Virus record (IMG/VR): IMGVR_UViG_3300046011_000595
Location: 1-33,934 of that record
Source of the DNA: a virus
Direction: 5' to 3' (one strand)
DNA length: 33,934 nucleotides
The position numbers and the translations under genes are program-made. Below the pieces are notes generated by a model. That model ran no database searches. It had not been told where the DNA came from and worked only from the letters and a program-made list of their open reading frames with translations. Positions 1 to 33,934 of the stretch are shown here, in pieces. The stretch's first letter is position 1. The number at the start of each line of letters is the position of its first letter.

Positions 1-1
1 T

Positions 2-175
2 AATGGAACAGAAGAACGCGTGTTCCCAACGCTAGGGATCACAGTTAAGCCCGGACAAGAGTTTGACGCGCCTGAGAATTTCAGCGCGGCAGATGTAACT
101 CCTGCTGGCGCGAAAGTAGCACCAAAAGCACCAACAACCCCGTCTGCCGCGTCAGACATGAAAGCAGGAGAGTGA
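2..175 (+). CDS. C-terminal end of a head/tail-connector-region protein (partial)
   Basis: An open frame entering from the left edge ends at TGA 173-175 and gives the last 57 residues of a protein. It contains a VFPTLGITVKPGQEF stretch followed by an Ala/Pro/Lys-rich tail. It sits directly before the tail tube gene, where siphoviruses carry small head-tail joining or tail terminator proteins, so a structural role is inferred from position only. The GGAGAG close to its stop is the ribosome binding site of the next gene. The start lies outside the window and I do not recognise the family. Confidence 0.55.
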   Translation, partial: NGTEERVFPTLGITVKPGQEFDAPENFSAADVTPAGAKVAPKAPTTPSAASDMKAGE

Positions 176-179
176 TTAA

Positions 180-1166
180 ATGGCAGTACAAAATTCCGTA
201 CGCAGTTATTTAGGTATCGCTAAAGAAGCAACTAAAGGAACTGCCGTAGCACCAACAGACTTTATCCCGGTAATGGTTGATAGCCTAAAGCCGGTTGATT
301 TAATTGATCCACTTTACGATACTGGACTACGCGGATCTATGGTTACTAACTATAACTATATTCCGGGTCGCACTAGATCTACTTTTGATTTCGGCGGTCA
401 TGTGTTTGCCGATACTATCGGTTATTCAATCGCTGGAATTATGGGATCCGTAGCAACAACCGGAGCGAGCGCACCTTACACTCACACAGTATCCTTGCTC
501 AACGCAAGCGCTACCGGAGCTGACTCTCAACCGATCTCCTACACTCTCACCGACTTCTATGCCGCAAATGTTCGCGCATACGCCGGTATTCAATTCCATG
601 ACTTCTCTTTGAAGTTTAATGCTGACGGAATGCTTGAATACGATGCTAAGGGAACAGGTTGGGCTTCGGCTGCGGCTTCTACCCCTACTCCTTCGTTCTC
701 AACTATTCTTCCTACTCCGGTATGGCGCGGATCGGTAAGCATTGGCGCTTCTACTATCACTAATTCGATCTCCGGCTCACTAGATCTAAAGCGTTCAGTA
801 ACTCCGATCTACGGTATTGCTACTACGCAAAATCCTTATCAGATCTTCACCGGACCGCTCGAAGTTACCGGTAAGTTTGAGTTTGTTATGGAAGCGGATA
901 CAGAATTGACCCGCTATCTCACCAATACTCAACCTGCTATTGTTCTAAATTGGAACTACGGAACAGGCGCAGCCGAAGTGCAATTACAAGCGACTTTGAC
1001 TAAGGGTGCTTATGTAGCAGCGGTAATTGATCGTGGAGAAGACTTCGTCAAGATTGCGGTAGATGTAAATGCGCAAGCCAACACTACTGACGCTGGATCT
1101 TCCGGCGGATTGGCTCCGATCAAGTGGGTTCTAAAGAACGCAAAAGCGAGCGGTACTTACGCGTAA
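180..1166 (+). CDS. Major tail protein (tail tube)
   Basis: 328 residues. Beta-rich, Ser/Thr/Gly-rich protein with the features of siphoviral tail tube subunits: an N-terminal YLGIAKEATKGTAVAPTDFIP segment, the stretch typical of Phage_tube-like proteins, then alternating beta segments and a C-terminal IKWVLKNAK end. It would polymerise into the tube around the tape measure. The position immediately before a frameshifted tail assembly chaperone pair and the tape measure strongly supports the call. The ATG start is preceded by GGAGAG with good spacing. A long hairpin follows the gene, as expected for a gene needed at higher dose than its downstream neighbours. Confidence 0.82.
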   Translation: MAVQNSVRSYLGIAKEATKGTAVAPTDFIPVMVDSLKPVDLIDPLYDTGLRGSMVTNYNYIPGRTRSTFDFGGHVFADTIGYSIAGIMGSVATTGASAPYTHTVSLLNASATGADSQPISYTLTDFYAANVRAYAGIQFHDFSLKFNADGMLEYDAKGTGWASAAASTPTPSFSTILPTPVWRGSVSIGASTITNSISGSLDLKRSVTPIYGIATTQNPYQIFTGPLEVTGKFEFVMEADTELTRYLTNTQPAIVLNWNYGTGAAEVQLQATLTKGAYVAAVIDRGEDFVKIAVDVNAQANTTDAGSSGGLAPIKWVLKNAKASGTYA

Positions 1167-1177
1167 CAACTAGATCC

Positions 1178-1233
1178 GAACAGGCGGGGTAGGTTGATAA
1201 CGATAGCCTTCCCGTTATCCCACCCGCCTGTTC
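1178..1233 (+). terminator. Long hairpin between tail tube and chaperone genes, probable attenuating terminator
   Basis: Inverted repeat GAACAGGCGGG (1178-1188) pairs perfectly with CCCGCCTGTTC (1223-1233). An inner arm GATAACG (1196-1202) pairs with CGTTATC (1213-1219). No T-run follows, so it is not a classic intrinsic terminator. It could reduce read-through after the abundant tail tube gene or stabilise the upstream mRNA. The structure is seen directly; its function is inferred. Confidence 0.6.
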
Positions 1234-1278
1234 CTTACGCTACGATAGGCGGAAGGCAACTACTAGGAAAGGCTAATC

Positions 1279-1632
1279 ATGTCTAAGCAAATCAAACTCC
1301 CTTCGGGAAACACAGTAAAACTCAAAGACCCTAAAGATCTACGCGTAAAAGATCGTAAGCGCGTAATCAAAACTACTGACTCGCAAGAAGGCGATCTATC
1401 TAAGGCTATGGCGCTGGGAGAAGCGATTATCGCTATGCTCGTAGAAGAGTGGTCCTTTGATCTAATTATTCCTTCCGTCAAGATTGAGTCTATTGAAGAA
1501 CTAGAAATGGCAGATTACGATTATCTAATTGAACAGACCAAAGACGCACAGAAAGCGTTGTTCCCTAGCCTAACGGAAAGTGACGATAACACCGCAGACC
1601 CAAAAGCGATTACCGCCGACTCCAAAGATTAA
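1279..1632 (+). CDS. Tail assembly chaperone (gpG-like)
   Basis: 117 residues, highly charged, no membrane segments. Its place between tail tube and tape measure, its size, and a canonical -1 slippery site near the 3' end identify it as the upstream partner of the siphoviral tail assembly chaperone pair (lambda gpG/gpGT analogues), which binds the tape measure during tail assembly. The ATG at 1279 follows AGGAAAGG. The C-terminal part (ESDDNTADPKAITADSKD) is a low-complexity linker containing the frameshift point. Confidence 0.85.
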   Translation: MSKQIKLPSGNTVKLKDPKDLRVKDRKRVIKTTDSQEGDLSKAMALGEAIIAMLVEEWSFDLIIPSVKIESIEELEMADYDYLIEQTKDAQKALFPSLTESDDNTADPKAITADSKD

Positions 1633-1652
1633 AGTGGTTGCTCAAAGGCGGT
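1599..1652 (+). promoter_or_regulatory. Programmed -1 ribosomal frameshift signal
   Basis: The heptamer CCCAAAA at 1599-1605 is in the right phase (C CCA AAA) for simultaneous -1 slippage to CCC AAA. Six bases later ACCGCC (1612-1617) can pair with GGCGGT (1647-1652), giving a GC-rich stimulatory stem. The -1 frame is open from 1590 to the stop at 1824-1826. All three elements are seen directly; use in vivo is inferred from the family rule for tail chaperones. Confidence 0.85.
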
Positions 1653-1826
1653 CATAGGGTCGCTGAGTTCGATTATCCTGATGAGCAGTGGTTTTATTAT
1701 CAAATGGCGGAACGCTTCGGCTGGACTCCGGATCAAGTAGATAATTTACCCGCTAATACGGCGGATTGGTTAATGGCGATTGCGGTGACAGTAGAAGAAG
1801 TCAAAGCAGAAAGGATAGATCCGTGA
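1605..1826 (+). CDS. Tail assembly chaperone, frameshift extension (gpT-like part of gpGT)
   Basis: Expressed as the C-terminal 73 residues of a fusion of about 182 residues made by -1 slippage at 1599-1605. It has no convincing start of its own: only TTG codons precede it and no ribosome binding site is visible. The segment contains EFDYPDEQWFYYQMAERFGW and an acidic helix, like T-domain extensions that contact the tail tube while the G-domain holds the tape measure. The stop TGA overlaps the GTG start of the next gene. Confidence 0.8.
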   Translation, partial: SDYRRLQRLKWLLKGGHRVAEFDYPDEQWFYYQMAERFGWTPDQVDNLPANTADWLMAIAVTVEEVKAERIDP

Positions 1827-2281
1827 GCGGTGCGATAATAGTCAAGAACCTGAAAGAAGTTCTAGCTGCTATTGACGGCGCTGGAGATCGCATAGAGCAA
1901 GGCGCACAGATAGGCATAGCCCAAGCCGGCTTAGCAATTCAACGCCAAGCGCAAATCAATGCTAACACCGGCACACGCCGCCGCGAAGGTAGCCGGATTA
2001 TTCCGCCTAAGCACATTGGCCCTAGCGGATCCGGACCGAATGTAATTACTGGAACGCTCCGGAGATCTATCCGCACATCAGTATCCTTTGGATTTGACTC
2101 TTATATTGCGGTAATTGGTCCAACAGTTGAGTATGCGCGAGCAGTCGAATTAGGCTCACCGCGCTGGAAATCCGGCGTAAAATATCCTTACTTAGAACCG
2201 GCGGCTATTGCTCTAATCAAGAGCGGTAAGATTAACCGGATCTTTGTTGGTGCGATTAAGTCTAAGTTAGGTAGGGGATAA
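1823..2281 (+). CDS. HK97 gp10-like minor tail / tail-completion protein
   Basis: 152 residues from a GTG start at 1823 that overlaps the previous stop (GTGA) and follows AAAGGA. The reading frame stays open further upstream, but the overlap and ribosome binding site favour this start. The protein has the HK97-gp10 pattern: an N-terminal helix of basic and Gln residues (AIQRQAQINANTGTRRREG), ITGTLRRSI, then VIGPTVEYARAVELG and PYLEPA near the end. Such proteins act at the tail terminus or neck. Its location between the chaperones and the tape measure is slightly late compared with the usual order, so the exact assembly role is uncertain. Confidence 0.7.
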   Translation: MSGAIIVKNLKEVLAAIDGAGDRIEQGAQIGIAQAGLAIQRQAQINANTGTRRREGSRIIPPKHIGPSGSGPNVITGTLRRSIRTSVSFGFDSYIAVIGPTVEYARAVELGSPRWKSGVKYPYLEPAAIALIKSGKINRIFVGAIKSKLGRG

Positions 2282-5200
2282 TGGCTACTACGCTGGAAAC
2301 CCTAGTTGTTAAATTACAGGCTGATGTTGCGGATCTTAAAGGCGGATTAGCGCAAGCGCAGACTTCTCTTAAAGGTTTAGATGAAGGCGTAAAAACTGCT
2401 AATACCGGAATGGGTAAGTTTGGTGCTTCGCTCAAAAAACTAGCCGGAGTTATGGCTGCTACTTTCGGAGCGCAACAACTTGTTTCATTTGCTAAAGATA
2501 CGGTAATGGCTGCTTCCAATATGGAAGAGTCTCTATCTAAAGTCCGAGTAGTTTTTGGAGACGGAGCTGCGGCAGTAGAGAAGTTCGGAGCGAGCGCTGC
2601 CGTAAATATGGGTATCTCTAATCAAGCTGCTTTAGAAGCAGCTGGAACCTACGGCAATTTATTTCAGGCGTTCGGACTCGGACAAGGTGAGTCACAGAAA
2701 ATGTCTATGTCGCTGGTCCAACTAGCCGGAGATATGGCTTCGTTCAACAACACTAGCATTGATGACGCGATACTTGCGCTGCGATCCGGTCTATCAGGAG
2801 AAACCGAACCGCTAAAGAAATTTGGCGTAGCGCTATCTGATGTTCGGTTGAAGGCGGAAGCCGCTGCTATGGGCTTAGGAACTTACTCCGGCACACTTCC
2901 ACCGGCGATTAAGTCGCAAGCTGCGTATTCGTTGATTATGAAAGATACTACATTGGCGCAAGGCGATTATGCCCGGACCGCAGACGGAACCGCCAACACG
3001 ATGAAAACAATGAAAGCACAGTTCGATGACGCAAAAGTAGCGCTCGGACAAGCACTTATGCCGGCGTTTAGAGGATTACTAGCAGTATTGAAGTTGATTA
3101 TTCCTATGCTAAAGGCGCTCGGTAACTTCTTCAAAAATAATAAAGATGAAATCAAAGCCTTCGCAATAGCAGTAGGTATTGGATCCGTAGCGTGGGGTAT
3201 CTATACAATAGCGGTAAAGAGAGCTGAGATAGCGCAGAAGTTATTGAACCTAGCACAAAAGATGAACCCTATTGGGTTGATTGTAATAGCAGTAGGCTTG
3301 CTCGCAGCTGGACTTGTTAAGTTATGGAAAAATAGCGAGACATTCCGTAATGTCGTGTTGTCGGTAGCCAAGGCTGCGATTAAGGCTTTTGCTTCGGTCA
3401 TTCCTATGGTGAGTCAAGTCTTCGAAGCCATAATGAAAATTGTTACTGGACCATTGAGATTATTTTTGGGCGCATTATCAAAGTTACCCGGCGTTGGCAA
3501 GTTTGCCAAGGGAGCCTTAGATACGATCAATAAAGGATTAGACGGGATCTCTGATTTTGGGGATAAAGCGGCTAAAAAAGCCAACGATTTGATTGAGACT
3601 CTCGAAAAGGTCGGTAAGGCTAAAGACAAAGCAGATAAGGCTGGATCTAAAGGTAAAGACGGGGGCAAGGGTAAAGACTCAGCTGACGGCTTCGTAGATC
3701 CGGCTGCCGCCAAGAAAGCTGCGGCTGAGCAAGAAAAAAACCTTAAAAAATTAGACGGGTATAAAAAGAAAGTCACAGACATTTATAGTGACATGAACGA
3801 AGTCATTGTTGAAAGCAAAGAGAAACAAGCAGAAGCCCTAGCTGCGCGTGACGAAAAGATAGCTGACGCTCATAAAGAACATGGGAAAACAGTAACGAAG
3901 TTGAATGAGCGGTATCAAGAAGCCATGTCTGAGGCTAGTAACCGCTATAACAAGCAAAAGATCGCCCTTAATGAGCGCTATCAAGAACAGTTAGAGTCCG
4001 CCCAAAAGCGTTATGACGAAACCGCCCGTGACGCTCGCAAGCGCCATACAGATAATTTGATTAAGATCTCACAAGAATACTCAGAGAAGAAGAGAGATTT
4101 AGATTACAAGTTACAAGAAACATTATTCGACTTAACGGAAAAAGCCGAAGAAAAACGCCTTGATGTCACGGCTAGGGGTCAAGAAAAACTTCTAAGCATT
4201 ATCGAGAAAGGTCGTGAGCGCCTTCGTTCAGCGTGGGAAGGCGGCACCGCGTTCAGTATCAAAGATTTATTTGGTAAAGATGTTAAAACTCAGGGCGCGT
4301 CAGGATTGCTAGAAGGCTTGAAACAACAACTATCAGCAACGCAAACATTACAAACGCGAGCAGGAGAGTTAGCAGGTAAAGGTTATACGCAAACTTTTAT
4401 TGAGCAAATCGTAAAGGCGGGTCCGGCAGCAGGAACAGAAATGGCTGACTCTTTATTAAAACTAGACGCTGCTACGCAAACGCAAATTCAAGAACTTTAT
4501 ATGAGCCTAGAAACTTTGAATAAAGACGGCATGAACTCATTGGCGGAGTCCATGAATAATTCTCAAAGTTTTGCAACCGCCGAACTGGCTGAAATGTATG
4601 AGGCTACTAAACAGGAGATCGCAAAAGCGTTATCTGACATAGATACTGAACTTGTTAAAAATATCGCAAAAACGCAAAAAGAATATGAAAGATCTTTAGC
4701 GGAAGCTGCGAAGACCCGTGATGAGAAACTAGCGGAATCGTTCGAAGCCCTTAACTCTGCGCTCGCGGCTGCCAACGAAGAACTTATGGAAGCCCAAAAG
4801 CAAGCTGCTAGTGAATTACATAAAGGACTCGCTGAGGCTAATGAAGCATTAAAAGAAGCCCAAGAAGAAGCCCAAAAAGATTTAAGTAAAGGATTAGCAG
4901 AGGCACAAGCCGAACTTACTGAGAAATTAGAAGAGGCTCAAAAAGATTATCAAAAAGCAATAGACGAAATTGCTAAAGAGACTGAAAAGAAGTTAGCAGA
5001 GCTGCGTAAAAAGTTAGCCGAAACGGCAGCTGCTATGGCTGCTATGGGAGCGGCGGCTGCGGCAGCTGCGGCAATGCAGGGAGCGCCTAACTTTAGCAGC
5101 GGATCTACTGGCGGCGATTATTACGCTACCAAGGCTACTACTTTGGTCGGAAGTTCCGGATATACAGGTATGACGGCTGCCCAAATTGCTGCTGAAAGAG

Positions 5201-5349
5201 CGCGCGAAAGCGGAAATAAATTTGCCGTAACAGTTAATGCCAATACTAACGCTTCCCCTTCGGCTATCGCTAGTAGCGTAATAGCAGCAGCTAAGTATGG
5301 CGAAGCGGTTACAGTAAGTCGCGGTAGCAGCTTGTTGAGGGCTGAGTAA
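2281..5349 (+). CDS. Tape measure protein
   Basis: 1022 residues, the largest gene in the window, directly after the chaperones. The N-terminal 290 residues are helical with many Gly and Met and resemble the conserved N-terminus of tape measures. Two hydrophobic segments lie near residues 293-312 and 331-350 and may form the membrane-insertion part. Residues about 440-950 are an almost continuous charged coiled coil rich in Lys, Glu, Ala and Gln, with recurring NERYQE and GLAEA units, ending in a poly-Ala block. At about 1.5 angstrom per residue it predicts a tail near 150 nm. It starts at an ATG in a TAATG overlap. No peptidoglycan hydrolase domain is evident. Confidence 0.93.
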   Translation: MATTLETLVVKLQADVADLKGGLAQAQTSLKGLDEGVKTANTGMGKFGASLKKLAGVMAATFGAQQLVSFAKDTVMAASNMEESLSKVRVVFGDGAAAVEKFGASAAVNMGISNQAALEAAGTYGNLFQAFGLGQGESQKMSMSLVQLAGDMASFNNTSIDDAILALRSGLSGETEPLKKFGVALSDVRLKAEAAAMGLGTYSGTLPPAIKSQAAYSLIMKDTTLAQGDYARTADGTANTMKTMKAQFDDAKVALGQALMPAFRGLLAVLKLIIPMLKALGNFFKNNKDEIKAFAIAVGIGSVAWGIYTIAVKRAEIAQKLLNLAQKMNPIGLIVIAVGLLAAGLVKLWKNSETFRNVVLSVAKAAIKAFASVIPMVSQVFEAIMKIVTGPLRLFLGALSKLPGVGKFAKGALDTINKGLDGISDFGDKAAKKANDLIETLEKVGKAKDKADKAGSKGKDGGKGKDSADGFVDPAAAKKAAAEQEKNLKKLDGYKKKVTDIYSDMNEVIVESKEKQAEALAARDEKIADAHKEHGKTVTKLNERYQEAMSEASNRYNKQKIALNERYQEQLESAQKRYDETARDARKRHTDNLIKISQEYSEKKRDLDYKLQETLFDLTEKAEEKRLDVTARGQEKLLSIIEKGRERLRSAWEGGTAFSIKDLFGKDVKTQGASGLLEGLKQQLSATQTLQTRAGELAGKGYTQTFIEQIVKAGPAAGTEMADSLLKLDAATQTQIQELYMSLETLNKDGMNSLAESMNNSQSFATAELAEMYEATKQEIAKALSDIDTELVKNIAKTQKEYERSLAEAAKTRDEKLAESFEALNSALAAANEELMEAQKQAASELHKGLAEANEALKEAQEEAQKDLSKGLAEAQAELTEKLEEAQKDYQKAIDEIAKETEKKLAELRKKLAETAAAMAAMGAAAAAAAAMQGAPNFSSGSTGGDYYATKATTLVGSSGYTGMTAAQIAAERARESGNKFAVTVNANTNASPSAIASSVIAAAKYGEAVTVSRGSSLLRAE

Positions 5350-6200
5350 TGGTTAGCGTTCTTTATTCCTTTTCTTTCAACGGGCAAGTCTTCGGCGGCG
5401 CTGGATCCCCGTATCAAATTCAATCGGTAGAAGGGCTGGAGTCTTTACCGGAGATCCGTAGGCAAGATGATAACCGGGGCTACGCAGACGGCATGTTTTC
5501 CGGGCGCGATTTCTTAGGCGGGCGCTCTATATTTATTACATTTCTAACGCTGGGATCCGGAAGCAATACGGCGCAAGAGAATTACAACACTATTCAATCG
5601 TATCTACTGCCGCAGACTTCCGGCACTACTCCGTTATTCTTCATGCTAGACGGAACTCAGCAATATATCAATTCTCGCGTTCGCGGCTTACGCACTACGC
5701 TGGATCCTAATTACACCTACGGGTATATTGTGTCGCAGGTCGAGTTCTTCTGCCCGGATCCGTCTTACTATAACGCCAACGATCAGACCGCGACCCTTCT
5801 TTATTCACCGCCTACGGGTCGTATCTATAACCGCACTTACAATTTGACCTATGGCGGCGGCAGCTCGGTCATCACTACTACTATTAGCAATACCGGGTGG
5901 GCTACGGCTTATCCGACTATTACTATCAATGGACCTATCACCAACCCGCAAATAGGATCCGTAACTTCCGGAGACTCGCTGCTATTTGACGGAACTTATA
6001 GCGATACGGACTTTATCGAAGTAGATCTCTATAATAAGTTAATTACGCTCAACGGCGTATCTGCCCGTAATTTGCTAACATCGGGTACTTGGTTTTCGGC
6101 ACCACCCGGAAACTCGAACTTCTTCCTTACTGGACTCGCAGGTAGTACGCTAGTCAATGTAACTAAGGCAGTAGTCGAGTGGAATTCGGCTTACATTTAG
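5349..6200 (+). CDS. Distal tail protein (Dit-like)
   Basis: 283 residues, TAATG-coupled to the tape measure. The N-terminal half reads YSFSFNGQVFGG, then IQSVEGLESLPEIR, DDNRGYADG and a run ending FITFLTLG, the pattern of siphoviral distal tail proteins that form the hexameric ring joining tube and tip. A region ending SQVEFFCPDPSYYN corresponds to the end of the ring domain, and the C-terminal half is a galectin-like beta domain with WATAYPTITINGPITNPQI. The position after the tape measure and ahead of the fibre and hub genes agrees. Confidence 0.8.
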   Translation: MVSVLYSFSFNGQVFGGAGSPYQIQSVEGLESLPEIRRQDDNRGYADGMFSGRDFLGGRSIFITFLTLGSGSNTAQENYNTIQSYLLPQTSGTTPLFFMLDGTQQYINSRVRGLRTTLDPNYTYGYIVSQVEFFCPDPSYYNANDQTATLLYSPPTGRIYNRTYNLTYGGGSSVITTTISNTGWATAYPTITINGPITNPQIGSVTSGDSLLFDGTYSDTDFIEVDLYNKLITLNGVSARNLLTSGTWFSAPPGNSNFFLTGLAGSTLVNVTKAVVEWNSAYI

Positions 6201-6208
6201 GAGATTAA

Positions 6209-7282
6209 ATGGCACTACGCACACCACCTTCTTGGTTACAAAATGGATCCCACCCGGCGGAAAATGATCGCCTTACAACACAGGCGTTATTTGCTACTAC
6301 CGGTATTGTGACTAGCGGATCTATGGCGGTAACGGCTAACTCACCGGTGGGTATGAGTGTTCTTGTTGCGAGTGGTTGGGCGGCTATCGTAGGAACAACC
6401 CAAGCCAACATGGGAACTTACACTTGCTATAACGATGCTACCGATACCTTGACTATTACTACTGCGGATCCTACAAACCCAAGAATAGATCGAGTCGTAG
6501 TCACCATTAACGATGCTTATTACACCGGCTCAACTAACAATGTTGTGTTTTCAGTTCTTGCCGGCACTCCTGCTGGATCTCCTACTGCTCCGGCTACTCC
6601 GGCTAACTCAATGTCGCTGGCTACTATTGCGGTAGCAGCTGGAGCGCTATCTATTTCTAGCGGAAACATTACAGACACAAGAGTATTGACTACTACGAAC
6701 TTACCCGGAGATATAAGCGCGGTTACCGCCGGCACAGGATTAAGCGGTGGTGGGTCAAGCGGTAGTGTTACTTTGAGCATTAATACTGCGATAACGGCAG
6801 ATCTAACTACGGCTCAAACTTTAACGAATAAAACTTTAACTACGCCGGTCATTTCTTCTATCAGCAATACGGGAACAATCACTTTACCTACAAGCACAGA
6901 TACATTAGTAGGCAGAGCCACAACAGATACGCTTACTAATAAAACTCTTACTTCGCCTTTAATTAATCTAGGCATCAACGCTCAAACCGGAACTACTTAC
7001 ACAACAGTATTGGCAGATAACGGCAAACTAACTACTTTGAGCAACGCTTCCGCAATAGCGGTGACTATTCCACTCAACTCATCAGTAGCCTATCCCGTAG
7101 GAGCGCAGATCAATATGGCTCAGCTAGGAGCCGGACAAGTCACAGTATCCGGAGCCGGCGGCGTAACTCTTGTATCTACGGGCGCAACGGCGGCTACTCC
7201 TAAAACTCGCGCTCAATACTCTACGCTGACTTGTGTTCAGACTTCTACCGATAATTGGCTAGTCATGGGAGATATTTCGTGA
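6209..7282 (+). CDS. Minor tail protein / tail fibre with repeat shaft
   Basis: 357 residues; the ATG follows AGGAG. The N-terminus (about residues 1-140) is a tail-attachment domain seen in minor tail proteins of actinophages, with LVASGWAAIVG and NPRIDRVVVTINDA. The middle is a fibre shaft with GTGLSGGG and two TLTNKTLT repeats. The C-terminal 100 residues (from about 257, ending NWLVMGDIS) are closely related to the C-terminus of the fibre at 7533-8276. It probably forms part of the tail tip and may contact the host. The stop overlaps the next start as GTGA. Confidence 0.75.
   Translation: MALRTPPSWLQNGSHPAENDRLTTQALFATTGIVTSGSMAVTANSPVGMSVLVASGWAAIVGTTQANMGTYTCYNDATDTLTITTADPTNPRIDRVVVTINDAYYTGSTNNVVFSVLAGTPAGSPTAPATPANSMSLATIAVAAGALSISSGNITDTRVLTTTNLPGDISAVTAGTGLSGGGSSGSVTLSINTAITADLTTAQTLTNKTLTTPVISSISNTGTITLPTSTDTLVGRATTDTLTNKTLTSPLINLGINAQTGTTYTTVLADNGKLTTLSNASAIAVTIPLNSSVAYPVGAQINMAQLGAGQVTVSGAGGVTLVSTGATAATPKTRAQYSTLTCVQTSTDNWLVMGDIS
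6977..7282 (+). repeat. Duplicated fibre C-terminal domain, copy 1
   Basis: Codes for a domain starting NAQTGTTYT, continuing SNAS..SVAYP(V/I)G and LGAGQVT, and ending with a Trp-rich strand before GDIS. Copy 2 is at 7965-8276 in the second fibre gene. The two are alignable over their whole length at protein level but have diverged at DNA level, so this is an old tandem duplication of a tip domain. Confidence 0.75.
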
Positions 7283-7533
7283 GTCGGCAAGCCTTAACCC
7301 CTACTAATGTTCCGGCGAGCGCTTCGGCTATATCTACGCCTACGCTACGCACCGGAGATCTTTATTACAACACTACTACTGGACTCATGGTATATGACGG
7401 AGCAGCTTGGCAGCAGGTCAGCTCCGGCGCTGCTACTGAGATAGACGCGGGTGTGTTTGATAGTATTGCGCCATATAACGGCGGCGATCCGACTACAACG
7501 GCAACACAGACTTATGACGGGGGTACTCCATAA
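7279..7533 (+). CDS. Small minor tail protein with GDLYYN/YDG bead
   Basis: 84 residues from a GTG start overlapping the previous stop; an in-frame upstream ATG lies inside the preceding gene and is less likely. The core TGDLYYNTTTGLMVYDGAAW is a short beta-hairpin module common in phage fibres; variants occur in this window at 11002 and 29968. The C-terminus is acidic, ending in YDGGTP. It is TAATG-coupled to the next fibre gene. It probably works as an adaptor or subunit in the tail tip. Confidence 0.6.
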   Translation: MSRQALTPTNVPASASAISTPTLRTGDLYYNTTTGLMVYDGAAWQQVSSGAATEIDAGVFDSIAPYNGGDPTTTATQTYDGGTP

Positions 7534-8276
7534 TGGCAGTAGTAACGCAAATTCAGATCCGGCGCGGAACTGCCGCTCAATGGACTTCAACAAATCCTAC
7601 TCTCGCAGCTGGAGAGTTTGGGTTAGAGACAGATACGCTTAAAGTCAAAATTGGCAACGGCTCTACCGCTTGGACTTCGCTTGCTTATCAAGGAGCCGGC
7701 ACAGTAACAAGCATTACTGCTGGAACTGGACTCTCCGGCGGAACTATTACCGCTACCGGAACAATAGCGATAGATACCGCTACTACGGTAGATCTCACTA
7801 CGGCGCAAACTCTTACCAATAAAACACTTACAACACCAACGATCACTCTCTCTACTTCAACAAATAGCGCAGAAGGTCGTATTGCTTGGGATAGCACCAA
7901 TGACAAAATCATAATGGGTGACGGATCTAGCACTAAAGAATTTGCTTCTTCTACCTTGGCGTTCAACGCACAAACCGGAACTACCTATACTTTTGTTTTA
8001 GCCGATAAAGATAAATTGGTTACTGCTTCGAACGCGTCAGCGCAAACTTACTCAATCCCTACAAACGCTTCCGTTGCTTACCCTATCGGCACACAAATAA
8101 ACATTATTCAAATCGGCGCAGGGCAAGTAACTATCAACGCGGTTACTAGCGGAACTACTACGATTTCTAGCACCGGAGCCACCGCTACGGCTCCCAAGCT
8201 GCGCGCACAATTCTCATCAGCGACTTGCATTAAAGCAAGTACCGATCTTTGGTATGTAGTAGGAGATATTGCCTAA
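7533..8276 (+). CDS. Tail fibre with Mtd-like N-terminal domain
   Basis: 247 residues. The N-terminus (VTQIQIRRGTAAQW, LAAGEFGLETDTLKVKIGNG) matches the short attachment domain found at the N-terminus of many phage fibres, including Bordetella phage major tropism determinant. A GTGLSGG/TLTNKTLTTP shaft follows, and the C-terminal domain is a paralogue of the end of the 6209-7282 protein. It is a likely receptor-facing fibre. No reverse transcriptase or variable/template repeat pair is visible, so there is no sign of a diversity-generating retroelement. Confidence 0.75.
   Translation: MAVVTQIQIRRGTAAQWTSTNPTLAAGEFGLETDTLKVKIGNGSTAWTSLAYQGAGTVTSITAGTGLSGGTITATGTIAIDTATTVDLTTAQTLTNKTLTTPTITLSTSTNSAEGRIAWDSTNDKIIMGDGSSTKEFASSTLAFNAQTGTTYTFVLADKDKLVTASNASAQTYSIPTNASVAYPIGTQINIIQIGAGQVTINAVTSGTTTISSTGATATAPKLRAQFSSATCIKASTDLWYVVGDIA
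7965..8276 (+). repeat. Duplicated fibre C-terminal domain, copy 2
   Basis: Partner of 6977-7282. It starts NAQTGTTYTFVLADKDKL and ends DLWYVVGDIA, with the conserved SVAYPIGTQINIIQIGAGQV core. Confidence 0.75.
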
Positions 8277-9520
8277 TGCCTATTCTTGGAACTATTGCTT
8301 CGGGTATTTCAGGACATCTTGGGCCAGGTCCTTTCCCTGACGGATATTGGATTTCCAATGTCATACATAATGGCTCAAATATAAGTATGAATCAAACTAC
8401 TAACCTTCAATCAAGCGCAGCGTATGGTGGTGCTTCGGGAGCTGGCGTAGGGAACACTCCTGCGTTTTGGGCGCAAAACTCTGACGGAACCTTCGCTTAT
8501 TTGAGGCGATATACGAACTATAGCAATAATGGCATTGACGGAGTTATGGCTGACTCAAGCGGTAATATCTATGTTGCGCATTTCACTACCTCTGCCGGTG
8601 CAGCGAAAATAGACAGTAACGGAACTGTCGTATGGTCAAAAACCTACGGATTTACTTATGCTGGTATTGACTCTATATCGCCTGACGGCACAAGACTTTT
8701 GATGTATGGATCAAACTACGAACAGGACACACCATTTCTAGTCAATACAAGTGACGGCTCTGTTGTCTGGGGAAGAAACTCTAGTGGGTGGGGCGTTCAA
8801 AATAACACAAGTGCAGATATGAATAGCAACTATATTTATACAACTGGATATCAAAGAAACGGCACTAACTTTGGATTCGTTCGTAAATTAAATTATTCAG
8901 GAAGTGATATATGGGCAAGATATTATTCTAGCGTAGGCGGTAGTGTAGGAACTGCCCTATTTACTGATAGTAACGACAACTCTTATGCTCTTGGATACAC
9001 AGGTAGTTTAAATTATTTTACTAAGTTTGATTCAAGTGGTAATGCTCAATGGACTCGCTCTATTGGAAGTGGTCAGTCATTTCCCACACTTGGTGCTGCT
9101 GATAGTTCGGGGAATATCTATATGCAGTATAGCGATGGAGTAGCAAAAGCATATCTTCTCAAATGGAACTCATCAGGAACTCTGCAATGGCAACGACAGT
9201 TCTATGGTAGTGCTAACTCATCTAACGCTGGAACTGTAAAAATAATTGACAGTAATCATATTTATGTGAATTTCGGCGCAAGTGACGGAACTGCGGTAAA
9301 TGTGTATCAGGCAGTATTACCTACTGACGGGTCGAAGACAGGCACTTATACTGTCGGCGGTAAAACTATTACATACGCCGCAAGTAGTTTGAGTATAGGT
9401 AGCCCATCAAATTCTTGGTCAAGCACAAATGGTTACAACTCTACAACTATAACGGCAAGTAATAACACCGCACCTACAATTGGAACTTTGACTAACTCAA
9501 CAGGTTTGACGAGTATCTAG
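8276..9520 (+). CDS. Beta-propeller-like adhesin / receptor-binding tail protein
   Basis: 414 residues from the ATG at 8276 (TAATG overlap). The protein consists of repeated blades with the pattern DSSGNIY, a short strand, then a hydrophobic strand and W(S/A/T)(K/R) (WSKTYG, WGRNSS, WARYYS, WTRSIG, WQRQFY), the signature of PQQ/SBBP-type beta-propellers. The first residues (ILGTIASGISGHLG) are a tail-tip attachment motif. In this position it is most likely the host-recognition protein. GATC, abundant elsewhere, occurs only once in this gene, which suggests recent acquisition. A catalytic role is not supported. Confidence 0.68.
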   Translation: MPILGTIASGISGHLGPGPFPDGYWISNVIHNGSNISMNQTTNLQSSAAYGGASGAGVGNTPAFWAQNSDGTFAYLRRYTNYSNNGIDGVMADSSGNIYVAHFTTSAGAAKIDSNGTVVWSKTYGFTYAGIDSISPDGTRLLMYGSNYEQDTPFLVNTSDGSVVWGRNSSGWGVQNNTSADMNSNYIYTTGYQRNGTNFGFVRKLNYSGSDIWARYYSSVGGSVGTALFTDSNDNSYALGYTGSLNYFTKFDSSGNAQWTRSIGSGQSFPTLGAADSSGNIYMQYSDGVAKAYLLKWNSSGTLQWQRQFYGSANSSNAGTVKIIDSNHIYVNFGASDGTAVNVYQAVLPTDGSKTGTYTVGGKTITYAASSLSIGSPSNSWSSTNGYNSTTITASNNTAPTIGTLTNSTGLTSI

Positions 9521-9528
9521 GGGGATAC

Positions 9529-9867
9529 ATGTCCATATACATGAATACGAATACAAACGACTATCCTCTATTCGAAGGCGATATACGGCTTCTTTATCCT
9601 GATATGGGTACAGAGTTTGTTTTACCTGTTGGATTTGTTGAAGTGGAAGAGACACCTGTGCCTACCCTAGAAATAGGGCAAACATTTGACGAGTTTCCGC
9701 CTGTGTTTGATAGTGAAAGTAAAAAGTATCAAAGGTCATTCGGTGTTCGCGATATGACCGAAGAAGAAATTACTAAGATAAAAAATTATAGGGAAACTAA
9801 CTATCCCGATTATCCAAGTGGGCAAGAGCCATACGATCACAGCATTCCAACCCCTAGTAATGCGTGA
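9529..9867 (+). CDS. Fibre-associated small protein, possible tail fibre assembly chaperone
   Basis: 112 residues, acidic, starting at ATG 9529 after AGGGGG; a second ATG four codons later is possible. It contains a hydrophobic acidic N-terminal half and YQRSFGVRDMTEEEITKIKNY, which recalls the 'conserved strand, then T-x-EE helix' end of tail fibre assembly proteins. Its place directly after the putative receptor-binding protein supports a chaperone that travels with it. Like that gene it almost lacks GATC (one copy). The function is inferred. Confidence 0.5.
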   Translation: MSIYMNTNTNDYPLFEGDIRLLYPDMGTEFVLPVGFVEVEETPVPTLEIGQTFDEFPPVFDSESKKYQRSFGVRDMTEEEITKIKNYRETNYPDYPSGQEPYDHSIPTPSNA

Positions 9868-9904
9868 CTAGACATTTATGTAAAAACCGATTTAAGGAGA
9901 GCGA

Positions 9905-11002
9905 ATGACTACCACCTATCGGTATCTGTTTGCCGATCTCCTTACTAACGACATTCTTGCCGAGCTGCCGATAACGGGCGTAGCCTTTACTCAGCAGCTC
10001 AATCAGGCTGGAACCTTTACCGGTCATCTTCTAATCTCTGGACTCGATACTGAGAAGTTCAATGTTCTACCGGCTACTATTCCGGGTCGCACCGCGTTAT
10101 ACATAGATCGCAACGGATCCTTGGTGTGGGGCGGGGTGATTTGGGGGCGGGAATACAATAGTGCTGAGCAGATAATTACCTTAACCGGGCGTGAGTTCGA
10201 GTCTTACTTTGAGCGCCGGCGCATAACTACTACTCTTGCCTATACCAATACAGATCAACTTGCGATTGCTCGCGGGTTGATAAACGCTGCGCAAGCTGCT
10301 GGATCCGGAAACATAGGCGTTATAGTCGGAGCTGAGACTTCGGGCATACTGGTAGATCGTGTTTATTATGACTATGAACTAAAGCAGGTCTATGGCGCTA
10401 TTCAAGATCTATCACGGCAAGAAGACGGCTTTGACTTTAATATCAAAGTAGATTACACGCCCGTTACCTTCGTGCCTAGAAAAACGCTGGTGCTGGGATA
10501 CCCGCGAACCGGCGTAGTTTATTCAAGCAGCTCGACTTCCGCACCGGTCTTCGAGTTCCCGGCGGGTAATGTGGTGGAGTATGTCTATCCGGAAGACGGA
10601 GCCATAGCCGCTAATACTATTTATGCTATCGGCGCTGGATCTAACGAAGGTAAGCAGAGTTCTACTGCGCAAAATACTACGCTGCTGGGAGAAGGTTGGC
10701 CCTTACTAGAAGATCAGGCAAACTATTCAGATGTAACGGATCAGACAGTTCTTGACGAATTAGCAATAGGTCAAGCCAACGCAGTAGCCTATCCGCCTAC
10801 TACGATCCGGCTAGTAGTTCCGGCGTTCGAGAACCCGGAGTTCGGAGATTATGCGCTAGGTGATGATTGCCGGCTTCGGATCTTAGATAACCGGTTCCCG
10901 GAAGGGCTGGACTCTATCTATCGAATAGTAGGCTTATCGGTAGAACCGGGAGAAGACGGACCGGAGCGCGTTACGCTTACCTTGACGGAGACTACTAACT
11001 AA
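9905..11002 (+). CDS. Tail hub / baseplate minor tail protein (gp27/Tal-like)
   Basis: 365 residues; the ATG follows AAGGAGAG. It begins with YRYLFADLLTNDILAELPI and VAFTQQLNQAGTFTG, typical of siphoviral hub proteins that adopt the phage Mu gp44/T4 gp27 fold. LVWGGVIWGREYN and ITLTGREFESYFERR are the conserved strand-helix features of the first hub domain. The C-terminus (FGDYALGDDCRLRI...YRIVGLSVEPGEDGPERVTLTL) is the typical closing beta domain. It would cap the tube below the distal tail ring. Confidence 0.8.
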   Translation: MTTTYRYLFADLLTNDILAELPITGVAFTQQLNQAGTFTGHLLISGLDTEKFNVLPATIPGRTALYIDRNGSLVWGGVIWGREYNSAEQIITLTGREFESYFERRRITTTLAYTNTDQLAIARGLINAAQAAGSGNIGVIVGAETSGILVDRVYYDYELKQVYGAIQDLSRQEDGFDFNIKVDYTPVTFVPRKTLVLGYPRTGVVYSSSSTSAPVFEFPAGNVVEYVYPEDGAIAANTIYAIGAGSNEGKQSSTAQNTTLLGEGWPLLEDQANYSDVTDQTVLDELAIGQANAVAYPPTTIRLVVPAFENPEFGDYALGDDCRLRILDNRFPEGLDSIYRIVGLSVEPGEDGPERVTLTLTETTN

Positions 11003-11628
11003 TGGCTTACATAAATCAACCGCCCGATATTCGGCAGCTCTTCGCAGCTCTCGATGACCGGCTGCGCAAACTAGAAACCGCAGTTCGCTTTACGGCTCCG
11101 GGTGTTAATTTCTCTACTTCTACGCCTACGAACCCGCGCACCGGAGATATTTTTTACGATAGTAATGCTAATCTATTGAAGTATTACAACGGATCCGCGT
11201 TTGTGGAAATTGCCGACAATAATGTGAGCACAACAGTTACGCAATACTTGACTACTATTCAAAGCGCCAACAACAACATGGTATTCACCGGAACGCCTTG
11301 CGATATTGAGATCCAACGCATAGGTAAAATGATTACGGCTAATGCTTATGTAACCTTTACCAATGTAAGCAACTTTGGAACCGGGCAGATCTATCTCAAT
11401 ATGCCGGCTGGACTGCCGAACCGAACTCACGACTTAGCGGCAAGCGGGTTCTTAACTGACGGCGGAAATACTTATACTATCTTCGGCACTTTAGCGGCTA
11501 CCGCTAATAAAATGTATCTATGGCACCCAACTTCTAACGGCGGATCTGATACCGTAACCCATAATAAACCGGCAACATTAGACGCTACTAGCGTTATCAA
11601 CATTACCGGCGTAGCCCTACTAGCATAA
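11002..11628 (+). CDS. Minor tail protein
   Basis: 208 residues, TAATG-coupled to the hub. The N-terminal helix (IRQLFAALDDRLRKLETAVRF) is a short trimerisation or anchoring coil, followed by the GDIFYD-x-LKYYNGSAFVEI bead shared with other fibre proteins here, and a C-terminal beta domain of about 120 residues. It is the last tail gene before the lysis cassette. Probably a short tip fibre; the ligand is unknown. Confidence 0.65.
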   Translation: MAYINQPPDIRQLFAALDDRLRKLETAVRFTAPGVNFSTSTPTNPRTGDIFYDSNANLLKYYNGSAFVEIADNNVSTTVTQYLTTIQSANNNMVFTGTPCDIEIQRIGKMITANAYVTFTNVSNFGTGQIYLNMPAGLPNRTHDLAASGFLTDGGNTYTIFGTLAATANKMYLWHPTSNGGSDTVTHNKPATLDATSVINITGVALLA

Positions 11629-11642
11629 GGTAATCTTCTCGC

Positions 11643-11861
11643 ATGGATATTCAACAATGGGCTGCGCTCGCAGTCGCAATAATGACCCTGATAGGCGGCT
11701 TCGCAGCTCTTGTAAGGTGGTTAGTTAAGCATTATCTAGTTGAGTTAAAGCCCAACGGCGGCAGCTCGCTTCGTGATGAGCAAAATAGGCAAGGCGATAC
11801 AATCAAGCGGCTGGAGTCGCGCATAGATGAAATATATCTATTGCTTATTAATCGTTCTTAG
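11643..11861 (+). CDS. Small membrane protein with C-terminal coil (lysis-module accessory)
   Basis: 72 residues. One N-terminal membrane segment (ALAVAIMTLIGGFAALVRWLV), then ELKPNGGSSLRDEQNR and a short coiled coil. Proteins of this shape are common just before endolysins in actinophages and are usually called membrane or holin-like proteins. The end overlaps the lipoprotein gene by 35 bases. A holin role is possible but two better holin candidates follow. Confidence 0.55.
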   Translation: MDIQQWAALAVAIMTLIGGFAALVRWLVKHYLVELKPNGGSSLRDEQNRQGDTIKRLESRIDEIYLLLINRS

Positions 11862-12006
11862 CCTTTCCGGGTGCGGCTATGACGGGTGGGTTCGATATCC
11901 TTGCCAAGATCCGGCAAACTGGGAAGCGCCGGAGTGTAATCCACCGATCTGCGAAGCGACAGGCACCTGCACAAAAGATCTATTACCGGGGGTATTTGAT
12001 GAGTAG
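11827..12006 (+). CDS. Small Cys-rich lipoprotein in the lysis cassette
   Basis: 59 residues, read in a frame different from both neighbours. MKYIYCLLIVLSLSGCGYDG is a complete lipoprotein signal: a positive residue, a hydrophobic core and a lipobox LSGC with the lipidated Cys at residue 16. The mature part is about 44 residues with four Cys (26, 37, 42, 48), many Pro, and a YPCQDPANW motif, suggesting two disulfides outside the cell. From memory, similar CQDP..PPIC..TGTC peptides occur in unrelated environmental phages, but I could not search. It overlaps the upstream gene by 35 bases and the downstream one by 8. A role in lysis or superinfection exclusion is inferred. Confidence 0.75.
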   Translation: MKYIYCLLIVLSLSGCGYDGWVRYPCQDPANWEAPECNPPICEATGTCTKDLLPGVFDE

Positions 12007-12289
12007 AAAGCGACTCAGCAACGAAGAACTACACGCTCGACTCGTAGTAACAATCGGGGTCATGCTTGCCTTTGTCTTTGGCGGATCTATTTTTGCGTTG
12101 CTTTACGCTCTTGTTTTCGTCACTCAACCTATGGCGCAAGCGCCTAATGACGCTGCTTTTATTGACTTGATTTCGACTTTATGCGTATTTTTGACCGGCA
12201 CTCTGTCTGGAATAGTAAGCGCTAATGGGCTAAAATCTAAACCTAAGCCGCCGATAGAGAAGGAGACGGGCAATGACGCTGGCAACTGA
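11999..12289 (+). CDS. Holin-like two-helix membrane protein
   Basis: 96 residues from the ATG at 11999, which overlaps the lipoprotein stop. The open frame extends further upstream, but that part lies inside the lipoprotein gene and reads as basic nonsense. Basic N-terminus (MSRKRLSNEELHARL), a first membrane segment (VVTIGVMLAFVFGGSIFALLYALVF), a short loop and a second (FIDLISTLCVFLTGTLSGIV), then a charged tail. This is the layout of a class II holin, just before the endolysin. Assignment rests on topology and position. Confidence 0.6.
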   Translation: MSRKRLSNEELHARLVVTIGVMLAFVFGGSIFALLYALVFVTQPMAQAPNDAAFIDLISTLCVFLTGTLSGIVSANGLKSKPKPPIEKETGNDAGN

Positions 12290-12743
12290 TGTAGCGCTAT
12301 TAGAAATTGGATATACCGAAGGCGCAAATAATGATACTAAATATGGAAAATGGTATGGATTAAATAATAATCCTTGGTGCGCTATGTTCGTATCTTGGTG
12401 CTTTAATCAGGCTGGACTATCGGAGCATGTAGCAGCAAGCGGCAAAAAAGGTTTTGCGAGCTGCGATGCTGGCATGAAATGGTTTGCGGCTAAAGGTAAG
12501 TTAGTGCCGGTAGGAGATGCTAGACCGGGTGATATTGCTTTCTTCCAATTTGACGATGACGCGCAACCGGATCATGTTGGTATTGTTATTAAGAACAACA
12601 CTAAATTAAAAAGGCTTGTATGCGTAGAAGGTAATACCGCAAGTGGTATTGCTGGATCTCAGTCCAACGGAGACGGCGTATATGAGCGTAAGCGCAGTTA
12701 CTCTCTAATCATGGCGGTAGCCCGCCCTATCAAGGAGAAATAA
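12273..12743 (+). CDS. Endolysin, CHAP domain
   Basis: 156 residues; the ATG follows GAAGGAGA and overlaps the previous gene. It is a single CHAP domain: catalytic Cys36 in NPWCAMFVSW, His101 in QPDHVGIV, and the supporting EGNT at 119-122. GDARPGDIAFF is the conserved strand before the His. CHAP enzymes cut peptidoglycan as amidases or endopeptidases. There is no cell-wall-binding domain and no signal peptide, so export needs a holin. No mycolyl-arabinogalactan esterase (LysB) follows, hinting that the host lacks a mycolic acid outer layer. Confidence 0.85.
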   Translation: MTLATDVALLEIGYTEGANNDTKYGKWYGLNNNPWCAMFVSWCFNQAGLSEHVAASGKKGFASCDAGMKWFAAKGKLVPVGDARPGDIAFFQFDDDAQPDHVGIVIKNNTKLKRLVCVEGNTASGIAGSQSNGDGVYERKRSYSLIMAVARPIKEK

Positions 12744-12988
12744 TGAATAAAAAACAAACCGATCTAATCAAGTCAGCTCTACGCCACTTTGTCTTGGTGG
12801 CTATTGCGGTTTATCAAGTCACCGGTGGAGACGCAAAGGCGTTTGCCTATGGTCTAGCAGCAGCTATTATCGGTCCGGCTATTCGCGGCGTAGATAAGAG
12901 CGATCCGGCTTTCGGCAAAGTAGCGGATTGGGTAACGCTGGAGATAGACAAATTAGCCAAAGCAGACAAAAAGAAAAAGACGAAGTAG
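12743..12988 (+). CDS. Holin (actinophage r1t-like family)
   Basis: 81 residues, TAATG-coupled to the endolysin. A short charged N-terminus, hydrophobic HFVLVAIAVYQVTGG, then AFAYGLAAAIIGPAIRGVD followed by KSDPAFGKVADWV and a Lys-rich tail. The 'xxDPAFGR/K' element after the second membrane segment is typical of holins beside actinophage endolysins. It is followed at once by an intrinsic terminator, closing the structural/lysis transcript. Confidence 0.7.
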   Translation: MNKKQTDLIKSALRHFVLVAIAVYQVTGGDAKAFAYGLAAAIIGPAIRGVDKSDPAFGKVADWVTLEIDKLAKADKKKKTK

Positions 12989-12994
12989 AGTTAG

Positions 12995-13021
12995 ACCCTG
13001 CTACGGCAGGGTTTATCTTTT
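12995..13021 (+). terminator. Intrinsic terminator after the lysis module
   Basis: Perfect stem ACCCTGC (12995-13001) and GCAGGGT (13006-13012) with a TACG tetraloop, followed by TTATCTTTT. It marks the end of the late transcript. Confidence 0.92.
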
Positions 13022-13031
13022 AGGGGGCGGC

Positions 13032-13268
13032 ATGGGTCTATCTGAGTCAATCGCTAAGTTCGATTTTGGGTCAAGTGACGCTTGCCCTTTTCAAACACTA
13101 CTCAATAAATTAAGTAAAGAAGATCAAGCAGTTATTGCCAATGCTTTTGATCGGGGAGTATCCGGCTACGCAGTATGTAAAGCGCTTAGATCCGAAGGGC
13201 ACCGCATAGCCGAAGTCTCTATTTATGACCATAGAAAGAAAATATGCCGATGCTTCAAGAAATCTTGA
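13032..13268 (+). CDS. Small helix-turn-helix protein with C-terminal Cys pair
   Basis: 78 residues. After KLSKEDQAVIANAFDRG comes a helix-turn-helix-like stretch (VSGYAVCKALRSEGHRIAEVSIYDHRK) ending in KICRCFKKS. Actinophages carry many proteins of this shape, with a predicted recognition helix followed by an HRRxxCxC end, usually labelled HTH DNA-binding. Being first after a terminator it may be the first regulator of the next transcript. The ATG follows TTAGGGGG. Confidence 0.55.
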   Translation: MGLSESIAKFDFGSSDACPFQTLLNKLSKEDQAVIANAFDRGVSGYAVCKALRSEGHRIAEVSIYDHRKKICRCFKKS

Positions 13269-13498
13269 ACGATAGAGAAGATCAATACGGCAGCGCGGCA
13301 GTTAATTTTGCTCAGGCTGGTCGCGGCTGGGGTGCTATTTTAGGTATAGACGATATCCCGGCGTATAAAGTTGCGTTAATGCTGGACTTCTTTAAGAGTA
13401 TTCGCTGCGTAGCCAATCCTGCCTACGAAGATAGTTGGTTAGATAAACTGGGCTATACCCGTCATGGCATGGATATAGCGTTATCTGATGAGCCTTGA
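13244..13498 (+). CDS. Conserved phage protein, DUF6378-like
   Basis: 84 residues, overlapping the previous gene by 25 bases; a second ATG at 13250 is an alternative. The pattern ILNDREDQYGSAAVNFAQ, then GRGWGAILG, YKVALMLDFFKSIR, YEDSWLDKLGYTRHG matches the phage family I know as DUF6378 (RxxxYG, W, VALM, K, R, P, DSW-D--GY). The function is unknown; members often sit near nucleotide metabolism genes. The family number is from memory. Confidence 0.6.
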   Translation: MPMLQEILNDREDQYGSAAVNFAQAGRGWGAILGIDDIPAYKVALMLDFFKSIRCVANPAYEDSWLDKLGYTRHGMDIALSDEP

Positions 13499-14522
13499 AA
13501 AACGACTCAACGATATGCCGGAAGGCATTGACTCCGAGAATGTCGCAGAGCTGCGCCAAGCCTTACTACGGCTACAAAAGCAATTAAAGAGATCGAAAGA
13601 GCGCACCGAAGACCTAGTAGAAATAACTCAGCAAGCTGCGTATGACGCGATGCTGACTATGGGTAAGGTCCAACCTGTACCGGAAGTTGTACCGGATAAA
13701 AGAAAAACAAAAGCCGAAGCAGCTTTATGGCACATGACGGATTGGCAGGGAGCCAAGCGCACCGTATCTTACAACTCAGAGATAATGCGCAAAAGAGTTA
13801 TGGAGTTTGCGGCGAAAGCAGTTCGCATTACCGATATTCAGCGAGCAGATCACCCGGTAAAAACCTGCCACATTTTATTCGGTGGAGACATGGTAGAAGG
13901 CTTATTCAATTTCCCTACGCAAGCGTTCGAAGTCGATGCGACATTGTTTGAGCAGTATGTCCAAGTCTCCCGGTTATGCGTAGATGTAGTCCGGTTTGCG
14001 CTCGCCAACTATGAGCAAGTAACAGTAATTCCGGAGTGGGGTAATCATGGGCGTATAGGATCTAAACGCGACAATGTGCCGAGATCCGACAACTTTGACC
14101 GGATGTGCTATGAGTTAGCGCGGCAGCTCTTGGCTGGAGAAAAGCGATTGACTTGGCTGGACTGCCCGGAAGATGTTCAACGCGTAGAAATAGGAGCCTA
14201 CCGAGCGCTGCTTATTCACGGAGACGAAGTAGGTAGAAATGGATTTGCTTCACCGGGCGCAATAGTCCAACACATGAACCGGTGGAGATCCGGTTCATAT
14301 CCTTGGGAGTTCCGGGATGTTTATGTTGGGCATTACCATACTCACGCAGAATGGCCAATGGCTAACGGCTTAGGATCTGTTTATCAAAGTGGATCTACCG
14401 AGTCAGATAATCGCTATGCCGGCGTAATGCTAGCTGCGAGCGCTACCCCGTCTCAACGCTTACACTTTGTAGATCCCATTAAAGGCAGGGTAACGGCGGT
14501 GTATAAAGTATGGTTAGACTAG
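13488..14522 (+). CDS. Calcineurin-like metallophosphoesterase
   Basis: 344 residues. An N-terminal coiled coil (about 15-60) precedes the phosphoesterase domain with the five metal motifs in order: D85-x-Q87 in TDWQG (Gln in place of the usual His), GGD at 132-134, GNHGR at 185-189, H244 in LIHGD, and GHYH at 281-284. Such proteins are common in actinophage early regions and may process nucleotides or DNA ends; the substrate is not known. The start overlaps the previous stop, and the end overlaps the Gp88 gene by 13 bases. Confidence 0.8.
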   Translation: MSLEKRLNDMPEGIDSENVAELRQALLRLQKQLKRSKERTEDLVEITQQAAYDAMLTMGKVQPVPEVVPDKRKTKAEAALWHMTDWQGAKRTVSYNSEIMRKRVMEFAAKAVRITDIQRADHPVKTCHILFGGDMVEGLFNFPTQAFEVDATLFEQYVQVSRLCVDVVRFALANYEQVTVIPEWGNHGRIGSKRDNVPRSDNFDRMCYELARQLLAGEKRLTWLDCPEDVQRVEIGAYRALLIHGDEVGRNGFASPGAIVQHMNRWRSGSYPWEFRDVYVGHYHTHAEWPMANGLGSVYQSGSTESDNRYAGVMLAASATPSQRLHFVDPIKGRVTAVYKVWLD

Positions 14523-15202
14523 ATAGGCTACTTACTCAAAATAGCGAGCTGCGCCCTGACGGGATCTATAATTGGTCTATTCCGGCGCTCGCCGCTAAGT
14601 TATCTAACGGAAAGAACATAAAGACTTGCCCTAACGCTGGAGCGTGCGCCAATGTCTGCTACGCCCGGAACGGCACTTACAATTTCAGTAATGTAAAAGC
14701 GCGGCATACCGCTAACTTAGAGTATGTAATCAATGATCCGCAGGGCTGGTTTGCGCAGATGCTTGAAGAAGTCAATCACCCGCGCATGCGTGGTAAGTAT
14801 GTCCGGATCCACGACTCAGGAGATTTCTTTTCAGAAGATTACTTGCTCCTATGGCTCAAAATAGCGCTCTTGACTCCGGATGTGACTTTCTATTGCTATA
14901 CCAAGGAAGTCTCTATGTTCAAGCGCATAGTCGAATACGACTGCCCGAAGAACTTTCGCTATCTCTATTCGCTAGGCGGCAGAGAAGATAACCTGATAGA
15001 TCTCGAACTGGACCGCCATGCCGATGTGTTTCCTGATGACGCGGCAATACTGGAAGCCGGCTACTCTAATCAAGATGCTTCGGATCTGTTGGCAATAACC
15101 TTGCCTTCCAACAAGATAGGCATACCGCAGAACAACATCCCGCAATTTAGAAAGCGGCTTGCTGGTCGGACTTTCGGAGAAGCGCAGCTGGACCGAAATT
15201 AA
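14510..15202 (+). CDS. Gp88-family protein
   Basis: 230 residues. The N-terminus has the cysteine signature of the Gp88 family, CPNAGACANVCYA (C40, C46, C50), followed by NFSNVKARHTANLEYV, then a strand-rich core with VRIHDSGDFFSEDYL and FYCYTKEV. The family, named after a mycobacteriophage product, is widespread in phages and has no proven role. The Cys cluster resembles metal or iron-sulfur ligands. The gene ends convergently against the only minus-strand gene, with both stops inside one TTAA. Confidence 0.75.
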   Translation: MVRLDRLLTQNSELRPDGIYNWSIPALAAKLSNGKNIKTCPNAGACANVCYARNGTYNFSNVKARHTANLEYVINDPQGWFAQMLEEVNHPRMRGKYVRIHDSGDFFSEDYLLLWLKIALLTPDVTFYCYTKEVSMFKRIVEYDCPKNFRYLYSLGGREDNLIDLELDRHADVFPDDAAILEAGYSNQDASDLLAITLPSNKIGIPQNNIPQFRKRLAGRTFGEAQLDRN

Positions 15203-15408
15203 TCTTCTTCTTCGTCATACTCGAAGTCGGAATCCCGTATGTCTATGTTGGCTTCTTTGGCGGTATGGAGCGCCCCTGCCATGAGCATTACTGCTCGATT
15301 ACACATATCGGTTAATTGATCCGGGTAAGTCGGATCCGCAGAGATCTCTATTTGTAAATTGTAAAGAACAAGAAACACTCTTGCTTGGTGCGATTTAGAG
15401 TCAGCCAT
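15199..15408 (-). CDS. Small acidic protein, the only minus-strand gene
   Basis: 69 residues from the ATG complementary to 15406-15408; on the minus strand AGGAG lies six bases upstream, which favours it over an ATG 11 codons further out. It reads MADSKSHQARVFLVLYNL, a middle helix with Cys and Met residues, and an acidic tail DSDFEYDEEED. I do not recognise it. GATC words are dense in it as in its neighbours, so it does not look foreign. As a lone divergent gene upstream of the recombination operon it could be a regulator or antirestriction-type acidic protein, but that is inference. Confidence 0.6.
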   Translation of the reverse strand: MADSKSHQARVFLVLYNLQIEISADPTYPDQLTDMCNRAVMLMAGALHTAKEANIDIRDSDFEYDEEED

Positions 15409-15543
15409 ATCTACTCCTGTCCGGTTCCTAAAGGTTACCAAAAGTTACTCCGCGACTCGCCAAGCGAAATCCGAGAAAACCGTAATGTATCAGCGACAAT
15501 AGACGCGCTGGGGCAGATCGCCCCTTATAGGAAGGAATAAATT
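15409..15543. promoter_or_regulatory. Divergent intergenic region with repeats and a hairpin
   Basis: 135 bases separate the leftward gene from the rightward recombination operon, so it must hold promoters for both. AAGGTTAC (15431-15438) and AAAGTTAC (15441-15448) form direct repeats one helical turn apart, possible operator sites. A hairpin GGGGC-AGATC-GCCCC (15510-15524) lies just ahead of the AGGAAGGA ribosome binding site of the next gene and could affect its translation. I could not assign convincing -35/-10 boxes. Confidence 0.5.
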
Positions 15544-16107
15544 ATGGCTAAGTTCGATTTAGACTCGTACGAAACCGTAGAAAGCCGCTTGGCTCGATTT
15601 TGGAAAGATCACCCAAAGGGCAGGGTTTTGACGGATCTAGTATTTCATGATGAACGCAGGTTCATTGTAAAGGCAGAAATCTTTTTTGATAGAGATGACC
15701 TAAGCCCGGTATCTTCCGGCTATGCCGAAGAGATCGTAGGTGCTTCTCCCGTCAATAGGGTCAGCGCCCTAGAAAATGGAGAGACTTCCGCAATCGGAAG
15801 GGCATTAGCCAACTGCAATTATGCGTCTCAGGGTAAGCGCCCTAGCCGCGAAGAAATGGAAAAGGTCGAGCGCTATAACGCCGAACCCCGTAAAGCAGTT
15901 GCGCCTAAGAAGACCGAAGTAAAGGAATACTCTCAGGCAGATAAGGATCTCGCAGCAGCTCTGATTGTAAGCGTTGCGGCAGTAGCAGACATCGAAGAAT
16001 TGAAGAAGATTTGGGCAGAAAACCCGGATCTACGCGATATTCCGATAGACAACACCACGCTCAAAGACGCAGTCACCAACAAGAAAAAAGAACTTGAAGC
16101 AGAATGA
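15544..16107 (+). CDS. ERF-like single-strand annealing protein
   Basis: 187 residues; ATG after AGGAAGGAATAA. The N-terminal 110 residues carry the pattern YETVESRLARFWKDHPKGRV, then FIVKAEIFF and SALENGETSAIGRALAN, the latter being the conserved ETSAxGRAL end of ERF-type annealing proteins. The remainder is a Lys/Glu-rich helical tail. It would pair complementary single strands during phage recombination, together with the nuclease at 17033, SSB at 22677 and the resolvase at 19042. Shorter than P22 Erf, but similar to compact actinophage versions. Confidence 0.68.
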   Translation: MAKFDLDSYETVESRLARFWKDHPKGRVLTDLVFHDERRFIVKAEIFFDRDDLSPVSSGYAEEIVGASPVNRVSALENGETSAIGRALANCNYASQGKRPSREEMEKVERYNAEPRKAVAPKKTEVKEYSQADKDLAAALIVSVAAVADIEELKKIWAENPDLRDIPIDNTTLKDAVTNKKKELEAE

Positions 16108-16421
16108 GATCGCTGGACCGAAACACAGTTATCTTATCCGCAAAGGCTCAACGCACTTCGCGAGCTGCGGGGGAAAAGGTATTACCCCGAACTGGATCTT
16201 TACGCCGGAAGGTGTATGAGTATCTAGTAACGCAAGGATTTCGTGGGGCAACCGATCAAGAAATTGAAACGGCGCTAGGAATAGACGGCAATACTGTCCG
16301 ACCTACTCGCGGATCTTTATTTAAAGACGGCTACATTATCGATAGCGGAACTACCCGAAATAACGCCAACGGAAACTCTTGTATCGTATGGCGCGTGGCT
16401 CAGGAAGGAATGCTCTTATGA
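16104..16421 (+). CDS. Winged-helix DNA-binding protein
   Basis: 105 residues with an ATGA overlap. After a basic N-terminus, GSLRRKVYEYLVTQGFRGATDQEIETALGIDGNTVRPTRGSLFKDGYI is a clear winged helix: helix 1, a helix-turn-helix with GxxxNTVRPxR recognition helix and an L-x-x-DG-x-I wing. Similar small proteins accompany phage replication genes. It may regulate transcription or recruit replication proteins; the target is unknown. Confidence 0.68.
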   Translation: MRSLDRNTVILSAKAQRTSRAAGEKVLPRTGSLRRKVYEYLVTQGFRGATDQEIETALGIDGNTVRPTRGSLFKDGYIIDSGTTRNNANGNSCIVWRVAQEGMLL

Positions 16422-16681
16422 GTAAGCAAAAGAAGTTTGAACCGCCTATGGGCTGGATCGTAGGCGTTAATCATCAGCAGGTTGCGATAACGCGATTAGC
16501 GCAAGAACTAAAGATGAGTCCGATAGAAGTAGGGCAAGCGCTGGAGCAAGCCGGTTATTTTCTTCAACCGGACATTATGGATCTTGCTGCCGACTCATGG
16601 AAAGTATTGCGGATCGAGTTAGATAAAGCGAGCAATAACACTATGTTGAAGATAGTAAAGAAAGAAGGCGCTGATGAGTGA
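16418..16681 (+). CDS. Hypothetical protein with predicted HTH-like helices
   Basis: 87 residues from ATG 16418 (ATGA overlap, AAGGAA upstream); an in-frame GTA/ATG region further up is inside the previous gene. ITRLAQELKMSPIEVGQALEQAGYFL looks like a helix-turn-helix, then an acidic/hydrophobic C-terminus. Not recognised. It is probably co-translated with its neighbours. Confidence 0.5.
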   Translation: MSKQKKFEPPMGWIVGVNHQQVAITRLAQELKMSPIEVGQALEQAGYFLQPDIMDLAADSWKVLRIELDKASNNTMLKIVKKEGADE

Positions 16682-17036
16682 AACAATAGTTACGCCACAG
16701 ATGATTGAGAAGCGGCTAAAGGATCTATCTAAAGAAGTAGATACTTCGCATAGAGATTTAGCAGACGCAGAGAAGTTTTACTATGAGACTAAAGCGCAAT
16801 ATGAATTAGCGCTTGCTCATGCTCGATTATCGGTGGCTACTAACAAGGAAGCAAGATACACAGTAAGCGACAAGGCGGATCTAGCCTTGATTTCTACTGA
16901 GAAATTACATTTACAAATGGCTACTGCGGAAGCGGTGGTTCGCGCAGCTCGCGCAAACTCAAATCGCATACGGACTCAGGTAGATATTGCCCGGTCCATA
17001 GGCACAAGCGTTCGAACAAGTATGGAGATAGCATGA
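16674..17036 (+). CDS. Conserved coiled-coil protein next to the recombination nuclease
   Basis: 120 residues, almost all helix: MIEKRLKDLSKEVDTSHRDL, YETKAQYELALAHARL, a VSDKADLALISTEKLHLQMATAEAVVRAA segment and a closing SIGTSVRTSMEIA. Proteins of this build (LxKEVDxA...VRAARxxxxRxRxQVDxxxSxGxSVRxxM) are found beside RecB-like nucleases in many actinophages. It overlaps that nuclease gene by four bases, so it may be a partner, but no activity is known. Confidence 0.55.
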   Translation: MSETIVTPQMIEKRLKDLSKEVDTSHRDLADAEKFYYETKAQYELALAHARLSVATNKEARYTVSDKADLALISTEKLHLQMATAEAVVRAARANSNRIRTQVDIARSIGTSVRTSMEIA

Positions 17037-17701
17037 TAGATCTACAAGAATTACTAACTAAATCGCTGGTAGCACACGATAGCCAACGGGATCGCAGTAA
17101 GCAGGTTGAGATAGGTCCGAGTTCGTTAGGCGGTTGCCGCCGGCGTGTCTATCATGAGTTAATAGAAACGCCACAGACTAATCAAACCGAGAAGTTAGCG
17201 GCGATCTTAGGCACTTTTATTCACTCAGGTATCGAAAGCGTTATGGAACGCGAAGATCCCTTCGGAGATAACTACCTACGGGAAATAGAAGTAACCTACG
17301 GCGGTATGAAGGGTCATGTTGATCTTTATATCAAGAGCGAAGGCGCGGTTATTGACTGGAAGACAAAGAAGAAAGCCGGCTTGCGGTATTTCCCTAGTCA
17401 CTCGGAAATATGGCAGGTTCAGACTTACGGCTATCTACTAGACGCTAACGGCTATGAAGTGAAGACAGTATCGCTGGTCGCTATTCCGCGTGACGGCGAA
17501 ATGGCAGACATCAAGGTTCATACCGAAGACTATAACCCGGAAGTAGCGAAAGCAGCTCTATCTTGGTTACAGGAACTTAAAGATATCGTGGCGGGCGCTG
17601 GACCTGCTCCGGAACCGGAAGAAAAAGTAGTATTTTGTTCTAAGTATTGCTCCTTCTATGATCCGAGCGGAGAAATAGGGTGTCCGAGTACCGCGAAGTA
17701 G
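17033..17701 (+). CDS. PD-(D/E)XK nuclease, Cas4/RecB-like with iron-sulfur cysteines
   Basis: 222 residues. Motifs: H64 in GTFIHSGIE, D97 in GHVDLYI, D108-x-K110 in VIDWKTKK, and Q128-x3-Y132. Four cysteines, C35 in GGCRRR and C202, C206, C217 at the end, match the split iron-sulfur cluster of Cas4, AddB and related phage exonucleases. It probably resects DNA ends for the annealing protein at 15544. The gene overlaps the whiB-like start by 22 bases. Confidence 0.85.
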   Translation: MIDLQELLTKSLVAHDSQRDRSKQVEIGPSSLGGCRRRVYHELIETPQTNQTEKLAAILGTFIHSGIESVMEREDPFGDNYLREIEVTYGGMKGHVDLYIKSEGAVIDWKTKKKAGLRYFPSHSEIWQVQTYGYLLDANGYEVKTVSLVAIPRDGEMADIKVHTEDYNPEVAKAALSWLQELKDIVAGAGPAPEPEEKVVFCSKYCSFYDPSGEIGCPSTAK

Positions 17702-18006
17702 ATTGGGAAGCGGCTGAGTGCCGCGACCTTTATACCGATCTTTTCTATTCAGTAGAAGAAGAACGGAACGCAAGTGCGTATAACAATATTAACGCCTTGC
17801 GCTCGGTGTGTTCCCGGTGTCCGATATGGAAGGCTTGCTTAACTTATGCGTTCGAGAACGAAAGTTACGGCGTATGGGGCGGATTAACTTCCGTAGAACG
17901 GCAAGCCTTCCGACACCCGGAGAAGTATCCGCAGCAACGGCAGCGAGCGCTAAAGGCTCTTATTGAAACAGGAATTACATTGACTCAGATTAGGGAGTGT
18001 CTATGA
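17680..18006 (+). CDS. WhiB-family transcriptional regulator
   Basis: 108 residues from a GTG at 17680. Cysteines at 14, 44, 47 and 53 give C-x29-C-x2-C-x5-C, the [4Fe-4S] ligand set, and ESYGVWGGLTSVER holds the G(V/I)WGG turn. The C-terminal helix (YPQQRQRALKALIETGITLTQI) is basic and probably DNA-binding. WhiB proteins bind the primary sigma factor in Actinobacteria; phage copies can replace or inhibit host WhiB2. This is the strongest host indicator in the window. It is ATGA-coupled to the replication gene. Confidence 0.95.
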   Translation: MSEYREVDWEAAECRDLYTDLFYSVEEERNASAYNNINALRSVCSRCPIWKACLTYAFENESYGVWGGLTSVERQAFRHPEKYPQQRQRALKALIETGITLTQIRECL

Positions 18007-18809
18007 GTATTCGGCTTATGTCGGATGTGTGGAAAACGGATCTCCCTACTACTGAGAAAATGGTTCTTTTGGTTATAGCCGATCACGCCAACGATGAAGG
18101 AACGGAAGCATGGCCTAGCCAAGCCACGATAGCCAAGAAGGCTTCTATAAGTGTGCGCACAGTTCAAAGAGCGGTCAATTCGCTGGTCCGGGCTGGATAC
18201 CTGCGTATGGAAAAACACGCCGGCGGATCCGCGAGCTGCCGCGATGACCGCAGACCGCACCGATACACAATTAACTTAGGAAGACTACGGGGCGGCAATA
18301 CGACTACCCGTAATCTACGACACGACTTTGAAGCCGATAACGACACGACTTCTACGCCCGTTACGGAGCGACTTTCACGCCCTAAGAAACATCCTTTAGA
18401 TCCACCCAAAGAAACACCCGGCTTTTTTGATTTTTGGATTATTTACCCAAAGAAGGTAGCAAAGAAGGCTGCGCTCCAAGCATACGAGAAGGCGATAAAA
18501 GAAACCGATCCGGCGGTTATCTTGGCTGGAGCGCGGCGGTATGCGGAAGATCCGAACCGCCACCCGTCATATACGGCTAATGCGGCTACTTGGCTCAATG
18601 CTGAGCGCTGGTTAGATGAACCGCTACCGGATCGAGAGTTATCTATTGAAGAAAAGCGCGAGATCGAGCGGAAAGAAAGCGAGCGCCGGCGGCAGCTGGA
18701 GCGAGAAGCCTACGACAAGTGGCAAGCCGAACTAGAAGAAGCAAAAAATAACGCTGCTCCTATGCCGGCGATCTTGAAAGAAGAGCTGAGAAAACTGTTG
18801 CGTAAGTAA
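18003..18809 (+). CDS. Replication initiation / helicase-loader-like protein (winged HTH + DnaD-like)
   Basis: 268 residues from ATG 18003, which overlaps the whiB-like stop; a GTG two codons upstream is an alternative. Residues 15-75 form a winged helix (EKMVLLVIADHANDEG, AWPSQATIAKKASISVRTVQ, LVRAGYLR). A disordered linker leads to a second domain (FFDFWIIYPKKVAKKAAL...YAEDPNRHPSYTANAATWLNAERW), the region seen in phage replisome organisers and DnaD-like proteins. The charged C-terminus (EEKREIERKESERRRQLE) is a helix. It probably marks the phage origin and loads host helicase, since no phage polymerase, primase or helicase is visible. Confidence 0.75.
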   Translation: MSIRLMSDVWKTDLPTTEKMVLLVIADHANDEGTEAWPSQATIAKKASISVRTVQRAVNSLVRAGYLRMEKHAGGSASCRDDRRPHRYTINLGRLRGGNTTTRNLRHDFEADNDTTSTPVTERLSRPKKHPLDPPKETPGFFDFWIIYPKKVAKKAALQAYEKAIKETDPAVILAGARRYAEDPNRHPSYTANAATWLNAERWLDEPLPDRELSIEEKREIERKESERRRQLEREAYDKWQAELEEAKNNAAPMPAILKEELRKLLRK

Positions 18810-18842
18810 TTTATACCCTACAATTATGCGTAATCATTACGC
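18798..18842 (+). promoter_or_regulatory. Candidate promoter with perfect dyad operator
   Basis: GCGTAAT-C-ATTACGC (18828-18842) is a perfect 15-base dyad. Just upstream, TACAAT (18819-18824) is a -10-like hexamer with TTGCGT (18798-18803) as a weak -35 at 15 bases. The dyad would cover the transcription start, a typical repressor position. It could also form a small RNA hairpin ahead of the next gene. The dyad is certain; the promoter is tentative. Confidence 0.5.
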
Positions 18843-18853
18843 TTGGGGGTGAA

Positions 18854-19045
18854 ATGAGCAAAGTAGTATTGTTATCTCCGGATAAATTACAATGCGGCGA
18901 TCAACTTATACTTAAAAATCACACATGGCAGGTAGCGTGTATTTCCGGTCCGGATCGTATCGGAACTTACGATGTGTCTCTTGTTGATAACTATGGAAAT
19001 AAAACACAAGAGATAATCTCTGAACCCGTTACACTCGTTATGTGA
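18854..19045 (+). CDS. Small beta-rich hypothetical protein
   Basis: 63 residues: MSKVVLLSPDKLQCGDQLIL, then NHTWQVACISGPD and alternating strands to VTLVM. The layout suggests a compact SH3- or OB-like barrel. Not recognised. The ATG follows GGGGGTG; the end overlaps the GTG of the resolvase gene as GTGA. Confidence 0.55.
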   Translation: MSKVVLLSPDKLQCGDQLILKNHTWQVACISGPDRIGTYDVSLVDNYGNKTQEIISEPVTLVM

Positions 19046-19416
19046 TTTCTTTCTTCGTTGGCGGTCAGCCGATCTCTCAGGGGTCGATGAAAGTCATGAA
19101 CGGGCGCGTGATACATAGCGCTGGATCTGCGCTCGCAGCTTGGCGATCTGCTATTGCTTTAGAAGCCAAGCGCGCTGGAGCGAAGCCTTCTATAAATCCT
19201 ATCGGCATGGAACTTATTTTTGTTTTTCAAAAACCTAAAACTGTTACGCGATCTTATCCGAGTGTTCCGCCGGATCTCGACAAACTAATTCGCGCAGCTC
19301 TCGATGCTTTAACTGCTATTGCGTATCGCGATGACGCGCAAGTAACAGAGATCCGCGCAGCCAAATGTTACGGAGATTATCCCGGAGTTCAAATAACTTT
19401 TTCAGAAATAAAATAA
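19042..19416 (+). CDS. RusA-like Holliday junction resolvase
   Basis: 124 residues from GTG 19042. Conserved RusA elements are GQPISQGSMK near the N-terminus, PPDLDKLIRAALDALT with catalytic Asp78 and Asp80, YRDDAQVTEI with Asp97/98, and the basic A-A-K-C-Y after it. RusA dimers cut Holliday junctions and help resolve recombination intermediates before packaging. It closes the recombination/replication module. Confidence 0.85.
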   Translation: MISFFVGGQPISQGSMKVMNGRVIHSAGSALAAWRSAIALEAKRAGAKPSINPIGMELIFVFQKPKTVTRSYPSVPPDLDKLIRAALDALTAIAYRDDAQVTEIRAAKCYGDYPGVQITFSEIK

Positions 19417-19514
19417 AAAAACTTCAACTAAATCCTAGACTTTTTATTATATTCAACTAGACTTGTCTTATTGCGATTGGGGAAGGCTCCAATCCGATAA
19501 CGGAAGGCAAGGCA
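19417..19514 (+). promoter_or_regulatory. AT-rich intergenic region with candidate promoter and hairpin
   Basis: 98 bases without a gene, AT-rich in the first half. Candidate boxes are TTCAAC (19423-19428) and TATTAT (19445-19450) with 16 bases between; TAGACT occurs twice (19436-19441 and 19458-19463), also 16 bases apart, and fits an actinobacterial TAnnnT -10. A small hairpin GATTGG (19475-19480) / CCAATC (19489-19494) follows, before two GGAAGG motifs. It probably starts transcription of the accessory gene block. Confidence 0.45.
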
Positions 19515-19646
19515 ATGAAGGCAAAAAACGATAAGAAATCAATGGCTTTTCGCTTGGAGAAACAAGCGGCGGAACGCAAGTTAATCGCAGCTCTGATCGA
19601 GTCATGCCGAGTTCAAGGCAAGTCTCTTAAGATTGAGAGCCGATAA
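19515..19646 (+). CDS. Small basic peptide
   Basis: 43 residues: MKAKNDKKSMAFRLEKQAAE, then RKLIAALIESCRVQGKSLKIESR. Strongly basic and helical. The ATG lies five bases after GGAAGGCAAGG, and the stop overlaps the next start as TAATG, which argues for a real gene. Could be a nucleic-acid-binding or host-takeover peptide; the function is unknown. Confidence 0.55.
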   Translation: MKAKNDKKSMAFRLEKQAAERKLIAALIESCRVQGKSLKIESR

Positions 19647-19849
19647 TGATTGAAACGACACACACCAATCTTTTAGATCGTAGATTAGAACGACTCGCTT
19701 ATGAGTTATTTACTGCTCAGGGTCATCGCCCGGATTTAGTTCAATTCAAGATTAAAGAATTACAGATTTGCGTAATGCGCGGTTACAACACACGCGCAGA
19801 GTTAATCTCACTTGTTAAGAAAGCGCAGGTGCTTTCATGCCAAAACTAG
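19646..19849 (+). CDS. Small helical hypothetical protein
   Basis: 67 residues, no recognised motif: two or three helices (LLDRRLERLAYELFTAQGHRP, VQFKIKELQICVMRGYNTRAEL, LVKKAQVL). TAATG-coupled to the peptide upstream and overlapping the DUF2958 gene by 13 bases, so it belongs to the same transcript. Confidence 0.5.
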   Translation: MIETTHTNLLDRRLERLAYELFTAQGHRPDLVQFKIKELQICVMRGYNTRAELISLVKKAQVLSCQN

Positions 19850-20178
19850 GTAAGCGCGGTCATTTACTTATGACCCAAGAGATCCGTAAGCAGATTCCAC
19901 AATTACAGAACGCTGCCGAAGACTCGACAGTTTGGGTCAAGTTCTTTTCTCCTTACTCAAACTGGACTTGGTATGCGACAGAGTTTGACGGCGTAGATAC
20001 TTTTTTTGGATATGTCTGCGGCTTCGCCAATGAGTGGGGTTATTTCTCACTTAAAGAGTTAGAAGAAACAACATTAGGTCCGGATCTACCGGCTATTGAG
20101 CGTGATTGCTCATTTACTCCGACACCGCTTAAAGATCTATTAGAAAAGGCAGGGATTACTTATGGCGCGATCTGTTAA
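19837..20178 (+). CDS. DUF2958 protein
   Basis: 113 residues. LLMTQEIRKQIPQL, VWVKFFSPYSNWTWYATEFD, FFGYVCGFANEWGYFSLKEL and ERDCSFTPTPLKDL reproduce the whole DUF2958 pattern. The family is common on plasmids and phages, often next to antirestriction and conjugation genes, and has no established activity. The ATG at 19837 gives a slightly basic extension; 19870 is an alternative start nearer to the family's usual N-terminus. Confidence 0.8.
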   Translation: MPKLGKRGHLLMTQEIRKQIPQLQNAAEDSTVWVKFFSPYSNWTWYATEFDGVDTFFGYVCGFANEWGYFSLKELEETTLGPDLPAIERDCSFTPTPLKDLLEKAGITYGAIC

Positions 20179-20389
20179 AGAAGTAATTGAGATTTTATCT
20201 ACGCTGGACCCTAATGCGAGCTGCGTGTGGCAGTTATGGACAAAAGATCATTTAGGCGAAGATCTTACTGACGCTGAGTGGGAGTCGGTAGTTAGATACA
20301 TGGATGATAGACCGATTACTAGCGAAGAAGTCGGACTTGACGAATTGATTAACGATGTTAAAGCCAAGCGCATGGGGTTATGGGAATGA
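20162..20389 (+). CDS. Small acidic hypothetical protein
   Basis: 75 residues with MARSVKEVIEILSTLDPNAS, VWQLWTKDHLGEDLTDAEW, VVRYMDDR and an acidic helix to MGLWE. Overlaps the DUF2958 gene by 17 bases. The same kind of short protein (xDPxAxVxWxxWTxxD followed by LTDxEW) travels with DUF2958 in mobile elements in my memory, so they may work together. No function known. Confidence 0.5.
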   Translation: MARSVKEVIEILSTLDPNASCVWQLWTKDHLGEDLTDAEWESVVRYMDDRPITSEEVGLDELINDVKAKRMGLWE

Positions 20390-20565
20390 GTCCTAAGCCA
20401 AATCACCCAAGCCCATATAAGCCTAACCGCGCTTCTTGCGAAGTTTGTTGGGCTGACTCATCAGAAACAACTATTTATTGTTTCAAGCAGAGTTCTTACT
20501 GCGAACAACATTACTACGAAGTCAAATACAAAGGATTGGAGAAGTTATGCGCAAAACAACAATAA
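20386..20565 (+). CDS. Small zinc-finger-like protein
   Basis: 59 residues from the ATG at 20386 (ATGA overlap; another ATG two codons earlier). A Pro-rich N-terminus, then CEVCWADSSETTIYCFKQSS followed by YCEQHYY: Cys/His spacing (CxxC and CxxHY) of a small zinc ribbon. A C-terminal Lys-rich helix follows. Possibly nucleic-acid or protein binding; the target is unknown. Confidence 0.55.
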   Translation: MSPKPNHPSPYKPNRASCEVCWADSSETTIYCFKQSSYCEQHYYEVKYKGLEKLCAKQQ

Positions 20566-20723
20566 CGCCGCGTGGCTGGTTTGTTTTAGGCTTCGCAGCT
20601 GGAGTTCTACTTTGTCTATTTACTTGGGCTACAAGCGATGTTTGCTATGTCGGATCCGAGCATGGTAATTGGCTGGGTTATGGATCTTGCTCGGCTATGG
20701 TAGATCGAGTGGTATCACCATGA
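20547..20723 (+). CDS. Small single-pass membrane protein
   Basis: 58 residues from ATG 20547, preceded by GGAGAAG. The frame is open further upstream but the ribosome binding site selects this start. MRKTTITPRGWFVLGFAAGV begins a positively charged N-terminus and a membrane segment (about residues 11-28), with an external tail containing two Cys (DVCYVG, GSCSAM) that could form a disulfide. May alter the envelope or block superinfection; inferred only. Confidence 0.55.
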   Translation: MRKTTITPRGWFVLGFAAGVLLCLFTWATSDVCYVGSEHGNWLGYGSCSAMVDRVVSP

Positions 20724-20923
20724 AGTTCCGCGTAACGCTGGAAGTAGATCTTAATGATGATATTGGCGCGTTAAAGAAATATGTGCGGTGGGAAAAAGGT
20801 TTAATCTCCGTCTCTCACCTTAACGCGCTAGTAAAGCACCAAATCAAAACAGACATAGAAGACGCTCTGCGTTCCTATGGGTCCGAAGGTCAAATAGTGT
20901 CGGTGGTAAAGGCAAATGTCTGA
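20720..20923 (+). CDS. Hypothetical protein
   Basis: 67 residues from ATG 20720, an ATGA overlap with the membrane protein; upstream in-frame starts are inside that gene. A strand MKFRVTLEVDLND, helices with KKYVRWEKGLISVSHLNALVKHQIKTDIEDALRSYG (about residues 18-53), and a closing strand GQIVSVVKANV give a small alpha/beta fold. Not recognised. Confidence 0.5.
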   Translation: MKFRVTLEVDLNDDIGALKKYVRWEKGLISVSHLNALVKHQIKTDIEDALRSYGSEGQIVSVVKANV

Positions 20924-21182
20924 AACCGATTACAACGGCTGGAAGAACCGCGCAACATGGAATGTCTCTATGTGGATCAATAACGATGAAAGCATATACC
21001 GGGGCGCAGTTGAGTTTATGAAAAATAACCCAAAGACGCGTTACCCGTATCTCCGGTTTATCGAGTCATGCGGGCTGGACTCGCAGACTACGCCGGACCG
21101 GATCAAATACAAGTCCGAGCAGCTCGACTACTCGGCATTAGACCAAATGATGAAAGAACTAATCGAAGGAGAAGGTAAATGA
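20916..21182 (+). CDS. Conserved phage/plasmid protein (NGWKNRATWNV family, DUF7249-like)
   Basis: 88 residues. YNGWKNRATWNVSMWINNDE is the hallmark of a small family seen in phages and plasmids (NGWxNxxTWNVxLWxxND), which I remember as DUF7249. YPYLRFIESCGL and a C-terminal acidic helix follow. The function is not known. Overlaps both neighbours by a few bases. Confidence 0.6.
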   Translation: MSETDYNGWKNRATWNVSMWINNDESIYRGAVEFMKNNPKTRYPYLRFIESCGLDSQTTPDRIKYKSEQLDYSALDQMMKELIEGEGK

Positions 21183-21373
21183 TAAATCCCGTTGTTCAGA
21201 ATTATCTAGCAAATACAGGTCAGATGTTTATTAAGGCTGCGGAGTCGGAAGATCCTGCGGCTATGTTCGTAGCAGTATCTAACGCTATGAGCGTGATCGA
21301 GTCTATTCATAGCCAAGCATTAACGGCTAATTTGATTACTCTTGAACCCCGTATGTCGGAGCATTTAGCATGA
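21179..21373 (+). CDS. Small helical hypothetical protein
   Basis: 64 residues, mainly helical (VVQNYLANTGQMFIKAAE, AAMFVAVSNAMSVIESIH). No recognisable motif, no membrane segment. ATGA-type overlaps on both sides show it is translated with its neighbours. Confidence 0.48.
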   Translation: MINPVVQNYLANTGQMFIKAAESEDPAAMFVAVSNAMSVIESIHSQALTANLITLEPRMSEHLA

Positions 21374-21687
21374 AGATCCAAGAAAATACCGACTACGGCG
21401 TAAGCCCTACCTATGAGTTTGTTATAGTTTGCGTTACCGACTCCGGAACTGTTTGGGAACAGATATGGACCAAGTCATACGACAACGCATTAGACGCAGT
21501 TAAAGGTTATCTTGGCTTCGTAGATCATGCTACTTGTGTGCTGGATCGCGTAGTTACGCTGGTCGAGCCTAACGGCAAATCGCATGTAAAAGTGTTCAAG
21601 TATCCTTACGGAAGTGAGAAAGAATACGAAGCCGCTTGCGAAAGATTACGCAAGTCGGACCGGCTACTGAGCAGTAATCAAGGCTAG
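21370..21687 (+). CDS. Hypothetical alpha/beta protein
   Basis: 105 residues: YEFVIVCVTDSGTVWEQIWT, a helix YDNALDAVKGYLGF, then a strand region DRVVTLVEPNGKSHVKVFKY and a charged C-terminal helix. The beta-alpha-beta-beta order suggests a small ferredoxin-like fold. Not recognised. Confidence 0.48.
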   Translation: MKIQENTDYGVSPTYEFVIVCVTDSGTVWEQIWTKSYDNALDAVKGYLGFVDHATCVLDRVVTLVEPNGKSHVKVFKYPYGSEKEYEAACERLRKSDRLLSSNQG

Positions 21688-21725
21688 ACTTATCTATGTC
21701 CATGCCCGAACCGAAAGGAAATGAT

Positions 21726-21821
21726 ATGGATAGCAAACTAAATCGGTGCGCCTATGGCGCTTGGCATTATGGAGATCAGCTCTGCGAAGTCTGTAGAAAG
21801 GCGGCGGAAGGTCCAAGATAG
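21726..21821 (+). CDS. Minimal zinc-finger peptide
   Basis: 31 residues: MDSKLNRCAYGAWHYGDQLC followed by EVCRKAAEGPR. Three Cys and one His (C8, H14, C20, C23) could bind one zinc ion. The ATG follows GAAAGGAAATGAT. Its TAG stop overlaps the ATA start of the next gene as ATAG. Very short, so a real role is likely but not certain; unknown function. Confidence 0.5.
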   Translation: MDSKLNRCAYGAWHYGDQLCEVCRKAAEGPR

Positions 21822-22258
21822 CAAGAGCTGCGCGATACCTTTTAGTAGCCCTTATTGGGGTAGGTATCGTTGTTGTGCCTTCTTACGCTTACGCTCCGGT
21901 GATGACTCCAACGCAAAAGCATAAGTTTGTGGTGGCGCAACTGCCGCCGAAAGATTATGCTCGACACCTGCTAAAGCAACAGTATGCCGATCCGCGTAAG
22001 CAGTTTGGCTGCCTTGCTAAATTATGGGGTAAAGAAAGCAGCTGGAACTATCAGGCGAAATCTCCAACCCACGATTACGGCATACCGCAACGGCACATGA
22101 AGCACAATAGTCAAAAGGAGATCCGAGACTTTATGAAGCACCCGCATATTCAAATTCGCTGGGGCTTGGGCTATATCGAGCATAGATATAAGTCTCCATG
22201 CGGAGCGCTCGCAGTATGGTTATCGAGATCTGAAAACGGCAGGGGCGGCTGGTACTAA
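21818..22258 (+). CDS. Secreted lysozyme-like (SLT/transglycosylase) protein, apparent AUA start
   Basis: 146 residues if started at ATA 21818. This start has GGAAGG six bases upstream and overlaps the previous stop (ATAG) in the manner of the ATGA junctions used throughout. It adds a full signal peptide: ARAAR, a hydrophobic core LLVALIGVGIVVV and an AYA-P cleavage site near residue 26. The next usable start, GTG 21875, would remove it. The mature part has the lysozyme-like core: LAKLWGKESSWNYQAKSPTH with likely catalytic Glu73, DYGIPQ, and IQIRWGLGYIEHRYKSPCGA. It should act on peptidoglycan outside the cell, in an early-type region rather than with the endolysin. Confidence 0.72.
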   Translation: MARAARYLLVALIGVGIVVVPSYAYAPVMTPTQKHKFVVAQLPPKDYARHLLKQQYADPRKQFGCLAKLWGKESSWNYQAKSPTHDYGIPQRHMKHNSQKEIRDFMKHPHIQIRWGLGYIEHRYKSPCGALAVWLSRSENGRGGWY

Positions 22259-22350
22259 TGAGTATTATTCCGCACCATGTCGAACCCGTCTTCCCTTCCA
22301 TAGATCCGACAGAGATTTACGAAGATGACGAAGAAGAAGACGATGATTGA
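22258..22350 (+). CDS. Small acidic peptide
   Basis: 30 residues (MSIIPHHVEPVFPSIDPTEI then a tail YEDDEEEDDD). TAATG-coupled to the lysozyme-like gene and overlapping the HNH gene start. The extreme acidic tail may mimic DNA or be a linker remnant; confidence in translation is moderate. Confidence 0.4.
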   Translation: MSIIPHHVEPVFPSIDPTEIYEDDEEEDDD

Positions 22351-22675
22351 TAAAAAAGTAGTTAGCCTAGTTAAAGAGCGGGCAGGGGGATACTGCGAAA
22401 AATGCGGACTCCCTGCCACCGACTCTATGGCGCTACACCACCGCAAGCTGCGCTCGCGGGGCGGCAAAGATACTCCGGCTAACTTGCTGGTAGTTCATCA
22501 TTCTTGCCACAACTTAGCCACAGACTCGATCCACCTTAACCCGGAAAAAGCGGAAAACAAAGGCTGGATGTGTCCGGGCTGGAAGGATCCGGAAGATCAT
22601 GTTTATGTAACGCCGGAAGGATCTTTTGCTTTATTAGACAATGAAGGTAATATCAAGATACTAGGGAAGGCATAA
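22325..22675 (+). CDS. HNH endonuclease
   Basis: 116 residues from ATG 22325 (22343 is an alternative start). Zinc-bound HNH fold: C24-x2-C27 in GGYCEKCG, MALHHRKLRSRGG with the catalytic His pair, NLLVVHHSCHN with the Asn and second metal His, and a WMCPGW segment. Such free-standing HNH proteins near terminase-distal ends can assist packaging or act as homing nucleases. It lies well upstream of the terminase genes, so the packaging role is less certain. Confidence 0.82.
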   Translation: MTKKKTMIDKKVVSLVKERAGGYCEKCGLPATDSMALHHRKLRSRGGKDTPANLLVVHHSCHNLATDSIHLNPEKAENKGWMCPGWKDPEDHVYVTPEGSFALLDNEGNIKILGKA

Positions 22676-22676
22676 A

Positions 22677-23039
22677 ATGAATATCACAGTTAAGGGTAAT
22701 GTCGGACAAGATCCGGAGTTTAAGGTAAGTAAGTCAGGCACACAGGTTTGTTCTTTCTCGCTGGCATACACGCCACGCAAAAAGCAAGGCACCGAGTGGA
22801 TAGACGGAGAAACAATGTGGTTCCGCGTAGTTCAGTTTGGCGAAAAGGCTGAGCAGCTCGCGGATCTAATTGCGAAAGGTGACGCGGTGGTAGTAGTAGG
22901 ATCTCTCTCGCAATCCACCTACCAAGCCAAAGACGGATCCGAAAAGACAAGTCTCGAAATAACGGCTACCGATGTAGGAGTATTGCCGAAAAGAACACAA
23001 AGTATCCGAAGTAGCCGGAAGGAAGATGTGCCTTGGTAG
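22677..23039 (+). CDS. ssb: Single-stranded DNA-binding protein
   Basis: 120 residues. Typical SSB OB-fold: N-terminal MNITVKGNVGQDPEFKVSKS, TMWFRVVQFGEKAEQLADLI, KGDAVVVVGSLSQSTYQAKDG, then a short linker and the acidic hydrophobic tip EDVPW, which is used to recruit partner proteins. The length is shorter than bacterial SSB because the linker is only about 20 residues. It serves phage replication and recombination. Confidence 0.93.
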   Translation: MNITVKGNVGQDPEFKVSKSGTQVCSFSLAYTPRKKQGTEWIDGETMWFRVVQFGEKAEQLADLIAKGDAVVVVGSLSQSTYQAKDGSEKTSLEITATDVGVLPKRTQSIRSSRKEDVPW

Positions 23040-23221
23040 ATGAAGAATGGCTGAGTGCGGCGGAAGTAGCACAAATACTGGGAGTTAATCTCAATAACTT
23101 ACGGCAAATCCAATACCGAAAGTCTTTAGCGTGGGGCAAAAAAAAGGGTAGAAGCGTGTTTTACCTAAGATCCGAAGTAGAAGCCTACGCAGCTCGGCGC
23201 GCAGCCCGTAATAAACTGTAA
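23033..23221 (+). CDS. Excisionase/MerR-like helix-turn-helix protein
   Basis: 62 residues from TTG 23033, with GGAAGGA upstream and a 7-base overlap with ssb. WLSAAEVAQILGVNLNNLRQ is a classic HTH with the xxAAExLGVxxxxLRxxR pattern and SVFYLRSEVEAYAARR the following wing/helix. Found in recombination directionality factors and in phage transcription regulators. No integrase is in the window, so an Xis role is unproven. Confidence 0.68.
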   Translation: MVDEEWLSAAEVAQILGVNLNNLRQIQYRKSLAWGKKKGRSVFYLRSEVEAYAARRAARNKL

Positions 23222-23230
23222 GATCTTTCT

Positions 23231-23407
23231 ATGATAGTCATAGATGATCGCCCGATTACAGTAGCCGATATTGACGAAGCATTGTCGCACATACGCGAAA
23301 TGCTCCAAGATCGCTACGGCAATCGCCTGACCCACCAACGAAAGCAAATGTTGCTGGAGTCTATCGATGATCTGCTTGACTACCGATTACAAATTACATT
23401 ACAGTAG
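23231..23407 (+). CDS. Small hypothetical helical protein
   Basis: 58 residues: MIVIDDRPITVADIDEALSH, then IREMLQDRYGNRLTHQRKQM and LLESIDDLLDYRLQITLQ. It fills the gap between the HTH gene and the modification operon and ends five bases before the ParB-like start. Highly helical, no recognised motif. Confidence 0.5.
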   Translation: MIVIDDRPITVADIDEALSHIREMLQDRYGNRLTHQRKQMLLESIDDLLDYRLQITLQ

Positions 23408-23411
23408 ATCT

Positions 23412-24110
23412 ATGAATATAGAGAAGGTAGCGCTGGACTCGATCCGCGAATATCACAACAACCCACGCAAAGGCAACACAACGCTAATTGCCGAGTCACT
23501 TTCGACTTACGGACAATACAAGCCAATTACAGTAAATAAAAGATCCGGAGAGATCCTTGCCGGTAATCACACTTACCGAGCCGCTAAAGAACTCGGTTGG
23601 TCGGAGATCGATGTTGTTTATGTTGATGTAGATGAAACTACGGCTGCCAAGATAGTAGCCATAGATAATCGCTCGGCAGATCTAGGTCAATACGATAACG
23701 AAAAGTTAGCAGCTCTACTAGAAACTTTACCTGAGTTAGACGGATCCGGTTATACGCTGGATGAGTTTGACGCACTAATTGCCGACATACAAGAAGAAAC
23801 AACTCCGGAGTTATCTAAGTCTGCTTTCTCTCAGGTAGAAGTAGGAGAGACGGGGCAAAGCGGAACCCGGTATATCGAGACGCTGGCTGAGTATGGCGAG
23901 CGCTACAATCAAAGAGCAACTCGTATGCTTATGGCGGACTTTCCGCCTGAGATCTATGTGTGGCTTATTGATAAACTTATCTTTGTGCGAAATACGCATA
24001 ATCTAACAAGCAACGGAGATGCCATAGTAAAAATGGCAGAGATAATCTCAGGGGAGAGCGCGCCACATGAGTCAAATCAAGATAGCGGATCTACCGATAC
24101 ACCGAATTAA
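23412..24110 (+). CDS. ParB/Srx-domain protein heading the DNA-modification operon
   Basis: 232 residues from ATG 23412; a longer open frame begins inside the previous gene and is not preferred. ParB-type N-terminus: IREYHNNPRKG, ITVNKRSGEILAGNHTYRAA (the GNHTYRA box replaces the GERRxRA of chromosomal ParB), VVYVDVDETTAAKIVAIDNRS, then a YTLDEFDALI segment and an extra C-terminal helical domain. There is no separate CTP-binding partner. In phages such proteins are found with base-modification genes and methyltransferases. It overlaps the dioxygenase gene by 44 bases, so a role in targeting or regulating modification, or a nuclease role, is plausible. Confidence 0.8.
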   Translation: MNIEKVALDSIREYHNNPRKGNTTLIAESLSTYGQYKPITVNKRSGEILAGNHTYRAAKELGWSEIDVVYVDVDETTAAKIVAIDNRSADLGQYDNEKLAALLETLPELDGSGYTLDEFDALIADIQEETTPELSKSAFSQVEVGETGQSGTRYIETLAEYGERYNQRATRMLMADFPPEIYVWLIDKLIFVRNTHNLTSNGDAIVKMAEIISGESAPHESNQDSGSTDTPN

Positions 24111-24945
24111 GCGAGTTCTATCAGAAGAACAAGCAAGCGAGTTGGTAGGCACAGTAGTTCCTGATTACGCGCCTAACTGCGAAGAAGCAGGTATATGGGT
24201 CGATGACGATACGGAAGAAATTGTTTTTGTCTATTTCCCGATGCCTGATGAAGTGAATATTTTGCGCAAGGCAGTTCTCAACATTAAGTATGGAGAGACT
24301 ATTCGCCAATCAACCGGACTCAAAAATAAGTCACGCACATTCGGTATGGCTCCGAGAAAGATCTATCAGAAGCGCGAGAGCTGCCGCCCTACTACGCTGG
24401 CACAAGAACAACCTATGGAACACGCAGTATTGGTGAAGTTTGCTGAGAAGTTCGCAGATATGTATAAAGAGTTCGCGCCACACTTATACGAAAACGACAA
24501 GAAAAACTTGGCTGACGCTGGACTTGATGATGAGTGGAGAATGACCGATGACGCGTTATGGACTTCCGGCGTAGTCAATAAGTCTTCTACGCTGCCTTAT
24601 CACCGAGACGGCTTTAACTTTGCTACTTGGTCCGCTATGCCGGTAATCCGAAAGAATATGGCTGGTGGTTATCTAACGCTTCCGGAATATAACTTTACTT
24701 GCTCATGCCGAGACGGGTGGGTAACTTTCTTTGCGGGATATAAGTATGTTCATGGCGTTACGCCTATGAGTCCGAAGACCAAAGACGCATACCGATACTC
24801 GGTAGTTTATTACGCCCTACGCGGCATGAAAGATTGTTTTACTTACGCGGTTGAAACTGCTAAGGCAAAAGAACGCCGGACCGCTCGCGAAGATAAAATG
24901 GCAGCAGTTCTTAAAGGCGAAGCGGAAGCACCCGTATTTAGATAA
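24067..24945 (+). CDS. TET/JBP-type 2-oxoglutarate/Fe(II) dioxygenase, DNA 5-methylpyrimidine hydroxylase
   Basis: 292 residues. Core jelly-roll motifs: H179-x-D181 in LPYHRDGFNF, a second metal His229 in YVHGVTP, and Arg243 in AYRYSVVYYALR for 2-oxoglutarate. The upstream GLKNKSRTFGMAPRK and the SSTLPYHRD order match phage TET/JBP proteins rather than AlkB or prolyl hydroxylases. TET enzymes oxidise 5-methylcytosine and JBP enzymes oxidise thymine, both in polymerised DNA; which base is used here cannot be told by eye. It sits in one operon with a kinase, an aGPT-PPlase-like protein and a PLP enzyme, which suggests the hydroxymethyl base is then hypermodified. Confidence 0.83.
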   Translation: MSQIKIADLPIHRIKRVLSEEQASELVGTVVPDYAPNCEEAGIWVDDDTEEIVFVYFPMPDEVNILRKAVLNIKYGETIRQSTGLKNKSRTFGMAPRKIYQKRESCRPTTLAQEQPMEHAVLVKFAEKFADMYKEFAPHLYENDKKNLADAGLDDEWRMTDDALWTSGVVNKSSTLPYHRDGFNFATWSAMPVIRKNMAGGYLTLPEYNFTCSCRDGWVTFFAGYKYVHGVTPMSPKTKDAYRYSVVYYALRGMKDCFTYAVETAKAKERRTAREDKMAAVLKGEAEAPVFR

Positions 24946-24962
24946 CGCAAGGGGAAGGCAAC

Positions 24963-26018
24963 ATGAACAATCTAAAGGAAGGCTTAGATTTCCGCCTACC
25001 GCAATACCGATACGATGTATTTCTTGATTTCTATGAGTTTCACTTAAAGTATCGCGCACATCCCGGTTGCGTCTATTACCTAATGCCCTATCTCCGGGAT
25101 CGCTACGGCTGGGATAACGAAGCAGCTCTATGGTTTGCGTTTATCAACGGCAATACGCAGAACCCGGTTACAAGTCTAATTCTCCACCGGAGATTTCCGG
25201 ATAAAGGTCAATGGCTGGATCTAGTTAAGTTCTATAAAGAAAACTATGAGCGGCTGGAGTTTGATACCGATAGGCGCTATCACAAGAAGTCTATGCCGGC
25301 AGCGATAGAGAGCTATCTTTCGCTGGTCGGTCCGGACCAATGGGATTTCTATACTGCTACGGCGCAACGGGGCTTCGGGGCGATGTGGAGCGCTGCTACT
25401 TCGATCTCAACCTTCGGGCGCTTATCGGCTTACTCCTATCTTGAATATGTGCGCATTATGGGTATAGATTTCGATTGTGACGATTTGATGTTGGCAGATC
25501 GAGACGGCTCGCGCTCGCATAGGAACGGCTTATGTATCGTCAGCGGACTCGATCATTACGATTGGCACAAAAGCAACCCTACTTTTGACGGGAACTACCC
25601 GCCGGAACTGATTGCTTCGCTCGAAACTATGGGCGCACAGATCCTTGCCGATATGAAGAAGCGAGCAGCTGGAAAGGATTACGAAAGAGATGTCTCTTAC
25701 TTTACGCTGGAGTCGGCACTCTGCACTTACAAGTCATGGCACCGACCAAACCGCCGATATCCTAATGTCTATAACGATATGTTATTCAATCGGATTAGAA
25801 AGAACGAAGCAGCTTGGCCCGAAGAAGATCTCTCGGTATTTTGGGAAGCGCGAAAGCATTACTTACCGGACTATCTCCGACTCGAAGATAACCCAAAAGA
25901 TCTCGGACTCAACCCAAGAAAACAAAATCACTATCTCACTACCGGTCAGGTAATTATGATGAACCGGGATTATCCCTACTACAAGAATGAATATAACGAT
26001 GAATACGATCTTTCCTGA
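24963..26018 (+). CDS. aGPT-PPlase-like protein, putative hypermodified-base pyrophosphorylase
   Basis: 351 residues; the ATG follows AAGGGGAAGG. It shows an all-helical, DNA-glycosylase-like pattern: FYEFHLKYRAHPGCVYYLMP, ALWFAFINGNTQNPVTSLIL (62-67 NGNTQN), GFGAMWSAATSISTFGRLSA, SHRNGL (185-190), and YFTLESALCTYKSWHRPNRR near the end. I recall this as the alpha-glutamyl/putrescinyl-thymine pyrophosphorylase group (clade 2) predicted in hypermodification operons by Iyer and colleagues. These enzymes are proposed to displace pyrophosphate from phosphorylated 5-hydroxymethyl bases with an amino-acid or amine nucleophile. The assignment rests on the pattern and on context with the TET/JBP and kinase genes. 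Confidence 0.7.
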   Translation: MNNLKEGLDFRLPQYRYDVFLDFYEFHLKYRAHPGCVYYLMPYLRDRYGWDNEAALWFAFINGNTQNPVTSLILHRRFPDKGQWLDLVKFYKENYERLEFDTDRRYHKKSMPAAIESYLSLVGPDQWDFYTATAQRGFGAMWSAATSISTFGRLSAYSYLEYVRIMGIDFDCDDLMLADRDGSRSHRNGLCIVSGLDHYDWHKSNPTFDGNYPPELIASLETMGAQILADMKKRAAGKDYERDVSYFTLESALCTYKSWHRPNRRYPNVYNDMLFNRIRKNEAAWPEEDLSVFWEARKHYLPDYLRLEDNPKDLGLNPRKQNHYLTTGQVIMMNRDYPYYKNEYNDEYDLS

Positions 26019-27048
26019 GCAGACCATAGACCGCTCGGTAATGCGGTGGGAAGATTACACATACACTCTCACGCCATTTGAGCAACATCAAGGCTTATGG
26101 TGGAAGCGCGAAGACTACTTTGCCCCGCTTGGATACGGCGGACCCAACGGAAGCAAGCTGCGCCAATTATTATTTCTAACAGATCAATATGTGGCAAAAG
26201 GTGGCAACGCTGGACTAATCACCGGCGCGAGTGTTTTATCTCCGCAGCTCTCGATGAGCGCGTTGGTATCTAAGCATTATGGACTCACGCCTACGCTAAT
26301 ATTAGGAGCGACCAAGCCGGAAACGGCAATCAAGCACGAAAATGTCTATATCGCCGCCGCAGCTGGAGCAGAGTTTATTTATACGCCCGTAGGCTATAAC
26401 CCGGCTCTTCAACGCGCAGTAAAGCAATACTCCGAGTCCGAGCGCTATAAAGATCATTACCGCTTGTGCTATGGGATTACGACACCGGAAGACGCTACCG
26501 ATGACGATATCCGAGCGTTCCACGAAGTAGGTGCGTATCAAGTCAAGAACCTGCCGCCCAACCTGACCACGCTAGGTATGACGGCGGGTTCCTGTAACTC
26601 TTGCGTATCGGTGCTATACGGAATAGCCAAGTATCGCCCCGCAGACTTAGAACGCGTTATCTTGTTCGGCATAGGTCCGACCCGGCTTAACTTTATCGAA
26701 GAAAGATTACGCAGGATCGAGAACGCTACCGGCATAGCCATACTGGATCTATTCCGCCGCAAATATCATCATCACCAAGATCTCGAAGCAGAACATCAAA
26801 CCGGTGGAGAGATCCTTATCGAACATTACGATCTTCACCATACCAAGTTCTCCGGCTATCAGGACAAAATGCCCTTCGAGCTGAGAGATAAGTCAATATC
26901 GTTTCACCCAACTTACGAAGGAAAGGCGCTTACATATATGGATCGCAATAGGGGAATGTTCGAGTGGTATCACGAACCTGACGGGAAAGCAGCATTTTGG
27001 ATCGTAGGCAGCCAACCGAACCGGGAGATAGTCGAGCGAGCGTTATGA
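25987..27048 (+). CDS. Fold-type II PLP-dependent enzyme (D-cysteine desulfhydrase / ACC deaminase-like)
   Basis: 353 residues, overlapping the previous gene by 32 bases; ATG 25999 is an alternative start. The PLP lysine is K57 in GGPNGSKLRQL, the GNKxRKL motif of the ACC deaminase/D-cysteine desulfhydrase branch. LITGASVLSPQLSMSALVSK replaces the usual QSNH region, and GMTAGSCNSCVSVLYGI (198-214) is the phosphate-binding loop. Such enzymes carry out beta-elimination, replacement or deamination on amino acids. Between aGPT-PPlase-like and kinase genes it may tailor the amino-acid adduct on the base or supply its amine. It is unlike the fold-type I decarboxylases reported in other thymidine-hypermodifying phages. 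Confidence 0.78.
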   Translation: MNITMNTIFPEQTIDRSVMRWEDYTYTLTPFEQHQGLWWKREDYFAPLGYGGPNGSKLRQLLFLTDQYVAKGGNAGLITGASVLSPQLSMSALVSKHYGLTPTLILGATKPETAIKHENVYIAAAAGAEFIYTPVGYNPALQRAVKQYSESERYKDHYRLCYGITTPEDATDDDIRAFHEVGAYQVKNLPPNLTTLGMTAGSCNSCVSVLYGIAKYRPADLERVILFGIGPTRLNFIEERLRRIENATGIAILDLFRRKYHHHQDLEAEHQTGGEILIEHYDLHHTKFSGYQDKMPFELRDKSISFHPTYEGKALTYMDRNRGMFEWYHEPDGKAAFWIVGSQPNREIVERAL

Positions 27049-27581
27049 AGACTATTTACCTAATCGGCGCACCGGGATCCGGCAAAACAACTCTCACCGA
27101 AGCCCTTACTCGGAACTGGATCGAAGTAGCCAAGCACGATGATCCGGTAAAGTGGAGAGAACATCAGACTCCTTACGGAACGGCTATCTCGCTGGGCTGG
27201 CTACGCCCTACCTTCGGGGGAACCGACACATTGGGAAATGCCGCAATACTGGAGATTGAGCCTTGGTATCCGACAATAAATCATGACATTGTGTATGGAG
27301 AAGGTGACCGCTTAGCCAATAGGCGCTTCTTCGATCTAGCAATTATGTATGGAGAGTTCCACTTGTTTTACCTAGATACTCACCCGGAGAGAGCTGCGCA
27401 ACGGCGTAAGTCAAGAGCTGCGATTACCGGTAAAGAGCAGAACCCGTCATGGGTCAAGGGTAGAGAGACCAAGCACCGTAATTTAGCGCAAGAATATAAT
27501 GCGACATTTATCCCGGATGCCTTGACTCCGGAAGAAGGCGCAAGCATAATTCGCGAAGTCGTATTTCCTACATTACAGTAA
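27045..27581 (+). CDS. P-loop kinase, putative 5-hydroxymethyl-base DNA kinase
   Basis: 178 residues from ATG 27045 (ATGA overlap; upstream in-frame codons lie inside the PLP gene). MKTIYLIGAPGSGKTTLTEA holds the Walker A motif at 8-16. SLGWLRPTFGGTD, DIVYGEGDRLANRRFF and FYLDTHPERAAQRRKSRA provide the nucleoside-kinase-type lid and base contacts. Kinases of this form were shown (Lee and colleagues, 2018) to phosphorylate 5-hydroxymethyl-uracil in phage DNA as the activation step for hypermodification. Its substrate here could be 5-hydroxymethyl-uracil or -cytosine. Confidence 0.75.
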   Translation: MKTIYLIGAPGSGKTTLTEALTRNWIEVAKHDDPVKWREHQTPYGTAISLGWLRPTFGGTDTLGNAAILEIEPWYPTINHDIVYGEGDRLANRRFFDLAIMYGEFHLFYLDTHPERAAQRRKSRAAITGKEQNPSWVKGRETKHRNLAQEYNATFIPDALTPEEGASIIREVVFPTLQ

Positions 27582-27585
27582 ACAC

Positions 27586-28077
27586 ATGGCAGGAAAAAAA
27601 CCGCGTAAAGTGCCGGATCCGGAGATTATTGACCGGGAACTCGCAGTAGTCGAGTTACGGAGAACAGGGGAAACTTGGGATCGAATAGCGAAGGTAGTTG
27701 GCTACGCGAACGCAGCAGGGGCATACAAGGCTTACAAGCGCGCCTTATTGCGGACCCTACAACAACCTACCGAAGAAATGCGGGATCTCGAATTAGACCG
27801 GCTGGACCGGCTACAAAGGGCATACTGGAAGCGAGCCATAGACGGGGAGACGCGAGCTGCGGACTTTATCCTGCGCGTAATAGATCGCCGCGCCAAGATC
27901 TTGGGCTTAGACGCTCCACAGAAGATACAAGCGGAAGTGGTGAATTATGACGGAAGCAGCAACATTGACTCCGACATCGAACGAATTATCCGATTACTCG
28001 ACCAAGTGGATCAGAGCCGCCCGCTACAAGTGGAGAGCGGAATTAGCGAGAGCGGAACAATTACCACCGGAGAGTGA
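27586..28077 (+). CDS. terS: Terminase small subunit
   Basis: 163 residues. The N-terminal HTH region (AVVELRRTGETWDRIAKVVG, GAYKAYKRAL) binds the packaging site, DLELDRLDRLQRAYWKRAID is the oligomerisation helix, and FILRVIDRRAKILGLDAPQK is the end typical of actinophage and related small terminases. The last 43 codons overlap the large subunit gene in another frame. ATG at 27586 follows the kinase stop directly. Confidence 0.8.
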   Translation: MAGKKPRKVPDPEIIDRELAVVELRRTGETWDRIAKVVGYANAAGAYKAYKRALLRTLQQPTEEMRDLELDRLDRLQRAYWKRAIDGETRAADFILRVIDRRAKILGLDAPQKIQAEVVNYDGSSNIDSDIERIIRLLDQVDQSRPLQVESGISESGTITTGE

Positions 28078-29326
28078 TTGGCATATTTGGCTTTATATGG
28101 CTGGTCGCGGTGCTGGAAAGACTCGAACGGCGGCTGAGTGGCTGGCATGGGAAGCAATACAACAACCGGGAACGCGTTGGGCAATAGTCGCGCCTACCTT
28201 CTCTGACGCGAGAGATACCTGCGCCGAAGGTGAGTCAGGCGTAATCTCGATCTTGCGTAGATACAAAATGCTTAGCAGCTGGAACCGATCTATCGGAGAG
28301 ATCCTATTGCGTAATGGATCTCGGATAAAGTTATTCTCAGCCGATCAGCCGGATCGCTTTCGTGGTCCGCAACATCATGGCGCTTGGTGTGATGAGTTAG
28401 CGGCATATAGATACTCAGACGCTTGGGATCAATTACAGTTCGGATTACGCTTAGGCGATAAGCCACGCATTATTGTTACTACTACCCCGCGCCCTACCCC
28501 GTTGATCCGAGCGCTCGCCAACCGAGATGACGGCTCAGTAGTAATCACTCGCGGATCTACTTTCGATAATGCGGCTAATTTAGCGCCTAGCGCGTTGCTG
28601 GAGTTACAGGCACGATACAACAATACCCGGCTAGGTCGGCAGGAACTATACGGAGAGATCCTTGAAGATGTAGAAGGCGCATTATGGACTAAAGGCTTAA
28701 TAGATCGAAATAGACTAAATAAAGCACCAAGTTTGGCACGAATTGTTGTATCCATAGATCCGGCAGTAACAAATACCAAAGACTCTGACGAAACCGGAAT
28801 AGTGGTGTGCGGATCTGACGCGGCTGGACATGGCTACCTGCTGGGAGATTACTCATTTCGGGGATCGCCGCTTGATTGGGCTTCGAAGGCAGTATCGGTC
28901 TTCGATGAGTTTAAGGCTGACTCGATCCTAGTAGAAGTAAATCAAGGTGGAGATATGGTTACTAGCGTTCTCCAACAGATCCGACTTGGCTTACCGATCC
29001 GGGAAGTGCGAGCGCATGTGGGCAAGAGACTCCGAGCTGAGCCGATAGCGGCTATGTATGAGCAGGGGCGTATTCATCACATTGGCGAGTTCGCGCAGCT
29101 GGAAGATCAAATGACTCTCTGGACTCCGGAAGAAATTAATTCACCGGATCGCCTTGACGCTATGGTTCAGGGTTTTGCGGATCTTCTTGGTACTATTAAT
29201 GTTGCAAATTACTTTGGAGCGCTCGCTAATTTCTGCCGTAAGTGCGGATTACCAATGCCGAAGTCAATGAGCCATTGTAGTAAGTGCGGAACGGCTATGA
29301 TAGCGCCGGATAGTAAGGGAGTATAA
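27947..29326 (+). CDS. terL: Terminase large subunit with C-terminal zinc ribbon
   Basis: 459 residues. ATPase: Walker A GRGAGKT (53-59), DARDTCAEG, and Walker B LWCDELAAYR-like segment at HGAWCDELAAY. Nuclease: VSIDPAVTN, LVEVNQGGDMV and DRLDAMVQG with acidic metal ligands. The last 30 residues (C430-x2-C433 ... C444-x2-C447) are an extra zinc ribbon not needed for the canonical fold. The N-terminus (ELARAEQLPPESDWHIW) is the expected lead-in to Walker A, so the start must lie upstream of it, and the 131-base overlap with terS is real. It cuts concatemers and drives packaging. Confidence 0.93.
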   Translation: MTEAATLTPTSNELSDYSTKWIRAARYKWRAELARAEQLPPESDWHIWLYMAGRGAGKTRTAAEWLAWEAIQQPGTRWAIVAPTFSDARDTCAEGESGVISILRRYKMLSSWNRSIGEILLRNGSRIKLFSADQPDRFRGPQHHGAWCDELAAYRYSDAWDQLQFGLRLGDKPRIIVTTTPRPTPLIRALANRDDGSVVITRGSTFDNAANLAPSALLELQARYNNTRLGRQELYGEILEDVEGALWTKGLIDRNRLNKAPSLARIVVSIDPAVTNTKDSDETGIVVCGSDAAGHGYLLGDYSFRGSPLDWASKAVSVFDEFKADSILVEVNQGGDMVTSVLQQIRLGLPIREVRAHVGKRLRAEPIAAMYEQGRIHHIGEFAQLEDQMTLWTPEEINSPDRLDAMVQGFADLLGTINVANYFGALANFCRKCGLPMPKSMSHCSKCGTAMIAPDSKGV

Positions 29327-29670
29327 TGGCAGTCGCGTATAACACAATAATAGATCAAGGCGCAGATTGGTATTTGACGGTAACTTATGAAAACCCGAAC
29401 GGCACTCCGATCAATATTACTTCTTACACTTCTGCCTTACAGATCCGTTCGTTACCTTCTGATCCGACAACAGTATTATCGCTTTCTACGGGAAGTGGGA
29501 TTACCATTACCGGAGCAACAGGAACAGTTGCGGTCCATGCCACCGCAACGCAAACAAGAGCGATAGACGAAGGCACTTACTACTATGATTTAGAAATTAC
29601 CGCGCCTTCCGGCGTAGTGACCCGATTAGTGCAAGGGCAGGTTGTTGTGAGTGCGGAAGTGACTCGATGA
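29326..29670 (+). CDS. Beta-sandwich structural protein between terminase and portal
   Basis: 114 residues, one-base overlap with terL (TAATG). YNTIIDQGADWYLTVTYENP, ITSYTSALQIRSLPSD, TVLSLSTGSGITI, IDEGTYYYDLEITAPSG and VTRLVQGQVVVSAEVTR form an Ig-like/BppU-N-like domain (QGadw, YTAxMQIR, GxYxYDLEI, VTRLxxGxVxV) that recurs in phage adhesin and decoration proteins. A virion surface or fibre-base role is likely; the position beside terminase is unusual. Confidence 0.6.
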   Translation: MAVAYNTIIDQGADWYLTVTYENPNGTPINITSYTSALQIRSLPSDPTTVLSLSTGSGITITGATGTVAVHATATQTRAIDEGTYYYDLEITAPSGVVTRLVQGQVVVSAEVTR

Positions 29671-29957
29671 GCGAAGATGTAATAGTAGTATCGCCGGTAA
29701 TCAATCAGATTACTGTCGCAGCTCCGGGTCCGCAAGGTCCGCAGGGAGTCTTCACACCGGGCGATGTTGCCTATGTCCATACTCAATCAGTATCAAGTGC
29801 GACATGGACCATAAATCATAATCTAGGCTTTCAACCGGTAGCAGTTGTATTAGACTCTGCCGGAACTCAATGCGAAGGCGCTATTTCTTACCCAAGCGTT
29901 AATCAAATGGTGATAACCTTTACGGGTGCTTTCACCGGCGTAGCATACATAGTTTAG
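29667..29957 (+). CDS. Short collagen-motif fibre protein
   Basis: 96 residues, ATGA-coupled. An N-terminal strand region (VIVVSPVINQITVAAPGPQG) leads into a short GPQGPQG collagen-like repeat and a C-terminal fibre head: VSSATWTINHNLGFQPVAVV, CEGAISYPSVNQMVITFTGA. The HNLGxxPVAVVLD head is widespread in marine phage fibres. Probably trimeric, partner of the next protein. Confidence 0.65.
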   Translation: MSEDVIVVSPVINQITVAAPGPQGPQGVFTPGDVAYVHTQSVSSATWTINHNLGFQPVAVVLDSAGTQCEGAISYPSVNQMVITFTGAFTGVAYIV

Positions 29958-29967
29958 GAGAACACAC

Positions 29968-31524
29968 ATGGCACGCAAGTTTCTAGTTTCGATAGATCTC
30001 AGCAAGAACGAATTACAGAACGCGGCAATACAGAACCTTGCTTCGGCTCCTGCTGCTCCTGCCACCGGGCAGATTTACTTCAATACAGTTGATGCTGCGC
30101 TTTATATCTACAATGGAACGCGTTGGGAAGTTGCGGGTAACGCAATTCTTTCCGGGCTTCTCGCAGCTCGACCATTGGCAAACGCGGTAGATGCTGGAAC
30201 TATTTACTACGCCACCGACACTTATCTTTTCTATTACTCAGACGGATCTACTTGGACACAGACAAATGCGTTCGGAACCGTAACTGCGCAAACTTCTTAT
30301 GGTGCTTCTAGTGGCAACGGATCAGCAACTACTTATGCTCGCGCAGATCACACTCACGGAACTCCGGCGCTCGGTACTGCTACACCGCAAGCAATCTCCG
30401 GAGCAGCTGGATCTGCTGGATCCGCAAGCACTCCTTCTAAGGAAGATCACACACACGCCTTTACGCCGTCACAAGATTTGTCTATGGCAACATTTAAACT
30501 TACAAATCTTGGAACTCCGACCAACTCCGCAGACGCAGCAACGAAAGCCTACGCAGATCTTAAATTAGCACTCACCGGTGGAACTATGACCGGTGCGATT
30601 GCGATGAGCAATACAAAGATCACCGGCTTAGCAACTCCTACTGACGCGGCTGACGCAGCCAATAAGCAGTATGTAGATGATGTTGCGCAAGGTCTAAATA
30701 TTCACGCAGCTTCCTATGCCGCAACTACCGCTAACCTTAACGCGACTTATAGCAACGGCACTAGCGGCGTAGGAGCAACATTAACTAACGCTGGAACGCA
30801 AGCTGCTTTCACTACTGACGGCACAACGCCTTCGGTCAATGATCGTATTCTTGTAAAAAATCAAACTACTACTTCTCAAAATGGTATCTACACACTTACC
30901 ACAGTAGGTAGCGGATCCACGAATTGGGTGCTTACCCGCGCAACAGATTTCGATACCGCAGTAGAGATTGCTGGCGGTGATTTTACTTTCGTAGATAACG
31001 GCACAACTCTTGCCAATACAGGCTGGGTAAATGTTGATGAAGTAACAACGGTAGGCACAGATCCTATTGAGTTTCAACAGTTCTCCGGCGCTGGAACCTA
31101 TACCGCAAGCAACGGCATTACTCTTACTGGAACTAACTTTACTTTCACTCCAAGATCCGGATACGGCTTGGCTACCGGAGCAAGTGGCGCAGAAATCAAA
31201 CTCGCTACTACTTCCGGACTTAACATCAGCTCGGATCTAGCGGTAGGCGCTGGAAATGGTATCTCTGTTCTTACCAACACAGTAGCCATTGACTCAGCAG
31301 TAGTAGTCAGCAAGTATGCCGCTAATGTTGGAGACGGATCTGCTACATCTTACACAATTACACATGGACTTAACACAAGAGATGTAATAGTGTCGGTCTA
31401 TGAAGCAAGCGCGCCATACGCAGAAGTAGTCTGCGATGTTGCGCACGCTACTACTACCACAGTTACGCTCGCTTTCTCCGTTGCTCCTACAAGTAATCAA
31501 TATCGAGTAGTCGTACACGCATAG
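29968..31524 (+). CDS. Large fibre / virion structural protein
   Basis: 518 residues, ATG after GGAG. The N-terminus has a helix SKNELQNAAIQNLASAP followed by the bead GQIYFNTVDAALYIYNGTRW. Further on are YARADHTHG and KEDHTHAF repeats, LTNLGTPTNSADAATKAYAD and ITGLATPTDAADAANKQYVD (coiled trimerisation units), then a large beta domain with DRILVKNQTTTSQNGIYTL and a C-terminal HGLNTRDVIVSVYE head. The DHTH and D-A-A-x-K-x-Y-V-D elements are standard fibre repeats. Located between terminase and portal, so it may be a second fibre or a head fibre. Confidence 0.75.
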   Translation: MARKFLVSIDLSKNELQNAAIQNLASAPAAPATGQIYFNTVDAALYIYNGTRWEVAGNAILSGLLAARPLANAVDAGTIYYATDTYLFYYSDGSTWTQTNAFGTVTAQTSYGASSGNGSATTYARADHTHGTPALGTATPQAISGAAGSAGSASTPSKEDHTHAFTPSQDLSMATFKLTNLGTPTNSADAATKAYADLKLALTGGTMTGAIAMSNTKITGLATPTDAADAANKQYVDDVAQGLNIHAASYAATTANLNATYSNGTSGVGATLTNAGTQAAFTTDGTTPSVNDRILVKNQTTTSQNGIYTLTTVGSGSTNWVLTRATDFDTAVEIAGGDFTFVDNGTTLANTGWVNVDEVTTVGTDPIEFQQFSGAGTYTASNGITLTGTNFTFTPRSGYGLATGASGAEIKLATTSGLNISSDLAVGAGNGISVLTNTVAIDSAVVVSKYAANVGDGSATSYTITHGLNTRDVIVSVYEASAPYAEVVCDVAHATTTTVTLAFSVAPTSNQYRVVVHA

Positions 31525-31542
31525 TAAAAAAGGGAGATACAC

Positions 31543-33387
31543 ATGGGTCTTCGTGACCGTATCGCAAAGGCATTACTGGCTGGAGACTTAGACAAGAAGC
31601 CTAATTTGCCGGCGGGTGCTACCACCATGTCGGAAAACGATATGCGCAACGCAGCTCTCAATCAGATCTCGCAGAACTACGGCAACTCGAACCCATTACC
31701 GCGCAACCCTTGGTTGAATATGGTTCCGTTCGGTCCGGGTATGCCGATTACTCCGGGAGCGATCAACCCTTTACGCCCTGACGGCAGACCGGATCCACGC
31801 CGCTACGAATACCAAGTAGCGCAAAACATCAACATCACCGAAACACGCCTTGTTCCGTTTAAGACACTCCGAGCTGCGGCAGATCAGATTGATATTCTGC
31901 GGCGTTGTATTGAAGTATTGAAGAGCAAGATTACTGGACTCGATTGGGATATTGTTTTAGGCACAGACGCTTCTGAAAAGATCGCAGCTGAGTCCGGTGG
32001 AGATCATGTGCGCGCTATGGCTAAGGCTCGCCAAGAATATACCGATGAGATTAACCGCATTAGAACATTTTGGGAAAACCCGGATAAGGCTAACGGGCTT
32101 ACTTTCTCGGATTGGCTAATGATTGCTTTAGAAGAGATCCTAGTTATTGACGCTTGGGCAGTTTGGCCACAAATGAGCGTTGGTGGAGATCTTTACGGCT
32201 TACAGATCCTTGACGGATCCACGATTAAGCCATTACTAGATGATCGCGGTATGCGCCCTATGCCGCCTAACTCAGCGTTCCAACAGATCCTATACGGCTT
32301 TCCACGCGCCGAATTTACTGCGAATGACGATGATCCGAAGGCAGACGGCGAATTTACGGCTGATGACTTGGCTTATATGGTTCGTAATCGCCGCACAATT
32401 AGCGTATATGGGCAATCTCCAACCGAGCGAGCGCTACCCCTAGCCGATATTTACTTGCGCCGCCAACAATGGATTAGAGCCGAATACACAGACGGCGTAT
32501 TGCCGGAGCTGATGTTCGAGACAGATGCTACTTGGGGAACTAATCCGGAGCTGCTACGCGCTTACGAAAATATCTTTAACGATGATCTTTCCGGGCAAAC
32601 CGAGCAACGCAAGCGCGCTCGCTTATTGCCTAGCGGCATGAAGCCGGTTCAATACGAAGGCTATGGCGAGAAGTTTAAAGATACGCTTGATGATTACTTG
32701 ATTACTTCGATCTGCGGACACTACGGAGTCCAACCGGCGGAAATTGGCTTTTCTCCTAAAGGCGGACTCGGTGGCGCTGGATTTGAAGAAGGTAGGGCTT
32801 CGAGCGCAGAAGCAATCGGTGCGCAGCCGCTTGTAAATTGGATCAACAGAATGCTAACTAATCTTTCTTACACTTATCTCGGTATGCCACGCGAATTAGA
32901 GTTTAGAATGATGACTTCTAAGCGACTAGATAACGAAGAAAACGCTCGCAAGGCTCAGATCGAAGTTACAAGCGCCGGTAAGACTATCAACGAACGCAGA
33001 TCCGAAATGGGCTTGCCTTTACTAGATACTCCGCAAGCAGATATGCCGCTATTGGTTGGTGGCGCTGGGATTTATCTATTCTCACCTGACGGCATTATCA
33101 ATGCTGCTGATGTTGTGAGCGCTCCGGCTCTTGCTGGACCCGAAGCAACTCCGTCAGCTCCGACTACGGAAGTAGGAGAGAAGCCGCAGGTAGAGCCAAG
33201 CGCTGAGCAAGAAGAAACAATAGAAGAAGAAGTCAAGGCATTTCTAAAATGGGCAAGTAAAGGCAAACGCGCTCGCCAATTTGAGTTCTATGAGATAGAT
33301 CCGGTAGTAGGAGAAGCGTTAAATCGTTGCGCGTTCGAAGGAGATCTCGATACCGCTCGATCTATTGCTAAAGCGTATATCTCATGA
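31543..33387 (+). CDS. Portal protein
   Basis: 614 residues; ATG after GGGAGA. Central SPP1/HK97-like portal features: PFKTLRAAADQIDILRRCIE, LSFSD-type LTFSDWLMIALEEILVIDAWA, TISVYGQSPTERALPLADIY, a stem with LTNLSYTYLGMPREL, and a long C-terminal tail that is acidic then basic (EEVKAFLKWASKGKRARQFE). The order terminase, portal, MuF agrees. It forms the dodecameric channel for DNA and the head-tail joint. The stop overlaps the next start. Confidence 0.88.
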   Translation: MGLRDRIAKALLAGDLDKKPNLPAGATTMSENDMRNAALNQISQNYGNSNPLPRNPWLNMVPFGPGMPITPGAINPLRPDGRPDPRRYEYQVAQNINITETRLVPFKTLRAAADQIDILRRCIEVLKSKITGLDWDIVLGTDASEKIAAESGGDHVRAMAKARQEYTDEINRIRTFWENPDKANGLTFSDWLMIALEEILVIDAWAVWPQMSVGGDLYGLQILDGSTIKPLLDDRGMRPMPPNSAFQQILYGFPRAEFTANDDDPKADGEFTADDLAYMVRNRRTISVYGQSPTERALPLADIYLRRQQWIRAEYTDGVLPELMFETDATWGTNPELLRAYENIFNDDLSGQTEQRKRARLLPSGMKPVQYEGYGEKFKDTLDDYLITSICGHYGVQPAEIGFSPKGGLGGAGFEEGRASSAEAIGAQPLVNWINRMLTNLSYTYLGMPRELEFRMMTSKRLDNEENARKAQIEVTSAGKTINERRSEMGLPLLDTPQADMPLLVGGAGIYLFSPDGIINAADVVSAPALAGPEATPSAPTTEVGEKPQVEPSAEQEETIEEEVKAFLKWASKGKRARQFEFYEIDPVVGEALNRCAFEGDLDTARSIAKAYIS

Positions 33388-33934
33388 TTTGGGGCGCTCA
33401 TCAGGCAGACGGGCGCATAGCTGCGAATAACGCTCGAAAGATCCGAGCTGCGTTAGGGCTGGAGATCAATGCCCGCCAAGTGTATGACCGGTATCTGGAA
33501 ACGCAACCTACTGTAAGCGACAACATAGCCCAAGATCGAGCCAAAGCCCGCGCATGGGCGATGCTCAATGTTGGACTCAACGAAGACGCTCTATATCAAG
33601 TTTTATCTAGGCTATGGGCAGAAGGCGTAGTTACTGGATACGCGGCTGCGGAAGAATTAATACTACGGCTGGAACGCCGGAGATCTCGCAAGATTGCTAA
33701 AGAAAACGCCTATATCGATTGGGCAAACTGGAAGCCCGGTGACCTAGCTGCTGCGGCGCTGGTCCGACCTAAAGGCGCTTTAGCCCGCTTACTAGAGCAA
33801 GCTGCGGTTAGCATTAGATCCTTAGCGAAAGAGACATACAATGAACTCGGAACAGCAATTGCAGACTCTTTGGCGGTTGGCTTGTCTCCGGAACGCGCAG
33901 CCAAACTCATTAACGACAAGATCAGGAACCCAAA
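33384..33934 (+). CDS. MuF-like minor capsid / head morphogenesis protein (start; runs off the window)
   Basis: At least 183 residues from ATG 33384 (ATGA overlap with portal), open to the right edge. NARKIRAALGLEINARQVYD, then helical NAYIDWANWKPGDLAAAALV, and a TYNELGTAIADSLAVGLSPE segment before AAKLINDKIRNP. The 'LGTAxADSLxxGLxxxxAxxxI' pattern is typical of Mu gpF-type minor head proteins. The C-terminal domain and any fused protease lie beyond the window. Confidence 0.7.
   Translation, partial: MIWGAHQADGRIAANNARKIRAALGLEINARQVYDRYLETQPTVSDNIAQDRAKARAWAMLNVGLNEDALYQVLSRLWAEGVVTGYAAAEELILRLERRRSRKIAKENAYIDWANWKPGDLAAAALVRPKGALARLLEQAAVSIRSLAKETYNELGTAIADSLAVGLSPERAAKLINDKIRNP

Follow-up and report, generated by a model that had tools for sequence, protein, structure and literature searches.

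A five-gene phage cassette pairing a TET/JBP dioxygenase with an amino acid:DNA transferase, a PLP enzyme and a kinase, and its proposed role in thymine hypermodification

The window analysed here, i.e., the whole 33,934-nucleotide stretch of IMG/VR record IMGVR_UViG_3300046011_000595, is a ~34 kb part of a phage genome ~40 kb long, of which ~6 kb is absent from the window; a near-complete sister, G001, is 39,972 bp long, its ends overlapping by 154 bp. The phage is kin to actinobacterial phages. Five genes lie between an SSB gene and the terminase genes, as follows.

22677..23039, + strand: SSB gene, fixed anchor upstream of ParB-TET (PF00436, 1e-25; SSB-ParB-TET order conserved)
23412..24110, + strand: ParB-like protein with a ParB_N domain (PF02195; ATG read at 23412)
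24067..24945, + strand: TET/JBP 2-oxoglutarate/Fe(II) dioxygenase (PF12851, motifs, fold)
24963..26018, + strand: ADDT, amino acid:DNA transferase, formerly aGPT-PPlase clade 2 (PF18724)
25987..27048, + strand: fold-type II PLP enzyme with Schiff-base lysine K57 (phrog_3650, fold)
27045..27581, + strand: P-loop kinase, Ploopntkinase3 (PF18751, Walker A)
27586..28077, + strand: small terminase-like gene (TerS), the downstream boundary of the cassette (phrog_645, annotated Rnase E, 6e-33; boundary fixed in relatives)
27947..29326, + strand: large terminase (TerL), fixed downstream anchor (PF03237 and PF17289; adjoins the cassette in relatives)

The successive pairs from ParB through TET, ADDT and PLP to the kinase are spaced at -44, +17, -32 and -4 nt, the kinase ATG overlapping the PLP stop as ATGA, which confirms the description in an earlier note on this DNA of five genes on one strand with small gaps or overlaps. 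That note also called the operon complete, which is arguable: there is a gene for every step of the pathway proposed below, but the ParB-like protein can be given only a putative role. Four nt after the kinase gene the same run goes on into TerS and TerL, and the operon therefore comprises more than five genes. It is under purifying selection, with dN/dS of 0.025-0.089 for each of the five genes when compared with two ~92%-identical sisters. Since the gene order also recurs in dozens of contigs, the arrangement is not due to chance. An NCBIfam search gave sub-threshold matches only.

The ParB-like protein matches PF02195 (2.8e-7) and phrog_723 (1.4e-46), and resembles the ParB domain of phage DNA methyltransferases (phrog_498, 2e-33; PADLOC MTase_II, 1.1e-12). 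Of 79 testable loci, 70 have a ParB gene upstream of TET; none of the 11 loci of the thymidylate-synthase type has one. The protein is likely a DNA-binding partner of TET.

The dioxygenase scores 40.1 bits against Tet_JBP (PF12851; curated cut-off 34.9), and its profile matches TET2 and NgTet1. The iron triad HxD (H179, D181)...H229 and the 2-oxoglutarate-binding R243, motifs that had been read from the letters alone, are real and invariant in 37 TET relatives. An AlphaFold model (pLDDT 93.0) has its best fold matches in TET2 (Z 19.6), CMD1 (19.5) and NgTet1 (18.5), followed by CcTet (16.3) and by ALKBH3 and FTO (both 15.1), and as modelled the protein sits nearer the TET fold than other 2-oxoglutarate dioxygenases. 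The PHROG label of this protein, queuine tRNA-ribosyltransferase, disagrees with Pfam, motifs and fold and was rejected as a carried-over misannotation. We propose that the enzyme is a thymine 5-methyl hydroxylase.

The kinase matches PF18751 at 4.2e-29 (101.9 bits; curated cut-off 27) and carries the Walker A motif GAPGSGKTT, so that the kinase noted earlier at 27045 holds good on both motif and family. Its HMM matches the kinase of phage Tonitrus at 139 bits, described as a 5-hmU DNA kinase (PMC11955845), and the protein is close to actinophage kinases, with marginal similarity to ViI orf67 (11 bits). We propose a 5-hydroxymethyl-dU DNA kinase from this relationship. Here too a PHROG label, terminase small subunit, was set aside as a carried-over misannotation at odds with Pfam, motifs and fold.

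The 24963 protein matches PF18724 at 5.3e-18 (66 bits; curated cut-off 26.2). Profile searches of this protein and of the 24067 protein thus returned ADDT and Tet_JBP, and the outcome in which they belonged to other families did not arise. The family to which the gene was first assigned, aGPT-PPlase-like, stands, but Pfam now names it ADDT, and the enzyme is best taken as an amino acid:DNA transferase and not as a general phosphate-for-amine exchanger. A family HMM scores 368 bits with the protein of Montesquieu, 363 with that of Zemanar and 167 with ViI orf247. The ADDT profile found no relative by sequence among solved structures, PDB bromodomain matches (E 0.24 and worse) being rejected as noise.

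For the PLP protein a Pfam search found no match, and assignment comes from phrog_3650 (4.8e-91) and from a model (pLDDT 94.6) whose top folds are D-cysteine desulfhydrase (Z 24.0, rmsd 3.0, 278 aligned) and ACC deaminase (Z 23.8). Lysine K57, proposed earlier as the PLP lysine, is borne out, being invariant with its surrounding motif in 25 relatives. Fold-type II PLP enzymes typically carry out beta-elimination or replacement, and decarboxylation therefore does not follow from the fold; we propose that the enzyme is a decarboxylase of a DNA-linked amino acid by analogy with phage ViI. The protein is 38% identical to ViI Vi01_182/orf226 over almost its full length (230 bits), and the ADDT is 30% identical to ViI orf247 (103 bits). 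Family HMMs give 390 bits for the ViI PLP protein and 167 for the ViI ADDT, as against 17 for the M6 PLP protein and 2 for M6 gp51.

The target base was approached through the enzymes that could supply a hydroxymethyl group. A thymidylate-synthase-type hydroxymethylase (PF00303) and a C5-methyltransferase were both lacking in the window and in the near-complete sister, and ThyX, a further candidate, was absent in 26 of 26 records. PF00303 was likewise found in none of 21 large TET-group records (TET itself was seen in 20). Among 50 ADDT/PLP records, PF00303 occurred in 11, Tet_JBP in 34 and both in none, an exclusion that rests on few independent events, since IMG/VR records are mostly partial and the 11 with thymidylate synthase include 9 that are closely related to one another. 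When the thymidylate synthase label is mapped on the ADDT tree it requires 3 changes, at least 2 of which are forced by supported branches. Complete phages agree: TET without thymidylate synthase is found in Zemanar and Tonitrus, and thymidylate synthase in Montesquieu, ViI and M6, which are absent among the TET matches. As the two enzymes never co-occur in records with the tailoring genes, TET appears to replace the dUMP hydroxymethylase, which would indicate thymine as its target; that the thymidylate-synthase-family enzymes act on dUMP and not dCMP is judged from ViI, M6 and Montesquieu. C5-methyltransferase matches were found in 4 of the 21 large TET records and 1 of the 50 ADDT/PLP records. 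With the sister and most relatives having no such gene, and with TET and the dUMP hydroxymethylase family mutually exclusive, the earlier choice of thymine or cytosine narrows to probably thymine, cytosine being less likely.

Taken together, the families and conserved order support the earlier view of one hypermodification pathway starting from TET. In the scheme we infer, the thymine methyl group in replicated DNA would be hydroxylated by TET/JBP to 5-hydroxymethyl-dU, perhaps with the ParB-like partner placing TET on the DNA. The P-loop kinase would then phosphorylate the hydroxymethyl group, and ADDT would put an amino acid, most likely an O-linked serine as in ViI, in place of the phosphate. 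Finally, the PLP enzyme would form an aldimine with the alpha-amine and decarboxylate the adduct to 5-(2-aminoethoxy)methyl-dU or a close relative, a product predicted because the PLP and ADDT proteins are orthologous to those of ViI and not of M6. Such a cationic base would stop nucleases acting on T-containing sites, and by analogy the purpose is probably to hide phage DNA from bacterial nucleases. We put the probability of this post-replicative thymine pathway, with this product or a close relative, at about 0.7.

Of the other readings, the one with most in its favour keeps the pathway and changes the product: another amino acid, or another PLP reaction such as elimination or racemisation, would yield an undescribed thymine adduct. 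Identities of only 38% and 30% to ViI orf226 and orf247, and PLP fold neighbours that are not decarboxylases, leave room for it; near full-length orthology of both proteins to the ViI pair and the invariance of K57 and its flanking motif make it the minority expectation. Rather less probable is a start from 5-methylcytosine, made by a host or undetected methylase and oxidised by TET to 5hmC, with the kinase, ADDT and PLP enzyme tailoring cytosine. TET2, NgTet1 and CMD1, the closest folds, are structures known with 5mC DNA, one sister cassette has a weak match to the TET-associated glycosyltransferase, and given the methyltransferase matches in 4 large relatives, TET may act on 5-methylcytosine in some relatives; a host methylase could supply it in the window phage. 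However, neither the window nor its sister encodes a C5-methyltransferase, related genomes pair the same ADDT-PLP genes with a thymidylate-synthase-family hydroxymethylase in place of TET, and we know of no characterised ADDT pathway that starts from anything other than 5hmdU.

That no single pathway exists, and unrelated accessory genes came to lie beside the terminase by chance, is very improbable. The order is scrambled in distant relatives and some contigs carry only TET and kinase, or only TET and a glycosyltransferase-like gene, but ADDT, PLP and kinase remain together through these changes, the genes overlap translationally, each is under purifying selection, and whole cassettes are replaced between fixed anchors. 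Between TET and the terminase lies a slot where alternative tailoring cassettes are exchanged, and which in relatives also serves other kinase and glycosyltransferase-like cassettes.

In the cultured models ViI, M6 and phiW-14, a special dUMP hydroxymethylase opens thymidine hypermodification ahead of replication. Finding the same downstream enzymes behind TET, with the two entry enzymes never together, makes a concrete prediction, that phage TETs hydroxylate thymine in DNA; if true, this would let modification follow replication and leave the nucleotide pool unchanged. A broader and tentative proposal, to which we give slightly less than even odds, is that the substrate of phage TET in finished DNA is thymine and not 5mC, that a ParB-like partner helps to select the positions, and that TET thus replaces the dUMP hydroxymethylase as the entry to amino-acid hypermodification. 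The slot behind it would then be a plug-in site for whole cassettes (an amino acid with PLP, an amino acid with FAD, a sugar, or phosphate only), giving related phages of one niche different DNA coats, some with new bases. The work brings to light many uncultured phages whose tailoring step differs between close relatives at one locus, and self-contained five-gene sets of possible use in enzymatic DNA labelling with a primary amine.

In the literature searched (Iyer 2013, Lee 2018/2022, Burke 2021 and Wen 2024 lying outside it) we found nothing specific on a TET-started pathway with a PLP step, and no description of this enzyme combination and swappable layout. The kind of system is already known, from Tonitrus, ViI and a 2013 prediction. 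Burke 2021 reportedly described phage TETs with a TET-associated glycosyltransferase, acting on 5mC from a C5-methyltransferase and capping it with a sugar. Such systems resemble the window in that TET hydroxylates a DNA pyrimidine and a second enzyme caps the hydroxymethyl group, but differ in their substrate, methyltransferase-made 5mC, and in the sugar cap. Closer is Rhodococcus phage Tonitrus, whose five genes for thymidine hypermodification have been published as a system (PMC11955845), and which with Mycobacterium phage Zemanar (Bclasvirinae) shares ParB, TET/JBP, ADDT/aGPT-PPlase2 and P-loop kinase in the same place near the terminase, the clustering that defines a Tonitrus-type cassette and that the window shows. 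Unlike the window, neither has an adjoining PLP gene among its annotated neighbours, and the ADDT of Tonitrus, which scores 4 bits with the HMM of the window family, falls in a different ADDT clade. In Glutamicibacter phage Montesquieu, ADDT, PLP and kinase adjoin in the same order (HMM 368 bits for ADDT, and 185 bits), but with a thymidylate synthase/pyrimidine hydroxymethylase and no TET match.

The 5-NedU pathway of Pseudomonas phage M6 likewise tailors 5hmdU with an amino acid by means of ADDT-type, kinase and PLP enzymes (SN1/M6, PMC9476957), whereas its PLP and ADDT-type proteins are remote (17 and 2 bits) and a radical SAM enzyme and a dUMP hydroxymethylase take part in it. An M6-type pathway was rejected, as the PLP and ADDT proteins match those of ViI instead of M6 and the ORFs scanned included no radical SAM gene. 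Which amino acid ViI uses, and that its PLP enzyme acts as a decarboxylase, are reported to come from Lee 2018 and 2022. Salmonella phage ViI (Ackermannviridae) has orthologous PLP and ADDT proteins plus a kinase, and its product is the cationic 5-(2-aminoethoxy)methyl-dU; its DNA holds 43% 5-NeOmdU (nucleoside [M+H]+ 302.1), 7% 5hmdU and 50% T, and synthesis of the base passes through 5hmdU and employs a 5hmdU kinase as well as transferases (PMC6449724). Unlike the window, ViI makes 5hmdU at the nucleotide level (a thyA-like gene lies beside its kinase), has no TET match, and has its genes scattered over a 157 kb genome. The window, with TET instead of PF00303, is therefore a variant, and not a member, of the ViI-type 5-NeOmdU pathway.

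The cassette consists of five genes on the + strand of the window:

23412-24110, + strand, ParB-like protein
24067-24945, + strand, TET/JBP 2OG/Fe(II) dioxygenase (TET; Tet_JBP, PF12851)
24963-26018, + strand, amino acid:DNA transferase (ADDT; PF18724, formerly aGPT-PPlase clade 2)
25987-27048, + strand, PLP enzyme
27045-27581, + strand, kinase

The earlier note had read these genes as an operon, and the neighbours do overlap or almost abut, in a run that extends onward into the terminase genes (TerS, 27586-28077; TerL, 27947-29326). Its family assignments also held, with Pfam matches above curated cut-offs for four of the five genes. The PLP gene product had no match in Pfam, and its assignment as a fold-type II PLP enzyme comes from sequence searches, in which its profile leads to ACC deaminase and D-cysteine desulfhydrase, from a structure model (pLDDT 94.6) that matches the folds of these enzymes with Z ~24, and from the invariance of K57, the Schiff-base lysine. 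The TET model (pLDDT 93.0) is fitted better by TET2, CMD1 and NgTet1 than by other 2OG dioxygenases, and the iron triad and arginine picked out earlier are invariant. Purifying selection is strong on all five genes (dN/dS 0.025-0.089 versus two sisters). Two PHROG labels propagated to many mycobacteriophage records are misannotations: phrog_6059 bears the name queuine tRNA-ribosyltransferase but is hit by the TET/JBP protein (24067-24945), and phrog_800 bears the name terminase small subunit but is hit by the P-loop kinase (as matched by 26997-27581).

The window, an IMG/VR virus record, represents most of a siphovirus-like phage genome. Tail genes occupy its left part and early genes its middle; SSB (22677-23039), an HTH protein and the five cassette genes follow, and terminase and portal lie to the right. 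The protein encoded at 7533-8276 matches Mtd_N (3e-18), the N-terminal domain of the major tropism determinant of Bordetella phage. The sister genome G001 (39,972 bp), which shows 88-96% DNA identity in most of the aligned blocks, is essentially complete, since its ends overlap by 154 bp; ~5.9 kb that separate portal from tail tube in G001 are missing from the window. A third copy of the phage region (92-93% DNA identity) lies on a contig assigned by binning to an Actinomycetota MAG (L207, RGDC01000007.1); together with TET relatives in actinophages this suggests an actinobacterial host, a binned virus contig being no proof.

In the ADDT pathways described so far, the starting point is 5-hydroxymethyl-dU (5hmdU), which a hydroxymethylase of the thymidylate-synthase family (PF00303) produces at the nucleotide level. 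Whole records were searched for this family, Tet_JBP and C5-cytosine methyltransferases. Among 21 large TET-group records, 20 of which show TET itself (at locus L026 the contig starts within ADDT), thymidylate synthase was found in 0/21 and ThyX in none. Four had a C5-methyltransferase match (L188, L189, L190 and L191, in records G012, G014, G013 and G006, respectively), those of G013 and G014 being split between two frames; the TET of these four phages might act on 5mC. In 50 further records, chosen by ADDT or PLP, the thymidylate-synthase family occurred in 11, Tet_JBP in 34, both in none, neither in five, and a C5-methyltransferase in one. The five ADDT-bearing records with neither (G043, G050, G060, G062, G064; loci L148, L160, L173, L177, L179) are either partial contigs or users of a third route to the hydroxymethyl handle. 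The same either/or pattern was found in five complete named phages. On the ADDT tree, three changes are needed to explain the synthase state, and well-supported branches force at least two of these. Montesquieu, a synthase phage, clusters with a TET record (100/98), although its branch is long. TET and hydroxymethylase thus substitute for each other ahead of the same tailoring genes, and the simplest reading is that both would yield 5hmdU, TET from thymine inside DNA. This reading is limited by partial contigs, by the close kinship of 9 of the 11 synthase records and by possible host methylation.

Of the 79 testable loci, 70 have ParB upstream of TET; the count for synthase-type loci is 0/11. 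Because DNA methyltransferases of phages (phrog_498) also contain ParB-like domains, ParB may plausibly have a targeting role. Several loci (L010, L015, L022, L024, L027 and others) have a tandem pair of ParB-like genes ahead of TET.

Among relatives with the SSB-ParB-TET...TerS-TerL frame, the contents of the slot between TET and terminase differ:

ADDT-PLP-kinase (the window)
another ADDT clade plus kinase, in some cases accompanied by an FAD-dependent oxidoreductase (DAO family)
kinase alone
glycosyltransferase-like genes, one weakly matching Pfam's TET-associated glycosyltransferase

Loci L040-L116 of these relatives hold at least five alternative cassettes between TET and TerS (glycosyltransferase-like: c5+c6, c7, c9), and close relatives therefore probably carry different modified bases. 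The ADDT-plus-FAD cassette resembles the N-glycyl/5-aminomethyl pathway reportedly described by Wen in 2024. All slot cassettes represent ways of capping hydroxymethyl groups, and this supports the view that TET supplies the shared handle.

Iyer and colleagues are said to have predicted in 2013 that phage TETs start complex modifications, and TET-ADDT-kinase sets have already been published, as annotations. The literature accessible to search contained no description of a TET-started set with a ViI-type PLP enzyme, nor any report of TET/hydroxymethylase mutual exclusion or of the exchange slot.

The ADDT, PLP and kinase genes recur together as a unit, often in changed order. In phage ViI, orf226 is the orthologue of the PLP enzyme (38% identity, 230 bits) and orf247 that of ADDT (30%, 103 bits); the window family HMMs score 390 (PLP) and 167 bits (ADDT) against ViI, but 17 and 2 bits against phage M6. 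Judging by family membership and context, TET would convert T to 5hmdU, the kinase would phosphorylate it and ADDT would turn the phosphorylated 5hmdU into an amino-acid adduct; by ViI orthology and previous literature reports, the amino acid would be serine and the PLP enzyme would decarboxylate the adduct to an amine. By analogy, the most likely final product would be 5-(2-aminoethoxy)methyl-dU, which occupies 43% of T positions in ViI DNA (PMC6449724). Actinophages such as Zemanar and Tonitrus, the latter's set described in print as a five-gene system for thymidine hypermodification (PMC11955845), have ParB and TET genes in common with the window and carry an ADDT and a kinase as well, but unlike the window have no PLP gene adjoining their cassette. 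With ParB and TET common to actinophages and ADDT and PLP orthologous to ViI, the window combines a front end of actinophage type with a back end of ViI type.
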